From Gemmatimonadota bacterium (GTDB lineage Bacteria; Gemmatimonadota; Gemmatimonadetes; Gemmatimonadales; Gemmatimonadaceae), in NCBI GenBank assembly GCA_028287235.1, contig JAQBQB010000008.1:62001-126000 (forward strand): a DNA stretch of 64,000 bases, written 5' to 3'. Position numbers and translations under genes: made by a program. This document shows positions 1-64,000 of this stretch, piece by piece. A model generated the notes under the pieces. That model was not told the DNA's origin and did no database searches. It saw only the letters and a program-made list of their open reading frames with translations. Numbering within the stretch: position 1 is the stretch's first letter; the number at the start of each line of letters is the position of its first letter.

Positions 1-2
1 GC

Positions 3-281
3 TGGGGCCCCACCCACGGCTATGCCATCGCCCGCTGGATCGAGCAGGCCACCGACGACGTCCTCCGTATAGAAGAGGGCACGCTCTACCCGGCGCTCCA
101 CCGCCTCGAGAACCGCGAGTGGATCGCCGCCGAGTGGGGAACGTCGGAGAACAACCGCCGAGCCAAGTACTACACGCTCACGGCGAAGGGACGCGCGCAA
201 CTGCGCGTCGAGACGCAGAACTGGACGCGCTACTCCAGCGCCGTCTTCGCCGCGCTGAAAGCGCCAGCCCAACCCGCATGA
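3..281 (+). CDS. PadR-family transcriptional regulator (5' truncated)
   Basis: The window opens inside this gene; 92 residues of the C-terminal part are visible in frame 3. The segment [11 protein letters not shown], then [11 protein letters not shown] and the wing [16 protein letters not shown] are the hallmark of the PadR winged-helix domain, and the last 20 or so residues are a short dimerisation helix. The stop codon overlaps the start of the next gene in an ATGA arrangement, so the two are translationally coupled. PadR proteins in this setting usually repress the operon holding the downstream ADOP permease. The promoter and operator lie outside the window. Confidence 0.9.
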
Positions 282-2923
282 AGCAAACACCCGCCTGGCG
301 GCGCTACGTCACCTTCTGGCGCGCCAACATCACGCAGGACGTCGACGACGAGCTGCGCTTCCATATGGAAATGCGCATCCGTGAATACATGGCGCGCGGC
401 ATGCGCGAGGACCAAGCGCGCCGCGCCGTCTTCGCTCGCCTCGGCGACGTCGACGCCGCGAAGGCCGAGTGCGTCGAGCTCGGTCAGGTGCGCGAGACGC
501 ATGCGAAGCAGGCCGACTTCCTCGACGGCGTGCGCTCCGACGTCCGCTTCGCGCTGCGTTCGCTCGCCCGCGCGCCCGGATGGACCGCCGTCGCGCTCCT
601 CACGATCGCACTCGGCGTTGGTGCGACGACCGCCGTCTTTCGCGTCGTCGACACGCTGCTCGTGCGGCCCTTTCCGTATCCGAATGGGTCTCGCGTATTC
701 ATGGCGCGGCGCGAGTTCACGATCGACGGGCAGACAATCCCCGTGCCGCCCCCGTCCGGCATCGCCGATGAATGGCGTAAGCATGCCCAGGCGCTCGAAG
801 GCGCGGCCCACGTCACTAGCACGGGCTCCATGACGCTGGGCGCCGGAGTGCAGGGTCTCGCGGTGCACGCCGCGCGGATCGACACGAGTTTTCTCGCCTT
901 CGCCGGCGCGCACCCGCTCATCGGCCGCAACTTCAACGCAAGCGAGATCGTGCCCGGAGGCCCCGCCGCGATGCTGCTCACCGAACAGCTCTGGCGCCGC
1001 GCGTACGGTGGATCGTCTGACGTCATCGGCACCGTCGTGCCGCTCGACGGCAAGCCACGCACGATCGTCGGTGTTGTGCCGGCGTCGCTTCTCATTCCGG
1101 ACTTCAGAGGTGAGCGCGCCGATTTGCTCCTTCCCATCACCGGGCCGACGGGCGGCGCGGTGCTCGTGCGGCTCCGAGCCGGCGTCTCATCCACGGCCGC
1201 GACCGAGGAGCTCGCCGCGATCATGAAGCACGCGCAGCTCCCCGACATCCGGCCGGTGCCGATGGAGATGCCGTTGCGCCTCACGCGGCCGCAGGACTGG
1301 CTGGCGATTCGCCAACCGCTCGTTATGCTCACCGGCGCGGTGGTGCTGTTGTTGCTCGTGGCGTGCACCAACGTTGCGCACCTGCTGCTCGCGCGCGGCG
1401 CGGCGCGACAGCGCGAGTTCGCCGTTCGCCACGCACTCGGTGCGGCGCGGTCCCGTCTCCTTCGCCAGCTCGTAACTGAGAGCGTCGTGCTCGCGCTCAT
1501 GGGAGGCGCGCTGGCGGTGTTCGTCGGGTGGACGGGGCTCCGGGTGCTCGCGGCGCTGCGACCGGCCGAGATGGTCGCGCTCACGTACGTGTCGTCCGAC
1601 GGCGGCGTGCTTTCGATCGCGTCGGTGCTCGCGATTTCGTGCGGGCTGGCGATCGGACTCCTCGCCGCGCTCCGTACGGCGCACCGCGAACTCGGCGTCA
1701 CGTTGCGTGTCGGCGCGTCGAACACGCCGCTCGCCGGCCGCCGCCTTCGTGCGTCGCTCGTCGTCGGAGAAGTTGCGCTCTCCGCGACGTTGCTCGTGGG
1801 CGCGCTGCTGCTCATCCACGCGATGTTCGACTTGCAGCGTATGCAGCTCGGCTTCGACGCGCGCGGCTTGTATGCCATCTCGTTCCACCGGCCGGAAGAG
1901 GAGACCTCCGCCGCCAAGGTGGCATTCGCGTCGCTCGTCAGCGCACGCGCGGCGGGCATTCCCGGAAACGACGGCGTCATGATCGGGGCGACCGCGCCGG
2001 GGACGCGCGGACCGCGGATGGTCGCGGCGTTCGAGACGCCGGAGCATTCGCTGACGCCGGAGGACGCAGCGGGCTCAATTGCCCTCTACTCCGTTGAGCC
2101 AAACTACTTCGCGATGATGCGCATGCCGCTGGTCGTTGGCCGCACGTTCGACGAGGGTTCCGTCGCGCGCCATGAGGTGATCGTCAGCGCCGCGCTGGCG
2201 CATCAGGTTTGGCCGGACGGTAACGCCGTCGGCCGCGTCATGCGCAATGCCGTGCCCAAGTCTCGCGGCGTGATCGAGCCCTGGCAGACGGTGATCGGTA
2301 TCGTCCCCGACGTGGTAGGGAGTCTCGTCGAGGGAGCGACGCCGGCGCTCTACCGGCCGTTCGCGTCTGAGACGGGTGGCTTCCTGATCAATGGTGTCAC
2401 GCTGCTCGTCCGGCTTCGCGGCGACGATGGCGCGGCGCGGCTCGAGCAGTTCGCCAAGTCGATTCAGCCGGGCAACTCAGGCACGGTCATCACGAACGTG
2501 CGGGAGACGATCGATGACACGATGGCCGAGCCGCGATTCATGATGCGCGTTCTCGTGACGTTCGCCGTGCTGGGCGTGGTCCTCGCCGCGATCGGGTTGT
2601 TCGGCGTGATCTCGTACAACGTCGGGCAACGCACGCGCGAGATCGGCGTGCGCATGACCCTCGGCGCGACGCGCGGCTCCATCGCGCGCCTCGTGGTGGG
2701 CGACGGAATTCGTCTGGCACTGCTCGGAATCACGCTCGGGCTGTTCGGCGCGGTCGAGGCCAGCCGCCTCATTCAGAAACTGCTCTACGGCCTGCCGCGG
2801 CTCGATCCATTCTCGTTCGGCGCCGGAGCGGCGCTCCTGCTCGTCGTCGCCGTCGCGGCCTGTGTCGTCCCGATGCTGCGTGCGACCGCTGTCGATCCGG
2901 CGGTCGCCATTCGGGTGGACTGA
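278..2923 (+). CDS. ADOP-type ABC transporter permease (MacB/FtsX-like)
   Basis: This is an 881-residue inner-membrane permease. Residues 5-70 form the soluble permease-prefix domain ([11 protein letters not shown]) typical of acidobacterial-type duplicated orphan permeases. The first transmembrane helix is near 103-127 ([15 protein letters not shown]), followed by a MacB periplasmic-core domain and an FtsX domain at about 350-470 ([19 protein letters not shown]). A second core/FtsX copy ends at about 755-875 ([18 protein letters not shown], ending [10 protein letters not shown]). The ATG at 278 overlaps the padR stop, which fixes the start. No ABC ATPase is adjacent, as is usual for the family. 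Substrate is unknown. Confidence 0.93.
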
Positions 2924-2940
2924 GACGTCGTTTGCGCCCC

Positions 2941-3060
2941 GCCATGCGGAACCGTGTCCTCCTGAGGGAGCGCAGCGACCGAAGGATCTCTGTTGGCCGC
3001 GGAGAATTTCTGTCTCTCCTCGGTGGAAAGGGAACCTTCGCTTCGCTCAAGATGACATCA
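2941..3060. repeat. REP-like imperfect inverted repeat
   Basis: A left arm around 2955-2990 (CTCCTGAGGGAGCGCAGCG, then CGAAGGATCTC) faces a right arm around 3030-3058 whose complement reads GTCATCTTGAGCGAAGCG. This is the same sequence family as the cluster at 40441-40561. The spacer between the arms is about 40 bases. Elements with a core like GTCATCCTGAGCGAAGCGAAGGATC are widespread intergenic repeats in many bacterial genomes (recollection, not searched). Confidence 0.7.
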
Positions 3061-3513
3061 TTTCGCACCCGGATCCTTCTCTCGGTCGTCGGCGCCAGCA
3101 CCTTCGCAGCTGGATGCGCCGACGCGGCGGCGAGAGGCGGATCGGACCGTTGGCTCCTGGTCGCCCGCGACACCAACTACAGCATCGCGATCGACACCAC
3201 GCGCATCACGGGACGATACGCCCGCACGTACACGGTCTGGTATCGCACCGACCACACGATTCCGCGACTCTACAAGGACAAGGAGTTCAACCGCGAGATC
3301 GTGCAGGGCGTGCTGCAGTGCGAGGACATGTCGTTCAAGATCGCCAGCGTCGACATGTCGATGGGCGCGCGTTCGCCGGTCGTGCAGCAACGCGCCGAGG
3401 CGGGCGAGCTTGGCCAGCAGCCGTGGCGGCACGTCGCGCGCGAGACCATCGAGGGGCGCGTCGCCCGAGCGACGTGCGACTACGCCCGCCGCTACGCGAC
3501 GCACCGCCGGTAG
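3052..3513 (+). CDS. putative lipoprotein of unknown function
   Basis: A 153-residue protein begins MTSFRTRILLSVVGAST and has a lipobox-like FAAGC at about residues 18-22, so it is probably an outer-membrane or periplasmic lipoprotein. The mature part (WLLVARDTNYSIAIDT, then YTVWYRTDHT) resembles the small surface-antigen-like proteins with a repeated 'W..v.....y.idt..I' pattern seen in many Gram-negatives, but I do not recognise a named family. The open frame continues upstream to 2932; I prefer 3052 because it is the first codon giving a clean signal peptide. That ATG lies inside the repeat arm and no Shine-Dalgarno sequence is evident. Confidence 0.65.
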   Translation: MTSFRTRILLSVVGASTFAAGCADAAARGGSDRWLLVARDTNYSIAIDTTRITGRYARTYTVWYRTDHTIPRLYKDKEFNREIVQGVLQCEDMSFKIASVDMSMGARSPVVQQRAEAGELGQQPWRHVARETIEGRVARATCDYARRYATHRR

Positions 3514-3648
3514 ATTGTCGACCCAAGCCAGCCAGGCCCTGCGGGGTCGTCCTACCAGGCAGATGTTATAGGAGTGCTTACCAGATCTCGCTCATTAACG
3601 TACTGGTGTGTATCTTAGCGGCCACTCCTTAGCCTGGATGGCTGTGAA

Positions 3649-4470
3649 ATGGCGCCTACACCTACCAAAGTCGCGAGCCGGATCGCGGCGGCGATCAAAC
3701 GATTTCAGCCGATCCTGGCATCCGCGCGCACTCGAGACGTCAACGAATCCGACACAGTCGTGATCGTAGCCGACATGCTGTGCGAGGTCTTCGGATACGA
3801 CAAGTACTCGGAGGTCACTTCCGAACACGCGATACGCGGAACCTACTGCGACCTAGCGATCAAAGTGGACGGATCGTTGGCGTTTCTTGCCGAAGTGAAG
3901 GCGATTGGATCTGAGTTGAAGGAATCGTTCGTCAAGCAAGCCGTCGACTATGCGGCCAATCAGGGCGTCGATTGGGTGATTCTCACCAACGGAATGATTT
4001 GGCGTGCCTACAAGATTGGCTTCGCGAAACCGATCTCACATGAGCTCGTGCTGGACATCAGTTTCGCAGACTTGCTTTCCCGCAACAGCGATCACGTCGA
4101 TCTGCTCTTCCTGTTATCCAAAGAAGGATGGCAACGGTCGAAGCTTGGTGAGTACCAAAGCCACAAAGAGGCCCTCAGTCGATTCTCGATAGCCGCAATC
4201 ATGCTCTCCGACCCGGTTCTCGAGGTAGTCCGTCGAGAACTGCGGCGGCTCTCGCCGAATGTAAAGGTGGACATCGCAGACGTTCGGGCCGTCTTGGAGG
4301 CGGAGGTATTAAAGCGGGATGCCCTGGAAGGTGAACGAGCCACGCTTGCGAAGCGACTCGTCGCGCGCGCGTCGAGTAAGTTGCTTCGGCAGCAGCGAGG
4401 AGAGCCCGCGCCGATTGACCTGACGACAGCGAACGGCGAGGGGCCTGACTCGTCGGAGCTCGTGTCCTAG
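3649..4470 (+). CDS. orphan HsdR N-terminal-like PD-(D/E)xK protein
   Basis: This 273-residue soluble protein resembles the N-terminal nuclease domain of type I restriction subunit R. The catalytic pattern is visible: Asp68 in TYCDLAIKVDG, Glu82 and Lys84 in FLAEVKAIG, and Gln97 with Tyr101 in KQAVDYAANQ, the usual QxxxY motif of this fold. Residues 110-125 (ILTNGMIWRAYKIG) match the same domain. The C-terminal 120 residues are helical and charged, with no helicase motifs. No HsdM, HsdS or helicase gene is nearby. Its base composition looks more AT-rich than its neighbours by eye, which suggests horizontal acquisition. It may be a defence nuclease, a regulator, or a remnant; function is unproven. 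Confidence 0.72.
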   Translation: MAPTPTKVASRIAAAIKRFQPILASARTRDVNESDTVVIVADMLCEVFGYDKYSEVTSEHAIRGTYCDLAIKVDGSLAFLAEVKAIGSELKESFVKQAVDYAANQGVDWVILTNGMIWRAYKIGFAKPISHELVLDISFADLLSRNSDHVDLLFLLSKEGWQRSKLGEYQSHKEALSRFSIAAIMLSDPVLEVVRRELRRLSPNVKVDIADVRAVLEAEVLKRDALEGERATLAKRLVARASSKLLRQQRGEPAPIDLTTANGEGPDSSELVS

Positions 4471-4558
4471 GTGGGATAGCGGCCAAGTACCCAACGTGCA
4501 GCCTTCCGTCGAGTAGATTCGGTAGCACCACTTCCAGCCGCCTCCACGCTCGGACCGA

Positions 4559-5857
4559 ATGACGACCGCCACCGACCTCCTCGACGCCAGCCTCGCCGCC
4601 ATCGCCGAACATGGCGCGCGAACCAACGCCTTCATCTCCGTCGATGCCGACGCCGCTCGCGCCACCGCGCGCGCGCTCGACGACGAACGCCGGCGCGGCA
4701 TCGATCGCGGGCCGTTGCACGGCATGCCGATCTCGATCAAGGACCTCATCGACGTCGCCGGCCAACCGACCACCGCCGCGTCGCGTGTACGCGCCGGCCA
4801 CGTCGCGTCGCGCGACGCGACGGTTGTGCAGCGACTCCGCGATGCCGGCGCGGTGCTGATCGGCAAGACCAATCTCCACGAGTTCGCGCTGGGCACCACG
4901 AGCGAGGAGACGGCGTACGGTGCCGTGCACAATCCGCACGACGCCGCGCGCTCGGCCGGCGGCTCGAGCGGCGGATCCGCCGCCGCCGTCGCACTCGGAA
5001 TGGGCGTCGCGTCGATCGGCTCCGACACCGGCGGTTCGATTCGCATTCCCGCCGCGGCCTGCGGCGTCGTCGGCCTCAAACCGTCGCTCGGCGAAGTCCC
5101 TCTCGACGGCGTCGTGCCGCTCAGCACGACGTTCGATCACGTCGGCCCGATCACGCGCTCCGTGGCCGACGCCGCCAACATCTGGGCGGTGCTCGCCGGC
5201 CGCGCGATCCCACGCATCGAGACGCTGAGCCCGAGCGCGGTGACGCTCGGCGCGCTCGGTGGATATTTCACGAATCTCTTGGACGCCGAAGTTCGCGCGG
5301 CGTTCGACGACGCCATCGTGCAGCTCCGCGCGGGCGGTGTGTCGATCGCGCCGCGAACGATCGAGGGTGCCGAGACGATCGTCGACACGTACGTCAACAT
5401 CTCGTTGCCCGAAGCGGCGCACTGGCACGCAAACGTCCTCGGCACGCTCGACGTCCGTGCGGCCGACTATCACCCCGCCGTACGCGAGCGTCTCGAGCGC
5501 GGACGCACCATCTCGGCGGTGAGCTATCTCCGCGCCATGGACACGCGCGAGTTGCTCATGCGCGCCGTGGATTCCGCGTTCGACGGTTGCAGCGCGCTCG
5601 TGCTGCCGACGCTGCCGATCGTCGCTCCGATGCACGGTGCCGTGGACGTGACGATGGACGCACGCTCGGGGGAAACGCTGCTCGTGCGTGCAGCCATGCT
5701 GCGTCTCACCCAGCTCTTCAACGTCACCGGGCATCCCGCGATCTCGATTCCGATACCTGCCGCTGGTCTGCCGGTGGGATTGCAGCTCGTGGGTCGGCGC
5801 GGTGATACCGAGACGCTCCTGGCGGTGGCGATGGCATGCGAGCGCATGTTCAAATGA
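4559..5857 (+). CDS. amidase (amidase-signature family, GatA-like)
   Basis: A 432-residue cytosolic-looking amidohydrolase of the amidase-signature family. The Ser-cisSer-Lys triad is recognisable: Lys in PISIKDLIDVAG, the glycine/serine-rich loop SAGGSSGGSAAAVALG, and GSDTGGSIRIPAAACG with the nucleophilic serine region. The length is a little short of GatA (about 480). There is no gatB or gatC alongside, so a stand-alone amidase acting on small amides is more likely than a tRNA amidotransferase subunit. There is no signal peptide. The start at 4559 is the first ATG giving the usual N-terminal helix. Confidence 0.88.
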   Translation: MTTATDLLDASLAAIAEHGARTNAFISVDADAARATARALDDERRRGIDRGPLHGMPISIKDLIDVAGQPTTAASRVRAGHVASRDATVVQRLRDAGAVLIGKTNLHEFALGTTSEETAYGAVHNPHDAARSAGGSSGGSAAAVALGMGVASIGSDTGGSIRIPAAACGVVGLKPSLGEVPLDGVVPLSTTFDHVGPITRSVADAANIWAVLAGRAIPRIETLSPSAVTLGALGGYFTNLLDAEVRAAFDDAIVQLRAGGVSIAPRTIEGAETIVDTYVNISLPEAAHWHANVLGTLDVRAADYHPAVRERLERGRTISAVSYLRAMDTRELLMRAVDSAFDGCSALVLPTLPIVAPMHGAVDVTMDARSGETLLVRAAMLRLTQLFNVTGHPAISIPIPAAGLPVGLQLVGRRGDTETLLAVAMACERMFK

Positions 5858-5933
5858 CAGTTCGCTAGTGCTTCTCCGCCCGGTGCGCTGTAGTATGGCA
5901 GCACTGGATTGTCCCATTCCCGCGGAGACTCCT

Positions 5934-7709
5934 GTGCATAGCTGCATGTCCGTCGTCAGTCGCGGTCTGTTGGCCCTCGCCTGTCTCGCCTCTCTCTCCG
6001 GCGAGTCGGGCGCGCAGACCGGCCGGATCGTCGTCGACACGGTGCGCTCGGCGTCGCTCGCCAATCGCATCGGGCGGCCCGCGGAGACACGCGTCTCCGT
6101 CTACCTGCCGCCCAGTTACGACCGCGCGCCCAGCGCACGATATCCGGTGGTGTATCTGCTTCACGGGTTCGATGCCAACGACGTCGGGTGGATTCGGCCG
6201 GGCCCGTTGGTCGGCGTGGCCGGCATCATGGACGGGCTGATCGCCTCAGGAAAAGCCAAGGACATGATCGTCGTCATGCCCAATGGGTCGACGCCGCTGG
6301 GCGGAAGCTTCTACGTCAATTCCGCGGCGAGCGGCAATTGGGAGGATTTCATCGCGCGCGACCTGATCGCGTGGACGGACAAGAGATTTCGAACGATTCC
6401 GCGGGCCGAGAGCAGGGGAATCGCCGGCCACTCGATGGGCGGTTTCGGCACGCTGTACCTGGGAATGCGACATGGCGGCGAGACCTACGGTGCGCTCTAC
6501 GCCATGAGCCCGTGCTGCACGGTGCCTGCGTCATTCGACTCCACACGCGACAGCCCCGTCTGGGACGCGCTCGGAACCGCGACGTCGATCGACGGGTGGC
6601 AGCGCAAGCCCTTTCCGCTGCGGGCGACCGCGGCGATCTCCCAGGCCTTTGCCCCCGACACGACTCGCGCGCCGCTGTACTTCTCGCCGCTCGAAGTTCG
6701 GCGAAACGGCCGGTGGGAACAGAATCCCGAGGTGGCGCGGCAGTTCGACGAGCATACGCCGGTGCTCATGATTCCGCGCTACCGCGCGAATCTGGCGGCG
6801 ATGCGAGGCGTGCAGCTCGACATCGGTGAGCAGGACAACATGGTCGATCCGCGCGACGCCATGCGCGTCGATACGGCGCTCACCAAGGCAGGTGTGCCGC
6901 ACGTGTTCCAGCTCTTTCAGGGGGACCATGTCAACCGCATTGGCGCGCGTCTCGAGAATGCGGTGTTTCCATTCTTCTCACGCGTGTTGGTGTTCGAGTC
7001 GCGAACGCAGACGCCGCCACACTACCGCTATCGCGTACTCGGCGCCTTCGATGAAGCCACCGGTCAACCGATCGAAGACGTCGAGGTCAGCGACATCCTT
7101 TCCGGCGCCAGCTCGCTGACGAGCGTCACTGGAACGGTGAGCCTATTCTTTCTTCCCGACAGTGGAAGCCTCGTTCGCCTTCGGAAGGTCGGCTACGAGA
7201 TGCAGACGCTTGCCGTCGCGATCACGCCCGCCGACACCGCGCCGGTGACGGTCGTGCTTCGCAAGGCGGTGGTCTTGCCGACCATGACGGTCATGGACTC
7301 TACGCCCAGCTATCGCTCGGGACGGCTGCGCGGCGCGGAGGAACGCGTCAAGGCGCGCGCCGGCGGCTACTTCATCGACGAAGCGCAGATGCGCAAATGG
7401 GACAGCTCGACGCTGGCGAACGCGCTGATCGCGCGAGCGCCCGGCCTCATGCCCACGCCGGGCGCGCACGGCGAGACGTACTTCGTGTCGTCCCGGAAAA
7501 TGTGCAAGCAAGCATTTCAGTGTAGCACGCGCCCGGACTGCTACATCTCCGTGTACATCGACGGCGTGCTTTCCGCAGTGCGGCCGGACTTCAGCCGGAT
7601 GTCGACGATCGACTACGCCATCGCCGAGTTCTATCCAAGCGCGCCGAGCGAGCCGGTGGAGTATCCCGGCCCGTGCGGTTCGCTGCTCCTCTGGTCGAGA
7701 GAAAGCTGA
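5934..7709 (+). CDS. secreted esterase fused to carboxypeptidase-regulatory/plug-like domain
   Basis: This 591-residue protein has a signal peptide (about 1-28, ending SGAQ). An esterase-D/feruloyl-esterase-type alpha/beta hydrolase follows at about 45-340: VVYLLHGFDAND at 72-83, the nucleophile elbow GHSMGG with Ser167, and a probable catalytic His in QGDHVNRIG. From about residue 360 the sequence becomes a carboxypeptidase-regulatory beta-sandwich (YRVLGAFDEATGQPIEDVEV), then a TonB-plug-like segment (LANALIARAPGLM, CYISVYIDGV) ending PCGSLLLWS. I chose GTG 5934 because GGAG sits at 5924-5927; ATG 5946 is the alternative. The reading frame is continuous, so the fusion looks real. Confidence 0.85.
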   Translation: MHSCMSVVSRGLLALACLASLSGESGAQTGRIVVDTVRSASLANRIGRPAETRVSVYLPPSYDRAPSARYPVVYLLHGFDANDVGWIRPGPLVGVAGIMDGLIASGKAKDMIVVMPNGSTPLGGSFYVNSAASGNWEDFIARDLIAWTDKRFRTIPRAESRGIAGHSMGGFGTLYLGMRHGGETYGALYAMSPCCTVPASFDSTRDSPVWDALGTATSIDGWQRKPFPLRATAAISQAFAPDTTRAPLYFSPLEVRRNGRWEQNPEVARQFDEHTPVLMIPRYRANLAAMRGVQLDIGEQDNMVDPRDAMRVDTALTKAGVPHVFQLFQGDHVNRIGARLENAVFPFFSRVLVFESRTQTPPHYRYRVLGAFDEATGQPIEDVEVSDILSGASSLTSVTGTVSLFFLPDSGSLVRLRKVGYEMQTLAVAITPADTAPVTVVLRKAVVLPTMTVMDSTPSYRSGRLRGAEERVKARAGGYFIDEAQMRKWDSSTLANALIARAPGLMPTPGAHGETYFVSSRKMCKQAFQCSTRPDCYISVYIDGVLSAVRPDFSRMSTIDYAIAEFYPSAPSEPVEYPGPCGSLLLWSRES

Positions 7710-7788
7710 GCGGCAACGCATTGACGAACGCAGTCACGGGCAGACGAGCCGTTCGCGCGCGTCCGAAGTTGTCCGCGTTGGCTGCAGT

Positions 7789-9069
7789 TCACGCCGCCAG
7801 ATCAACCCCTCGCGTCTCCGGCGCCATCCCAAGACTGATCAACCCCGGCGCCGTCATCGCCATCGCGTACAACGACACCGGCAGCGTCGACCCATACGTA
7901 TTGAGCAGCGCCACGCCGATCAACGGCGCCACCGCGCCCGTGAACACCGTCGCCATCTGATAACCGATCGAGAACCCCGTGTATCGCGCGCTCGTCGGAA
8001 AGAGCTCGACGAAAAACGCCGACATCCCGCCTACAATCACGCCGTGACAGATGCCGCCGACCGCCGCCACGAGCATCACTGCTGCCACGCCGCCCGTCGC
8101 GGTCGCGGGGAAGAGGATGAACGCCCACAGCGCCGCGGCGAGTAGCCCGATCGCGGTGACGGGCCGCCGCCCGATGCGATCCGACAGCGCGCCCGCCGCG
8201 AAGATGGTGATGATCTCCGCGATCGATCCAACCGCCGCGCCCTCGAGCGCCACCGTGCGCGGGCGGTGCAGCACGCGCGTCACGTACACCACGTAGAACG
8301 TCGTGAACACATAGAACAGCGCGTTCTCGCCGGCCTTCACGAAGAACACCGTCAGCACCGATCGCCAGTGCGCGGCGAGCGTGGTCGCCAGCTCCGACTT
8401 CGGCGCCTCGGCGCGGCGCGCCACGTAGGCGCGATAGAGCGGCGACTCCTCGACGCGCGTTCGCATCCAGATGCCGACTCCGATCAGCACGCCCGACGCG
8501 AGAAAGGCGAGCCGCCATCCCCACGCGGCGAATGCCGCTTCGCCCAGCACGAGTCCGAGCGCCGCGAGCACGCCCGACGACAGCAGGTTGCCAGCGGCTC
8601 CTCCGATCATCGGCCACGCGCTCCAGAATCCGCGCCGCGCGGCCGGCAGACTCTCGGCGACGAGCAGCAGCGCGCCGCCCACTTCACCGCCAACAGCGAG
8701 ACCCTGAATCAACCGAAGGACGACGAGCAGCGCCGGCGCCGCGACGCCGATCTGTGCGTAACCGGGCACCAAGCCAACGCCCATCGTCGCGACGCCCATG
8801 AGCAGGAGACTCCACACGAGCGCGCGCTTTCGGCCATATCGGTCGCCGAGCACGCCGAACACGACTCCGCCGAGCGGGCGCGTCGCGAAGCCCACGGCGT
8901 AGGTCATGAGCGCGAACAGCACGCCGTTGCGCGGGTCGGCGCCGGGAAAGAAGACCCGGTCGAACACCAGCGCCGCGGCCGAGGCAAAGACGAAGAAGTC
9001 GTACCACTCCACGATGGAGCCGATGGAGCTCGAGACCAGCAGCCTGCGGGGAGCGCTCTTCGGTGGCAT
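7789..9069 (-). CDS. MFS transporter, metabolite:H+ symporter (MHS) family
   Basis: A 426-residue inner-membrane transporter with about 12 transmembrane helices. The N-terminal SSIGSIVEWYDFFVFA and the loop 2-3 motif GDRYGRKRAL are typical of the MHS group (ShiA/ProP/KgtP relatives), which import organic acids, betaines or shikimate by proton symport. The substrate cannot be told from sequence. The gene is read away from the YCII gene, with a 224-base divergent region between them. A REP-like repeat begins at the start codon. Confidence 0.9.
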   Translation of the reverse strand: MPPKSAPRRLLVSSSIGSIVEWYDFFVFASAAALVFDRVFFPGADPRNGVLFALMTYAVGFATRPLGGVVFGVLGDRYGRKRALVWSLLLMGVATMGVGLVPGYAQIGVAAPALLVVLRLIQGLAVGGEVGGALLLVAESLPAARRGFWSAWPMIGGAAGNLLSSGVLAALGLVLGEAAFAAWGWRLAFLASGVLIGVGIWMRTRVEESPLYRAYVARRAEAPKSELATTLAAHWRSVLTVFFVKAGENALFYVFTTFYVVYVTRVLHRPRTVALEGAAVGSIAEIITIFAAGALSDRIGRRPVTAIGLLAAALWAFILFPATATGGVAAVMLVAAVGGICHGVIVGGMSAFFVELFPTSARYTGFSIGYQMATVFTGAVAPLIGVALLNTYGSTLPVSLYAMAMTAPGLISLGMAPETRGVDLAA

Positions 9070-9105
9070 GTCGTTCCGGGCGAACGAAGCGAGGGAGGGT
9101 CTTTG
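9070..9105. repeat. REP-like single arm at the start of the MFS gene
   Basis: The stretch beginning GTCGTTCCGGGCGAACG and continuing AAGCGAGGGAGGGTCTTTG has the same core (TTCCGAGCGAAGCGAGG-type) as the repeats at 2941 and 40441. It abuts the start codon of the MHS transporter, so it lies in that gene's 5' leader. Only one arm was found here. Confidence 0.45.
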
Positions 9106-9229
9106 CTGTTCCCAATAATAGGACGGTCGCTGTCGTGTCGGAGAGGTCGTCGAGCCCTATGTCGATTTCGCGACACCTCGTTCGACGTGTCGGTAGACGC
9201 GACGACCCCCGCGTCCAATTGCCGCGCGC

Positions 9230-9267
9230 GAGACAATTTTTTCTCTGCGAGAGACAATTTCTTCTCT
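9230..9267. promoter_or_regulatory. tandem direct repeat in divergent promoter region
   Basis: Two near-identical 17-mers, GAGACAATTTTTTCTCT (9230-9246) and GAGACAATTTCTTCTCT (9251-9267), are spaced 21 bases apart, two helical turns. Each has GAGA/TCTC ends giving partial dyad symmetry. They lie 27-63 bases upstream of the YCII start and inside the region shared with the divergent transporter, so they may be a regulator binding site. This is inference from position and repetition. Confidence 0.55.
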
Positions 9268-9293
9268 CAACGACGCAACAGGGAGTGCGAACG

Positions 9294-9662
9294 ATGAAAT
9301 TCATGACGATGGTGAGCTCCGCCGAGTCGGACGGGCCGCCGCCGCCGGCACTGATCGCGGCCATCATGCAGCTTGGGGCCGACGCCGCCAAGTCCGGTGT
9401 GCTCGTGGAACAAGGCGGACTTCACCGGACGTCGCTCGGCGCCCGGCTCAGCATTGCCGGCGGCAAGCTCACCGTGACCGACGGACCGTTTTCCGAGGCG
9501 AAGGAAGTCGTCGGCGGCTACGCGATCTACAGCGTGAAGTCGAAGGCCGAGGTGCTGGAGTGGACGAAGCGCTTCATGGGACTACACCTCGAGCACTGGC
9601 CGGGCTGGCAAGGTACGGCCGAGGTGCGTCAGATCTATGAGCCGGGGGACTTCCCACAATAG
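9294..9662 (+). CDS. YCII-domain (DGPF) protein
   Basis: A 122-residue ferredoxin-fold protein of the YCII-related family. The family signature DGPFSEAKEVVGGYAIY is at about residues 62-78 and the N-terminal MKFMTMV strand is typical. These proteins are often encoded beside ECF sigma factors and may be small-molecule enzymes or sensors; no sigma factor is next to it here. ATG 9294 is preceded by GGGAG at 9281-9285, which supports this start over upstream codons. It has its own promoter region with the tandem repeat at 9230. Confidence 0.9.
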   Translation: MKFMTMVSSAESDGPPPPALIAAIMQLGADAAKSGVLVEQGGLHRTSLGARLSIAGGKLTVTDGPFSEAKEVVGGYAIYSVKSKAEVLEWTKRFMGLHLEHWPGWQGTAEVRQIYEPGDFPQ

Positions 9663-9680
9663 GACCAAGACCCCGGCCTG

Positions 9681-11279
9681 TCAGGTCGCCGGCTTGGCGA
9701 ACCGCTTGAAGAAGCTGTTCGCGTTCCACGCCGGCCGCGTCGCGCGGTCGGCGACGCCTTCGACCAACTTCAGATAGACGCGGTTGAAATCCGCCGCCGA
9801 CTGCCGGTCGATCGGCTGCAGGAGATCGTCGGAGGGCGCGTGATACCGCTCGGCGCGCCATCTCTTCACGATCTCGTGCTCGGGTGATCCCGCATCGAAG
9901 CCGACTTTGAGTGAGATCGCCGGAACGCCTTCGCGAATGAAGCTGTATTGGTCGCTGCGCGTGAACGCATTGCGCAGCGGTTCCGGATCGCCGAGCACGC
10001 GAAGCGACAGCGGTGCGGCGACGTGGCGAAGATCGTCGCCGAGATCGGATTCCTCGAGCCCTTGCGCGATGATGCTCCTGAGCGGAAAGAGCGGCAGCGG
10101 CATGTCGACGTTGACGTCGGCCACGATGTTCGAGGCTGTCACCGTGGGGTGGCGCGCGTAGAAACGCGAGCCGAGCAGCCCTTTCTCCTCCGCCGTCACG
10201 GCGAGAAAGACGAGCGAGCGCTTGGGACGGCGGGCGCCGCCCACCTTGAACGCCGCCGCGGTCTCGAGCAGCGTTGCGATGCCCGACGCGTCGTCCATCG
10301 CGCCGTTGTAGATGCTGTCGCCCTTGATCGGAATGCCTACGCCGACGTGGTCGTGGTGCGCGGTGAGCACGACGTACTGCTTGGCGAGCGTCGGATCGCT
10401 GCCGGCCAGAATGCCGACGACGTTGTACGACGTCACCTGCGTCGTGACCGTGGAGACGTTGGCGCGAATCGAGATGGGGAGAGTGAAGCGCGGCAGCGGC
10501 TTGCCGCTGTCGGCCGTGGCCATGAGTTGCGCGAAGGTATGTCCCGAGCCGGCGAAGAGTTTGTCGGCGCGCGCCGGGTTGATCGACACCGTGAGCTGCG
10601 CCCCCGCGGCCTCGCTGAGCGCCGGATCGGCGAGCGACATCTGCGGCATGAAGCGCGACAGCTTCGAGCGATCCCAGGGAATGTCCATTCCCTTGGGATT
10701 GGGAATTGAGAGAACTCCAATCGCGCCGGCGCGCTTGAGCGCCTCCCACCGGACGTTCTGATAGTGCGCGAGCAGCGGTCCGGGAATGCTCGGCGGGCCG
10801 CCGGTCACGAGGAGCACCAGCTTGCCGCGGAGGTCCAAGCCCGTCAGGTCGTCGTACTTGAGCTCCGGCACGGTGAGTCCGAACCCGACGAACACGACCG
10901 GCGCTTCCAAGTGAGCCGCCGGCGCGGACCGCATGCCGATCGTCGCTTCATCGCCGAGGACGATCGGCTCGGCCACGCCCTTGCGGACGATCGCGAGGCT
11001 CGACTTCGGCTCGTCGATGCTGCGCGAGACGAATTGCACCGGCTGGAGGAAGCCGTTCACGCCTCCGGGGGTGAGGCCGTCGCGCGCGAACTGCGCGGCG
11101 ATGTAGTCGATGGCTTTCTTGTCACCGGGGCTTCCCGTTTGGCGGCCGCGCATGCTGTCGTCGGCGAGCATGGTGATGTGATGCCACCAAGCGTCAGCTT
11201 GGGCGCGCGCCACTCCGGGAATCGCGAGCAGCGTGACGAAGACGAACGCCGTAGCGCGACCGTGGAAACGGTGTGTCAT
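9681..11279 (-). CDS. secreted M28-family zinc peptidase with PA domain
   Basis: This 532-residue protein has a signal peptide (about 1-26, ending ARA). An M28 peptidase is interrupted by a protease-associated domain at about 120-250. Probable metal ligands are His308 and Asp310 in TAHHDHVG, Asp330 in NGAMDDASG, Glu364/Glu365 in TAEEKGLLGS, and the late His in YHAPSDDL. The family removes N-terminal amino acids or dipeptides in the periplasm or outside the cell with two zinc ions. The open frame extends upstream to 11810, but the signal peptide places the start at 11279. It is convergent with the YCII gene. Confidence 0.92.
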   Translation of the reverse strand: MTHRFHGRATAFVFVTLLAIPGVARAQADAWWHHITMLADDSMRGRQTGSPGDKKAIDYIAAQFARDGLTPGGVNGFLQPVQFVSRSIDEPKSSLAIVRKGVAEPIVLGDEATIGMRSAPAAHLEAPVVFVGFGLTVPELKYDDLTGLDLRGKLVLLVTGGPPSIPGPLLAHYQNVRWEALKRAGAIGVLSIPNPKGMDIPWDRSKLSRFMPQMSLADPALSEAAGAQLTVSINPARADKLFAGSGHTFAQLMATADSGKPLPRFTLPISIRANVSTVTTQVTSYNVVGILAGSDPTLAKQYVVLTAHHDHVGVGIPIKGDSIYNGAMDDASGIATLLETAAAFKVGGARRPKRSLVFLAVTAEEKGLLGSRFYARHPTVTASNIVADVNVDMPLPLFPLRSIIAQGLEESDLGDDLRHVAAPLSLRVLGDPEPLRNAFTRSDQYSFIREGVPAISLKVGFDAGSPEHEIVKRWRAERYHAPSDDLLQPIDRQSAADFNRVYLKLVEGVADRATRPAWNANSFFKRFAKPAT

Positions 11280-11508
11280 AGACGGGAGCTCGGATTGCGA
11301 AGACGGGATTGGCTGCGCGGAGCGCGGCCCGAGGCAAAGGTACGAGGCGGAAAGATGGCAGCTCGCTCGAGGGAAGGCGAACCGGGCCGGGGTCGCGGCC
11401 GAGCCCGCTCCGCAGGTGACGCCGGGTGCGTCATTTCTGTGACGGCGATCCCAGCACCTCCGCGGTCCGGAGCCTATGCTGACAGACGCCTTCCTGAGAG
11501 GGACCGCA

Positions 11509-12051
11509 GTGAAATTACGACCGTCGATCCTCGGCGCCGGCCTGTTGCTCGGTGCCGCCGCGTGCATGGATCTGGCAACGACTCCGACTGCCGCGACAGC
11601 CGCGGCGGCACAGTCTCCGCCCGCGCGTGCCGACGCGCAGTCGTCGCCGCAGCTCCTCGTCTGTCCCGCGACGCAGACGCAGCGCACCACCGCGATCGTC
11701 GGTCTCCTCGGCGGCATCGTCGATTTGGGCGGAGCGCGTATCGAGATTCCGTTCGGCGCCATCCTCCAGCCCACGTTGCTCGAGATCGTGGTGCCGGAGT
11801 CGCAGTACATGGAGGTGGAGGTCCACGCCGTGGGGTTGACGAGCTTTCTGTTTCACCGGGCGGTCGACATCACGATCGACTACTCGCGCTGCGGACCGGA
11901 TGCGATCCCACCCGGCGCGCAACTGCAGGGCGTGTACATCGACGGCGACTCGAAGGCGGTGCTGCAGCAGATGGGCGGCGTGGACGATCGCGCCTCGCAT
12001 TCGATCACCTTCTCGACCGGCCACCTCTCGGGTTATGCCGTCGCTTACTAG
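11509..12051 (+). CDS. lipoprotein with ZU5-like beta domain
   Basis: A 180-residue exported lipoprotein: signal peptide VKLRPSILGAGLLLGAAAC with a lipobox at LGAAAC. The mature part has the pattern GGIVDLGGARIEIPFGAI and a terminal STGHLSGYAVAY, which resembles ZU5-type domains (an 'exclusively parallel' beta pattern seen in bacterial surface lipoproteins); this family assignment is moderate. I place the start at GTG 11509 because GAGG lies 7 bases upstream; ATG 11476 would put 11 residues before the signal. The end overlaps the TPR gene by 17 bases, so the two are likely co-translated. Confidence 0.75.
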   Translation: MKLRPSILGAGLLLGAAACMDLATTPTAATAAAAQSPPARADAQSSPQLLVCPATQTQRTTAIVGLLGGIVDLGGARIEIPFGAILQPTLLEIVVPESQYMEVEVHAVGLTSFLFHRAVDITIDYSRCGPDAIPPGAQLQGVYIDGDSKAVLQQMGGVDDRASHSITFSTGHLSGYAVAY

Positions 12052-12964
12052 GGGACGCTACGTCACGCCGCTGGGTCCGCGCCCCTATCTCGATCGCGGG
12101 CTCCGCTACGAGCAGGCGGGCCTCACCGAGCAGGCCATCGATGCGTACGAGAGCGCGTTCGGCGCCAGCGTCACGCCCGTCGAGCGTGCGGAAGCACACA
12201 TCCGGCTCGCCCGCGTTCAGCGCACGTTGACCAACTGGGAGGACGCGATCGCTCAGGCCCGCGAAGCCGTGCGCCTCGCGGACGTTGCGGGCAACGCCGA
12301 CGTCGCGGCCGAGGCGATGAACGTCGAGGTAGGGGTGCATCAGCTGCGCGGCGATTTCGCGGCGGGCGAACGGCTCGCACGCGTCGCGCTGGGGCGCGCG
12401 CACAGCCCGCGCATTCGCGGCATGCTTCTGCAAAACCTCGGCGTCATCGCCGCGCAGCGCCATGACTACCGTTGCGCGGAACGGCTCTTCAGCGAATCGG
12501 TGGAGGCGTTCAAGGCGGCGCGCTACGAGCTCGGAATGGCGATCGCGCTCAACAATGCGTCGGCGGCCGCGCGCGACTGCGGAGACTTCGACCGCGCATT
12601 GGAAGTGGCCATCCTTGCGACCGAGGTGGCCGAGCGCATCGACGCTCTCGACATCGTGATGCTGGCGCGGCAGAACCAGGCGCACGCCCTGCTCGAACAC
12701 GGGAGCATCGACCGCGCCGAAGTGCTGCTCGGCGAGGCGCTCGGCCACTACGCCGCGACGGGCAACCTCCTGCGCCACGCCGAGTGCCTGGAGATCATGG
12801 GGCGCATCAACGAATGGAGACCCGGCTATCTCGATCCGGCGGTGCGCTGCTATCGCCGCGCGGCCGAGCTGGCGGTCCAGGTGAGCGACCGCGTGTTGGC
12901 GGAGCGGCTGCAGCGGCGGTTGGCGACGCTCGGCGACGTCGCCCCAGATTGCGCCGGTGCTTGA
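12035..12964 (+). CDS. tetratricopeptide-repeat protein
   Basis: A 309-residue soluble protein made of about seven helical-hairpin repeats of TPR type, for example GLRYEQAGLTEQAIDAYESA, QNLGVIAAQRHDYRCAERLF and NASAAARDCGDFDRALEVA. No signal peptide or enzyme domain is seen, so it is probably a cytosolic scaffold or sensor. The ATG at 12035 lies inside the end of the upstream lipoprotein gene, giving a 17-base overlap and implying an operon. I do not know its partner. Confidence 0.82.
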   Translation: MPSLTRGRYVTPLGPRPYLDRGLRYEQAGLTEQAIDAYESAFGASVTPVERAEAHIRLARVQRTLTNWEDAIAQAREAVRLADVAGNADVAAEAMNVEVGVHQLRGDFAAGERLARVALGRAHSPRIRGMLLQNLGVIAAQRHDYRCAERLFSESVEAFKAARYELGMAIALNNASAAARDCGDFDRALEVAILATEVAERIDALDIVMLARQNQAHALLEHGSIDRAEVLLGEALGHYAATGNLLRHAECLEIMGRINEWRPGYLDPAVRCYRRAAELAVQVSDRVLAERLQRRLATLGDVAPDCAGA

Positions 12965-13023
12965 CTCGAGCCGTTCGGCGAGCGTAGTCTGAGCGAACTT
13001 TTCTTCGGAGTCTGACCGGTCCG

Positions 13024-14040
13024 ATGCTCCGTTCGCTCGTTGCCGCACCCCTCCTCTTCGCCGCGTTGCGCACGTCGAGCGCGCAGCGCCACGTCGTCAT
13101 CGATACCGACGTGGGGCCCGACGATCTGATGGCGATCGCCTTCCTCCTCGGCCGGCGCGACGTGCACATCGACGGCATCATCACCGAAACGGGGCTGGCG
13201 AACGCCGACGCGGGCGCGCGTAACGTGCTGCGTCTTCTCCATCTCGCCGGCGCGAATCGGATTCCCGTCTACGTCGGCATCGCGAAGCATCTTCAGCCGA
13301 CCGAGCCCTTTCCCAAGGCGTGGATCGACGCGAGCGAACAGCTCGGCGCCTCCGTCGCTCCGCCCGCCACGCGGCGGCCCGAACGATCGAGCGCGATCGA
13401 CTATCTCGCGCGCGTGCTCTCGGCCAAGGGCACGAGCGTGGAGCTGCTCGCACTTGGTCCGCTCACCAATGTCGCTCTCGCGATCCGCGCGGCGGGTCGC
13501 GGCCGCGTGCAGCCGATTCGTACGGTGATCATGGGCGGCGCGGTGGACGTCCCCGGCAACCTCGTGACGCCGGAGATGAAGACCGACAACACGAAGGCCG
13601 AGTGGAACATCTTCAGCGATCCACTCGCGGCGCGCGAGGTGTTCGACTCGCCGCTGCGCGTGGAGCTCGCCGCGCTCGACGCGACGCGGCACGTGCCGAT
13701 CGATTCCTGCTTCGTGCGCGTGATCGGCTCGGGGCCGTCTACGCCGCGGCGCGCGTACGTGGGGCGCATCCTGGGCGCGGAGCGCGACTGGATCGAGCGC
13801 GGCGACTATTTCGCGTGGGATCCGCTCGCGGCGGTGGCGCTCGTGGACAAGCGGGTCGTTCAGTTGTCCAACGACCGGCTCACGGTCGACGTGACGCCGC
13901 CCTTTCTCGGGTGGACGCACCGTGCGCCGCGTGGACGTGCGGTAGCCGTCGCGTCGACCGCCGATCGCCAGGCGTTCATGCGCGTGTTCGACGCAGCGCT
14001 CGGAGCGCGGGGCGGCAGGCGCATGCCGGCGTGTCCGTAA
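13024..14040 (+). CDS. secreted nucleoside hydrolase (IUNH family)
   Basis: A 338-residue protein with a signal peptide (1-20, ending TSSA) and the inosine-uridine nucleoside hydrolase fold. The calcium-site motif reads DTDVGPDDLMAI at residues 27-38 (Asp27, Asp29, Asp33, Asp34; Val replaces the usual Pro). LLALGPLTNVALAI, MGGAVDVPGN and AEWNIFSDPLAA are the other family landmarks. The enzyme would cleave ribonucleosides to base and ribose outside the cytoplasm, a scavenging role. It appears monocistronic and is followed by the hairpin at 14098. Confidence 0.9.
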   Translation: MLRSLVAAPLLFAALRTSSAQRHVVIDTDVGPDDLMAIAFLLGRRDVHIDGIITETGLANADAGARNVLRLLHLAGANRIPVYVGIAKHLQPTEPFPKAWIDASEQLGASVAPPATRRPERSSAIDYLARVLSAKGTSVELLALGPLTNVALAIRAAGRGRVQPIRTVIMGGAVDVPGNLVTPEMKTDNTKAEWNIFSDPLAAREVFDSPLRVELAALDATRHVPIDSCFVRVIGSGPSTPRRAYVGRILGAERDWIERGDYFAWDPLAAVALVDKRVVQLSNDRLTVDVTPPFLGWTHRAPRGRAVAVASTADRQAFMRVFDAALGARGGRRMPACP

Positions 14041-14097
14041 CTTCGGCTGGAGCCGCGATCGTCACATCGAATTGGTGATCGAGAGTACACATGAGAG

Positions 14098-14134
14098 AAC
14101 ACGAACGGGCGCCGACATGGCGGCCGTTCGTGTT
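14098..14134 (+). terminator. strong hairpin, terminator-like
   Basis: Two 16-base arms (AACACGAACGGGCGCC and GGCGGCCGTTCGTGTT) pair with one mismatch around a 5-base loop. The position, 58 bases after the nucleoside hydrolase stop, suits transcription termination. No U-run follows. The ATG at 14091 of the longest downstream frame would be buried beside this stem, which argues for the later start of the DUF4139 gene. Confidence 0.6.
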
Positions 14135-14246
14135 TGCAACATCGATATGTGCAAATCGTCATGCGTGCAGCGTCTCCTCCGGCAGATGTGGCGTCGTACA
14201 GCGCAGGCAGAGTTGCACAAGTATCACTCCAACAATCGAGACGTTC

Positions 14247-16325
14247 GTGGTAAACCGACTGGTTCTTACACGTGTGAGTGGATCGTTGGGTATGGCACTC
14301 GCGGCGGCGATGCCGCTTGCGGGGCAGACGACGCGCGCGGCCAACGCCGACGTTCCGGTCACGAAAGTGATTCTCTTCTCGTCCGGCGTGGGGTATTTCG
14401 AGCACGCCGGCACCGTCCACGGAAATGGCGCCACGGAGCTGCGGTTCAAGACCGCGCAGATCAACGACATCCTCAAGTCGATCATGCTGCAGGATCAAGA
14501 CGGCGGCCGCGTCGGCGCCATCTCGTATCCGTCGCAGGACCCGCTGGCGAAGACGCTGCGAAGCTTCCAGGTCGACATCACCCAGAATCCCACCCTCGCG
14601 CAGCTGTTGACGCAACTGCGCGGCGCGCGCGTCACGATCCAGACGCAAACCCAGACGTTGACGGGCACCGTGCTCGGCGTCGAGACGCGCACCAAGCCGG
14701 CTGCGCCAGGCGAGGCGGCCTCGGTGTCGGTGTCGGTGCTCAACCTGCTCACCGGCGCCTCGATTCGCGCCGTCGAGCTGCCGTCGATCAGCAATCTCTC
14801 ATTGGACGACCCGCAGCTCCAGGACGAGCTCACCAAGGCGTTGGCCGCGCTGGTGCAGGCGCGCGACCAGGACAAGAAGCCGGTGACGATCAACTTCAAC
14901 GGCAGCGGCGATCGCCGCGTGCGGATCGGCTACGTCGTCGAGACGCCGATCTGGAAGACGAGCTACCGCCTCCTGCTCGGCGACAAGGGGACGCGTGCCG
15001 ACTTGCAAGGCTGGGCGATCGTCGAGAACCAGACGGAGAGCGACTGGAGCGGCGTGTCGCTCGCGTTGGTGAGCGGCAGGCCGATCTCGTTCATGATGGA
15101 TCTCTATCAGCCCCTCTACTCCACGCGGCCGACGGTCGTGCCGGAGCTGTACGCCGGGCTGCGGCCGCAGGTGTACGAAGGCGGAACGGCGGCGGAGCGG
15201 GAGCGTGTCATGATGGATTCCGTCAGGATGGCGCCGTCGACGTTGCGCCGCCCGATCGGCGCAACGCAGCTCAGCCAGGTGGTCACGACCAGCGCCATCA
15301 GCTCGGCGGCCGCCAACGGACCGATCGACATCACGACCTCCGTGCAGTCGATGGCCGCTACGGGGAAGCTGGGCGAGCTGTTCCAGTACACCGTTCCCAA
15401 CGTCACGCTCGCCCGGCAGAAGTCCGCGATGCTGCCGATCATCACCGACAGCGTTCAGGTCGAGCGCGTGTCGATCTACAACGAGACGGTGCTGCGCTCG
15501 AATCCGCTCAACGGCGTGTGGCTGAAGAACACCACGGGAAAGCACCTCTTACAGGGACCCGTCACGGTGCTCGAGAAGGGCGGCTACGCGGGCGACGCAC
15601 GCATCGACAACGTGCCGCCCGGCCAGGACCGGCTGCTCAGCTACGGCATCGACCTGGGCATGACCGTCGCGACGAAGCGGACTGGCGTCGAGACGATCGT
15701 CACCGCGAAGATCGATCACAGCATGTTGACGCTCAGCCGTCGTCGAATGGGGTCGACGGAGTATTCGGCCGACAACAAGACCGCGGCCGACAAGATGCTC
15801 GTCATCGAGCACCCGAGGTCGACGAGCGGCGACTGGAACCTCGTCGACACGCAGAAGCCGTTCGAGACCACGCCCACGCACTACCGGTTCAAGGGGAACG
15901 CGCCGGCCAACAAGGTGACGACGCTCGTCGTCAAGGACGAGTTGGTGTTCAGTGAGACGATCCCCATCGCCGGGACCGACTTCGGGTACCTGCGGCTGTT
16001 CACCACCAACGGCGAGATTCCCAAGGCGATTCGCGACGCGCTCGCGAAGGCGGTCCAGCTCCGGCAAGCCATGCTCGACGTCGACCAACAGACGAAGGTG
16101 CGGACGCAGCAGATCGCCGACATCACGGCGGAGCAGGGACGCATTCGCGAGAACATGAAGACGGTCGCTCCGTCGGGCCCGTACTACGAGCGGCTGCTGG
16201 CCAAGCTCAACGAACAGGAATCGACGATCGAGAAGCTGCAGGCCGAGCGAAACGACCTGGCGGCGAAGCGCGACGCGCTCCGGCGCGAGCTCGACGATTA
16301 CGTGAGCGGGCTGACGCTGGGGTGA
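14247..16325 (+). CDS. exported DUF4139-type protein
   Basis: A 692-residue protein of the DUF4139 (mucoidy inhibitor A-like) family. Landmarks are VTKVILFSSGVGYFEHAG near the N-terminus, TSYRLLLGDKGTRADLQGWA in the middle and SVALVSG-like VSLALVSGRP after it. The C-terminal 80 residues (KAVQLRQAMLDVDQQ and onward) are a coiled coil. I start it at GTG 14247, which gives a signal peptide (VVNRLVLTRVSGSLGMALAA); an in-frame ATG at 14091 would add a region crossed by the 14098 hairpin. The molecular role of the family is unknown. Confidence 0.78.
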   Translation: MVNRLVLTRVSGSLGMALAAAMPLAGQTTRAANADVPVTKVILFSSGVGYFEHAGTVHGNGATELRFKTAQINDILKSIMLQDQDGGRVGAISYPSQDPLAKTLRSFQVDITQNPTLAQLLTQLRGARVTIQTQTQTLTGTVLGVETRTKPAAPGEAASVSVSVLNLLTGASIRAVELPSISNLSLDDPQLQDELTKALAALVQARDQDKKPVTINFNGSGDRRVRIGYVVETPIWKTSYRLLLGDKGTRADLQGWAIVENQTESDWSGVSLALVSGRPISFMMDLYQPLYSTRPTVVPELYAGLRPQVYEGGTAAERERVMMDSVRMAPSTLRRPIGATQLSQVVTTSAISSAAANGPIDITTSVQSMAATGKLGELFQYTVPNVTLARQKSAMLPIITDSVQVERVSIYNETVLRSNPLNGVWLKNTTGKHLLQGPVTVLEKGGYAGDARIDNVPPGQDRLLSYGIDLGMTVATKRTGVETIVTAKIDHSMLTLSRRRMGSTEYSADNKTAADKMLVIEHPRSTSGDWNLVDTQKPFETTPTHYRFKGNAPANKVTTLVVKDELVFSETIPIAGTDFGYLRLFTTNGEIPKAIRDALAKAVQLRQAMLDVDQQTKVRTQQIADITAEQGRIRENMKTVAPSGPYYERLLAKLNEQESTIEKLQAERNDLAAKRDALRRELDDYVSGLTLG

Positions 16326-16446
16326 CGCCGCGACGCCGAACGGACGTGACGATGAAGTCTTAATATGCGATCACATACGATAACTATTGATTGCTGCTTC
16401 GTCACGATGCCCCGGATTCGGAGCGAGACGATCGCATCGCTCATCT

Positions 16447-17907
16447 TTAACAGACCGGTCGCTTGCCGCCCGCGAGATGCGACATGTCGAGCGTCGCTTG
16501 GCCGGCCGGTGTGGCACACTGGCCGGTCGATGGCGCGTCCGGCCACCTGATCGACGGCTGTCGTCCCTTGGCGAGCGCGTCGGCGTGCAGGAAGTACGTT
16601 CCCACGCCCGCCGCACCCTGCATGAATCCCGTCTGCGCCACCACCGCCTGCGGCGACACACGGTTTTCGGCCTGAATCCATTTCAGTCCATCGCCGTCGG
16701 CGGTGGCGCGGGCGAGGGTGTTGGCGGAGACGCGTTGCACCATGTCCGCGTACGCGGCGTTGGGCATCGTTCGCTGTAGCGAGATGAAGAATTCCCCGAC
16801 CCCGGCGTTGCCGCAGCACTGGCTGATGTTGTTCCAATAGCCGGCGGACTGCGTCTCGGGAACGCCCGCGGCGATCGCGGCCCCTGCGCACTGCTCGACG
16901 AGTCCATTCCACTTGTCGCGGCGCGCGATCTGAGCCAGCTGCGCGAATAGCCGCGCGGTGCCTGCTGGGCCGTGGCACCAGCTCAGGTAGTAGAGCTCCT
17001 CGCCGCCCGGCTCGTGATGGAAAACCTTGAACTTGCCGCCGTCGGTCGCGGCGACAGCCTCGAGATACCGTGCCGCGGACAGCGTCGCGGCATACATCGA
17101 CGTGTCCGACGTCGCCTCGAACAACTTGGCGAGGAAGAAGCCGACCCCCGCCGTGCCATGAGAGAAGTTGGGATAGAGAGTTGTGACGCCCGAAGCGAGG
17201 GCCCATTTGGTGCCGGCCTTCTGCGGCACGCCGACCTCGACGAGATGCCGGCCCGCCGCGAGTGCCAGCGCGCGACTCGGCGGGTCGCCGACGGTTTGAT
17301 CGGCCCACAGTAGGAAGAGCCCAATCCCCGCGCTGCCGCTGATGACGTCGTTCGTCGCGCTGGGCCCGGACCATTCCGCGCCGCTGGCGGTCTTCTTCGC
17401 CAGCTGGTGAATCATCTCGATCGCCCGCCTGGCCGCGTCGCGGTATCGGCCCTCGCCCGTCGCGCGGTGCGTCTCCTCGAGCACGAACGCCGCGCCGGCG
17501 AGACCGTCGTACAGCCCAGACGCCTCCGCGGATTGCAGCGCGGGCAGCTGCGCCGTCAACTCGTTCGCGCCGAGTCGTGCGTCGTCGAGCCAGCTTCGGT
17601 CGCCGGTGGCGTCGAAGAGCTCGAGGTGCAAGAGGATGACGCCGGGCATTCCGTTGTAGAGATCATAGCCCACGGAGTCCGGCTTTAGCGGATCGGCGGG
17701 CCAAGTCACGCCGTTCTTCGTCTCGATGCGCGATCGGCGAATCCACCGCGCCGCCTTGAGCGCGACATCGAGGTCGTTCACGGACTTGGCGACAGGCGTC
17801 GCGCCGGGCGTGAGGGCGGACAGCAGACTCGGGCCAGCAATCAACCCGGCGGCGGCGCCGAGCCCCGCGCCGAGCAGCTCTCGGCGTGAGATGGTGTGGC
17901 GGCACAT
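16447..17907 (-). CDS. Tat-exported LanC-like protein
   Basis: A 486-residue protein with a twin-arginine signal (TISRRELLGAGLGAAAG, residues 5-21) and a LanC-type alpha/alpha toroid. Seven GxxG inner-helix motifs are visible: YNGMPG, YDGLAG, ISGSAG, SHGTAG (His250), WCHGPAG (Cys311), CCGNAG (Cys364-Cys365) and MQGAAG. LanC cyclases bind zinc through Cys, Cys and His; here the CHG motif reads CCG, so a Cys3 site is predicted. Start 17907 is supported by GGGAG upstream. LanC enzymes are normally cytoplasmic, so Tat export is odd. No LanB, LanM or precursor peptide gene is adjacent. A cyclase, a thiol-binding protein or a sugar-processing toroid are all possible. Confidence 0.82.
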   Translation of the reverse strand: MCRHTISRRELLGAGLGAAAGLIAGPSLLSALTPGATPVAKSVNDLDVALKAARWIRRSRIETKNGVTWPADPLKPDSVGYDLYNGMPGVILLHLELFDATGDRSWLDDARLGANELTAQLPALQSAEASGLYDGLAGAAFVLEETHRATGEGRYRDAARRAIEMIHQLAKKTASGAEWSGPSATNDVISGSAGIGLFLLWADQTVGDPPSRALALAAGRHLVEVGVPQKAGTKWALASGVTTLYPNFSHGTAGVGFFLAKLFEATSDTSMYAATLSAARYLEAVAATDGGKFKVFHHEPGGEELYYLSWCHGPAGTARLFAQLAQIARRDKWNGLVEQCAGAAIAAGVPETQSAGYWNNISQCCGNAGVGEFFISLQRTMPNAAYADMVQRVSANTLARATADGDGLKWIQAENRVSPQAVVAQTGFMQGAAGVGTYFLHADALAKGRQPSIRWPDAPSTGQCATPAGQATLDMSHLAGGKRPVC

Positions 17908-17935
17908 TAGAAGTCTCCCTCGGTCGCATCAGGTC

Positions 17936-17960
17936 GGCAGGTCTTGCCGGCAGGTCTTGC
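17936..17960. promoter_or_regulatory. tandem 12-mer repeat upstream of LanC-like gene
   Basis: GGCAGGTCTTGC occurs twice in a row (17936-17947 and 17949-17960) with a 13-base period, 29-53 bases upstream of the LanC-like start. Each copy carries short GGCA/TGCC ends. The position fits an operator or activator site; the regulator is unknown. Confidence 0.5.
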
Positions 17961-18003
17961 ATTGTACTCGATCGAGCGCTGCAATCGCTAGCAGTCTCGC
18001 CTG

Positions 18004-18035
18004 CAGCGTGGAGCGATGTGCCGCGCTCCACGCTG
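18004..18035 (-). terminator. 12-bp perfect stem between 73-aa gene and LanC-like gene
   Basis: Arms CAGCGTGGAGCG (18004-18015) and CGCTCCACGCTG (18024-18035) are perfectly complementary around an 8-base loop. It lies 20 bases past the stop of the minus-strand 73-aa gene and upstream of the LanC-like promoter, so it likely ends the first transcript. No clear U-run. Confidence 0.6.
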
Positions 18036-18054
18036 TACGACTATCGCGGAGCCG

Positions 18055-18276
18055 TTAGTTGCGTCGCTTTGACGCGCTGTCGTCGTCGCCGTCGTCGGGC
18101 GGAATGCGGCCGTTGATCGCGTCCATGTCGGGCTCCCCGTCTTCGGCGCGAAGCGGCACCTGCGTGGAATCGGGCGACGTCATGCCGCGCCCGATGACGC
18201 GCTTGCCCGACTGATCGGTCTGTTTATCCGTGCTGCCCTTCGCGCTCTTGCTCTGGCTGTCGCGGTCGTTGGTCAT
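18055..18276 (-). CDS. small hydrophilic protein of unknown function
   Basis: A 73-residue protein, rich in Ser, Thr, Asp and Lys, with an acidic stretch IPPDDGDDDSAS before a basic end. It has no cysteine, no signal peptide and no transmembrane segment, and is probably disordered. A strong Shine-Dalgarno sequence (GGAGG, 5 bases before the ATG on the minus strand) makes it a credible gene. I do not recognise a family. It is upstream of the LanC-like gene on the same strand but a hairpin separates them. Confidence 0.7.
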   Translation of the reverse strand: MTNDRDSQSKSAKGSTDKQTDQSGKRVIGRGMTSPDSTQVPLRAEDGEPDMDAINGRIPPDDGDDDSASKRRN

Positions 18277-18372
18277 TCCATCCTCCGTGGGTGTGATATT
18301 CTGACGGCGATCACAGGCGCACGGTGCGTGCCGGTCTCAGGGCAGAGCACGCTGCGAATGATGCCTGATGAT

Positions 18373-18408
18373 GAAGGCCGCCCCTCCGTGATCGGCGGGG
18401 CGGCCTTC
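18373..18408. terminator. 12-bp perfect stem downstream of poly-Gly gene
   Basis: GAAGGCCGCCCC (18373-18384) and GGGGCGGCCTTC (18397-18408) pair perfectly around a 12-base loop. On the minus strand it follows the poly-glycine lipoprotein stop by about 25 bases. There is no U-run, so it could also stabilise the 3' end. Confidence 0.6.
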
Positions 18409-18432
18409 GTCACCATTCTCCCAAGTCGTGCG

Positions 18433-18990
<558 letters not shown>

Positions 18991-19294
18991 TGGAACTCCA
19001 GAATGAAATGAACGGAGGGCGATGGAGATGGTTTACCGGTAAAGCAATCGGAGGCCCAGTGATCGCGCGGCCTGTCGCTGCGTCATAAGTCATTAGGGGA
19101 CACTGGCTTGTGCGACCGTGCAGCGTGCGGCCCACAACGCTTGGTCCGGCTCGCGCCGAGACAGGCTGCATCATTTCAAGACGATTTCGTCGTTCGTGTG
19201 CGGGCAAAGGCACGCCGGTTCAGCGCCGCGTGACATCGCACCCTCGCGCTGGGCGCAGGCGGCCGGTAGCGTCCATGCACTCGCTCCCAATTTC
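18991..19294. other. intergenic region between divergent genes
   Basis: This 304-base region separates the minus-strand poly-Gly lipoprotein from the plus-strand phosphoesterase. It holds a perfect 12-base palindrome at 19032-19043 and otherwise no gene, tRNA or hairpin that I can support. An open frame runs through it from 19118 in phase with the phosphoesterase, but it encodes no recognisable signal peptide. Confidence 0.5.
19032..19043. promoter_or_regulatory. perfect palindrome TTTACCGGTAAA
   Basis: A 12-base perfect palindrome lies 42-53 bases upstream of the poly-Gly lipoprotein start, in the divergent promoter region. The shape, with a central CCGG and A/T ends, resembles operators of LacI/GalR or similar dimeric repressors. 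The regulator is not identified. Confidence 0.45.
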
Positions 19295-21988
19295 ATGAAC
19301 GCCATCGCCTTCCTGCTCGCCGCACTTCCTCAGGTCCAACAACAACCGCCTGCGCGCACTGTCTCCGATCCCGGCGTCATCGCCACGGGACAGCGCGTCA
19401 CCCCCGCCGGCGTGCAGAGCGTCTTCGAGGGAAAGGTCGGCGGCGTGCGCTTCGGCAAGACGTCGGACGAGCTGTGGATCGCCGTGCCCGGGTCGGTGCA
19501 GCGAGTCGCCTGGCGCGACAACCGGATGCTCACGCACGCGCATGTGGACGGGCGTCCCGGTATCTACGCGCTGTCGATCGATCCGGCGACGCATCGCGCG
19601 CTGGCGTCGTCGGTCGGACGATTGGCCGCTTCGGCCGGCGCACAAAATCAGCGGCGTCCCGCGGTCGCGCAGCTCAGCACCTTCGACGCCGACGCGTGGG
19701 GCGACTCCGCCACCGTGCGCTTCAACTCCGGGGCGCTCGGCGATTTCATGGCGGGAGCGCCGGCCGTTGCGGCGCGACCCGGTCTCGATGGCAAGCGCCT
19801 CGCGGTGCTTCCGCTCCCGGCCAACGACTCGCTCGCCGTGCTCGACGCCGAATCGGGTGCGTTGCTGCGCAAGATTCCGCTCGGCGTCGAGCCGATCGCG
19901 GCCGTGATCTCGTCCGATTCGCGTGTCGCGTACGTGTCGGTGTTCGGTGGACCAAAGCCGACGGCCAAACAGCGCGCGTCGATGCAATGCTGCGACGTTC
20001 GCTCGGAGGCCGTGCGCGTCGACGCGCGCGGCATCGCCGAGCCGGGAAGTGTGACCCGCGTCGATCTCGCGACGGGAACAGTGGGGCGCGACATCATCGT
20101 TGGACGTCATCCCACGTCGCTCGTGTGGGACGAGACGGGTGAGCGACTGTACGTTGCCGCCGGCAACTCCGACTCCGTGGCCGTGGTCGACACGAAGATG
20201 AACGCTGTGGCGACCTACATTCCGATCGCACCCTTTCGGGAACGAAAGGCGGGCCTTGCTCCCACCGCGCTCGCGCTGTCGCCCGATCGCCGGACGCTCT
20301 ACGTCGCGCTCGGCGGCGTGAACGCGGTGGCTGTGTACGACGTGAGCGTCGCGAAGCCGGTGCTTCGCGGTCTGATTCCAACCGCGTGGTATCCGTCGAG
20401 CATCGACGCGAGCGCCGACGGGCGGTACATCGCCGTGGGGTCGCTGTTCGGCGTGGGCTCGGGTGAGGGAACGCACGGCGGCCAGCGCGGGCGATTCGTG
20501 TTCGCCATTCGCGGCTCGGTCAATGTTATTCCCGTTCCGAGTGCGGCCGAGCTCGCGGCGTACTCAGTGGCGGTGAGCGAGAACAACAAGCTCGCGCTCG
20601 CGTCGTCGCCGGCCGCTATCGCCGCTGCGTCGGCCGGCAACGCGGCGCCGATGGCCGTGCCGCACCGGCCCGGCGATCCGTCACTCATCAATCACGTCGT
20701 GTTCGTCGTGAAGGAGAACAGAACTTTCGATCAAGTGCTGGGCGACCACGACCGCGGCGCGCGCGACAGCTCGCTGGTGATGTACGGCCGCGACGTCACG
20801 CCGAACACGCACGCCCTCTCGCGCCAGTTCGTGACGCTCGATCACTTCTTCGCCTCCGGCGGCAACTCGGCGGACGGCCACCAGTGGCTCACCCAGGCGA
20901 ACGAGACCGAGTATCCGATGTGGCCTCTCTATTTTGGGAGGAGCTATCCGTCGGAAGGCATCGATGCGCTGACGTATTCGTCGGGTGGTTTCCTCTGGGA
21001 GGCGGCGCGCGCAAAGGGAAAGACGGTGTCGGTGTTCGGCGAATACGCGCCGGCGACGAAGACGTCGTCGGACACGGTGCGGCGTCGCATGCTTGCGCAG
21101 TATCGCGAGCGGCCGAATGACTTCGCGTTTCAGCGCGACGTGTTGAAGGCGCGCTACAACACGCATTCCGACATTCCGTCGCTCGACCGCGAGCTGGTGC
21201 GTGAGTATCCCGGCTGGACGGAGGAGGTGCCCGACGTCCTGAAGGCGGGCGACATTCTCGCCCATCTCGCCGACTGGGAGACGCGGCGCGAGATGCCACA
21301 GCTCGTGATGATCATCTTGCCGAACGACCACACGGTTGGCACGTCCGCCGGTTGGTGCGCGCCGCGCGCGTGCGTCGCCGACAACGATCTGGGACTCGGC
21401 AAGATCGTCGAAGGGCTCAGCCATTCGACGTTCTGGAAGGACATGGCGATTCTCGTCGTCGAAGACGACGCACAGGACGGCGTCGATCACATCGACGGGC
21501 ATCGCACGGTGGCGATGGCGATCTCGCCCTACATTCGCCGCGGCGCCGTGGACTCCACGACGTACACACAGCCGAGCATGGTGAAGACGGTCGAGCTCAT
21601 GCTCGGCTTGCCGTCGATGTCGATCTTCGATCTCGTGGCGACCGACATGCGCGCGAGCTTCCTCGCGCCCGGCGAGAAGCCCGACCTCACGCCGTACACG
21701 GCCATCGAGCCGGTGCAGTCGCTGTTCGACGTCAACCAGCGCGTCGGCTCTATCGACGGAAAGTTCTCCGCCGAACGGCGGAACGCGGCGCGGGAGTCGG
21801 CGCGCATGGACTTCCGGAATCCCGATGAAGCGCCAAGTGAGCGGTTGAATCGAATCTTGTGGCACGACGCCAGAGGGTGGAGCGCGCCGTATCCTGCAGT
21901 GCAACGAGCGTTGTTCTTTCCGCTTGCCGTCGACGTTGCGGACGAGGATCGGCGCGAGAAACGGCCCGCGGCGAAGAAGCGCGAGTGA
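19295..21988 (+). CDS. YncE-type beta-propeller fused to alkaline-phosphatase-like phosphoesterase
   Basis: An 897-residue exported protein. After a short signal peptide (MNAIAFLLAALPQVQQQ) residues about 40-430 are a YVTN-type seven-bladed propeller (RLYVAAGNSDSVAVVDTKM, RTLYVALGGVNAVAVYDVS). From about 465 an acid-phosphatase/phospholipase-C-type phosphoesterase begins (NHVVFVVKENRTFDQVLGD), with HFFASGGNSADGHQW and ILPNDHTVGTSAG as metal-site segments. This domain pair is known in other bacteria; the propeller may position a substrate. The open frame extends to 19118 but the signal peptide favours 19295. The hairpin at 22074 ends the transcript. Confidence 0.87.
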   Translation: MNAIAFLLAALPQVQQQPPARTVSDPGVIATGQRVTPAGVQSVFEGKVGGVRFGKTSDELWIAVPGSVQRVAWRDNRMLTHAHVDGRPGIYALSIDPATHRALASSVGRLAASAGAQNQRRPAVAQLSTFDADAWGDSATVRFNSGALGDFMAGAPAVAARPGLDGKRLAVLPLPANDSLAVLDAESGALLRKIPLGVEPIAAVISSDSRVAYVSVFGGPKPTAKQRASMQCCDVRSEAVRVDARGIAEPGSVTRVDLATGTVGRDIIVGRHPTSLVWDETGERLYVAAGNSDSVAVVDTKMNAVATYIPIAPFRERKAGLAPTALALSPDRRTLYVALGGVNAVAVYDVSVAKPVLRGLIPTAWYPSSIDASADGRYIAVGSLFGVGSGEGTHGGQRGRFVFAIRGSVNVIPVPSAAELAAYSVAVSENNKLALASSPAAIAAASAGNAAPMAVPHRPGDPSLINHVVFVVKENRTFDQVLGDHDRGARDSSLVMYGRDVTPNTHALSRQFVTLDHFFASGGNSADGHQWLTQANETEYPMWPLYFGRSYPSEGIDALTYSSGGFLWEAARAKGKTVSVFGEYAPATKTSSDTVRRRMLAQYRERPNDFAFQRDVLKARYNTHSDIPSLDRELVREYPGWTEEVPDVLKAGDILAHLADWETRREMPQLVMIILPNDHTVGTSAGWCAPRACVADNDLGLGKIVEGLSHSTFWKDMAILVVEDDAQDGVDHIDGHRTVAMAISPYIRRGAVDSTTYTQPSMVKTVELMLGLPSMSIFDLVATDMRASFLAPGEKPDLTPYTAIEPVQSLFDVNQRVGSIDGKFSAERRNAARESARMDFRNPDEAPSERLNRILWHDARGWSAPYPAVQRALFFPLAVDVADEDRREKRPAAKKRE

Positions 21989-22073
21989 GCGGCGCGGGTT
22001 GGTTACACCTCCGTGACCGGCCCTTGAAGAACGCCCCGGATACATCCTGGTACGCCGTAGCGCATCGTGTCGA

Positions 22074-22107
22074 GAGAAAGCCGTGACCCTCGCGTCACGG
22101 CTTTCTC
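22074..22107 (+). terminator. 14-bp perfect stem-loop terminator
   Basis: GAGAAAGCCGTGAC (22074-22087) and GTCACGGCTTTCTC (22094-22107) pair perfectly around a 6-base loop, 86 bases after the phosphoesterase stop. A U-rich right arm (CTTTCTC) gives it a terminator-like look though no separate U-tail exists. Confidence 0.72.
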
Positions 22108-22156
22108 GTGAACGGCGCCGAGTCTTCTCTCTTCGAACTTTCGAGATGAGGCCTGG

Positions 22157-22639
22157 ATGCTGTGCGATACCTTGCGATCCCTGACGACGAGCGTGGCACT
22201 GGCGGTGTTGCCACTCGGTGCGTGTGGCGCCAATGCGCGCGCGCAGTCCGCTGCCGGCGTCGAGATGCCGCTGCCGGTGTTGATGAGCATCGCGGCCGAC
22301 TTCGATGCCGGCCGCAATCCGATGTACTGCTACTTCGGGAGGGCGGCCGCCACCGCGCAGCCGCTCGTTCATGTCGACTCGATGACGACGATCTCGACGC
22401 CGAGCGCCTGTCACGGAATTGGCGTCGCGTACATTGCGCAGATCGAGGACCGAGCGTTTCTCATGCACGCGCTGCGCGGACTGATCGAGAGCAACCCGGA
22501 CTTCCTCGTGGTCAGCGCCTTCTATCGGACGGAGGAGTTGATGCGCGACGGCGAGTGTGTTCGGGCGGCGCGGGCGCTGTCGGTGCTGCGAGCCGCGCCG
22601 CCGCGCGTGGGCGCCAGCGGCGCGGGAAGCTCATCGTAG
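22157..22639 (+). CDS. secreted protein of unknown function
   Basis: A 160-residue protein with a signal peptide (LTTSVALAVLPLGACGANARA), possibly with a lipobox at LGAC. The mature part (MYCYFGRAAATAQPLVHVDS, then IESNPDFLVVSAFYRTEELM) has paired cysteines and no family that I recognise. GAGG at 22148-22151 supports the ATG at 22157. Its place between two exported phospho-hydrolases may be meaningful but gives no function. Confidence 0.68.
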   Translation: MLCDTLRSLTTSVALAVLPLGACGANARAQSAAGVEMPLPVLMSIAADFDAGRNPMYCYFGRAAATAQPLVHVDSMTTISTPSACHGIGVAYIAQIEDRAFLMHALRGLIESNPDFLVVSAFYRTEELMRDGECVRAARALSVLRAAPPRVGASGAGSSS

Positions 22640-22728
22640 CATCCGGTTACAGTGCAGTCACCAATTCTTGACGAAGGGCGAACAGGTTGGAGGGCGACCG
22701 TGAACCTTCCTCCTTCCTCTTCGTCCCC

Positions 22729-23796
22729 ATGAACATGCGTGCGTCTCGCACCAGTGTCGGCGTGCTTGCAGCAATGGTTTCCGGCGCGATCCTGATCTCC
22801 TGCGCCGCCGACTCGACGTCGCCGGCGCTCGATCCAAACGGCATCGCGTACTCCTTCGCCGTCGTTGGCTGCAATCGTGTGGCGGCTCCTGAATCGCTCG
22901 GCGTCGTGAGCACGGCGAACGTTCAGGAGCTCAACCGCACCTTCGCCGACATTGCCGCGTTGAACCCGAAGCCGAGCTTTCTTTTCTTCGCCGGCGACCT
23001 GGTGTTCGGCTATACGAACGACAGCCTGGCGCTCGACCGCGAGTTGAAGGGGTGGGTGGCACTGTACCAGGCGTCGCCGCTCGCCAGCTCCGGTGTCGAG
23101 CTGGTGACATTGCCGGGCAATCACGAGACCGATAACCTGGCCAAGGTTGCGTACTCACCGGGTGAGCGCACCTGGCTGCGCGACATGGCACCGTACATCA
23201 CGCGCGGCGGCAACGGGCCCACGGCGGGCGGCGCCGACGCGTTGGCCACTGATCAGAGCAAGCTCACCTACTCGTTCGATTTCAAGGACGCGCACTTCGT
23301 CACGCTCAACACGGATCCGGTCGGCAAGGATTGGCACGTGCCCACCGCATGGGTTACCGCCGATCTCGCCGCCGCGAAAGCGCGCGGTGTGAAGCACATC
23401 TTCGCGATCGGCCACAAGCCGGCCTATCCCTATCCGACTGTTCCGACCGACGGTCTGTCGTTCGACATCCCCGCACGCGATGCGTTCTGGAGCGTGCTGG
23501 CGAACAATCAGGTCGAAGCGATGTTCTCGGCGCACAATCACGTGTTCTATCGCACCCAGCCCACCGGCAAGACGTGGATGGTCATCGCCGGCAACGGTGG
23601 CACGCCGATCGACGCGACCGCCGACCAGACGATCGCCTCGACGGGAAGCTATTTCGGGTTCACGCTGGTCACGGTGACGAACAGCGGCCGGGTGTTCTCG
23701 AAGAGCTACGGCCGTGACGTGCCGGCCGCGGGATACGCGACCGCGCCGACCGTCGCAACGACGCTGCGCGATTCCGTCGAAATCACCTGGAAGTAG
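22729..23796 (+). CDS. lipoprotein calcineurin-like metallophosphoesterase
   Basis: A 355-residue exported protein with lipobox LISC near residue 25. It has the calcineurin-like landmarks FFAGDLVFG, TLPGNHETDN, AIGHKPAYPY and MFSAHNHVFYR, as in purple-acid-phosphatase-type enzymes. The first metal motif (normally DxH) reads AVVGCNRV, so one metal ligand appears to be missing or replaced. It would hydrolyse phosphate mono- or diesters in the periplasm if active. The start at 22729 gives the best signal peptide; an in-frame ATG at 22687 also exists. The stop overlaps the region of the next start, so the peroxidase gene is probably co-transcribed. Confidence 0.82.
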   Translation: MNMRASRTSVGVLAAMVSGAILISCAADSTSPALDPNGIAYSFAVVGCNRVAAPESLGVVSTANVQELNRTFADIAALNPKPSFLFFAGDLVFGYTNDSLALDRELKGWVALYQASPLASSGVELVTLPGNHETDNLAKVAYSPGERTWLRDMAPYITRGGNGPTAGGADALATDQSKLTYSFDFKDAHFVTLNTDPVGKDWHVPTAWVTADLAAAKARGVKHIFAIGHKPAYPYPTVPTDGLSFDIPARDAFWSVLANNQVEAMFSAHNHVFYRTQPTGKTWMVIAGNGGTPIDATADQTIASTGSYFGFTLVTVTNSGRVFSKSYGRDVPAAGYATAPTVATTLRDSVEITWK

Positions 23797-23801
23797 TGCC
23801 G

Positions 23802-25604
23802 ATGAAAGGGCCGGCTGTCGCCGGCCTCGTCGGGTTGTGCGTCGCCGCGTCCATCGTGGGCGCGGCGATCCGGCGAGGGCCCAACTCCGCGCCGAGCGCC
23901 ACGCTGGGCGACGACGTCCGCCATTGGATCGCGCGCGACGCCGATTCGCTGGACGCGGCGATCGTGCAGCTCGGCGTCGCGCTCGGCGACACGACCGTGG
24001 ACGTTCGGCCCGCATTCCGACTCGCCCGCGCGCGCTACAAGCGCCTGGAAGGTGTCGTGGAATTTTACGCGCCGGCGTTGGCGGCGGCGTTCAATTCGCG
24101 CCGCATGGAAGTGGACGACGACGACGCGCCGCCGCCCTCCTCGATCGCCGCGAATGGATTTCCCGCGCTCGAGGATCTCCTGTGGCCAACGCTGATCGCC
24201 GCACGACGAGACAGCGCGCGGCGCTTGGTCAACGCCATGCGTCCGTCGGTCGCTCGCGTGCGCGGGCTCGCGGCGGCCATTTCGCCGACCGATGCGCAGG
24301 TGATCGAGCTCACGCGCCTCGAGCTCGTTCGAGTGTCGACGCTCGGGGTCGCCGGCTTCGATGCACCGCGCACCGGCGAGGCGATGGGCGAGTGTGCCGA
24401 GGCGCTCGCGGGTGTTCGCGCGTTGTACGCCGCCGCCGGTGCGCGCTGGCCGCGCCTCGGCGCCGAACGCCGGGCGCTCGACTCCACCCTCGCCGCGGCG
24501 ATCGGTTATCTCCGTGCACACGGCGACTTCGTCGCGTTCGACCGGTTGGCGTATCTCACCGACTTCGGCGAGCCGGCGGCGCGCGCGCTCGATGCCGTTC
24601 GCCGCGCGGTGAACGCGCCGTCGATCTCGATGCGCCGCGGACTGCGTGCCACCGTGGCCTCGCCGTACGCGGTGAACGCCTTCGATCCGCGCGCCTATGC
24701 GCCCGCCACGGCGCCGCCCTCGTCCGACTCGCTCGTCGCGTTGGGGCGGCGGCTCTTCTTCAACCCCGCGCTGTCGGGGACGGGAAAGCGCAGTTGCGCC
24801 TCTTGCCACGATCCATCGCGCGCATTCGCCGACGGGCTGCCGAAGGCGGCGAGCGTCGATCCGCGCGGACGAGCGGTTGCCCGCAACACGTCTACGTTGA
24901 TCAACGCGGCGCTGCAGCCCGCTCAGTTCGCCGACGAGCGCGCCGTCGCGCTCGAGGATCAGATCATCGAGGTGCTGCGCAGTCCGGCGGAGATGGGAAG
25001 CTCGGTGGACGCCGCGGCGCGCGCGGTGAGCACCGCCGCTCGCCAGATGACGCCGCTCACTCTCAGGCAGGCGCTTGCGGCGTACCTCCGGACGTTGGTC
25101 GCGCTCGACTCGCGCTTCGATCGCGCGGTGCGCGGCGACGGCACGGTGCTGAGCGCCGAGGAACGGCGGGGCTTCAATCTGTTCATGGGAAAGGGAAGCT
25201 GCGGCACATGTCACTTCGCGCCCCTCTTCGGCGGAACCACGCCTCCGCTCTACGTCGGATCCGACGTGGAGGTGATCGGAACGCCGGTGAGCCCGGACCG
25301 GCCGGCGGTGCTCGACGCCGACTCGGGGCGCGCGCGCATAGATCACCGGCCCGAGCATCTGCGCGCGTTCAAGGTGCCGTCGCTCCGAAACGTGGCGCTC
25401 ACGGCGCCCTACATGCATCACGGTACCTTCAGCACACTGGATCAGGTCGTTCGCTTCTATGACGGCGGTGGTGGACGCGGTGCGGGCGCGCGCATCGCAA
25501 ACCAGACGCTCGCCGCCGATTCGCTGCATCTTTCGGCGAGGGAACGACAGGCGATCGTCGCGTTCCTCGGTGCGCTGACCGACACCGCGAAGCTCCGGCG
25601 CTAG
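23802..25604 (+). CDS. di-heme cytochrome c peroxidase with imelysin-like N-terminal region
   Basis: A 600-residue membrane-anchored or secreted protein. Two CxxCH heme sites are visible: CASCH at about residue 332 and CGTCH at about 467, the pattern of bacterial di-heme peroxidases (MauG/CcpA type), which act in the periplasm on hydrogen peroxide or substrates. MHHGTFSTLDQVVRFYDGGG is the conserved C-terminal segment. Residues about 85-270 are helical and contain GFPALEDLLWP, similar to imelysin/EfeO-type iron-uptake domains; this assignment is tentative. I prefer ATG 23802 (GGAAG 8 bases before) over GTG 23796, which overlaps the upstream stop. Confidence 0.84.
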   Translation: MKGPAVAGLVGLCVAASIVGAAIRRGPNSAPSATLGDDVRHWIARDADSLDAAIVQLGVALGDTTVDVRPAFRLARARYKRLEGVVEFYAPALAAAFNSRRMEVDDDDAPPPSSIAANGFPALEDLLWPTLIAARRDSARRLVNAMRPSVARVRGLAAAISPTDAQVIELTRLELVRVSTLGVAGFDAPRTGEAMGECAEALAGVRALYAAAGARWPRLGAERRALDSTLAAAIGYLRAHGDFVAFDRLAYLTDFGEPAARALDAVRRAVNAPSISMRRGLRATVASPYAVNAFDPRAYAPATAPPSSDSLVALGRRLFFNPALSGTGKRSCASCHDPSRAFADGLPKAASVDPRGRAVARNTSTLINAALQPAQFADERAVALEDQIIEVLRSPAEMGSSVDAAARAVSTAARQMTPLTLRQALAAYLRTLVALDSRFDRAVRGDGTVLSAEERRGFNLFMGKGSCGTCHFAPLFGGTTPPLYVGSDVEVIGTPVSPDRPAVLDADSGRARIDHRPEHLRAFKVPSLRNVALTAPYMHHGTFSTLDQVVRFYDGGGGRGAGARIANQTLAADSLHLSARERQAIVAFLGALTDTAKLRR

Positions 25605-25639
25605 CCGGGTGCTGCAACCGACCAACTTCGGAGCGACTC

Positions 25640-26146
25640 GTGCAACTTCTCGTCATTCGCCACGCGATCGCCGTCGAGCGAGTGTCGTTCGAGGCGACTG
25701 GAAAGCACGATGACCTTCGTCCGCTGACGCCCGATGGCCGGCGAAAGATGCGGCGCATCGCGAAAGGCTTGCAGTGCATGGTGGGACGCCCGAGCCTGCT
25801 GGCGACGAGCCCGTTGACGCGCGCCGTCCAGACGGCGGAGATCCTCGCCGACGTCTACGGGATGAAGATCGGCGACACGGTCGAAGCGCTGCGACCGGGC
25901 GGCCGCGTGACGATGTTCGCGCACTGGGCCAACGAACACGATGCCGACGCGACCATCGCGATCGTGGGGCACGAGCCGCACCTGAGCGGGCTCGTCTCCT
26001 GGTTGATGTGCGGCGACACTGAATCGCACATCGCGCTCAAGAAGGGCGGCGCGTGCCTGCTCACGATCGAGGGGCAGGTGCGGCGCGCGAGCGCGACACT
26101 CGAGTGGCTGTTGACCCCCGCGCAGCTGCGCCAGCTCGGCGAATAG
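25640..26146 (+). CDS. sixA: phosphohistidine phosphatase SixA-like
   Basis: A 168-residue member of the histidine-phosphatase superfamily. The RHAIAVERV motif at the N-terminus carries the catalytic His (RH), ATSPLTRAVQTAEIL supplies the second phosphate-binding arginine, and IAIVGHEPHLSGL the second catalytic His. Length and motifs fit SixA, which removes phosphate from histidine on phosphotransfer proteins. The start is GTG 25640, with GGAG 6 bases upstream. It sits 35 bases after the peroxidase gene. SixA-like proteins in soil bacteria are sometimes misannotated mutases; the short length supports SixA. Confidence 0.86.
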   Translation: MQLLVIRHAIAVERVSFEATGKHDDLRPLTPDGRRKMRRIAKGLQCMVGRPSLLATSPLTRAVQTAEILADVYGMKIGDTVEALRPGGRVTMFAHWANEHDADATIAIVGHEPHLSGLVSWLMCGDTESHIALKKGGACLLTIEGQVRRASATLEWLLTPAQLRQLGE

Positions 26147-26257
26147 CCAGGCGGCGGCGCGTCATCCGTGACGCGCTCGTGACGGTGGCGCGCTGATATC
26201 CCGACGCGTGCGCGGTACCATGTGGAGCAACGGTCCACCCCTACCCCCGGTCGCTCA

Positions 26258-27922
26258 ATGAACAGTCGTCATCTCGCAGCGCTGCTGCTCGCGGCCGCAC
26301 CGTGCGTTTCCGGCGCGCAAATGCCGTCGCCGAGCGATCGGCCGGCGCTCGTCGTCCTGATCGCGGTCGACCAGCTTCGCGGCGACTATCTCGACCGGTT
26401 CGGATCACAGCTCACGGGCGGTCTCGCGCGCTTTCACGACCGTGCGGCGTACTTTCCGCACGCCTGGCAGGATCACTCGAACACCGAGACCGCACCCGGC
26501 CACGCCACGATGCTCTCCGGCCGCGAGCCGGTGCACACCGAGATCATCTCCAACAATCGCGGCGTGCCCGACGCCACGGCACCGCTGATCGCCGCGAACG
26601 GCGCCGGCGCGTCGCCGCGACGCTTCAACGGCACGACGTTGTACGACTGGATGCTCGTGCGCGACTCGAGTGCGCGCGTGCTCTCCGTCTCGCGCAAGGA
26701 TCGCGGCGCGATCCTGCCGATCGGCCGCGCCAAGGGCGACGTCTATTGGTTCGCCGACGGCAAATTCACGACGAGCCGGTACTACGCCGACACGTTGCCG
26801 GCATGGGTGCGCGACTTCGACGCGCGCATTCCGTACGATCGTCTCGCGAACACGCGCTGGGACTTGCTTCTGCCCGCCGCGCAGTACCCGGAACCTGATT
26901 CGGTATGGGCCGAGAACGGCGGCGCTGACAATACCTTCCCGCACACCCTGCCGGCCGCGGACGCGCTCCGCTCCGGGATCCAGCAGTATCCGTGGATGGA
27001 TTCGTTGACGCTTGCCTTCGCACTCGACGGCGTTCGCGCCACGCGCGTCGGCAAGCGCTCGATCGAGTCCATGATGCCGAATGCCATGCCCGATCTCCTG
27101 TCGATCTCCCTGTCGACGACGGACGCGATCGGACACGCGTTCGGTCCTGACTCGCGCGAGATCCACGATCAGGTGCTGCGCGTCGACCGATGGCTCGGGC
27201 AGTTCTTCGCCTCGCTCGAGCAGGAAGTACCCGCGAGCCGCATCGTGTACGTGCTCACCGGCGATCATGGCATCGCGCCGCTGCCGGAGCTCGCCGCGGC
27301 GCGCACGGGCCGCGGCGGCCGCCTCTGGCTCGGCGACATCGCCAACGCAACGGAAGCTGCGCTCGAACAGCGGTACCACACGGAGTTCAGCATCGAGTTC
27401 GACAACGGCTTGATGTTCGGCGACGTGGCCGCGATGCACGCGCGCGGTATCGACGTCGACAGCATCGCGCATGCGATCGTTGCGGCGGGAACGGCGCGAC
27501 GCGGGGTGAGCGTGGGCTTCACTCCCACGGCACTCGCGACGTCGAGCGACAGTGTCGCCGTGCGCTGGCGGCGAACGTTGCCGTCGAACGTCGGCTGGAT
27601 CGTCGCCTTCGGCGCCGCGCCCGATTATGTCTGGTCGCCGGGCAAAACGAGCGCCGAGCATGGCACGCCGAACGCGCTCGACCTCTCGGTGCCGATCTCG
27701 TTCGTCGGCGCCAACGTGGTGACCGGCCGTTACGAGCAGCTGGTCCGCACGGTCGACATCGCGCCTACGCTTGCGATGCTGATCGGCGTCACGCCTACCG
27801 AAGCGATCGACGGCATGGCGCTCGGTGACATCGTTGGAAGGCGAAGCCAAATCCCCCTCACGTGTCACGCTTCTCCGTGCCCGTCCGTGACATCTCCCTC
27901 GCCGCTGCGCTTCTCGAGATGA
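26258..27922 (+). CDS. exported PafA-like alkaline phosphatase
   Basis: A 554-residue secreted enzyme of the alkaline-phosphatase/nucleotide-pyrophosphatase superfamily. The signal peptide ends CVSGAQ. The Asp of LIAVDQLRGDYLDRF, the putative Thr nucleophile in NTETAPGHATMLSG, TDAIGHAFGP, LTGDHGIAP and SAEHGTPN supply the two-zinc site. It would release inorganic phosphate from organic esters in the periplasm. The last 25 residues (RRSQIPLTCHASPC and on) look unlike the family. The gene ends 7 bases from the convergent acetyltransferase. Confidence 0.88.
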   Translation: MNSRHLAALLLAAAPCVSGAQMPSPSDRPALVVLIAVDQLRGDYLDRFGSQLTGGLARFHDRAAYFPHAWQDHSNTETAPGHATMLSGREPVHTEIISNNRGVPDATAPLIAANGAGASPRRFNGTTLYDWMLVRDSSARVLSVSRKDRGAILPIGRAKGDVYWFADGKFTTSRYYADTLPAWVRDFDARIPYDRLANTRWDLLLPAAQYPEPDSVWAENGGADNTFPHTLPAADALRSGIQQYPWMDSLTLAFALDGVRATRVGKRSIESMMPNAMPDLLSISLSTTDAIGHAFGPDSREIHDQVLRVDRWLGQFFASLEQEVPASRIVYVLTGDHGIAPLPELAAARTGRGGRLWLGDIANATEAALEQRYHTEFSIEFDNGLMFGDVAAMHARGIDVDSIAHAIVAAGTARRGVSVGFTPTALATSSDSVAVRWRRTLPSNVGWIVAFGAAPDYVWSPGKTSAEHGTPNALDLSVPISFVGANVVTGRYEQLVRTVDIAPTLAMLIGVTPTEAIDGMALGDIVGRRSQIPLTCHASPCPSVTSPSPLRFSR

Positions 27923-27929
27923 CCGCCCG

Positions 27930-28364
27930 TCACAACTCCATCTGATACCGAACGAACCCTCGGTTCTCCGCGACCTTGTCGTACAACCGTCGCGCCACGG
28001 CATTCGACTCGTGGGTCATCCAGTAGACACGACTACACTCTCGCCCCCGAGCCCAGTCTGCGACGGCGGCGATCAGTGCCCGGCCAACGCCCTGGCCGCG
28101 AACGTCGGCCGCGGTGAAAAGATCTTGCAGATAACACACGTCCGCCGCGGAAGTGTTGGCGTGCACGAGGAAGTGGGTGATCCCGACCAGCCGGCCGTCG
28201 AGCTTCGCACCCAGCGCGTGCATGCGGGAGTCGGTCTGGAATTCTACCCATGCGCGCTCGTACAGCGCGTGCGGCAGGTCGCGCTCGTAGAAGTCCATGT
28301 ATGCGCGGAAGAGCACTTCCCAGTCGGCGCGATCGGCGGGGGCGAGCTTGTCGATTGTCAGCAT
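27930..28364 (-). CDS. GNAT-family N-acetyltransferase
   Basis: A 144-residue acetyltransferase. The acetyl-CoA binding motif is DVRGQGVGRALIAAV at about residues 85-99, and the C-terminal strand YWMTHESNAVARRLYDKVAE is typical. No signal peptide. The acceptor substrate is not predictable. It is convergent with the phosphatase and appears monocistronic. Confidence 0.9.
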   Translation of the reverse strand: MLTIDKLAPADRADWEVLFRAYMDFYERDLPHALYERAWVEFQTDSRMHALGAKLDGRLVGITHFLVHANTSAADVCYLQDLFTAADVRGQGVGRALIAAVADWARGRECSRVYWMTHESNAVARRLYDKVAENRGFVRYQMEL

Positions 28365-28431
28365 GTGCCGAAGCTATCGGCACACGGCGCATGCAGTAGA
28401 GCCAGAACGCCCCCGACCGACAGGACCAGAC

Positions 28432-31086
28432 TCAATCGGCGCGCAGCGCCGTCACCGGATCGATCGCCAACGCGCGCCGCGCCGGCATCCAGCTCGCGAG
28501 CAGCGCCGTGCCGATCAGCACACCGATCACCTCGACGAACGTGCTCACGTCGCCCGGCGCGATGCCGAACAGCACCGCCTGCATCTGGCGCGTGAGCACG
28601 CTCGCGGCCAGCGTTCCGACGATCACACCGCCGATCGTCAACGCCATGCCATGCCCCATGACGAGCTTCAGCACGGCGCTCCGCGGTGCACCGAGCGCGG
28701 TGCGCACGCCGATCTCCTGTCGCCGCTGCGCGACCGCGAAGGCCAGCAGGCCGTAGATCCCGAGCGCGCCGAGCAACAGGCCGATGAACCCGAAGATCCC
28801 GAGCAGCCACGCGAGGAGCCTCGGCCGCGCCACTGCGCCGCCGAGCATCTGCTCGAGCGTCGTCACCTCGGCGATGGGCTGATTGCGGTCGACCGACCAG
28901 ATCGCATTGCGTACGGTACCGGCGATCCGCATTGGGTCGCCCGTCGTCCGTACGACAATGCTCATTCCACTTCGCGTATTCTGCATCGCCGACACGTAGA
29001 CCGCCGGCTCGACGGCCTCCGTCAGCCCGCGCTGCCGAATGTCCCCGACCACGCCGACGATCTGGACCGCCGTGCTGCCGAGGTGCAGCACCTTGCCCAC
29101 GGGGTTCTCGCCCGGCCAGAAGCGCTTCGCCGCCGTCTCGTTCACGAGGAACACCGCCGGCGCGTCGAGACGATCGGACGGCGCGAACTCGCGTCCGCTC
29201 CGTACCGGGATGCCCATCGCCTTGAAGAAGTCGGGACTCGCGTGGTGGAGCTGCACCGGCGCGCTGTCGTTCGGACGTGCGGCAGGAAGAGCCAGCTGCT
29301 CGGCGGTGCGCATCTCACCGTTGCCGCGCGTAGGTAGGTCGTGCACCGCGCCGACGACGATCACGCCGGGCACCTGGCGAATCGCCTGGAGCACGCCTTC
29401 GTAGTAGTCCACGCGCCGCTCGGTGGTTGCGTACGTCTTCGGAATGTTCATGCGCACGACGAGCGCACTCGACGTCTGGAAGCCGGGGTTCACCGCGAGC
29501 AGCCGCGCGAAGCTCTTCGTGGCGAGACTCGCCCCGGCCGCGAGCACGACCGCGAGCGCGACTTCGACGACGACGAGCGCGCTACGCATCCGCCGTCCGG
29601 TTCCGCCAACCGATCCACGCGTGCCGGCGCGGAGGCTGCGCTCTAGCGCCGGCCCCGCGGCACGGGCCGCCGGCATCGCGCCGAAGAACACACCGGCGAA
29701 GACCGACACGAGGAAGGTGAACGCCAGCACCACGCCGTCGACGTGCAGGGCCCCCGCTCCCGGCAGCTCCGCGCCGCCTCGCGCGACGAGCGCGCGTACG
29801 GCGAGGTATCCGAGCGCCGCGCCGAGCACGCCGCCGATGAGCGCGAGCGTGAGACTCTCGGTGAGCAGTTGCCGAACGATTCGCGATCGACCGGCGCCGA
29901 GCGCCGCTCGCACCGCGAGCTCGCGTTGGCGCGTGCTCGCGCGGGCGAGCAGCAGGCTCGCGATGTTCACGCAGGTGATGAGGAGCACCATCGCCACGGC
30001 GGCGACGAGCACGAGCAGCGGACGTTCGACGTCGCCCACGATCGACTCGCGAATCGTGCGCACCGTCGCGTTGTCCCAACCCGGGTTGTCGGGATAGCTC
30101 CGCGACAGGCGCGCCGTGATGCCGGCGATCTCGGTGCGGAACTGTTCCGGCGTGACGCCGGGCTCGAGGCGCGCGATGGCCGAGATGAAATGCAGCGGTC
30201 GCGCGCGTCCGATGGCGTCGGGGCCGAAGTAGGAGAGAGGAAGCCAGACGTCGAGCGTCTGCGCCGCCGGATAGGTGAACTCCGGCCGCATGACGCCCAC
30301 GACCGTGAAGGGATCGCCGTTCAACGTGATCGTCTTGCCGACGATGGTGGGCTCGCCGCCGAACCGTCGTTGCCACAAGCCGTATCCGAGCACGACCGAT
30401 CGATTGTGGCCAACCTCGTACTCATCGGCCGCGAGCACGCGACCTGCTGCCGTGCGCGGACGCAGCGTCTCGAAGAAGCCTGGCGTCACGAGCGCCGCCG
30501 ACAGCCGCTCGGGTGATCCGTCGCCGGTGAGGTCGATGCCGGTCTGGCCGTCGGCAAAGAAGAATCCGCCGATCACTTCGGCGAGCTTGCTTGCGGCGCG
30601 CACGTCGATGAGATCCGGCTCGGAGAACGTGCCCTCCTCGATGCCGGCGGATGAATTCGTGTCCCAGACGCGCACGATGCGATCGGCGGTCGCGAAGGGA
30701 AGAGGCTCGAGGAGCACGGCGCGCACCACGCTGAAGATCGCGGTGTTCGCGCCGATGCCGATCGCCAGCGTCGCGAGCGCGATGAGCGTGAAACCCGGCG
30801 TGGTGCGGAGGCCCCGGAAGGCGTAGCGCAGGTCCTGTTTGATCTCGTCGACGATGGTCATGCGGTGTTTCTCCCGTTCGCGCCGCAGATCTTCCGCGCG
30901 GCAGTAGTCTCTCGTGTGCTCGACGTTTCCAAATCGGCGGCGCGCTTCGGCGTCTGCGTCGGCGGCGGGCCACCCTTCGTCGCGCAACCGGGCGGCGACC
31001 GTGGCGAGGTGGAACTCGAGCTCCTCGTCCACCTCGGCGGCGATGCTCGTTCGCGAACGAAACGGAAAGCGAAACGCTTTCGGCAT
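28432..31086 (-). CDS. ADOP-type ABC transporter permease
   Basis: An 884-residue membrane permease of the same type as the one at 278. The prefix domain (EVDEELEFHLATVAARLRDEG) covers about 15-75; the first transmembrane helix is ALATLAIGIGANTAIF, the first FtsX region includes INIASLLLAR-like NIASLLLARASTRQRELA, and the last is RRQEIGVRTALGAPRSAVLK ending DPVTALRAD. The open frame extends to 31551, but the start at 31086 follows the padR stop by 8 bases, giving a padR-ADOP operon. Substrate unknown; export of a macrolide-like or peptide compound is the family's usual guess. Confidence 0.93.
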   Translation of the reverse strand: MPKAFRFPFRSRTSIAAEVDEELEFHLATVAARLRDEGWPAADADAEARRRFGNVEHTRDYCRAEDLRREREKHRMTIVDEIKQDLRYAFRGLRTTPGFTLIALATLAIGIGANTAIFSVVRAVLLEPLPFATADRIVRVWDTNSSAGIEEGTFSEPDLIDVRAASKLAEVIGGFFFADGQTGIDLTGDGSPERLSAALVTPGFFETLRPRTAAGRVLAADEYEVGHNRSVVLGYGLWQRRFGGEPTIVGKTITLNGDPFTVVGVMRPEFTYPAAQTLDVWLPLSYFGPDAIGRARPLHFISAIARLEPGVTPEQFRTEIAGITARLSRSYPDNPGWDNATVRTIRESIVGDVERPLLVLVAAVAMVLLITCVNIASLLLARASTRQRELAVRAALGAGRSRIVRQLLTESLTLALIGGVLGAALGYLAVRALVARGGAELPGAGALHVDGVVLAFTFLVSVFAGVFFGAMPAARAAGPALERSLRAGTRGSVGGTGRRMRSALVVVEVALAVVLAAGASLATKSFARLLAVNPGFQTSSALVVRMNIPKTYATTERRVDYYEGVLQAIRQVPGVIVVGAVHDLPTRGNGEMRTAEQLALPAARPNDSAPVQLHHASPDFFKAMGIPVRSGREFAPSDRLDAPAVFLVNETAAKRFWPGENPVGKVLHLGSTAVQIVGVVGDIRQRGLTEAVEPAVYVSAMQNTRSGMSIVVRTTGDPMRIAGTVRNAIWSVDRNQPIAEVTTLEQMLGGAVARPRLLAWLLGIFGFIGLLLGALGIYGLLAFAVAQRRQEIGVRTALGAPRSAVLKLVMGHGMALTIGGVIVGTLAASVLTRQMQAVLFGIAPGDVSTFVEVIGVLIGTALLASWMPARRALAIDPVTALRAD

Positions 31087-31094
31087 GGCGTCGG

Positions 31095-31427
31095 CTACGC
31101 CGGCTCGAGCACTCGGAAGAGTGCGGAGACGTAGCGGCGCAGCTCGACGAGCTCGGTGCGGAGCTGTTTGCGTCCTTCGGACGTGATCGAGTAGAAACGC
31201 GCGCGCCGGTTGGTGTGCGAGATGCCCCATTCGGATTCGACGAACCCCTTTCGCTCGAGGCGGTGGAGCGCCTGATAGAGCGCGGCGTCTTCGACGGCGA
31301 GATCGCCGTCGCTGCGCTCGCGAATGAGCTCGGCGATGCCGTAGCCGTGCAGCGTTTTCCAGGACAGGGTCTTGAGGATCAGGACGTCGACCGTTCCCTG
31401 GACGAGTCCGAGCGTTTCGCGGGCCAT
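31095..31427 (-). CDS. PadR-family transcriptional regulator
   Basis: A full-length 110-residue PadR protein: LGLVQGTVDVLILKTLSW, HGYGIAELIRERS, AALYQALHRLERKGFV and RRARFYSITSEGRKQL are the winged-helix landmarks, with a short C-terminal helix. It is the first gene of an operon with the ADOP permease. The start at 31427 has GAGG 6 bases upstream, and that Shine-Dalgarno overlaps one of two palindromes at 31435-31462, which I infer are its own operators. Confidence 0.93.
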   Translation of the reverse strand: MARETLGLVQGTVDVLILKTLSWKTLHGYGIAELIRERSDGDLAVEDAALYQALHRLERKGFVESEWGISHTNRRARFYSITSEGRKQLRTELVELRRYVSALFRVLEPA

Positions 31428-31434
31428 CGCTTAC

Positions 31435-31462
31435 CTCACCGTGTGAGCACTCACCATGTGAG
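31435..31462. promoter_or_regulatory. tandem palindromic operator upstream of padR
   Basis: CTCACCGTGTGAG (31435-31447) and CTCACCATGTGAG (31450-31462) are two palindromes (5-base arms CTCAC/GTGAG, 3-base centre) with a 15-base period. A further half-site GTGTGAG is at 31470-31476, next to a TATA-like sequence that could be the minus-strand -10 box. The first palindrome overlaps the padR ribosome-binding site. Autoregulation by PadR is inferred; the same region also precedes the divergent EmrB-type gene. Confidence 0.75.
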
Positions 31463-31581
31463 GCGTATAGTGTGAGTCGATCCGGGCGATCGCAAGTGGG
31501 GTGGGACGACCGGGCCCCGGCGCGGTGGCGCGGGGGGCTGCCACCGGTCAATAGCTTTCAGCCATGATGAGGCATCGATAA

Positions 31582-33186
31582 ATGGCAACTGAAGCAGTGG
31601 AAACCGCGCCGCCGCGCGGCCATGTCACGGAGCTGGTGGAGTACCGCTGGCTGATCCTGTTGGGGCTGATCACGGCCGCGGTGATGGAAGTGCTCGACAC
31701 CACGATCGTCAACGTCGCGTTGCCCCAGATGGCCGGCAACCTCGGCGCGACCTTCCAGGAGATCAGCTGGGTCAGCACCGGCTACATCCTGTCGAACGTC
31801 GTCGTGCTGCCGATGACGGCGTACTTGACGTCGGTATTCGGACGAAAGAACTATCTCGTCGGCTCCATCGTGCTGTTCATCGTCGCGTCGTTTCTCTGCG
31901 GCACGTCGACGAGCCTGGGTGAGCTGGTGCTCTGGCGCATCGTGCAGGGCGCCGGCGGCGCGGCGTTGCTGTCCACCGCGCAGGCGACGCTTCGCCAGAT
32001 CTTTCCGCGCGAAGAGCAGGGGATGGTGCAGGCGATCTTCATTCTGGGCATCATCGTCGCGCCCACGCTCGGGCCCACGCTCGGCGGATGGATCACCGAC
32101 CGGTACACCTGGAACTGGTGCTTCTTCATCAACGTGCCGATCGGCATCGCGGCGGCATTTCTCGTCGCCACGTTTCTGCACGATCCGCCCGGAATGCGCC
32201 GGAAGATTCCCGCCGATTGGTTCGGCATCGGCCTGTTGATCGTCGGACTCGGCTCGTTGCAGTACGTTCTGGAAGAAGGGCGCGAAAAGGATTGGTTCTC
32301 GAGCGCGATGATCGTGCGGCTCACGATCCTCTCCATCGTGTCGCTCGCCACGATGTTCTGGTGGGAGCTGTCGTCGCGCAACGATCATCCGGTCGTGAAC
32401 TTCCGCGTGTTGAAGAATCGCCAGCTGGCCGGATCGATCTTTCTTTTCGTGGCGCTGGGGTTCGGGCTGTACGGGGGCATCTTCATCTTCCCGCTGTTCA
32501 CGCAGAACCTGCTCGGGTTTTCGGCGACGCAGACCGGTTTGACGTTGATGCCCGGCGGTCTCGCGACGGCGATCACCGCGGTGATCTGCGGACGGCTCCT
32601 CAACGGCGCGAAGCCGCTCGTCGACGCGCGCGTGCTCATCTATATCGGCATCACGCTGTTCGTGGTCTCGATGTGGAAGCTCGGGCACCTCACGACGTTC
32701 GCGGGCGAGGCGGACGCGCGCTATGCGCTGATCATTCGCGGCGTGGCGCTGGGGTGTCTCTTCACGCCGATCAATCAGGTGGCGTACAGCAATCTCGATC
32801 CGCGCGTTGCGCAGCAGGCGTCGGGGCTGATCAACCTCTCGCGCCAACTCGGCGGGTCATTCGGCATTGCGGTGCTCGCGAGCTACCTCGACAGCCGCGC
32901 CGCGTTGCACCGTACCGAGCTGGTAACGAATCTGTACTCGACGAATCCGCTCTACGTCGAGCGCCAGCATGCCGCCGCGGCGTCGCTGATCGCGCATGGC
33001 TACGCGCCCACCGTCGCGCAGCAGGCATCGATGAAGCTGCTGGACCTCACCGTGACGAAGCAGGCGATGATGCTCAGCTACAACGACGCGTGGATGGTGA
33101 TCCTCATCAGCTTCGTGCTCGTGGCGCCGGCGGTGCTCATTCTCAAGAAGCCGAAAGCGCAAAGCGCGGCGGTCGACGCGCACTGA
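31582..33186 (+). CDS. DHA2-family MFS efflux transporter (EmrB/QacA-like)
   Basis: A 534-residue membrane protein with about 14 transmembrane helices. VMEVLDTTIVNVALPQM is the D1 motif of DHA2 drug:proton antiporters, GFGRKNYL-like SVFGRKNYLVGS the loop 2-3 motif, and GAGGAALLSTAQATLRQIFP and GPTLGGWITDRYTWNWCFFIN the antiporter motif C and following segment. It likely exports hydrophobic compounds. It usually works with an EmrA-type adaptor; none is adjacent. It is divergent from padR and may share its operators. Confidence 0.92.
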   Translation: MATEAVETAPPRGHVTELVEYRWLILLGLITAAVMEVLDTTIVNVALPQMAGNLGATFQEISWVSTGYILSNVVVLPMTAYLTSVFGRKNYLVGSIVLFIVASFLCGTSTSLGELVLWRIVQGAGGAALLSTAQATLRQIFPREEQGMVQAIFILGIIVAPTLGPTLGGWITDRYTWNWCFFINVPIGIAAAFLVATFLHDPPGMRRKIPADWFGIGLLIVGLGSLQYVLEEGREKDWFSSAMIVRLTILSIVSLATMFWWELSSRNDHPVVNFRVLKNRQLAGSIFLFVALGFGLYGGIFIFPLFTQNLLGFSATQTGLTLMPGGLATAITAVICGRLLNGAKPLVDARVLIYIGITLFVVSMWKLGHLTTFAGEADARYALIIRGVALGCLFTPINQVAYSNLDPRVAQQASGLINLSRQLGGSFGIAVLASYLDSRAALHRTELVTNLYSTNPLYVERQHAAAASLIAHGYAPTVAQQASMKLLDLTVTKQAMMLSYNDAWMVILISFVLVAPAVLILKKPKAQSAAVDAH

Positions 33187-33214
33187 TCGCGTCGGTCCGT
33201 TATCGACATCGCTC

Positions 33215-33243
33215 TTGACGAACCGCCGCCGAACACACACAAT
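33215..33243 (+). promoter_or_regulatory. sigma70-like promoter candidate
   Basis: TTGACG (33215-33220) and CACAAT (33238-33243) are spaced by 17 bases, the optimal spacing for a housekeeping promoter. Transcription would begin near 33250, in front of the structured leader and intrinsic terminator. This is a sequence match only. Confidence 0.45.
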
Positions 33244-33249
33244 GCGTAC

Positions 33250-33391
33250 AATGCTCAGCTCAATGTTGTGTCATCTGAAGCAACTCAATCCGGCGGCTCC
33301 CCGAGGAGGCGGCGCGCGATTGTCTGCATGGTGACACGCAGCACAACCAGTTAGCAACGCGGCCCCTCCCACACGAGGGGCCGTTTTTTTT
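33250..33391 (+). ncRNA. candidate terminated leader or small RNA before the ROK gene
   Basis: From the predicted promoter at 33215 to the U-run at 33391 lies about 140 bases with no credible gene. It contains a hairpin at 33319-33346 (TTGTCTGC pairing with GCAG-C-ACAA, one bulge) followed by a classical intrinsic terminator. The RNA could be a free small RNA, the 3' end of the efflux-pump transcript, or an attenuator leader for the ROK gene, whose Shine-Dalgarno begins 9 bases after the U-run. No known riboswitch was recognised. Confidence 0.4.
33360..33391 (+). terminator. intrinsic terminator with U8 tail
   Basis: CGGCCCCTC (33360-33368) and GAGGGGCCG (33375-33383) pair perfectly around a 6-base loop, followed by eight T at 33384-33391. 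It is the clearest Rho-independent terminator in the window. It lies only 18 bases before the ROK start codon, where it would block read-through from the upstream efflux gene or act as an attenuator. Confidence 0.88.
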
Positions 33392-33409
33392 CTGTGACAG
33401 GGAGCCCGG

Positions 33410-34627
33410 ATGCGCAAGCTCAACACCCGCAATTACCGTCTCGCCACGCGCTCGACACCGCGCGAGGTGAACCGGCAGATCGTGCTGAACCTCATTCGCG
33501 AGCATCAACCGATCTCGCGCGCCGAGCTTTCGCGGCGAATGAACGTGCGGCGCGCGGCGCTCACTGACATCGTGCGCGAGCTGATCGCCAGCGGCGCGGT
33601 GAGCGAGAGCGCGCCCTCCGCCGCCGTGCGAGGGCGAAGACCGCGCCTGCTCGGCGTGCGCACGAGCGGGCGGCTCGTCGTCGCCGTCGACATTCGGCCG
33701 GGGCGTACGTCGCTGGCGCTGGCGGACTTCAGCGGAAGCATCGTGTCGCGCGCCGCGTTCGACACACCCGCGTCGCCGGAGGAGCTGGTCGAGGAGGTGG
33801 CGGTGGGCGTCGGCAGGCTGTTGCACGAGCACACCGGCGGCGTCGACAGCGAGGGGATCTGTCACGGCGTCGGCTTGGTGGTGCCGGGAATGGTCGACCG
33901 CCGCACGGGCAAAGTGTTGTACGCGCCGCGGCTCGGATGGCGAAATGCCGACCTACGCGATCCGCTTCAGGAGCGGCTCGGCCTGCCTGTCCACGTCGAG
34001 AGCGCGCCGATCGCCTGCGCGCTCGCGCGGCTCTGGTCGTTCGCCGGCGAGACGCGCGGCGTCAACAACTTCGCGTACGTGAGTGTCTCCGACGGCGTGG
34101 GCGTCGGCATCGTGGTGCGCGGCGACGTGTTGCGCGGGGAGGATCACACCGCGGGAGAGATCGGCCACGTCTCGCTCGATCCGAATGGCCCGGTGTGCGC
34201 GTGCGGAAGACGCGGCTGCTGGGAGGCATTCGCGTGCAGCGCGGCGACGATCGCGCGGTACGTCGAGGAGGCGGGCGGCTCGCGCACGAATCGAGCGGTG
34301 ATCTCCGTGGAGGAGATCATTCGGCGTGCGCAGCGGGGCGAGAAGGCGGCAATCGACACGCTCACGGAGACGGGCAGGCAGATCGGGCGCGGACTCGGCG
34401 CGGTGGTGAGCGCGTTCAACCCCAAGCGCGTGTACGTCGGCGGTGAAGTGACCGCGGCGTGGGAGCTCTTGGAGAAACCGATGCGCGAGGCGCTCATCGA
34501 GGGCACGCTCACCGATGCGGCGCACGCGACGCCCGTGTATCCCGACGCGAATCCGGCGGAGTACCGCCTCCTCGGCGCCGTGACCCTTGTCGCGGCCCCC
34601 AGCTTCGCCCTGCCCCGAGTGGGGTAG
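33410..34627 (+). CDS. ROK-family transcriptional regulator (NagC/XylR-like)
   Basis: A 405-residue regulator. Residues about 18-65 are a winged helix-turn-helix (NRQIVLNLIREHQPISRAEL), followed by a ROK sugar-kinase-type domain: VVAVDIRPGRTSLALADFSG, GLVVPGMVDRRTG, HTAGEIGHVSLDPNG and the zinc motif CACGRRGCWEAF. Such proteins repress sugar uptake genes and release DNA when a sugar or sugar phosphate binds. GGAG at 33401-33404, 5 bases before ATG, fixes the start. An intrinsic terminator just upstream suggests its own promoter lies in the leader or that it is attenuated. Confidence 0.92.
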   Translation: MRKLNTRNYRLATRSTPREVNRQIVLNLIREHQPISRAELSRRMNVRRAALTDIVRELIASGAVSESAPSAAVRGRRPRLLGVRTSGRLVVAVDIRPGRTSLALADFSGSIVSRAAFDTPASPEELVEEVAVGVGRLLHEHTGGVDSEGICHGVGLVVPGMVDRRTGKVLYAPRLGWRNADLRDPLQERLGLPVHVESAPIACALARLWSFAGETRGVNNFAYVSVSDGVGVGIVVRGDVLRGEDHTAGEIGHVSLDPNGPVCACGRRGCWEAFACSAATIARYVEEAGGSRTNRAVISVEEIIRRAQRGEKAAIDTLTETGRQIGRGLGAVVSAFNPKRVYVGGEVTAAWELLEKPMREALIEGTLTDAAHATPVYPDANPAEYRLLGAVTLVAAPSFALPRVG

Positions 34628-34628
34628 C

Positions 34629-34649
34629 GTTTCGCAAGAATTGCGAAAC
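34629..34649. promoter_or_regulatory. perfect dyad after ROK stop codon
   Basis: Two 9-base arms, GTTTCGCAA and TTGCGAAAC, flank a 3-base centre and begin 2 bases after the ROK stop. The tight symmetry and lack of U-run favour a protein-binding site over a terminator. It sits upstream of the serB-like gene and could be a ROK operator; this is inference. Confidence 0.5.
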
Positions 34650-34731
34650 CGGCACGCCTTGCGTGTCATTCGGTCATTTGTAGACCAAAGATACAAACTT
34701 CGAGCGTCTTGTACTGCGCGGTGCGCGCAAA

Positions 34732-34745
34732 GTATTGTGCAATAC
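34732..34745. promoter_or_regulatory. dyad GTATTG-TG-CAATAC upstream of serB-like gene
   Basis: A 14-base sequence with perfect 6-base arms and a TG centre lies 42-55 bases upstream of the serB-like start codon, in the usual promoter zone. It may be an operator for the serB-aminotransferase pair. No regulator is assigned. Confidence 0.4.
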
Positions 34746-34786
34746 CGGGACATCGTCACGCCCGGTCGGCCCGCAATCCAACGTCC

Positions 34787-35485
34787 ATGCCAAGCCTCAG
34801 CCTCACGCGCAACGCGGCCCCCGCGTTCGCCACCGTAGTGCTCGACGTCGACTCGACCGTCACGGGCATCGAGGGCATCGATTGGCTCGCGGAGCGCCGT
34901 GGACAGACCGTCGCGCGCCGCGTGGCGACGCTCACCGACGAGGCGATGCGCGGCGCAATTCCTCTCGAGCAGGTGTATCGCACGCGGCTCGCGTACATCC
35001 GCCCGCGGCACGAAGATCTGGCCGCGCTGTCGCGCGCGTACGTCGACGCGATCGCGCCCGACTGCGTCGAGACGGTGAAGCGGCTTCGCCACGCCGGCGT
35101 TCAGGTGCTGCTCGTGAGCGGCGGCATTCGCAACGCGATGCTCCGGCTCGCGCTGCATCTCGACCTCGACCTGGGCGACGTGCACGCCGTCGACGTCCGC
35201 TTCGACGCCATGGGCGCGTATGTCGGCTTCGACGAGAAGTCGCCGCTCAGCACCTCCGCGGGGAAGGGCGTCGTCGTCTCCAGTCTATCGGTCGCGCGAC
35301 CGGTGTTGATGGTCGGCGACGGCGTGACCGACCTCGCCGCGCGCGCTTCCGTCGACAGCTTTGCCGCCTACACCGGCTTCGTGCATCGCGAGTCCGTGGT
35401 GCGAGAGGCCGACCTCGTTTTGCATTCATTCCCCGAGCTCGCCGATCACGTGCTCGGACCACACTCATCCGCCGAGAGCCCATGA
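34787..35485 (+). CDS. serB: phosphoserine phosphatase-like HAD hydrolase
   Basis: A 232-residue cytosolic HAD-superfamily phosphatase. The nucleophile motif reads VVLDVDSTVTGIEG (DxDST as in SerB), motif II is LLVSGGIRNAM and motif IV VGDGVTDLAARASVD. SerB removes phosphate from L-phosphoserine, the last step of serine synthesis. The stop overlaps the next start (ATGA), so it is coupled to an aminotransferase, which agrees with a role in amino-acid metabolism. Other small phosphatases share this pattern, so the substrate is probable rather than certain. The open frame extends upstream to 34709. Confidence 0.8.
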   Translation: MPSLSLTRNAAPAFATVVLDVDSTVTGIEGIDWLAERRGQTVARRVATLTDEAMRGAIPLEQVYRTRLAYIRPRHEDLAALSRAYVDAIAPDCVETVKRLRHAGVQVLLVSGGIRNAMLRLALHLDLDLGDVHAVDVRFDAMGAYVGFDEKSPLSTSAGKGVVVSSLSVARPVLMVGDGVTDLAARASVDSFAAYTGFVHRESVVREADLVLHSFPELADHVLGPHSSAESP

Positions 35486-36696
35486 CCGCAATCGCAGCAG
35501 AGCGTTTGTCCGCGCACCGACTCGACGACGTCTCGCTGGGCAAGATCGTCCAGATTCGCGAAGTGTTGCTTCGCGCGCAGGCCGCGGGCTCGCGCGTCGT
35601 ACGCTTCGAGTCGGGCGATCCGAGCTTCTCCGTCGCGCCGCACGTGCTCGATGCGATCGGCGCCGCGGCCGCGGCGGGGAAGACGCACTACATCCCGAAC
35701 GACGGTATTCCCGAGCTGCGTGCGGCGCTCGCCGCGAAGCTGCGCGACAAGAACGGCATTGCCGACGTCACGAACCACGACGTATTCGTCACAAATGGTG
35801 CGATGCACGCGCTCTACGTGACGTTCGGGGCGCTGCTCGGCGCGGGCGACGAGGTGATCATCCCCGACCCGATGTGGACGGAAGTGGCGGACAACATCCG
35901 GCTCGCCGGCGGCCGCGCCGTACGCGTCTCGCTGCGCGCCGAGGACGATTATGCCTACGACGCCGAAGCGATCGAGCGCGCCATCACGCCGCAGACGCGA
36001 GCGATCTTCGTGAACACGCCGCACAATCCCACGGGCGCGGTGCTGTCGCGCGAGCAGCTCGAGGCGATCGTCGACGTGGCGCGGGCCAACGACCTCTGGA
36101 TCATCTCCGACGAGGCCTACGAGGACGTGCTGTACGAGCCGGCGGTGCACCATTCCGTGGCGTCGTTGGCCGGCGACTGGGCGGATCGCGTCATCAGCGT
36201 CTTCTCATTCTCGAAGAGCCACGCGATGAGCGGTCTTCGCGTGGGGTACATCGTGACGACGGCATCCACGCTTCAGGAGCGGATCGGGAAGCTGCTGCGA
36301 TGCACGATCAACGGCGTGAACAGTCTCGCGCAGTGGGGTGCCCTCGCGGCGGTGACGGGCCCGCAGGACCATCTCGCCGCGATGCGCGAAGAGTACCGGG
36401 GCCGGCGCGACGCACTCGTCCACGCGCTGCGCGACATCCCGGGGATCACGCCGTTCGTGCCGAGCGGCGCGTTTTACCTCTGGGCGGAGATCGATCCGGA
36501 GGCGTACGACCGGCTCGGCGTCGCCGACGCGGACGGCCTCTCGCGGTCGCTGGCGGCGAACGGCATCGGCAGCGCGCCGGGCGATGCGTTCGGCGAGTCG
36601 TGCGTCGACGCGATTCGCTTTGCGTTCAGCTGTGACACGACGATGGTGCGCACGGGTGCGACCCTGCTGCGGACCGCGCTGCTCGAAGGGGTGTGA
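35482..36696 (+). CDS. PLP-dependent class I/II aminotransferase
   Basis: A 404-residue fold-type I aminotransferase. FESGDPSFSVAPHVLDAI opens the domain, HNPTGAVLSREQLEAIV and ISDEAYEDVLYE contribute the cofactor Asn/Asp/Tyr, and the Schiff-base Lys is in FSFSKSHAMSGLRVGY. It resembles aspartate/aromatic aminotransferases. The ATG overlaps the stop of the serB-like gene by 4 bases, so it may supply or use serine-pathway intermediates, but its keto-acid partner is not predictable. Confidence 0.9.
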   Translation: MTAIAAERLSAHRLDDVSLGKIVQIREVLLRAQAAGSRVVRFESGDPSFSVAPHVLDAIGAAAAAGKTHYIPNDGIPELRAALAAKLRDKNGIADVTNHDVFVTNGAMHALYVTFGALLGAGDEVIIPDPMWTEVADNIRLAGGRAVRVSLRAEDDYAYDAEAIERAITPQTRAIFVNTPHNPTGAVLSREQLEAIVDVARANDLWIISDEAYEDVLYEPAVHHSVASLAGDWADRVISVFSFSKSHAMSGLRVGYIVTTASTLQERIGKLLRCTINGVNSLAQWGALAAVTGPQDHLAAMREEYRGRRDALVHALRDIPGITPFVPSGAFYLWAEIDPEAYDRLGVADADGLSRSLAANGIGSAPGDAFGESCVDAIRFAFSCDTTMVRTGATLLRTALLEGV

Positions 36697-36723
36697 GCGG
36701 GTCAGCTTTTTCTCTTTCTTGCC

Positions 36724-38499
36724 TCACCCCGTCGGCGCCACGTGCTTGCCGCCGAGCAGGTCGACTGCCGTGTGATACAGCGCGGCACGTAGCTCGGCGC
36801 GCTGCGCGACGTGGGTGATGTAGCGGACCGTGATCTCGACGCCGCCCATGATCGGCTTGATGTTGATCGCCGGCGCCGCGGTGAGGGTGCTCAGATGCGG
36901 CGAGCGGCGCGCACCCTTCCATTGTTGCTCGGCCTGGCGGGCGCTGTCGGCGGTCGCCTCCTCCACCTGCTTCTTCACCGCGTCCACGATCACGTACGGA
37001 TCTTGGCTCGCTGGAACGACGATGCGCACCTCGTCCCACAGCCATTGGCCGGAAGTAGAGAAGTTGAAATAGTGTCCTTCAATGGCGAAGCTGTTGGTGA
37101 ACGTCACCCGCCGGCCCGTCGGATGGCCGGAGTCGCTCCAACTGCCCGTCTCCGAGAGCATGGTGTGGAAGATCCCCAGCTCCACGACCTCGCCGGTGAC
37201 GCCGTTGATCTCCACCAGGTCGCCGATGCGGATGCCGTTCTTGCCCATCAGCACGAACCAGCCGAAGAAGCCGAGAATGAAGTCTTTGAGCGCCACGGTC
37301 AGGCCCGCGCCGGCGAGGCCGAGGAACGTTCCGAGGTTGTCGGGCGGACCGAAGATCACCAGGAGAATGAACAGCACGCCCACGACCTGGACCGACACGC
37401 GCGCGACCATGTAGAGTGTCTGCGTTTGCCGGCGGTTCGTCGACATGGCGCCGAGCACGCGCTCGATCAGCTTCTCGAAGAACAGGCCGATGAGGACGAT
37501 GACGAGGATCAACGCGATTCCGCGCAGCGCGCCGTTGAGCACGGCGCGCTGGTGTGTGCGGACGACCGCGATCCAGCGGTCGTAGACGTCGGCGAGCTTG
37601 TGCTGATTGTCGACGCGCTGGTCGAGCGACGCCTTGGCTTTCTCCTCGCGGGCCTGCCGTTGCGTCATCGCCAGCAGCGCGGCCGAGGAGTCGTGGGTCA
37701 AACCGGCGGCGGGGGCGGGCGCCTCGCGGCGTCGCGCGCTGGCGCGGGCCTCGATGAGGTCGTGGCGTTTCGCGAATGCGAGGGCGGCGGAGTCGGCCGC
37801 CGATTTCGCGTCCTTCAGCCGCAGCACCTTTTGATGGAGCGCCTTCCACGATTGCGCTTGGTCGATCAGCCCGCGCGGCTCTATCGGCGGCGTGACGACG
37901 ACGCGCGTGCTGTCGGAGCTCTTCGACGCGGCGTCGTGCTGCTCGATCATCGCCTGCATGCGGCCCTGCGGGTCGCCGCCGGCGCGCATGAGATCCTGCT
38001 TCGCGTCGTCGGCTTCGTCCTGGTCGAGCGCCGCCTGCGCCTTGGCGAGGTTGAGTCGGTCTCCGACCGGGCCGGCGGTGGCCGCAGTGGCCTTGGCCAG
38101 CGCCGCCGTGAGGTCGGTCACCTGCGCCTGATCGGCGGCGAGTGTCTTCTGGGCCTCCTGGAACCGCGCACCGGCGGCCTGCGCCTCCTTGGACATCGGC
38201 CGCGGGCTGTTGGCCGTGCGCCGCACCGCCTCGGCGAAGGCGAGATCCATCTCCTGGTCGCCGATGCGCAGGGCGTCTTCGGCGAGCCGGCGCTCGTCGG
38301 CCGTCGTGGGCATGCGCACGATCTGCTGCGCGGTCGTTAGAGAAGTCTCATCGACGGCGAGCGGTGCGCTGCCGGCGGAGAAGCGAGTGGGCGGCGCCGG
38401 CGGCGGCGCGTCGTCCCGGCTCGTCCGGTACAGGCCGTAGCCCACCAGCGCCAGCAACGCCAGAATCACGACGGCGGCGCTGTTCAACTTCGATCGCAT
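36724..38499 (-). CDS. MscS-family mechanosensitive channel with coiled-coil domain
   Basis: A 591-residue inner-membrane protein. An N-terminal signal or anchor (AAVVILALLALVGYGLY) is followed by a long, charged, Ala-rich helical region (about 60-330) likely on the periplasmic side. Transmembrane helices lie at about 340-420 and the MscS domain at about 420-590: FGPPDNLGTFLGLAGAGLTVALKDF, the beta-domain NGIRIGDLVEINGVTGEVVELGIF and TFTNSFAIEG. It would open under membrane tension to release solutes during hypo-osmotic shock. The start at 38499 is chosen over longer in-frame starts that overlap the divergent amidase. Confidence 0.87.
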   Translation of the reverse strand: MRSKLNSAAVVILALLALVGYGLYRTSRDDAPPPAPPTRFSAGSAPLAVDETSLTTAQQIVRMPTTADERRLAEDALRIGDQEMDLAFAEAVRRTANSPRPMSKEAQAAGARFQEAQKTLAADQAQVTDLTAALAKATAATAGPVGDRLNLAKAQAALDQDEADDAKQDLMRAGGDPQGRMQAMIEQHDAASKSSDSTRVVVTPPIEPRGLIDQAQSWKALHQKVLRLKDAKSAADSAALAFAKRHDLIEARASARRREAPAPAAGLTHDSSAALLAMTQRQAREEKAKASLDQRVDNQHKLADVYDRWIAVVRTHQRAVLNGALRGIALILVIVLIGLFFEKLIERVLGAMSTNRRQTQTLYMVARVSVQVVGVLFILLVIFGPPDNLGTFLGLAGAGLTVALKDFILGFFGWFVLMGKNGIRIGDLVEINGVTGEVVELGIFHTMLSETGSWSDSGHPTGRRVTFTNSFAIEGHYFNFSTSGQWLWDEVRIVVPASQDPYVIVDAVKKQVEEATADSARQAEQQWKGARRSPHLSTLTAAPAINIKPIMGGVEITVRYITHVAQRAELRAALYHTAVDLLGGKHVAPTG

Positions 38500-38587
38500 G
38501 TTGTTCGGTGGCTCTGGTCGGAGTGACGTGTAGTGTCGTAGAATAACGCGCGTGCCGCCGGAGCGTCCAACCCCAAGGAGAGATCGC

Positions 38588-40417
38588 GTGAGCTCACGTC
38601 GCAAGTTTCTGATCGAAGCCCCGATTGGCCTCCTTGGCGCCGTGGCGGCCTGCCGCGGCGAGCAGGGCGACCAGAAGGGTACCGCCGCCTCCGGCTCCGC
38701 CGCGCCGCCGGCGAGTCCGCCGCCCGGCGCGCCGCCCACCTTCGGTACGTCGCCGGTCGCGGGACCGGCGGTGACGCCCGCCACCTTCGCGGAAGCGGAA
38801 AAGCTCGTGCAGGTGACCATGACGGAGCCCGAGCGCCAGATGGCGACGTCGAGCTGGCGCTCGTCGATGGCGCCGCTGCTCGAGCGGCGCGTCGGACCGC
38901 GGAAGGTGGCCTTGGACGCGACCGTCGCGCCGGCGACGCAGTGGAATCCCATGCTCGCCGGCGTGAGCCCGGGCCCGACGCGCGATCGGTTCGTGCGCAC
39001 GACGATCGATCCGGGTCCATTGCCGGCGAGCGACGCCGACATCGCCTATGCGCCGGTGACCAAGCTGTCGCGCTGGATCGAGAAGAGGCAGCTCACAAGT
39101 GAACGGCTGACGAACATCTATCTCCGGCGAATCGCGCAGTTCGATCCGAAGCTGCACTGCATCATCACCCTCACCACCGACTTTGCGATCGCGCAAGCCA
39201 AGAAGGCGGACGCGGAGATCGCGGCGGGGAAGTACCGCGGACCATTGCACGGCATTCCGTACGGAGTGAAGGACTTGCTCGACACCGCCAACATCGCGAC
39301 CACCTACGGCGCGGAGCCCTTCCGGAATCGTGTGCCGACCGCGGACTCCGCGGTGGTGCATCGGCTGAACGACGCGGGCGCGGTGCTCGTCGCAAAGCTG
39401 AGCCTCGGCGCGCTGGCGCTCAACGACATCTGGTTCGGCGGCCAGACGATGAACCCGTGGCTCCTCGAAGAGGGCGCGTCGGGTTCGAGCGCCGGTCCCG
39501 GCGCGGCGACGGCGGCGGGCCTGGTCGGGTTCTCCGTCGGCAGTGAGACCGGCGGGAGCATCGTGAGTCCGGCGATGCGCTGCGGCATCACGGGACTGCG
39601 TCCGACCTTCGGCCGCGTGCCGCGCACCGGTGCAATGACGCTCTGCTGGTCGCTCGACAAGCTGGGGCCGATGACCCGCAGCGTCGAGGACGCGATGCTG
39701 GTGTTGCACGCCATCACGGGCCCCGACGCGGGCGACGTGTCGAGCGTGCCGAGTCACCTCGACTACGACGCGGGCGCCGGGGTGAAGGGGCTGCGCGTGG
39801 GCTACTTTCCGGGTTGGATGAAGGAGAACCCCGCCACCGACGTCGACCGCGCCGCGCTCGACACCGTGAAAAAGTGCGGCATGACGACGACTGAAGTGAG
39901 CCTCCCCGACTGGCCGTATGGTTCGCTCAATCACATTCTCTTCAGCGAGGGCGCGGCGGCATTCGAGGAGCTCGTGCTGAGCGGCCAGGCGAATCAGCTC
40001 AAGGCGCAGGTGCCCGACGCGTGGCCCAACCTGTTTCGCGAGGCGCGCTTTCTATCCGCGGTGGACTTCGTGCAGGCCGATCGCCTGCGGCGTCGGGTCG
40101 CGAACGAGATGGCGCGCGTCTTCTCGCAGGTCGATCTGCTCCTCGTGCCGTCGCTCCGCGACGAGATGCTCACGATCTCGAACTTCACCGGCCATCCGTC
40201 GCTCACGCTTCGCGCGGGGTTCGTGAACGTGGCGCAGGCACGCAGCGATTGGGCGCCCGATCCAAAGAACCCGTTGCCGACGTTCTCGCCGCCGCGCCGC
40301 GTGCCGCACGGCGTCACGTTGATCGGCCGGTTGTTCGACGAAGGGACCGTCGTGCGCGCCGGCCTCGCGTTGGAGAATGCGTTTGGCGTCGTTGGAGAGC
40401 GGCCGCCGGGGTTCTAA
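38588..40417 (+). CDS. Tat-exported amidase (amidase-signature family)
   Basis: A 609-residue amidase with a twin-arginine signal (SSRRKFLIEAPIGLLG) and a lipobox-like AVAAC, so it may be a Tat-exported lipoprotein. A Pro/Ala/Gly linker follows, then the amidase-signature domain from about residue 165: PYGVKDLLDTANI (Lys), EEGASGSSAGPGAAT, and GSETGGSIVSPAMRCG with the Ser-cisSer pair. It acts on amide bonds outside the cytoplasm. GTG 38588 has AGGAG 7 bases upstream; an upstream GTG at 38552 would bury the Tat motif. Confidence 0.88.
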   Translation: MSSRRKFLIEAPIGLLGAVAACRGEQGDQKGTAASGSAAPPASPPPGAPPTFGTSPVAGPAVTPATFAEAEKLVQVTMTEPERQMATSSWRSSMAPLLERRVGPRKVALDATVAPATQWNPMLAGVSPGPTRDRFVRTTIDPGPLPASDADIAYAPVTKLSRWIEKRQLTSERLTNIYLRRIAQFDPKLHCIITLTTDFAIAQAKKADAEIAAGKYRGPLHGIPYGVKDLLDTANIATTYGAEPFRNRVPTADSAVVHRLNDAGAVLVAKLSLGALALNDIWFGGQTMNPWLLEEGASGSSAGPGAATAAGLVGFSVGSETGGSIVSPAMRCGITGLRPTFGRVPRTGAMTLCWSLDKLGPMTRSVEDAMLVLHAITGPDAGDVSSVPSHLDYDAGAGVKGLRVGYFPGWMKENPATDVDRAALDTVKKCGMTTTEVSLPDWPYGSLNHILFSEGAAAFEELVLSGQANQLKAQVPDAWPNLFREARFLSAVDFVQADRLRRRVANEMARVFSQVDLLLVPSLRDEMLTISNFTGHPSLTLRAGFVNVAQARSDWAPDPKNPLPTFSPPRRVPHGVTLIGRLFDEGTVVRAGLALENAFGVVGERPPGF

Positions 40418-40440
40418 AGGATTAGTCTATCGTATCATCA

Positions 40441-40561
40441 ACGTTGTCATCCTGAGCGAAGCGAAGGATCTCCGCAGTCGGTAAGCGATCCTTCGCTGCG
40501 CTCAGGATGACAACGTTTCGCTGCGCTCAGGATGACAACGTTTCGCTGCGCTCAGGATGAC
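40441..40561. repeat. REP-like inverted repeat with tandem 25-mer
   Basis: The left arm 40441-40470 (ACGTTGTCATCCTGAGCG, then AAGCGAAGGATC) pairs with the right arm 40487-40516. After it the 25-base unit beginning TTCGCTGCGCTCAGGATGAC recurs at 40517-40541 and in part at 40542-40561, giving about 2.8 tandem copies with period 25. It belongs to the same family as the elements at 2941 and 9070. The region between the amidase and the ADOP remnant holds nothing else I can name. Confidence 0.85.
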
Positions 40562-40651
40562 CCGCCCCGGTCGAAGCACAGGGTGACGACATCAGTTGCG
40601 GCCCCTCATCCCCACCGCGCTCATCTCCTCAGTCGTTCCTCGAGACGACAC

Positions 40652-41089
40652 TCACTGTTCTCGAAGCACCAACGCCGGATCCACAGTTCCCGCCCGCCGC
40701 GCCGGTGCGAACGCGGCCCCCATTCCGATCGCCAGCAACGCCACGCTGGCCGCAACGAACGCGATCGGATCCACACTGGTCACGCCGAAGAGAAACGACG
40801 TGAGCAGCCGCGCCAACGCTTCCGCGCCCACCGCACCGATCGCGATGCCGATCAGCGCCAACGTCGCGCCCTGGGCCACGACGGACCAATCGCGGCGTCG
40901 AGCACGCGCGTCATCGTCGTCGTGCCCTGCACCGCGAACGCGGGAGCGACGCGCGCGGAGCGCGCCGACGTCGGCCGCGCGGTGCTCGTACTCGGCGGCG
41001 ACGTCCGCGAGCACCTCGTCACGCTCGGCGCGCGGTAGGAATGCGCGCAGGAGCGCGATGGGGAGTCGCGGGAGCAGGAAAGAGGGCAT
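40652..41089 (-). pseudogene. internally deleted ADOP permease remnant
   Basis: A 145-residue open frame joins the two ends of an ADOP permease. The first 45 residues (PRLPIALLRAFLPRAERDEV, then AEYEHRAADVGALRAR) are a permease prefix domain; from about residue 64 (RDWSVVAQGATLALIGIAIG, then LTSFLFGVTSVDPIAFV and RRAGTVDPALVLREQ) the sequence is the final FtsX helices. A full-length relative would be about 850 residues, so some 700 are missing, with the junction near residues 55-63 (DDDDARARR). The frame stays open, so a short two-helix membrane protein could still be made. No Shine-Dalgarno is seen; a palindrome touches the start codon. Confidence 0.82.
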
Positions 41090-41104
41090 TTCTACATTGT
41101 AGAA
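41090..41104. promoter_or_regulatory. palindrome TTCTACA-T-TGTAGAA abutting the ADOP remnant
   Basis: Perfect 7-base arms around a single base lie immediately upstream of the remnant's ATG. The TACA-N-TGTA core resembles operators of BlaI/MecI- or PadR-type repressors (from memory of those families). No such regulator gene is adjacent, so it may be an orphan operator left when the regulator gene was lost. Confidence 0.55.
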
Positions 41105-41206
41105 TACGACGACGGCAGACTGGCCCGCAAGGTGTTCGACGGTTGGACACTCGAATCACTGGCAGGGTTGGCGCCATCGCGAGTGGCCGCGACTTCACCA
41201 ACCCGG

Positions 41207-41827
41207 TCACGGTGCTCCAGAATACGCGGATGCTCGAGCGTTGGCCTCCGCCCGAAAATTTCGAAAGGTGATCGAATAGCGTAGCGCGTCCACCGGCGGG
41301 ATGCTGTGCTCCCACTCCGTCCGCGACGGCCCACTGAGTAGGTAGGCCGATCGCGGCTCGGCGGTGAGCGACGCGCGCTCCCAGCGCTCGTCAGCTTTTC
41401 GCCGCAAGCGAAAGACGCACGACGACAGCAGCGAAATCCCCACGACTTCGCCGAACACCGCCTTGTCGCGATGCCAGCCGATGCCGGCGCCGGCGTCGTA
41501 CTCGGTGACGAGCGCCTGCTGCAGCTGCTCCGGCGCCATTCCCGCGAACGCCGCGGCTTCCTCGCGAAGCGACAACAGAAAGGCCGGCATGTCGTCCGAT
41601 TTTCGAAGCACTTCGGCGCTGAAGTCGTACTTCCATCCGTACGACACCGTGCGCCGATTTCCGACGTAGCCCTTGAACTCGAAGTTCTTGAACGGCAGCT
41701 CAGCCACCGCGCGCAGCAACGACTGCTCGCGGGCCGTCGACAGGAGGTCCGCCTGATACCTGAAGCCCTCGGGCAGCAGCGGACCGGCTCCGAACAGACT
41801 TAGTTGGTTGGCCACCGCGCCGTGCAA
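41207..41827 (-). CDS. AlkB-like 2-oxoglutarate/Fe(II)-dependent dioxygenase
   Basis: A 206-residue dioxygenase of the AlkB family. The iron ligands are His119 and Asp121 in GIGWHRDKAVFG and His174 in EWEHSIPPVD; 2-oxoglutarate is held by Arg183 and Arg189 in ALRYSITFRNF, the family's RxNxTFR signature with Ser for Asn. It probably repairs alkylated DNA or RNA bases by oxidative demethylation. The frame begins with TTG at 41827; GTG at 41815 is an alternative and neither has a strong Shine-Dalgarno. Confidence 0.88.
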   Translation of the reverse strand: MHGAVANQLSLFGAGPLLPEGFRYQADLLSTAREQSLLRAVAELPFKNFEFKGYVGNRRTVSYGWKYDFSAEVLRKSDDMPAFLLSLREEAAAFAGMAPEQLQQALVTEYDAGAGIGWHRDKAVFGEVVGISLLSSCVFRLRRKADERWERASLTAEPRSAYLLSGPSRTEWEHSIPPVDALRYSITFRNFRAEANARASAYSGAP

Positions 41828-41947
41828 TGCACGAAGTGCGCTGTCGCGGTCCGATGGCTGAGTCTGGATCGTGGGGTCGGCGTCGGTACGATGCTTGAAT
41901 GCCGAAGCTTGATTGGGCAGCAGCGGTACACGCAGCGGGAGGAACGG

Positions 41948-42532
41948 GTGGCGGTTCGAGAGTTCACGGATAGCGACGGGGTCGAATGGCGAGCATGGGA
42001 CGTCACACCATCACAGCTGCACCCGGTGACGCGCGCCGAAGATTACATGGGCAACCTGCAGGACGGCTGGCTCGCGTTCGAGTCCGCGAACGCGAAGATG
42101 AAGCGTCGGCTCGAGGCCCCGTACCCGGCGGCGTGGACGACCTTTCCGCTGTCCGAGCTCGAGGCCCTTTGCAAACGCGCGTCGGTTGTCGCTCCGCGCC
42201 GGGGACGTTCCGTCAGCGGAGAGCGCCGGGCCATCACCGCCGCCGAGCTCGAGCGCGCCGCGGTGGACAGCGCCGAGTCGGTACGCACGTTCATGAGTCC
42301 GCGCGGCCGGCAGTGGACGGTTCGCCCGCACGAGTGCGTCGACGAGAACGGGTCGCCGCGCACCGTGCTGCGCTTCACGGCGAACGACATCGTGGCCGAG
42401 CTCGACCAGTGGCCCGACGATTGGCACGTCGCAAGCGTGCAGGACTTCGCGCTGATGCTGCTCGACGCCAACCCGCCCCGCCGTTCCACCGGCGGCCCGC
42501 AACGTCGCCGCGCCGATCGGCCGCAACAGTAG
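41948..42532 (+). CDS. protein of unknown function
   Basis: A 194-residue soluble protein that opens VREFTDSDGVEWRAWDVTPSQ and repeats a similar pattern later (VRTFMSPRGRQWTVRPHECV), so it may contain two copies of a small beta domain. It has no signal peptide. GTG 41948 is preceded by GGGAGG 5 bases upstream, strong support for this start over the ATG at 41804, which overlaps the divergent dioxygenase. I do not recognise the family. Confidence 0.72.
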   Translation: MAVREFTDSDGVEWRAWDVTPSQLHPVTRAEDYMGNLQDGWLAFESANAKMKRRLEAPYPAAWTTFPLSELEALCKRASVVAPRRGRSVSGERRAITAAELERAAVDSAESVRTFMSPRGRQWTVRPHECVDENGSPRTVLRFTANDIVAELDQWPDDWHVASVQDFALMLLDANPPRRSTGGPQRRRADRPQQ

Positions 42533-42585
42533 AATCGGAGACGACGCATCCACCTCGCGCGTCGGCCGTCGAACGGCGCTGATCC

Positions 42586-43716
42586 TTATCGGGCCGGTAC
42601 CAACCGGTACTCCTCGGCGAAGGCGCGGACGATCTCATTGAGCAGCGTGCCGTTCACGCCGTTGGTGAGAATTACGATTCCTCGTCCGCGATTGGGCCAC
42701 ATCGCCATGGTGGCGACGAATCCTTCATCTCGGCCGCCGTGATTGAACATCAGCGAGTCGGCGTCGCCGCTCACGCCGACGCCGAGTCCCCAGTAGCCGT
42801 TGCCGTTGGGCGGCTCCTGATGCATTTGCTTCGAGACCATCTGGCGCGCCATGGCGGGCGACAGCACGCCGCCAGGTTCGCCGCGGTATGAATGCGACAG
42901 CGCGATCGCCCAGCGCGCGAGGTCGCTCGCGGTGGTCCAGAGTCCCGCGGCGGCCATCTCGGGATAGACGTGGAAGCGTCCCGGCACAGGCGTATCGATC
43001 TTCTCGTGACCCGACGCCGCTTCTTTCCATCGCGCGGCGGGCAACGGATTCTCGTAGGTGCTTCGCGTCATGCCCAAGGGTTCGAGCACGAGCCGGCGCA
43101 TCAGCGCGGGGAAGGGCTCGCCGGTGACGTCGGTGCTCATGAGTTGGGCGATGGTGATGCCGCCGCCGGAATAGACCCAGTGCGCGCCGGGGATGTCGTC
43201 GTTGCGCACAGCGGCGGTGTTCGCGGGTGGCGCGCCGTCGAGCACCTGAGGAACGGTGGGAATCGGCGCGCCCATGGCGTAGCCGGGAAAGCCGTGCACG
43301 GTGAGCCCGGCGCTGTGCGTCAACAGCCGGCGGAGGGTGACCTTCTCCGCGATCGTAAAGCGGCTCTCCGGCAGATGCCACGACTGGAGCGTCTTGTTGA
43401 CGTCGTCGTCGAGCGAAAGCTTGCCCTGCTCCACGAGTACCAGCGCGCCCGTCGCGAAGATGGGTTTGCTGATCGATCCGGCGAGGAAAAGCGTATTGCT
43501 GTCCACCGGCGTGCTGCCGCCGAACTCGGCGACGCCGTACGCTTTCGCGAACACGACGCGATAGTGGTCGACGATCGCGATGCTCACCGCCGGCACGTGG
43601 TCGGCGCGCATCTTCTCGAGCAAGCCGCGCTCGACGACGGCGGGATTCTGTGCGGCGAGCGAGCTTGCGGCAGTCGCGCTGAAGGCAGCGAGGACAAGAA
43701 ACAGGCGGCGGATCAT
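42586..43716 (-). CDS. secreted serine beta-lactamase-fold hydrolase
   Basis: A 376-residue exported protein of the class C beta-lactamase/esterase/DD-peptidase family. The signal peptide ends SSLAAQ. The SxxK motif is GSISKPIF, the YxN position reads YSGGG, and the third motif is NHGGRDEG. Such proteins are peptidases, esterases or true beta-lactamases; nothing here decides between them, and the Tyr-Ser-Gly variant suggests an esterase or D-aminopeptidase. GGAG 6 bases before the ATG at 43716 supports the start. Confidence 0.88.
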   Translation of the reverse strand: MIRRLFLVLAAFSATAASSLAAQNPAVVERGLLEKMRADHVPAVSIAIVDHYRVVFAKAYGVAEFGGSTPVDSNTLFLAGSISKPIFATGALVLVEQGKLSLDDDVNKTLQSWHLPESRFTIAEKVTLRRLLTHSAGLTVHGFPGYAMGAPIPTVPQVLDGAPPANTAAVRNDDIPGAHWVYSGGGITIAQLMSTDVTGEPFPALMRRLVLEPLGMTRSTYENPLPAARWKEAASGHEKIDTPVPGRFHVYPEMAAAGLWTTASDLARWAIALSHSYRGEPGGVLSPAMARQMVSKQMHQEPPNGNGYWGLGVGVSGDADSLMFNHGGRDEGFVATMAMWPNRGRGIVILTNGVNGTLLNEIVRAFAEEYRLVPAR

Positions 43717-43769
43717 CGAGGCTCCAGAGAAGGGACGCGTCACCAAAGCTCGTGACAGGAAGTGTTCGT

Positions 43770-45716
43770 TTACCTCGGTCGCGCAACCCATCGATTGTTC
43801 GTCGAATCCGCGTCGACCCAGATTCCGCCGTCGAGGTCGAGCGACGCGAGTGACTTCCTCGTGGTGATTCGAACCGTCGCCTGCTTCTGGTTCGTCTCCC
43901 AGATCGCCGGCGTCTGATGCATGCTCTGGGTGGTGCCGTCGGAATACGCGAGCCGCAAATCGACAGGCGCGGCCATTCCGCCGATGTTGTCGATCACCAC
44001 CGTGTATCCGCCCGGGCTCTTCACCACGCTGCGCACACCGAGGTCGATGTAATAGTTGCTGAAATACCAGTTGCTCCAGAACCAGTTCAGGTTCTTGCCC
44101 GACAGGTCATTGAAGCTGTTGAAGAAGTCCCAGGGAATCGGATGCTTGCCGTGCCAGCGGTCCATGAACCCGTGCAGGCTCCTCTTGAACGTGGTGTCGC
44201 CGAGCATGTCTTTCATGGCGAGATAGCCGAGTGACGGCTTGCCGTACGCATTGTTGCCGTAGGCCACGCCCTTGAGCACGTCTTCGGGCGTGACGATCGG
44301 AATGTCCTCGAGCGGCGACGGGTCGTGGGCCCAGGCGTTGACGCGGAAATTCTTGTAGAAAGCGTCCTCGCGATCCTTGCCCATGTCGGCCACGCCGATG
44401 AGATACTCGAACGTCGTGGCCCACCCTTCGTCCATGAACCCGTAGCGCGTCTCGTTGATCCCCATGTAGAAGGGGAAATAGCTGTGCGCAATCTCGTGCT
44501 CGACGACGAAGCGTGAAAACGTCGTGTCGGTATTCGACCCGTCGTTCACCATCATTGGGTACTCCATGTCGGCGCTGCCCTGAACGATGGTGGTCTTTTC
44601 GTAGGGGTATGGCACGCCGGGCCAGTTGCGCGACAGCCAGTCGAGCGAGTGCTGCCCGAAATGCACCATGTGGTGAAAGTCGGCGGCGGTGTCGTTGTAT
44701 GCAGCCTGCACGCTCGCACGGCGATGCGTGGCATCGTCGACGACCACGCTGGCGGCATCCCAGTCGTAGTGATCGCTCAACGCGAACGTCATGTCGGGAA
44801 TGTCGCTGGCGCGAAAGTGCCAGGCGTTCACCGCGTTGGGCTGCGTGACGCGCTTCATCGCCAGCTGCGCGTTGTTGGCGATCTGAATCACCGCGTCAGA
44901 GGTGAGCGAACGTTCGAAGCGCTGCGCGACGTCCGGCTGGAGCACCTCCGACGCGTTGAGCAGCGTGCCCGTGCCCCACACGAGGTAGCTCCCCGGTACA
45001 CGCACCGTCACGTCATAGTCGTTGAAGTCGCTGTAGAACTCCTGACTGTCGGTGAAGTCCATCGTGTCCCAGCCGTTGTAGTCGTCATACACGGCCACGC
45101 GCGGATAGAAGTAGGCCAGGAAATAGGTCGTCGAGTCGAGCATCCCTTCACGGCCGGCTTCGCGAGAGATCTCATAATGCCAATCGAACGAGAGGCGCAC
45201 CGAGTCGTGCGGCATGAGCGGTGCGGGCAAGGTGATCGGACGCCAGGTGAAATAGCGTGGATCGTCCTGGAGCGGCGCGGTCTGCCCGTTCACCGTGAAG
45301 CCGTCGAAGTGCAACCCCGAGGTGAGGTAGGCCTCGGAGGCGCCGCCGTCGCGCGGCGCGCCGGGCTTATGAATGTTCTGAAAGAGCTTCACCACCAGCC
45401 GGTTCAAGGTGTCCGGACTGTTGTTCGTGTACGTGATCTGCTCGGTGCCTCTGATCGTCCGGTCGGGGGGCAGCGCGGTGATCGTGATCGCGTACCGGCC
45501 GTGATTCTGCCAGTATCTCGCGCCGGGTCGTCCGTCTGCCGATCGCGTTCCGCTCTTGTACGCCCGCGTCACGGCGCGCGGCATGTACAAGGGCTGCGGA
45601 CTCGGCACGGGAAGAACGGGGAGACAGATGAGCGCGAGAAGTCCCGTCCTGGCGCCGAGCGACTTCGCCGGAGCCTTCATCGGAGCCTTCGTGGAGGTGA
45701 GCAGCAGATCAGTCAT
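43770..45716 (-). CDS. secreted M1-family metallopeptidase
   Basis: A 648-residue zinc aminopeptidase-like protein. After a signal peptide (about 13-40) a beta-rich N-domain precedes the catalytic domain. The exopeptidase segment ADMEYPMM stands in place of GAMEN, the zinc motif is HEIAH at residues 407-411 with the third ligand Glu430 in FMDEGWATTFEY. Enzymes of this kind digest peptides outside the cytoplasm. The longest frame continues to 46892 but runs into the next gene; the ATG at 45716 or the internal Met13 are the plausible starts. Confidence 0.9.
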   Translation of the reverse strand: MTDLLLTSTKAPMKAPAKSLGARTGLLALICLPVLPVPSPQPLYMPRAVTRAYKSGTRSADGRPGARYWQNHGRYAITITALPPDRTIRGTEQITYTNNSPDTLNRLVVKLFQNIHKPGAPRDGGASEAYLTSGLHFDGFTVNGQTAPLQDDPRYFTWRPITLPAPLMPHDSVRLSFDWHYEISREAGREGMLDSTTYFLAYFYPRVAVYDDYNGWDTMDFTDSQEFYSDFNDYDVTVRVPGSYLVWGTGTLLNASEVLQPDVAQRFERSLTSDAVIQIANNAQLAMKRVTQPNAVNAWHFRASDIPDMTFALSDHYDWDAASVVVDDATHRRASVQAAYNDTAADFHHMVHFGQHSLDWLSRNWPGVPYPYEKTTIVQGSADMEYPMMVNDGSNTDTTFSRFVVEHEIAHSYFPFYMGINETRYGFMDEGWATTFEYLIGVADMGKDREDAFYKNFRVNAWAHDPSPLEDIPIVTPEDVLKGVAYGNNAYGKPSLGYLAMKDMLGDTTFKRSLHGFMDRWHGKHPIPWDFFNSFNDLSGKNLNWFWSNWYFSNYYIDLGVRSVVKSPGGYTVVIDNIGGMAAPVDLRLAYSDGTTQSMHQTPAIWETNQKQATVRITTRKSLASLDLDGGIWVDADSTNNRWVARPR

Positions 45717-45769
45717 GATGAATCCCTGTCGTTCGCTGTCGCAGGAGCTTTGGTCGGGGAAGGCTTTCG

Positions 45770-46972
45770 CTATGCCGCGCGGGCCGGATGCACGTGGGCC
45801 GCGGCCGTCTCGCCGCGCCGCAGCGTGACCAGCGTGACCTCGGGACTCGCGCCAATGCGGAATGGAATTCCCCAATAGCCGGTGCCGGGGCTGATATAGA
45901 GCAGCGCGTCGCTCTCCGAATGCGCGCCCATGGCGTGCTCGAGGAACGGCGAGGCGAGGCTCCATCCGATTTTCGGAAGCGCGAACTGACCCCAGTGCGT
46001 GTGTCCGCTCAACGTGAGCGCCACGCCGCGCTTCGCCAGCGACGGCCAGAGCGCGGGGTTGTGCGCGAACGCGATGACGGTCGTGTTGTCCGGCACGTGC
46101 GCGAGGGCGCGCTCGATGTCGGGTGCGGCGCGCGAGCTGCCGCGACGTCCGCCGGCAGGGTCGCCCGTGCCGACCAGCGCAAGCGTAGCGCCGTCGCGGT
46201 GCAGGAGCTTCGCTTCGTTCACGAGCACCGTGCCGATGTCGGCGACGCGCAGCGCCCGCTCGACGTCGTCCCACCCGGCGTAGACGTCGTGATTTCCCGG
46301 AATCATGTACACGCCCAACGGCGCGTCGAGCTCGCCGAGCATGTGTGCATACACTGCGACGTCTTCGGCGCGGTCGTCGATCAGGTCGCCGGTCACGGCC
46401 ACGATGTCCGGCGCCAACGCGCGCGAGGCGCTCACGACGCGCTCGAGAAAGCGACGCGGCGTGTGTGGCCCGATGTGCAGATCGGACAATTGAACGATTC
46501 GCAGTCCGTCGAAGCTCGGCGCTAGACCGGGCACGTCGACGTCCACGTGCCGCACGACGAGCCGGCGCGAGCCGAGGTAGCCGAGCGCGAGGACGATTGC
46601 GACGATGGCGAACATGATTGCCGCGCCGATACGTCCCGCGACGAGCGCGTGGCCGAACGGCGCTCCGACGACCAGGCCAATCAGACCGCCGCCGGCCACG
46701 AGCGGCAGCATGAGCTGCGCGTACCAGAACGGCCGAACCACGAGCAGGCGGAACGCGGCACCCGGATAGAACGGCCATCCGCGCCAGCGCAGATACGCCA
46801 ACAAGGGCAGAGTGGCGTACACGGCGACGCCGATCGTCACCGCCGCCGCGCCGGGGAAGAGGCCGGCGGCCAGAATGGCCAACGTGCCCCATGCGATCGT
46901 GAAATACCCGATCACACGGAGCACGATGGTCAAGACAGTAGTCGATCTGCGGGCACGAGGAGGTGTTGCCAT
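45770..46972 (-). CDS. membrane-anchored calcineurin-like phosphoesterase (YaeI-like)
   Basis: A 400-residue protein with four or five N-terminal transmembrane helices (about 13-135), then a calcineurin-like domain: IVQLSDLHIGPHT, VTGDLIDDRAE, MIPGNHDVYAG, AFAHNPALWP and LSGHTHWGQF supply all the metal ligands. Relatives such as YaeI act on phosphodiesters near the membrane. It is 53 bases upstream of the M1 peptidase on the same strand, so the two could be co-transcribed. Confidence 0.9.
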   Translation of the reverse strand: MATPPRARRSTTVLTIVLRVIGYFTIAWGTLAILAAGLFPGAAAVTIGVAVYATLPLLAYLRWRGWPFYPGAAFRLLVVRPFWYAQLMLPLVAGGGLIGLVVGAPFGHALVAGRIGAAIMFAIVAIVLALGYLGSRRLVVRHVDVDVPGLAPSFDGLRIVQLSDLHIGPHTPRRFLERVVSASRALAPDIVAVTGDLIDDRAEDVAVYAHMLGELDAPLGVYMIPGNHDVYAGWDDVERALRVADIGTVLVNEAKLLHRDGATLALVGTGDPAGGRRGSSRAAPDIERALAHVPDNTTVIAFAHNPALWPSLAKRGVALTLSGHTHWGQFALPKIGWSLASPFLEHAMGAHSESDALLYISPGTGYWGIPFRIGASPEVTLVTLRRGETAAAHVHPARAA

Positions 46973-47016
46973 ACCTGAAAGTTACCCCCGCTGCGCCATG
47001 ACGATTTACTTCGTGT

Positions 47017-47718
47017 TTACTTCTTGCCGAAACCGGTGACGATCGCGTCCGTGTTGTGCGCGAAACGAATGCCGTAGACGCCGTCGGTGGACTTGAGCTT
47101 GCCCGGTCCGAGAACCTCGGACTTGGAGTAGGTCGCGACGTCGGTGCCGTTGATGTTGCACGTCACCTTGTCGCCCTTCACCGAGAGCGCGATCTCCTGC
47201 GTGACCGGCTGGTCCTTGCCGCCGGCCTTGTGCACCGCGGGGTTCGCCGTAGGCTCTTTTCCGCCGAGCTGAAACGCGGCCGGCCCAAAGCCGCGCACGA
47301 TGAAGGTGCCGTCACCGTACGCCGTGCAGTAGAGGTAGCTCTGAGTGTCGGTGCCCATGTCGTTGCCGCCGATGAACACGCCGTACGGATGCGGGTGACT
47401 ATTCAAGTTCATGTACTGCGGCTCCTCGAACTTCGCCTTAACGGTGTAGTCGCCGCTCGCGGTGTTTGCCGGATTCCAGAATGCCGCTGCCGGGCCCGTC
47501 GTCACGCGCATGCCGGTCCCTTCCTTGGCCAGCTTGTCGCTGCTGATGTTGCCGCCGCGACGTGCTTCGTTGGCGTCGACCTTTCCCGTCCAACCCGGCA
47601 CCGAGATGCCGCCGTTGGTCACGGCGCGCGCGGCTTCGGCCTGACCGTGCGCAACGCTTGCACCCAGCGTGAGCGCCGCGGCCGCAACGGTGAGCGTGAG
47701 ACTGTGAACGCGATGCAT
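47017..47718 (-). CDS. secreted protein of unknown function, LamG/DUF1080-like fold
   Basis: A 233-residue exported protein with a signal peptide ending SVAHGQ. The mature sequence (WTGKVDANEARRGGNISSD, ASGDYTVKAKFEEPQYMNL, CTAYGDGTFIVRGFG and YGIRFAHNTDAIVTGF) has the strand pattern of concanavalin-like glucanase/DUF1080 domains, which bind or cleave sugars, but no catalytic residues can be named. It is a monocistronic minus-strand gene. Confidence 0.72.
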   Translation of the reverse strand: MHRVHSLTLTVAAAALTLGASVAHGQAEAARAVTNGGISVPGWTGKVDANEARRGGNISSDKLAKEGTGMRVTTGPAAAFWNPANTASGDYTVKAKFEEPQYMNLNSHPHPYGVFIGGNDMGTDTQSYLYCTAYGDGTFIVRGFGPAAFQLGGKEPTANPAVHKAGGKDQPVTQEIALSVKGDKVTCNINGTDVATYSKSEVLGPGKLKSTDGVYGIRFAHNTDAIVTGFGKK

Positions 47719-47840
47719 GGTATCCTCTCGATGAAGTGTGGGTCGCCGATAACGATACAGCCCGTACGCGGCTCTTGGCTATGGACGGGAGGGGAGTGCG
47801 AAAACCTTTACACGGGTTAGCCCGCCGCTCGAGCCCTCTT

Positions 47841-49334
47841 CTATCCGTCGATGAGCGACGCGAGGACTCGCACGCCGTGGCGCAGAGCGGTCGACCGAAA
47901 GGCCGCATAGCCGAGCACCAGCCCGCCGCGCGCCAAGCGGTTCGTGGCGTACTGCGACACCGGAGAGAGCTCCAGCCGCTCCGCTTCGCCCCGAGCCGCG
48001 ACGTCCCGGTCGGAAACGCCCGGCGGCAACCAGGCTACGACTTTCATTCCGGAGTCGGACGGGCCGAGCTCGAGGAGATCGGGCGCGATGTCCTTCACGG
48101 CGCGAATGAGCGCGTTGCGCCGCGACTCGTACAACAGCCGCATGCGCCGCACGTGCCGCGGAAAATGTCCCTCGTTCATGAAGTCGGCGAGCGCGGCCTG
48201 CTCGAGCGTGGGACTCTGCCGGTCGAGCGTGAACCGCGCGTCGGCGAACGCTTCGACGAGCGGCTCGGGCGCAACGACATAGCCGACACGCAGGGACGGA
48301 AAGAGCGTCTTGCTGAACGTGCCCACGTACAACACCGGTCCGCCGTCGCTCAGTCCTTGCAGCGACGCGATCGGACGGCTGGCGTAGCGAAACTCGCTGT
48401 CGTAGTCGTCCTCGACGACCCACGCGCGCGCCTCGCGCGCCCAACGCAGGAGCTCGAGCCGGCGCGCGAGCGACATCGTCATGCCGAGTGGGTACTGGTG
48501 CGACGGCGTGACGTAGACCATGCGGGCCGAGGGCGCGCGCCGCCGTCCGTCGTCGACGCTGATACCTTCGTCGTCGACGGCGACGTGCACGAGCGCCGCT
48601 CCCGCGGCGTGAAACGCGCGCCGCGCACCGGGATAGCCGGGATCTTCGAGCCACACTTCGTCGCCGGCGTTCAACAGCACCTGCCCGATCAGATCGAGCG
48701 CCTGCTGCGCGCCGTTGGTGATGAACACCTGCGCGGGCGTGCAGGTAACGCCGCGCGCGGCCGCGACGTACGACGCCACCGCGGCGCGGAGCGGCGCGTA
48801 GCCGCGCGAGTCGCCGTAATCGGCGAGCGCGCGGCCGGAGCGCTTGAGGCGGCGTGCGACGAGACGCGACCAGACGTCCCAGGGAAAGGCGTCGACGGCG
48901 GGCAGGCCGGTACGAAATGGACGCGGCGGACCGCCGCGTGGGGCGAAGCGCGTCTCGTCGCCGAAGCCATCTTCCTTGCGCACGGCCGGCGTGTGCATGC
49001 GCGGACGCAGCGGCTGAACGAGTCGCCGGCGCCGCAGGTGCGCCGTGAGTAGATCGTCGGGGATCGACGTCGACACGAACGTGCCCGACCGCTCGCGCGA
49101 CTCCACGTAACCCTCGGCGCGGAGCTGCGAGAGCGCGGTGGCCACCGTGACGCGCGACACCGAGAGCTCGGCAGCGATGACGCGCGCCGGTGGAAGCTGG
49201 GCGCCGGGCGCGAGCCGGCCGGCGACGATCGCGTCGCGCAACCCGTCGTAGATCTGCCGGTGCAGCGGCGCGTCGGACGTCGCGTCGATGCGCACGAGAG
49301 TCAGCGGGGCTCGCGATGCCGAGCGTGGGCTCAT
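47841..49334 (-). CDS. MocR-type regulator (GntR helix-turn-helix fused to aminotransferase domain)
   Basis: A 497-residue regulator. Residues about 10-80 are a GntR winged helix (LHRQIYDGLRDAIVAGRLAP, LSVSRVTVATALSQLRAEGY); the rest is a fold-type I aminotransferase-like domain (FITNGAQQALDLIGQVLL, DPGYPGARRAF, YVTPSHQYPLGMTMS, the Schiff-base Lys in GTFSKTLFPSLRVGY). Such proteins sense pyridoxal 5'-phosphate and often control PLP synthesis or a divergent neighbour. It is divergent from a GNAT acetyltransferase, with repeats between them. Start 49334 is preferred over ATGs further upstream because it leaves the operator region free. Confidence 0.9.
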   Translation of the reverse strand: MSPRSASRAPLTLVRIDATSDAPLHRQIYDGLRDAIVAGRLAPGAQLPPARVIAAELSVSRVTVATALSQLRAEGYVESRERSGTFVSTSIPDDLLTAHLRRRRLVQPLRPRMHTPAVRKEDGFGDETRFAPRGGPPRPFRTGLPAVDAFPWDVWSRLVARRLKRSGRALADYGDSRGYAPLRAAVASYVAAARGVTCTPAQVFITNGAQQALDLIGQVLLNAGDEVWLEDPGYPGARRAFHAAGAALVHVAVDDEGISVDDGRRRAPSARMVYVTPSHQYPLGMTMSLARRLELLRWAREARAWVVEDDYDSEFRYASRPIASLQGLSDGGPVLYVGTFSKTLFPSLRVGYVVAPEPLVEAFADARFTLDRQSPTLEQAALADFMNEGHFPRHVRRMRLLYESRRNALIRAVKDIAPDLLELGPSDSGMKVVAWLPPGVSDRDVAARGEAERLELSPVSQYATNRLARGGLVLGYAAFRSTALRHGVRVLASLIDG

Positions 49335-49340
49335 GTATTT

Positions 49341-49373
49341 TGGTCCTATCATATTGAACGAACTGGCTCTATG
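49341..49373. promoter_or_regulatory. direct repeat between mocR and GNAT genes
   Basis: TGGTCCTATC (49341-49350) and TGGCTCTATG (49364-49373) are direct repeats with a 23-base offset, about two helical turns. A further CTGG/CCAG pair surrounds the second copy. MocR-type regulators bind direct repeats in divergent promoter regions, so this is a good operator candidate for the adjacent regulator. Confidence 0.6.
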
Positions 49374-49404
49374 CACGAACCAGACATTCGATAGAATACT
49401 CGAC

Positions 49405-50121
49405 ATGACGCACGACATCAACGCACTCGGACAGCCGGTCGGCCCGCCGATCGGATCGTGGACGCCGCCGTCGTTTCCCGCGCGGGCGCCGATGCACGGC
49501 CGCTACTGTCGCGTGGAGCCGCTCGACCCCGCCGCGCACGCCGAGTCGCTCTTCGCCGCCAACGCGCTCGACACCGACGACGCGATGTGGACCTACCTCG
49601 GCTACGGTCCCTTCGCCACGCTCGACGAATACACGTCGTCGCTCGCCAGGCGCGCGGCGGAGCGCGATCCGCAGTTCTACGCGATCGTCGATCAACGCAC
49701 CGGGCGCGCGGTCGGCGTGGCGTCATACCTGCGCATCGATCCGCCGAACGGCGTGATCGAGGTGGGACATCTCGCGTTCTCGCCGCTGCTGCAACGAACG
49801 GTGGCCGCGACGGAAGCGATGTACCTCATGATGGCCCGCGCCTTCGAGCTCGGGTATCGGCGCTACGAGTGGAAATGCCACGCGCTCAACGCACCCTCGC
49901 GGCGCGCGGCCACGCGCCTCGGCTTGAGCTTCGAGGGAATCTTCCGCCAGGCCGTAGTCACGAAAGGGCGCAGCCGTGATACGGCGTGGTACGCGGCGAT
50001 CGACTCCGAGTGGCCGCGGCTGGACGCGGCATTCCGGCAGTGGCTCGATCCGCGGAACTTCGACGACCACGGCCAGCAACGGGTGGCGTTGTCGGCACTG
50101 ATGATGCCAGGTGCGGAGTGA
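49405..50121 (+). CDS. GNAT-family acetyltransferase (RimJ/RimL-like)
   Basis: A 238-residue acetyltransferase of the RimJ/RimL type. RYCRVEPLDPAAHAESLFAA opens the domain, GVASYLRIDPPNGVIEVGHL and MYLMMARAFELGYRRYEWK carry the acetyl-CoA site, and SRRAATRLGLSFEGIFRQ ends it. The acceptor is unknown. It is transcribed away from the MocR regulator, a common pairing, so its expression is probably controlled by PLP status through that protein. Confidence 0.88.
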   Translation: MTHDINALGQPVGPPIGSWTPPSFPARAPMHGRYCRVEPLDPAAHAESLFAANALDTDDAMWTYLGYGPFATLDEYTSSLARRAAERDPQFYAIVDQRTGRAVGVASYLRIDPPNGVIEVGHLAFSPLLQRTVAATEAMYLMMARAFELGYRRYEWKCHALNAPSRRAATRLGLSFEGIFRQAVVTKGRSRDTAWYAAIDSEWPRLDAAFRQWLDPRNFDDHGQQRVALSALMMPGAE

Positions 50122-50222
50122 AGAACTTTCCGTGCGCTTGCGGGTCCCATACCGGTGGTTATTAATCAACAGGCGCTGTTCGCCCTTCTGTACATCTGTA
50201 GAAGTCGCCGCTGAGGTTTCCA

Positions 50223-51041
50223 ATGACGTCCAGAACGCACCGTACGTTCGCTGCTCTGCTCGCCACCGCTCTCCTCGCCGGCTGCGGATCGGATTCGCCG
50301 ACCAGCCCTGCCGCGCATCAGCCCGTCGATCTCGCCGCGATCATCGCCCAGAGCTCGAGCGGCGGGATCAACTCGATCGCCGGTGCCAGCACGCTCGCGT
50401 CGATTCCAACAACGCTCGGCGCGCCGGCGATCGTCCCGTCGGTATGCACCTACTCGTCGACGACGACTGGATTCACTTGCCCGCCGATCAACACCGCGGG
50501 CGTGACATTCAACATCACGTACTACCTCGCTGACGCCGCAGGTCATTCGCAGTCGCAAGTCGACGTCAACACCACGGCATCGGTGCGAACGGTCACGGAC
50601 GCGAGCGGAACGATCGCGGTGCCGAGCACTCCGGGCACCGGCACCACCATCGCACTCACGAACCACAGCGACATGACGCTGAGTGGTTTGCTGACGACGT
50701 CGCGCCTGCTGAACGGCAGGACGGCGGGGCACTTCGACGTCACGACCACGCCGGCGACAGGTCCCGCGGTCCACTCGATCGTGAACGATACGTCGGTCAC
50801 CGCCAATGTTGCGTTCCCCGCAGCCGCGAACACGACGTCGTCGTGGCCCACGTCGGGCACGATCACGAGCGACACCCACACGACTACGACCGTCCCCGTC
50901 CTCGGCTCGGTGAATGCGACGGTACATTCGGTGATCACGTTCAATGGAACGAATCATCCGACGATGACCGTTTCGGTCGGCGGCGTGCCGGTCACCTGTA
51001 CGCTCGACCTGTCGGGCCAGACGGCGCCGACTTGCTCGTGA
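50223..51041 (+). CDS. Thr/Ser-rich lipoprotein
   Basis: A 272-residue lipoprotein with lipobox LLAGC (FAALLATALLAGCGSDSP). The mature part is rich in Thr, Ser, Val and Ala with a repeating beta-strand pattern (TTTGFTCPPINTAGVTFNIT, SVITFNGTNHPTMTVSVGG) and four to five cysteines. It looks like a surface-exposed beta protein. No family is recognised. It lies 16 bases upstream of an MFS gene. Confidence 0.75.
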   Translation: MTSRTHRTFAALLATALLAGCGSDSPTSPAAHQPVDLAAIIAQSSSGGINSIAGASTLASIPTTLGAPAIVPSVCTYSSTTTGFTCPPINTAGVTFNITYYLADAAGHSQSQVDVNTTASVRTVTDASGTIAVPSTPGTGTTIALTNHSDMTLSGLLTTSRLLNGRTAGHFDVTTTPATGPAVHSIVNDTSVTANVAFPAAANTTSSWPTSGTITSDTHTTTTVPVLGSVNATVHSVITFNGTNHPTMTVSVGGVPVTCTLDLSGQTAPTCS

Positions 51042-51057
51042 CGGCGACGCCAGTGGA

Positions 51058-52290
51058 TTGATCAACAATCCCTGGCGGGGACTGCGCGGCCTTCCGGCCG
51101 ACGTCTGGATCATCGTCGCGACGTCGCTGGTGAATCGCGCCGGGATGATGGCGCTGCCCTTTCTCGTCCTCTATCTCACGAAATACCTTGGCGTGTCCGC
51201 GTCGCTCGCCGGGCTCGCGATTACGACGTACGGTATCGGCGGCCTGATCACCGGCCCGATCGCCGGCAGGCTGTGCGATCGATTGGGGACGTTCACCGTG
51301 ATGCGCGCATCGCTCGCGCTCACGGGCGTGATCCTGCTGCTCATTCCATTGGCGCACGACTTCCGGCTCGTGGTGGTGCTCACCTTCCTGTGGGCCGTCG
51401 CCGCCGACGCCGTACGGCCGGCGACGTTGTCCGGCCTCACGGAGACCGTGCCGCCCGAACAGCGCAAGGCGGCGATCGCGCTCAATCGTCTATCGGCGAA
51501 CCTCGGCATGAGCATTGGGCCGGCGGTCGGCGGATTCCTCGCGATGGTGTCCTTTCCGATGCTGTTCGTCGTGGACGGCGTGACGTCGCTCGCCGCCGCT
51601 GGAGTGTTGTCGGCGTTGTTGTGGTATCGAGCGCGAAATGCGGCGCCGCGACTCCCGCGGCCCGCGCCGCGCGAATCTGCTCGGAGTGACGCCGCCACGA
51701 AGTCGGCTGTTTGGCACGACCGCGCCGCACGAGTGCTTTTCCTCGCCGTCTTCCTCGTCGGCGTCGTGTTCATGCAGCACCAGGGCGCCATGCCGCTCTA
51801 CTTCGTGCGCGACCTGCACTATCGCGAGTCGTTCTACGGTATGCTCTTCGTGTTGAATACGCTGATCATCGTGGCGATCGAGGTGCCGGTGAACCTCGCC
51901 ATGTCGCACTGGCCGCATCGCCGCTCGCTCATGCTTGGCGCATTGCTCACGGCGTGCGGCTTCGGCGCGATGGGATTCGCGCACTCGTCGCTCGCGCTCG
52001 CGGCTACCGTCGTGGTGTGGACGTTCGGCGAGATGATCTTCTTTCCGGCGAGCACCGCGTACGTGGCCGACATCGCGCCGGCCGGCCGGACCGGCGAATA
52101 CATGGGCGGATACGCGAGCATGTTCAGCCTCTCGATGATCGTGGGCCCGTGGGCGGGCACCGCGTCGCTCGACCGCTTCGGGCCGGCGGCCACGTGGGCC
52201 GGCGTGTTCGCCTGTGGGCTGCTTGCCGTCGGCGTGATCGCGGCCGCGCGGCATCAGCCGAGCGCGGTGTTGTCGGCGGAGCCGCGGTAA
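51058..52290 (+). CDS. MFS transporter (drug/metabolite efflux type)
   Basis: A 410-residue, 12-helix transporter. LVNRAGMMALPFLVLYLTKY and AGRLCDRLGTFTVMRA (loop 2-3), then ETVPPEQRKAAIALNRLSAN and GPAVGGFLAMVSFP, resemble MdtH-type drug pumps. The start used is TTG 51058, which has no strong Shine-Dalgarno sequence and only 16 bases separate it from the lipoprotein stop; it may be translated by coupling. No ATG gives the full first helix. Confidence 0.82.
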   Translation: MINNPWRGLRGLPADVWIIVATSLVNRAGMMALPFLVLYLTKYLGVSASLAGLAITTYGIGGLITGPIAGRLCDRLGTFTVMRASLALTGVILLLIPLAHDFRLVVVLTFLWAVAADAVRPATLSGLTETVPPEQRKAAIALNRLSANLGMSIGPAVGGFLAMVSFPMLFVVDGVTSLAAAGVLSALLWYRARNAAPRLPRPAPRESARSDAATKSAVWHDRAARVLFLAVFLVGVVFMQHQGAMPLYFVRDLHYRESFYGMLFVLNTLIIVAIEVPVNLAMSHWPHRRSLMLGALLTACGFGAMGFAHSSLALAATVVVWTFGEMIFFPASTAYVADIAPAGRTGEYMGGYASMFSLSMIVGPWAGTASLDRFGPAATWAGVFACGLLAVGVIAAARHQPSAVLSAEPR

Positions 52291-52339
52291 GCTGGTCGTC
52301 GTCCCGGCAACGTGCTTCGCTCCTATGCGACGACGCGCA

Positions 52340-53239
52340 TCAACGCTCTCCCACCGCCCACAGCCAGGCCGCGCCGCGCACGCCGCTCGAGTCGCCGTGC
52401 ATGTTCTTCACGACACGCGTGACCACCGTATCAGAGAATACATATTGCGGCAGCAGTGCCGACACCGTCTCGGCGAGCGCCGGAACGTTCGACATCCCGC
52501 CGCCAAGCACGATGACGGTGGGGTCGAGCACGTTGATCACCGACGCCAGCGCGCGCGCCAGACGATCGTGATAGCGGCCCATCGCAGCGAGCGCCTGCAC
52601 GTCGCCCCGCTCCGCGCCGGCGACGATCGACTGGCTCGTCGCCGACATGCCCGACCGCTCGGCGAAATCGCGCTCGAGGCCGGGGCCGGAGAGGAACGTC
52701 TCGATGCACCCGCGTCTGCCGCAATAGCAGGGCGGCCCGGGCACCTCCTCCGCCGAGATCCACGGCAGCGGATTGTGTCCCCACTCGCCGGCGATGAGGT
52801 TCGGGCCGTCGAGTGCGCGGCCACCCACGACGATTCCGCCGCCCACCCCGGTGCCGAGGATGACCCCGAACACGACGTCGGCGCCGGCGGCCGCGCCGTC
52901 CGCCGCTTCAGAGATCGCGAAACAGTTCGCATCGTTCTTGAGTCGCACCGGGCGGCCGAGGCGCGCCTCGAGATCCCGGCCGAGCGGCTCGCCGATGAGC
53001 CACGTCGAGTTCGCGTTCTTCACGAGTCCGGCGGGAGTCGCCGTGCCCGGAATGCCGATGCCGATGCTCCCGCGCTCACCCGCCAAGCGCTCGATCTCGG
53101 CGACGATCTCCGTCAGTGCGTCGAGCGTGGCAACGTACGCGCGCGGCGTCGCGATGCGCGTGCGCGCGACGATCTCGCCACGGTCCGCCAACGCGATGGC
53201 TTCGATCTTCGTTCCGCCGAGGTCGATACCGATGCGCAT
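52340..53239 (-). CDS. ROK-family sugar kinase
   Basis: A 299-residue kinase: RIGIDLGGTKIEAIALADRG holds the phosphate loop, GIGIPGTATPAGLVKNANS and LKNDANCFAISEA the sugar and catalytic segments, GVILGTGVGGGIV the ATP site and CYCGRRGCIETFLSG the zinc motif. It lacks a DNA-binding domain, so it is a fructokinase, N-acetylglucosamine kinase or mannokinase rather than a repressor. It is downstream of susD on the same strand but a terminator separates them. Confidence 0.9.
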   Translation of the reverse strand: MRIGIDLGGTKIEAIALADRGEIVARTRIATPRAYVATLDALTEIVAEIERLAGERGSIGIGIPGTATPAGLVKNANSTWLIGEPLGRDLEARLGRPVRLKNDANCFAISEAADGAAAGADVVFGVILGTGVGGGIVVGGRALDGPNLIAGEWGHNPLPWISAEEVPGPPCYCGRRGCIETFLSGPGLERDFAERSGMSATSQSIVAGAERGDVQALAAMGRYHDRLARALASVINVLDPTVIVLGGGMSNVPALAETVSALLPQYVFSDTVVTRVVKNMHGDSSGVRGAAWLWAVGER

Positions 53240-53284
53240 GTCGAAGTCGTAGTCGTAGTCGTGGTCTGAGGAAGAGTAATAGAA

Positions 53285-53318
53285 AACCCCGGGCCACCAG
53301 CGACGGCAGCCCGGGGTT
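53285..53318 (-). terminator. intrinsic terminator after susD
   Basis: On the minus strand AACCCCGGGC and GCCCGGGGTT pair with a 14-base loop and run into TTTTCTATT. It lies 17 bases past the susD stop and before the ROK kinase start. Confidence 0.75.
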
Positions 53319-53334
53319 CGTCAAACGATCGAGC

Positions 53335-54630
53335 TCAGGTCTTGAAGTTCGGGTTGTTTCGCGTTTCCACGTCGGGCAGCGGCACGCACGTCAGGTTGCT
53401 GATCGTCTGGCCCTTGCGATTGACGCCCGTAACGAACGGCAGATTCTTGCGCAGCATGTCGGCGTAGCGCTGGCCTTCGCTGAACAGCTGCCGGCGCCGC
53501 TCCTCGAGCACCGTGGCAACGAAGTCGGGGCCGGCGCTCGCGAGCGCCGGCACGCCGGCCACGGCGCGCACGCGGTTGATCGCGTCGAGGCCGGCCTGTC
53601 CGCCGGTGGCCTCGGCGAAGATGAGCTGTGCTTCGACGTACGACGCGATCGGCAGCGCGACGGCGCCCGCGGCCGTGCCGTTGAACTTCTGCTGCTGGAA
53701 GATCGGCGTGACGTTGTCGCTGCCCTTGCGCTTCATGTCCGTCACCTTGACGCGCGGATCCGGTTGCCCGTTCTCCAGCGTCAGCGTGCGATACGCGTCG
53801 GCCGTCGAGAGGAAATCGTTGCGGACCGTCAGGTTGTAGAGCCGGTTCTCGCGGGCCGGCGTCGTCTCCGAGAACTCGGCGGCGCGCACGAAGCCCGCCG
53901 GAACGAGTGCCGCGTCGGCTGCCGCGCCGGCCATGTTGGTGCCGAGGTCGAGGCGTGCTCGCGCACGGCCCACGAGCGCCATGTTCTTGAGGCTCGCGTC
54001 GTTGATCGTCGTGGCGAGGGCAATCGCATCGGTGAACCGCTTCTCGGCGATAGCCAGCACGTCGGCTTTCGTCATCTTCGGGCCGTTGTCGATCGCCATG
54101 TCGCACATGCCTTCGGCGAGAATGACGTACGAGTAGCCGGCGTACGCCTTCATCTCGGTGATGAACTTCTGCCGGTTCGGCACCTGCGCGTCGGTGAACG
54201 TCTCGAGACGCTTCTCCGCGTCGTCGAGCTGGAACCGCGCCTGCTGGAGCGGCGTGTAGAAGCCCATCGAGGTGGTCCCGCGCGCCGTCGGGCAGCTGCC
54301 CGGCGCGCCCTTGATCTCGGCGACGCCGCGCCATTCCCACGGGTGATTGTCCACGAAGCCGTTCGCCGACAGATACTCGCCGGAAAGCATGCCGGCGGTG
54401 CCGACCCACTGCGCGAAGCCGCACTGGAACTGCTGGATCGCTGCGGCCTCCAGCACCGGCATGAGCGCCGGATCGGCGAGGGCGTCGGCCGGGACCTGGC
54501 CGGGGTTGTCGACGGCGAGCAGGGAGTTGCAGGCCGTGGTTGCCGCGAAGCTCAGCACGAGCAGGGCGGTCGAGAGCCGCTTCAGGCTCGCCGCCGCGCG
54601 TGCGCGCTTATTAGAAGATTGTGATCGCAT
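53335..54630 (-). CDS. SusD/RagB-like outer-membrane lipoprotein
   Basis: A 431-residue lipoprotein partner of the adjacent SusC. The signal is LLVLSFAATTAC. DNPGQVPADALADPALMP opens the mature protein, and the helical repeats (YTPLQQARFQLDDAEKRLE, ARARLDLGTNMAG) with LEERRRQLFSEGQRYADMLR are conserved SusD landmarks. It would form the lid that captures oligosaccharides or peptides. It follows susC by 19 bases. The start at 54630 has GGAG ten bases upstream. Confidence 0.88.
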   Translation of the reverse strand: MRSQSSNKRARAAASLKRLSTALLVLSFAATTACNSLLAVDNPGQVPADALADPALMPVLEAAAIQQFQCGFAQWVGTAGMLSGEYLSANGFVDNHPWEWRGVAEIKGAPGSCPTARGTTSMGFYTPLQQARFQLDDAEKRLETFTDAQVPNRQKFITEMKAYAGYSYVILAEGMCDMAIDNGPKMTKADVLAIAEKRFTDAIALATTINDASLKNMALVGRARARLDLGTNMAGAAADAALVPAGFVRAAEFSETTPARENRLYNLTVRNDFLSTADAYRTLTLENGQPDPRVKVTDMKRKGSDNVTPIFQQQKFNGTAAGAVALPIASYVEAQLIFAEATGGQAGLDAINRVRAVAGVPALASAGPDFVATVLEERRRQLFSEGQRYADMLRKNLPFVTGVNRKGQTISNLTCVPLPDVETRNNPNFKT

Positions 54631-54649
54631 GACTGTGCGTCTCCGTCGG

Positions 54650-57600
54650 TCAGAAAGTGAGTCGGAGCGTCGTGACGAAGCTCGCGGTCGGCGGAAGAAT
54701 CGTTTGGAATCCGTTGGAGAGCTGGCCCACGGCACGGGCTTCCGGATCCCACACGTGCTGGTGCGCCACGTCGACGTAGATCTCACCGTCGCGCGAGGTG
54801 TTCCAGCCCTGCTGTGCGGTCCAGAGCATCGAGACGTTGCGGCCGGCGACGCTGAGCGAGCCGCTCGTTGCGCCGAGGCGCTGCACGTATCGCTGGGCGA
54901 TGGTGTAGGTGGCCGAGAGCTCGCGAAGGCGCAGGAAGCCGGCCTTGTACGTGCCCACCGCGTCCGCCTCGATGGTGCGATACTCCTGGAGCAGCGGATC
55001 GTTGCGCTGGATCACGGCGAGGGTCGAGCCCTGGTTGTGGAGCGCGCGAATCTCGGTGTCCGACTGGAGGAAGCCGCCGTTGCCGTCGACGCGCGCGTAG
55101 AGGCGCAGGTTGTCCCACAGCGTCACGGTGTTGTTCAGACCCACTTGCCAGGTGGGCTGCGAGTGGCCCCAGAGCACGCGCGGCGCCGTGGCGCACGGCG
55201 TGTCGGGTCCACCCATCTCGAGGCCGGCCTTGCCGCGGCCGCCGTCGCACGTGGCCGACGTCACGAAACCGCCCGCATCGAGCGTGGCCGAGCGCACCTT
55301 GTAGAGGAAGAAGTCGCCGATCGAGAAGCCGACGCGATTCTGCGCCTGGCCGCCGCCGCCCACGGTGAGGAACTGCGTGCCGCCCATGTCATCGATGCGG
55401 TTGCCGTTCGACGCGAGCTGCGTTCCGATCTCCCACGCAACGCGGCGTCCTTTCACCGGACGAAAGTTGAGCGCGAGCTCGTCGCCCCAGCCGCTGACGC
55501 GGCCGATGTTCACCACCTGCGAGCCGGGGAAGCCGACCGACGGCGCGATGGGCGAGTTGACGATCGCGTCGGTGATCTTGCGCGAGTAGTGCGTGTACGA
55601 CATATCGGCGCGTCCCTGCAGGAACGTCGTCTCGAAGCCCAGCTCTCCCTCGCGGCTGCGCTCGGGCCGCAACTGCGGATTACCGAACGAGCCCGGAATG
55701 AGGCCCGATGCGTTCTGGTAGCCTACGCTCGGCACGTAGAGCCGCGACGCGTCGAACACGCCGGGCTGCGTTCCCGCCGCGCCAAGCGCGCCGCGCAGCC
55801 GGAACTCGCTGACGAACGGCATTCTGAACCACGGCTCTTCGCTGAGCACCCACGAGCCGCTGAGCTTGGGATAGTACGCGGCCTTGAACGACTTGCCGAA
55901 CGCGCTGTTGTCATCGCCACGGACGGCGGCGGTCACGAACACGCGGTTGTTCCATGCGAACTCCTGCTGCACGAACATGCCGACGGTGGCGTTGGCCTGG
56001 TAATCCTCGCGGCCGTCGCGCGTCGTGCCGCCGCTCACCGTCGTGATGGGGATCGCGGGGAACGTCGTGGCCGTCGCCGTGATCGTGCTCAGCTCGGACC
56101 GATAGGCCTGCAACCCGACCGACGTCGTGAACCGCAGCGCCTCGCTCCAGCCGTACTTCGCCGTACCGGCGTAGTCGAGGGTGAGGAAGGTGCGCGAGGC
56201 GCGAGCATCGGTCTTGTTGCCGGTACCGTTGGCGCCGAGGAAGTCGAGGCTGCCGAGCGGCTGGCGCGGATAGAGCGACCAGTTGTTCTCCGAGCTCACG
56301 TCGAGGCCCGTTACCAGGCGGTGCGAGAACCACTCGAACGGGTTGTACATTCCGGTGAGGCTCACCGTGGAGCGGTCGTTGTCGGCGTGGCCTTCGGCCG
56401 TCGACCATTCTTCCGGCGGCGCGGTGCTGAAGCCGCGCTGGCCGGCGTTCATCGTGAGCGGCGTGCCCCATACGAGATTGCTGAATGGGTCGATGTCGAT
56501 GGCCGACTGCGCGAGACGGATGCGGTCGCGAATGTGGCCGATGTTGCCCTGGATGCGGAGCTTGTTGCTCGCGAGGACGTCCACGTTCGCGCGCGCGCTG
56601 AACTTCTTGTCCCAGTTCCACGCCACGACGCCCACGTCGTCGTCGTACGACGCCGCGAGATAGTACCGGTTGGCGTCGGTGCCGCCGTTGAGGCTCGTGT
56701 TGTAGCCCTGATTGCGGCCGTTGGAGAAGATCGGGCCGTGCCCCGCGTCGATCTCGTGCTGATAGAGATTGAAGTGGATGATCTCGCCCGTCGCGGCGAT
56801 CTTGCCGTAAAGCTCACCGGCGCGGCCCGCGGGGTTCGCCAGCCAGTTCTCGCCCTGGCGCGTGGAGAAGTTGAATACCGACTTGCCGCTGCGGCCGCGC
56901 TTCGTGATGATTTGGATGACGCCGTTCGACGCCTCGGTGCCGTACAGTGTGGAAGCCGCCGGTCCCTTGATGACCTCGATGCTCTCGATGTCCTCGGGGT
57001 TGATGTCGTTCAACCGGCTGGCGCCGGCGCCGCCGCGTTGCGCGGGACCGCGCGCCGCGTTGGCGTCCATACGCACGCCGTCGATGTAGAGAATGGGATC
57101 GTTGCTCAGCGAGAGACTGCTTACGCCGCGCACCCGGAGCTGCGCGCCCGTGCCGACCTGTCCGGTGGGCGGGAGCACGATGAGGCCCGGCGTGCGAGAG
57201 CCGATGAGCTGCTCCACGCTGCGCGCCGGTGCCGTGAGGAGCACGTCCTCCGCCTTGATCGACTCGATGACGTTCCCCACCGCGCGGCGTTGCGTCACGC
57301 CTCCCGTGCCGGTGACGACCACCTGGTCGAGCTGCGTGGAGCGCGGCATCAGCGCGAAATCCGCCGCGGCTGTTCCGCCTTCGCTAACCGTGACGGTGCG
57401 GTCCTTGGGAACGTAGCCCACGAGTCGCACGCGGAGGGTAACGGTGCCGGCCGGAACGCCGGTCATCGTGAATCGGCCGTTGGCGCCCGTGCGTACGCCG
57501 CGCTGCACGGGTGAGGTGCCGACCGGTACGATGAACACCTCGGCGCCGGCGAGCGGCATCTGCGCCGTGGAGTCCATCACTTCGCCGCTGATCGTCGCAC

Positions 57601-57691
57601 CGCGTGTGGTGCCCTGGGCTGCTGCTATCCCGCTCCAGAGCAACGTTGCCAGCGGTAGTAAGCACCGCCGCGCGAAAGCTCGCTTCGACAT
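54650..57691 (-). CDS. SusC/RagA-like TonB-dependent outer-membrane transporter
   Basis: A 1013-residue beta-barrel transporter. The signal peptide ends GIAAAQ; a carboxypeptidase-regulatory domain lies at about 30-115 (GEVMDSTAQMPLAGAEVFIV), the plug at about 120-235 (VRGVSSLSLSNDPILYIDG, IESIEVIKGPAASTLYGTEA), and the barrel fills the rest, ending in a hydrophobic FVTTLRLTF. With SusD it imports glycans or peptides using TonB energy. It heads the susC-susD operon. The upstream 275 bases hold a dyad at 57810. Confidence 0.92.
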   Translation of the reverse strand: MSKRAFARRCLLPLATLLWSGIAAAQGTTRGATISGEVMDSTAQMPLAGAEVFIVPVGTSPVQRGVRTGANGRFTMTGVPAGTVTLRVRLVGYVPKDRTVTVSEGGTAAADFALMPRSTQLDQVVVTGTGGVTQRRAVGNVIESIKAEDVLLTAPARSVEQLIGSRTPGLIVLPPTGQVGTGAQLRVRGVSSLSLSNDPILYIDGVRMDANAARGPAQRGGAGASRLNDINPEDIESIEVIKGPAASTLYGTEASNGVIQIITKRGRSGKSVFNFSTRQGENWLANPAGRAGELYGKIAATGEIIHFNLYQHEIDAGHGPIFSNGRNQGYNTSLNGGTDANRYYLAASYDDDVGVVAWNWDKKFSARANVDVLASNKLRIQGNIGHIRDRIRLAQSAIDIDPFSNLVWGTPLTMNAGQRGFSTAPPEEWSTAEGHADNDRSTVSLTGMYNPFEWFSHRLVTGLDVSSENNWSLYPRQPLGSLDFLGANGTGNKTDARASRTFLTLDYAGTAKYGWSEALRFTTSVGLQAYRSELSTITATATTFPAIPITTVSGGTTRDGREDYQANATVGMFVQQEFAWNNRVFVTAAVRGDDNSAFGKSFKAAYYPKLSGSWVLSEEPWFRMPFVSEFRLRGALGAAGTQPGVFDASRLYVPSVGYQNASGLIPGSFGNPQLRPERSREGELGFETTFLQGRADMSYTHYSRKITDAIVNSPIAPSVGFPGSQVVNIGRVSGWGDELALNFRPVKGRRVAWEIGTQLASNGNRIDDMGGTQFLTVGGGGQAQNRVGFSIGDFFLYKVRSATLDAGGFVTSATCDGGRGKAGLEMGGPDTPCATAPRVLWGHSQPTWQVGLNNTVTLWDNLRLYARVDGNGGFLQSDTEIRALHNQGSTLAVIQRNDPLLQEYRTIEADAVGTYKAGFLRLRELSATYTIAQRYVQRLGATSGSLSVAGRNVSMLWTAQQGWNTSRDGEIYVDVAHQHVWDPEARAVGQLSNGFQTILPPTASFVTTLRLTF

Positions 57692-57966
57692 TGATCCTTT
57701 CCCCCACGTAAAAGGTCAGTGTGCAGAGCGGGGGATTCCCTGGATAGAAAATCCAATTCGTCTGCGCGGGGAGAGTATGTGGATCCATGCATACGTCGGC
57801 AAGACACGATTTCGACGAAGTTGTGATTCGTCGAAACACAGTCGTTGCACGAGTTTAGCGTTCGCGAACACGCGAATGGCCGTACCGTCCCTCCCCCCTC
57901 ACGCCGCAATGACGCCGACGCGCGGGGGTGGGACGATCTCCGACCGGCTCGCGGACGCCGAAGGCC
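57692..57966. other. 275-base region upstream of susC
   Basis: This stretch between the susC start and the LVIVD protein stop contains no supported gene. It holds the perfect dyad at 57810-57836, which lies 119-145 bases upstream of susC. No clear sigma70 promoter was picked out. Confidence 0.4.
57810..57836. promoter_or_regulatory. 10-bp perfect dyad upstream of susC
   Basis: TTTCGACGAA (57810-57819) and TTCGTCGAAA (57827-57836) are perfect inverted arms around a 7-base centre. The spacing, about 17 bases between arm centres, fits a dimeric regulator site. It might also be a 3' hairpin of some unseen transcript, but no gene ends there. Confidence 0.5.
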
Positions 57967-59919
57967 CTATCGAGACGCCGCGGCGAGATCCCGGACCGTG
58001 CCGGCCAATATGCGCACCTTTTGCGCATCCGCGCCACGCGCATCGCCGTCGAGCTGCACCGCCAGCTGCGTGAGCGCATCGCGACGCACCGCACCGCTCG
58101 CGGCCTCGGCGCTCGCCAGCGACTGGCGCACCGCGGCGACTCTCGACGCGCCCAGCGCGTTGGAGCGCGCGAGCTGGTCGACGTACGCGCGCGCCAACAC
58201 GAAGCTCGGCGCCCACACGTACTGCGGCTGGCCCTGCGTGTTCAGGTAGTCGAGGTGCACCGACTTCGCCGCATCGATCTCGTTCTGGCTGACGAACGCG
58301 CTCGGCGTGAGCTCGAAGACGTCGAGACCGCGCGCGATCTCGGAGCTCACGATCGCGCCGTTGTACCAGTACACGGACCACGAGCCGCCCATCGTGAATT
58401 GCGTCGAGTCCACCGGCCCGCGATCGAAGAACGCGATCTCCTTGGGATGCGCGGCGTCGGTCCAGTCGAACACCGAGATGCCGCCTTGATACCAGGCCTG
58501 CACCATCACGTCGCGGCCCGGAATGGGAATGAGCGATCCGTTATGTGCGACGCAGTTCTCGAGCGCGGTCTGGGCCGCGGGCATCTTGTAGTAGCTCTGG
58601 AAGTGCATCTGGCGGTTCGCGTCGATCGTAAAGAGCGCGTCGGCGCCCCAATCCTTCGGGTCCGACGCGCGGCACTTCGGCTGGCCGCCGCCGCCCCATT
58701 CATCCGAGAACAACACCTTGGTGCCGTCGTTGTTGAACGTGGCCGAGTGCCAATATGAGAAGTTTGAATCGGCCACGGCGCCGATGCGCACCGGGTTCGT
58801 GGGGTTGCGGATGTCGAGCAGCAGTCCGTATCCCTCGCACGCGCCGCCGGCGAGACCCACGGCCGGATAGACTGTGATATCGTGGCACTGCGTCGGTCCA
58901 TGCGGCGGACCGTCCTCACCGACCATCTTGGCGATCATTCCCGGAAGCGCCGCGCGGAGCGCCGCGCTGTCGGCACGAGTCGGCGGTCCGCTGCCCTTCC
59001 GCGCCTTCACGACGCTGTCGAGCAGGGGACCGGTGAATCCGGCGGGCAGGATCATCGACTCGCCGAACACATCGGCGACGAACTCACCGCGGGCGCGCGC
59101 CGCCGCGGCCACCTGCCGATCGACCGCCGAGCTCCCGTGCCGCGCCGGCGCCGTGAGATCGTTGAAGATGCGCGGCGAGCTCACGATCGCCGCCTGCTCC
59201 GGATGCGCGAGCGGCACCTTGATGACCTCGATGCGGAAGAGCGCCGAGTTGGGATCCTTCTCCGGCATCGCGCTGACGCAGCCCGGCAGCTCCGCCGCCG
59301 GCCGGATGCCCGACGAGCCCGAGACGTAGACGTACACGTTGTCGTGGTCGTTCGGATCGACGAGCACCGTGTGCGTGTGGGAGCCGCGGCAGGTCTGGAC
59401 GTTCGCGACGTTGCGCGGGTGCGCAATGTCGGTGACGTCGAAGATCCGCACGCCCTTGATGCGCTCGGTGCTGACCGGATCTTTCACGCCCTTGTCGCTG
59501 CAGTCGATGCGGCCCGTGTTTCCCTCGGCCGAGACGAACAGCAGGTTCCGGTAGACGGACACGTCGCTCTGCGAGGCCGGGCAGTAGTTCGCGACCTTGA
59601 GCGAGGGGCTCGCCGGATTGGTGATGTCCCAGATCTGATAGCCGTCGTAGCTGCCCTGGATGACGTAGGGCCCGGTGAAGGCGAGGTCGGAGTTCACGGC
59701 GCCAAGGAACTGCTTCGACGGTGGCGTCGCCGAGAGGAGACGGAGATTCCACGCGGCCTGGCCGGCGTCCATCAATCCGCCGCGGAGCCCGACGCGCGGA
59801 TCGGGGCTCGGCGCGGCGGTGGACATGCCACCGCCACCCGACGAAGACATCGTGCTCGCGCACGCGGCGGCGGAGCACAGCGCCGCGCCGAGCGAGAGCG
59901 TACGAAAAGCGGATGTCAT
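57967..59919 (-). CDS. LVIVD-repeat lipoprotein
   Basis: A 650-residue exported protein with signal MTSAFRTLSLGAALCSAAAC (lipobox at SAAAC). The mature part has LVIVD-type beta-propeller repeats (GYQIWDITNPASPSLKVANY, GVRIFDVTDIAHPRNVANV, LLLDIRNPTNPVRIGAVAD, GISVFDWTDAAHPKEIAFF) and a helical C-terminus. The repeats form a propeller that probably binds partners at the surface. The longest frame continues to 60672 but overlaps the DUF305 gene; 59919 gives the signal peptide. It is 29 bases downstream of DUF305 and likely in its operon. Confidence 0.86.
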   Translation of the reverse strand: MTSAFRTLSLGAALCSAAACASTMSSSGGGGMSTAAPSPDPRVGLRGGLMDAGQAAWNLRLLSATPPSKQFLGAVNSDLAFTGPYVIQGSYDGYQIWDITNPASPSLKVANYCPASQSDVSVYRNLLFVSAEGNTGRIDCSDKGVKDPVSTERIKGVRIFDVTDIAHPRNVANVQTCRGSHTHTVLVDPNDHDNVYVYVSGSSGIRPAAELPGCVSAMPEKDPNSALFRIEVIKVPLAHPEQAAIVSSPRIFNDLTAPARHGSSAVDRQVAAAARARGEFVADVFGESMILPAGFTGPLLDSVVKARKGSGPPTRADSAALRAALPGMIAKMVGEDGPPHGPTQCHDITVYPAVGLAGGACEGYGLLLDIRNPTNPVRIGAVADSNFSYWHSATFNNDGTKVLFSDEWGGGGQPKCRASDPKDWGADALFTIDANRQMHFQSYYKMPAAQTALENCVAHNGSLIPIPGRDVMVQAWYQGGISVFDWTDAAHPKEIAFFDRGPVDSTQFTMGGSWSVYWYNGAIVSSEIARGLDVFELTPSAFVSQNEIDAAKSVHLDYLNTQGQPQYVWAPSFVLARAYVDQLARSNALGASRVAAVRQSLASAEAASGAVRRDALTQLAVQLDGDARGADAQKVRILAGTVRDLAAASR

Positions 59920-59948
59920 GGCTGAAGTCCTCGAAAAGGTGGACACTT

Positions 59949-60647
59949 TCAATACGTGCTGTTGGGAAGCGTGATGCCGAGTGTGAGCGCGGCCAACATT
60001 TTTTGCATCCGTGCGATCTCGGTCGTTTGATCGACGTTCACGTCGGAGGCGAACTTGAACACGAGCTCGTCCTGGCCGGCGCCGTACGTGTCGAACAGCT
60101 GCTTGACCATGACCGTGGCGCCGGTATGGTGCTGGATCATGTCGCGGAGAAAGAGCTTGTCGAACTCCGCGCCGCGCGCCGCGTCGAGCTGTTTCATCTG
60201 CTCGTCGGTGAGCATCCCCGGCATGAGCATCTCGTGCTCCATGCCATCCATCTTCATCGTCATTGCCATGGGGCGCGCATCGGGCACCGGTTGCTGGCGG
60301 GCGCGCAGCCACTGCTGCATGGTGCCGATCTCGTCCTGCTGCGCATTGATGATTCGCTCGGCGAGTCGCAGCACGGCGGGGCTCGCGCCGTGCGTGGGGG
60401 CCCAGCGCGAGATGATGATGGCCTGGGCGTGATGGCCGATCATCGACGACATGAAATGGATGTCGGCGGCGGTGTACGCGTAGCGCGCGCTGTCGGCGCG
60501 TGCTTTGGCGATGGCGGCCGGAGTGGCCAAGCGGCCGGCGGTTGCGGGGTCGGGCGCCGTGGCGGGAGTCGCGCCGGGATGTGCGCCGCAACCGCCGACG
60601 GCGAGCGCGCCGAGCAACGCCAGCGGTAGGCGATGACGCATTCGCAT
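59949..60647 (-). CDS. DUF305 lipoprotein with Met-rich segment
   Basis: A 232-residue lipoprotein (lipobox VGGC, Cys20) of the DUF305 family, a ferritin-like four-helix fold. The paired histidines HH72-73 and HH173-174 (MIGHHAQAI, MIQHHTGATVM) are family marks. Residues 127-145 (MAMTMKMDGMEHEMLMPGM) hold eight methionines and a His, a copper(I)-binding style; DUF305 proteins such as cyanobacterial CopM bind copper. It is the first gene of a pair with the LVIVD protein. The start at 60647 is the first of two close ATGs. Confidence 0.88.
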   Translation of the reverse strand: MRMRHRLPLALLGALAVGGCGAHPGATPATAPDPATAGRLATPAAIAKARADSARYAYTAADIHFMSSMIGHHAQAIIISRWAPTHGASPAVLRLAERIINAQQDEIGTMQQWLRARQQPVPDARPMAMTMKMDGMEHEMLMPGMLTDEQMKQLDAARGAEFDKLFLRDMIQHHTGATVMVKQLFDTYGAGQDELVFKFASDVNVDQTTEIARMQKMLAALTLGITLPNSTY

Positions 60648-60759
60648 CGTTGGAATCTGTTCCGGAGCGCACGAAACGTCCATACGGCGCCTGTCCAACA
60701 GGAGTGGAATTGGATACTTTCGCGGCTCCCCAGCCAAGCGTTTTTCCAGGAGCATCGTC

Positions 60760-62544
60760 TTGCCAAATACTGCGCCGGATCGATTATCAGTACGTTCGAG
60801 AAGATCCCTCGTCGCGTTGCTCGTCGGGACGACACTGGTGCGCGGGGTGAGCGGTCAATCGCCTGATATCGTTCTCGTCAACGGCAAGGTGATCACCGTG
60901 GACGCGAACGATCGCATCGCGCAAGCGGTGGCAATTCGCGGGGATCGCATCGTCGCCGTAGGTACCAACGCCGAGGTGCGCGCGCTCGCCGGTTCGCGCA
61001 CGCAGACGATCGACCTCGGCGGACGCACGCTGACGCCCGGATTGCTCGACGCCCACAACCACTTCAGCTCGAGCGGCGCCGATCTGCAGTCGGTGGTCGA
61101 TCTCAGCTATCCGGCCGCGAAGAACATGGCCGACGTCGCGGCGCTCGTGGGTGCGCGCGTGAAGGCCGCGGCGCCCGGCGCATGGGTCAGCGGCCGTGGG
61201 TGGGACGAAGGAAAGCTGGCCGAGCACCGGTTGATTACCGCGAAGGATCTCGATGCCGTGTCGCCGAACAATCCCGTGTATCTCACCAACACGACGGGCC
61301 ACTACGGCGTCGCCAACAGCGCGGCGATGAAGCTGGCGAATCTCACCAAGGATTCGCGCGACCCGCCGTCGGGCACGATCGACCGCTATCCCGACGGTAC
61401 GCCCACCGGCGTGCTCAAGGAGTCGGCGCAGGGGCTCGTGCGACGGCTCGTTCCGCCGCGCGCCGAGACCGATTTCGACCAGGGCATTCGCGAGATGGCG
61501 AAGGCCTTCAACGCCGAAGGGATGACCGGTCTCAAGGATCCGGCGATCAACAGCACCCAGTGGGCCGCTTACAAGCGAGTGCTCGCCGACAGCGCGCTCA
61601 CCGTACGCGTGTTCGCGCTCTGGCTGGGCGGCAACAGCACGGCGAATGCGCAGCGCGTGATCGCCGAGCACGCGGCGACGACGAAGCCATATCAGAGCAC
61701 GGGCGACGACCGGCTGATTTCGGGCGGCATCAAGCTGTACATCGACGGCAGCGGCGGTGCGCGCACGGCGTGGCTGTACGACGAGTGGAACAAGAACCAG
61801 TCGGAGACGGACACCGGCAACCGCGGCTACCCGGCGTCGAACCCGGACACGATTCGCGTGCTCATCCGCATGTTCCACGACGCCGGCTTCCACGTGAGCG
61901 CGCACGCGATCGGCGACAAGGCGATCGACTGGCTGGTGGACAGCTACGCACAGGCGATGCGCGAGCATCCGATTTCCGGGCTGCGGCACGGCATCATCCA
62001 CGCGAACATTCCGACCGATCACGCAATCGACGTGATGGCCGATCTGCAGCACAAATACGACGCGGGGTATCCTGAGCCGTCGGCAACGTTCACCTGGTGG
62101 CTGGGCGATTCGTACGCCGGGAACTTCGGCGTGGAGCGGTCGAAGCGGCTCAACCCGTTCGCCACGTATCTAAAGAAGGGAATGATCTGGGCGAACGGCT
62201 CGGACTTCAGCGTGACCCCGTTCGCGGCGCGCTACGGCATCTGGTCGGCGGTGGCGCGGCAGACGCTGCTCGGGCAGTACGGCGATCCGTTTGGCCGTGC
62301 GGAATCGGTCGACGTGCACGTCGCGCTCGAGGCGGTGACGATCTGGGCGGCCCGGCAGATGTTTCTGGAGAAGAAAATCGGATCGGTGGAGGTGGGGAAG
62401 TATGCCGATCTCGCCGTCTGGGATCGCGATTTCTATACGGTGCCGACGGACGGCCTGAAGGATGCGAAGTGTGTATTGACGGTGTTCAATGGAAAGGTGG
62501 TGTATGGCGATCCGCGGCAGTTGGGGCCACGGGGAGGGCAGTGA
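60760..62544 (+). CDS. exported YtcJ-like amidohydrolase
   Basis: A 594-residue metal-dependent amidohydrolase. After a signal peptide (ending RGVSGQ) the TIM-barrel domain has LTPGLLDAHNHF (first metal His pair), FHVSAHAIGDKAIDW and WANGSDFSVTP (metal Asp), and the small beta domain closes near the end (GSVEVGKYADLAVWDRDF). It probably hydrolyses amides or N-acyl compounds. The start is TTG 60760; AGGAG 7 bases upstream (60748-60752) makes it secure despite the rare codon. It is divergent from DUF305. Confidence 0.9.
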   Translation: MPNTAPDRLSVRSRRSLVALLVGTTLVRGVSGQSPDIVLVNGKVITVDANDRIAQAVAIRGDRIVAVGTNAEVRALAGSRTQTIDLGGRTLTPGLLDAHNHFSSSGADLQSVVDLSYPAAKNMADVAALVGARVKAAAPGAWVSGRGWDEGKLAEHRLITAKDLDAVSPNNPVYLTNTTGHYGVANSAAMKLANLTKDSRDPPSGTIDRYPDGTPTGVLKESAQGLVRRLVPPRAETDFDQGIREMAKAFNAEGMTGLKDPAINSTQWAAYKRVLADSALTVRVFALWLGGNSTANAQRVIAEHAATTKPYQSTGDDRLISGGIKLYIDGSGGARTAWLYDEWNKNQSETDTGNRGYPASNPDTIRVLIRMFHDAGFHVSAHAIGDKAIDWLVDSYAQAMREHPISGLRHGIIHANIPTDHAIDVMADLQHKYDAGYPEPSATFTWWLGDSYAGNFGVERSKRLNPFATYLKKGMIWANGSDFSVTPFAARYGIWSAVARQTLLGQYGDPFGRAESVDVHVALEAVTIWAARQMFLEKKIGSVEVGKYADLAVWDRDFYTVPTDGLKDAKCVLTVFNGKVVYGDPRQLGPRGGQ

Positions 62545-62580
62545 GTTTCGATCGTCTCGTTCGCGCAGCCGGACTTCCAA

Positions 62581-64000
62581 ATGCCCGTAAGCCCCTTCGC
62601 CGGAAAGCCGGCGACGCAATCGATGCTGGTCAACGTGCCGCGACTGGTCACCGCGTATTACGCGGAACGACCGGACGCCGGCGTAGCGGCGCAGCGCGTG
62701 TCGTTTGGCACGTCGGGACATCGCGGCACGTCGATCGAGTGCTCATTCAACGACGCGCACATCGCGGCGATCACGCAGGCGATCTGCGAGTATCGCGCGC
62801 GGCAGGGCATCACCGGGCCGCTGTTCCTCGGCATCGATACGCACGCGCTGTCGGAGCCGGCGTTCGCGTCGGCGCTCGAGGTGCTCGCCGCGAACGAGGT
62901 CGACGTGATGATCGACGACGCCGGCGGCTACACGCCCACACCGGTGGTGTCGCATGCGATTCTCGCCTACAACCGCGGCCGCACGAGCGGGCTCGCCGAC
63001 GGCATCGTCGTAACGCCGTCGCACAACCCGCCGCAGGACGGGGGATTCAAGTACAACCCCACGAACGGCGGCCCGGCCGACACGCAGATCACGAAGTGGG
63101 TTCAGGACCGCGCGAACGAGTTCTTGCGTGACGAGCTCAGAGGCGTGCGGCGCATTCCGCTCGCGCGCGCGAGGCGCGCCGCGACGACGCACGCGCACGA
63201 CTACACGAGTGCCTACGTCGCCGATCTCGCGTCGGTCGTCGACATGGACGCCATTCGCGGCGCCACGATCTCACTCGGCGTCGACCCGCTCGGCGGCGCG
63301 GGCGTGCACTACTGGCCGCGCATCGCCGAGCAGTACCGGCTGCCGCTGACCGTGGTGAGCGACGTCGTCGATCCGACCTTTCGCTTCATGACGGTCGATT
63401 GGGACGGCAAGATCCGCATGGATTGTTCGTCGCCGTACGCAATGCAGCGGCTGATCGGGATGCAGGACCGCTTCGACGTGGCGTGGGCGTGCGATCCGGA
63501 TCACGACCGCCACGGCATCGTGGCGCGCAGTGCGGGACTGCTCAACCCCAATCACTATCTCGCCGTCGCGATCGATTACCTGTTCACGCATCGGCCCGCG
63601 TGGCGCACCGACGCCGGCGTGGGCAAGACGGTGGTGAGCAGCAGCATGATCGATCGCGTGGCCGCGCGACTCGGCCGACGACTCGCCGAGGTCCCCGTGG
63701 GGTTCAAGTGGTTCGTGGACGGACTGGTGAGCGGCTCGCTCGGGTTCGGTGGCGAGGAGAGCGCCGGTGCGTCGTTCCTCCGGCGCGACGGGCGCGCCTG
63801 GTCGACGGACAAGGACGGGCTCATTCTCGGGTTGCTCGCCGCCGAGATGACGGCTGTCACTGGGCGCGATCCGGGCGAGCTCTATGCGGGTCTCACGCGA
63901 GACTTCGGCGCGCCGGTCTACGAGCGGATCGACGCGCCCGCCACTGCGGCGCAGAAGGCGGCGCTGTCGCGCTTGTCGCCGGAACAGATCGAGGCGACGG
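62581..64000 (+). CDS. pgm: phosphoglucomutase (3' truncated by window end)
   Basis: The first 473 residues or so of an alpha-D-phosphohexomutase. [12 protein letters not shown] opens domain 1, the phosphoserine loop is [17 protein letters not shown], the magnesium loop is CDPDHDRHG, and the sugar-binding loop is [13 protein letters not shown]. This is the Pgm group (about 545 residues in full) that interconverts glucose 1- and 6-phosphate. ATG 62581 follows the amidohydrolase stop by 36 bases. The gene has no stop within the window and continues beyond 64000. Confidence 0.93.

Follow-up and report, generated by a model that had tools for sequence, protein, structure and literature searches.

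The window analyzed here, a stretch of 64,000 nucleotides from a Gemmatimonadota genome, encodes a LanC-like protein that is predicted to leave the cytoplasm and that belongs to a separate exported clade. We tentatively propose, at somewhat less than even probability, that this protein is a Tat-exported zinc enzyme that applies LanC-type thiol chemistry to a defined substrate, a small peptide or a compound derived from amino acids, in a salvage setting. Judged from sequence, the proposal draws on a toroid with intact LanC catalytic residues, on twin-arginine signals, on the separate standing of the clade and on genomes that mostly lack a dehydratase. The role is probably new, because the protein carries an export signal, belongs to a conserved exported family and has no lantibiotic genes beside it. 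To our knowledge, the LanC enzymes described so far act inside the cell, on lantibiotic precursors or damaged proteins. No exported or periplasmic LanC-like protein was found in the literature searched, a weak negative given thin coverage of subscription journals.

The gene occupies positions 16447-17907 of the minus strand, with its ATG at 17907, and encodes 486 amino acids; an earlier sequence-only reading of this DNA had placed it correctly and gave no strand. That reading had described a LanC-like toroid with seven GxxG motifs, and inspection of the translation recovers all of them (G86/89, 135/138, 191/194, 251/254, 313/316, 366/369 and 431/434), together with SHGTAG (249-254), WCHGPAG (310-316) and CCGNAG (364-369) and with Cys311, Cys364 and Cys365 numbered as before. 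The profile search that it proposed returns PF05147 (LanC_like) at 131.8 bits (cut-off 23.2), covering residues 79-442 and profile positions 3-337 of 350. With a match over the whole domain and LanC-family fold matches, the toroid claim is borne out. Of the named subfamilies, LanM (152 bits) and LanL (139 bits) match best, each in part and at its cyclase end, with values well below the cut-offs of those models, which are set for entire multi-domain enzymes. Homologues reach at most 61-62% identity over nearly the full length, and this single-domain protein is the sole LanC domain found in its own genome (5.7 Mb assembled into 31 contigs). The features of the gene are as follows.

16447-17907, minus strand: whole gene of the predicted exported LanC-like protein, 486 aa (open reading frame, PF05147 match, homologues).
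17788-17907, minus strand: Tat-type signal region, about residues 1-40, predicted from an RR pair and a hydrophobic stretch; twin arginine 8-9 at 17881-17886; no obvious signal-peptidase site.
16582-17673, minus strand: LanC_like toroid domain, residues 79-442 (PF05147; model Z 26-39 to LanC, LanCL, LanM, LanKC and LanL structures).
17347-17349, minus strand: Asp187, the invariant aspartate of LanC enzymes, in 34/34 family members and 15/16 other LanC domains.
17146-17163, minus strand: SHGTAG 249-254 including His250, 34/34; aligned with LanCL1 His219, the catalytic acid (PMC9934072).
16969-16980, minus strand: WCHG 310-313, with Cys311 as putative first zinc ligand and His312, both 34/34; aligned with LanCL1 WCHG.
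16801-16818, minus strand: CCGNAG 364-369, with Cys364 and Cys365 as putative second and third zinc ligands, 34/34; aligned with CuvL QCCGLAG and LanCL1 CHG.
16615-16680, minus strand: clade-specific motif W410-x-QAExR...QTGxMQG431; Q412, E414, Q425, T426 and Q430 in 34/34, rare or absent in 16 other Gemmatimonadota LanC domains.

An AlphaFold2 model built from the window protein and twelve relatives (mean pLDDT 84) contains seven helix pairs, with low confidence at residues 1-8 and 15-37. The top structural matches of this model are all LanC-family proteins, led by CuvL (Z 39.4), Arabidopsis GCR2 (37.5), LanCL2 (36.2) and MadC (36.1) and followed by LanCL1 and NisC (35.0 each) and by LanM and LanKC (26-34). 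Glycosidase toroids rank below them at Z 24 or less, with GH47 and GH76 next, and nothing in a viral structure library matched at E below 0.001. Sequence alignment to LanCL1 pairs His250 with His219, Cys311-His312 with Cys276-His277, and Cys364-Cys365 with Cys322-His323; the third ligand would therefore be Cys and not His. By alignment to LanC enzymes of known structure, Cys311, Cys364 and Cys365 probably meet in the fold, where they would hold one zinc that activates a thiolate. His250 is the likely acid in catalysis, its LanCL1 counterpart His219 being the acid that protonates the enolate (PMC9934072). The Cys-Cys-Gly ligand pair had been regarded as unusual, and its candidacy as a new metal motif was rejected: CCG is the motif of ProcM-type LanM enzymes, where it marks promiscuous members such as ProcM (PMC10027976), and it is present in CuvL too.

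Comparison with known systems places the window protein among these enzymes while setting it apart from each. The best match in both sequence and fold is the cyclase domain of CuvL, a class IV synthetase (PDB 8CAR/8CAV; 69.7 bits by profile, 22% identity), whose zinc motif QCCGLAG aligns with QCCGNAG of the window protein. CuvL is larger and is described as trifunctional, whereas the window protein consists of one domain, carries a Tat signal and differs in its C-terminal motif. ProcM-type LanM enzymes carry the CCG zinc motif and follow the first zinc cysteine with a His, matching WCHG of the window protein, but they also possess a dehydratase domain and act on leader-bearing precursors. Human LanCL1 and LanCL2 (Z 35-36) have the stand-alone toroid, WCHG and the catalytic His in common with it, yet they present CHG in place of CCG and lack an export signal, and their glutathione-binding residues are not kept as such in the window protein. 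The class I enzymes NisC and MadC (Z 35-36) are likewise stand-alone cyclase toroids; unlike the window protein, they have LanB as a partner dehydratase and no signal peptide, and the third zinc ligand of NisC is His.

The window protein begins with MCRHTISRRELLGAGLGAAAGLIAG. A twin arginine followed a few residues on by a hydrophobic stretch is present in 32 of 34 homologues, compared with 34 of 354 other genes from the same regions under the same rule, which greatly exceeds chance. The window's genome has a TatC gene, so that Tat export, as claimed from the sequence alone, holds as a prediction, and the predicted signal speaks against a cytoplasmic location for the family. Homologues devoid of both the signal and the cysteines would have told against the earlier claim; the survey of homologues that it called for found instead the signal at the frequency above and Cys311, Cys364 and Cys365 in all 34. 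The two exceptions to the twin-arginine rule are the Verrucomicrobiota member (L044), with a Sec-like N-terminus, and the Pseudomonadales member (L043), with no signal. A possible lipobox (LGVSSC) lies at the end of the signal in the Robiginitomaculum member.

Within the phylum, a protein search places the exported family in 32 of 298 Gemmatimonadota genomes and 14 of 119 genera. Named relatives outside it come from Verrucomicrobiota, Pseudomonadales and Robiginitomaculum, where the family is rare (1/369, 2/337 and, for the Robiginitomaculum group, 1/337 genomes, in samples that count the query genome each time). Across the alignment of 34 different homologues, His250, His297, His312 and Asp187 are invariant along with the three cysteines named above, but conservation does not extend to the window protein's remaining cysteines.

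Counting every kind of LanC domain, 58 of the 298 genomes have at least one. Sixteen domains other than those of the exported family were read from Gemmatimonadota, with CHG in 15 and CCG in one, and no obvious export signal appears at the N-termini read among them. A maximum-likelihood tree separates the exported family from all 16 by a branch supported at 99/99. Twelve positions hold a residue that never varies within the exported clade and is rare or absent in the other 16: P246, N247, H297, Y307, W358, C365, Q412, E414, A424, Q425, T426 and Q430. By hand alignment, the last group of these falls in the C-terminal strand and loop where LanCL1 holds glutathione, which it does through Arg364, Asp367 and Glu374 (PMC9934072). 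On that hand alignment, the clade-specific C-terminal part may line the same pocket as the LanCL1 glutathione site, and a polar pocket held constant in this way would point to a single defined ligand and not a broad peptide set. As a separate observation, the LanC domain L149 (G251), which lies outside the exported clade, reads LCCG in place of CHG.

Several relatives depart from the family pattern. A 688-aa protein (L066:9498-11564, minus strand) fuses an alpha/beta-hydrolase (Abhydrolase_6) to a LanC-like domain in a genome that also has a normal family member. Its LanC-like part reads WAHG and RFG, with all zinc ligands lost; we dropped the fusion as a functional guide, because without those ligands it says little about the core family. 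The diverged relative L067 (G069:C1:1636807-1637685 region) has a Tat lipoprotein-like start, SRRDFIRLAAAGAGIVALPPWLYGCA, and keeps RCCGLAG without WCHG. The Pseudomonadales member (L043:5950-7305) reads QCCCDAG and scores above the Pfam cut-offs for both LANC_like and GH127, hinting at a possible link of LanC toroids to cysteine glycosidases.

No lantibiotic genes adjoin the window gene, in agreement with the earlier reading, and domain searches (DUF4135, PF04738) detect no LanB or LanM dehydratase in the whole assembly either. A dehydratase is needed for a lantibiotic role. Among the 32 carriers of the exported family, DUF4135 (class II) is found in three and PF04738 (class I) scores above its cut-off in three others, such that a lantibiotic dehydratase by these criteria is absent from 26, the window's genome among them. 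No small gene recurs beside the exported LanC genes, with genes called at 60 aa or longer. The glutathione synthetase domain PF02955, the one route to glutathione that was searched for, is undetected in 25 of the 32 carriers, again including the window's genome. These counts weaken two roles offered by the sequence-only reading, cyclisation of an exported protein (dehydratase) and glutathione handling (PF02955). Its interpretation thus stands in part: the toroid, the predicted Tat export and the lack of lantibiotic machinery are retained, whereas the peculiarity of CCG is not and both roles have lost ground.

The LanC-like gene is on its own in the window. A DUF4139-type gene converges on it from the downstream side, and on the upstream side are a 73-aa gene and a glycine-rich lipoprotein-like gene of no known family. 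Three genes in this part of the window can be described separately.

18433-18990, minus strand: small lipoprotein-like gene with a long glycine run and no Pfam family.
19295-21988, plus strand: propeller-plus-phosphoesterase (PF04185, lactonase-type repeats), near the LanC gene and divergent from it.
23802-25604, plus strand: di-haem cytochrome c peroxidase (MauG-like), its N-terminal part weakly imelysin-like.

Because the exported LanC gene is also alone in most members of the organism's taxonomic family, the neighbourhood argument rests on relatives. Typically in genus g62, a propeller-amidohydrolase gene stops 1 base short of the LanC gene, and this in turn abuts or overlaps one for a PLP amino-acid decarboxylase; a xanthine/uracil-type permease follows, with an M19 dipeptidase further on. 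Genus g38 has a threonine/serine dehydratase overlapping a D-aminoacylase that abuts the LanC gene. After the LanC gene of genus g8 come an M19 dipeptidase, the only one of that genome, and two genes that look by eye like a split L-serine dehydratase; in genus g9 the genes faced by LanC are those of an M19 dipeptidase and a D-aminoacylase-like protein.

These arrangements, whose neighbour families were chosen after seeing the data, were weighed against 40 control windows (790 kb) taken from the same genomes. Among the 14 genera, 4 have an M19 dipeptidase within 10 kb of the LanC gene; 2 of 40 control windows contain one, and M19 counts per genome give an expectation of 0.36 genera. An amino-acid decarboxylase sits directly downstream in three genera, compared with 3 such genes in the 790 kb of control sequence. 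The nearby M19 proteins are 25-32% identical and the decarboxylases form two subfamilies, 33-37% identical, so that repeated, separate recruitment is probable. Adjacency of D-aminoacylases is mildly above control and no more. Amidohydrolase adjacency was dropped as strong evidence, being present in 9 of 40 control windows with no clear enrichment. No sugar-related genes recur near the exported LanC genes. Taken over the relatives, the gene neighbourhood points to peptide and amino-acid breakdown.

In the mechanism that we propose, folding, and presumably zinc uptake as well, would take place in the cytoplasm before Tat exports the protein. Zinc on Cys311, Cys364 and Cys365 would activate a thiolate, with His250 as the acid, and a C-S bond would be made or broken in the periplasm by thia-Michael addition or its reverse. 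This reaction may be one of the steps by which peptides and amino acids are salvaged through an exported route that also involves M19 dipeptidases, amidohydrolases and cytoplasmic PLP enzymes. The original name of the M19 enzymes was dehydropeptidases, given because they cleave dehydroamino-acid peptides; this is a lead that would fit the salvage reading. Counting against the proposed C-S chemistry, we know of no periplasmic source of dehydroamino acids. That lanthionine-type or S-conjugated peptides are dismantled by retro-Michael elimination before dipeptidase cleavage, in a periplasmic LanC branch serving nutrition, strikes us as distinctly unlikely; if true, it would mean that LanC chemistry is used for breakdown and not for synthesis.

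Other readings assign the toroid a different task. It could be a zinc protein that is non-catalytic or acts in another way: a carrier of thiols or metal, a binding protein, or a zinc-dependent hydrolase acting alongside the neighbouring hydrolases. Zinc ligands are lost in two diverged relatives (all three in L066, WCHG in L067), and class III LanKC enzymes are reported to show that the fold can work without zinc (PMC10604976). Such a role is hard to square with three cysteines and catalytic His residues that are invariant in 34 core members from three phyla, and we consider it unlikely while granting it appreciable weight. A periplasmic LanCL-like transferase would quench dehydroamino acids and other electrophiles by adding to them a small thiol such as glutathione. 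In its favour, LanCL1, which adds glutathione (PMC9934072), shares WCHG and both catalytic His residues with the window protein, and the hand alignment brings the clade-specific polar motif near the LanCL1 glutathione-binding strand. The same alignment, however, puts Gln430 in place of Glu374, which holds glutathione in LanCL1, and the scarcity of PF02955 in the carriers, including the window's genome, also argues against this transferase; we judge it quite improbable.

The putative site resembles that of GH127/GH146 cysteine glycosidases, which have a Cys3 zinc site with an adjacent Cys pair, and a convergent cysteine glycosidase would use a zinc-bound cysteine nucleophile to hydrolyse a glycoside. 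In GH127 HypBA1, zinc is surrounded by C340, C417, C418 and a glutamate (PMC10728902). The Pseudomonadales homologue L043 matches GH127 at 35.8 bits, above cut-off, Glu414 offers an invariant acidic residue in the exported clade, and exported toroids are often glycosidases, GH47 and GH76 being the fold matches next after the LanC family. The window protein itself matches GH127 weakly, at 16.6 bits under a cut-off of 24.9, and the glutamate ligand is missing: GH127 has E338 two residues before C340, whereas the position two before Cys311, equated with that glutamate from spacing only, is Ser309 in 31 of 34 homologues, Gly or Ala in the rest, and never Glu. In sequence and fold alike the protein is much nearer to LanC enzymes, the neighbourhoods show no recurrent sugar-related genes, and a glycosidase is very unlikely in our estimate. 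GH127 was not among the first 50 fold matches listed, which carries no weight as evidence. An exported lanthionine cyclase, closing thioether rings on an exported ribosomal peptide, would be in keeping with retention of every LanC catalytic residue and with CCG enzymes such as ProcM being the most promiscuous cyclases (PMC10027976). The absence of LanB or LanM from the window's genome and 26 of 32 carriers, the lack of a conserved small peptide gene of at least 60 aa beside the LanC gene, and the separation of the clade from the phylum's other LanC domains speak against such a cyclase, which is hardly to be expected.

A conserved exported clade with the full catalytic set, invariant residues of its own and no lantibiotic genes would represent an unrecognised job of the LanC superfamily outside the cytoplasm. 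Genome mining that starts from PF05147 leaves such genes unclassified, and LanC genes without dehydratase partners are discarded (PMC7268733). Two genomes of the survey carry an exported LanC gene that is seemingly interrupted or altered: in G092 (L011/L039) it is split into frames of 343 and 116 aa, and in G058 (L065) it gives two separate matches, to query residues 1-140 and 184-460.
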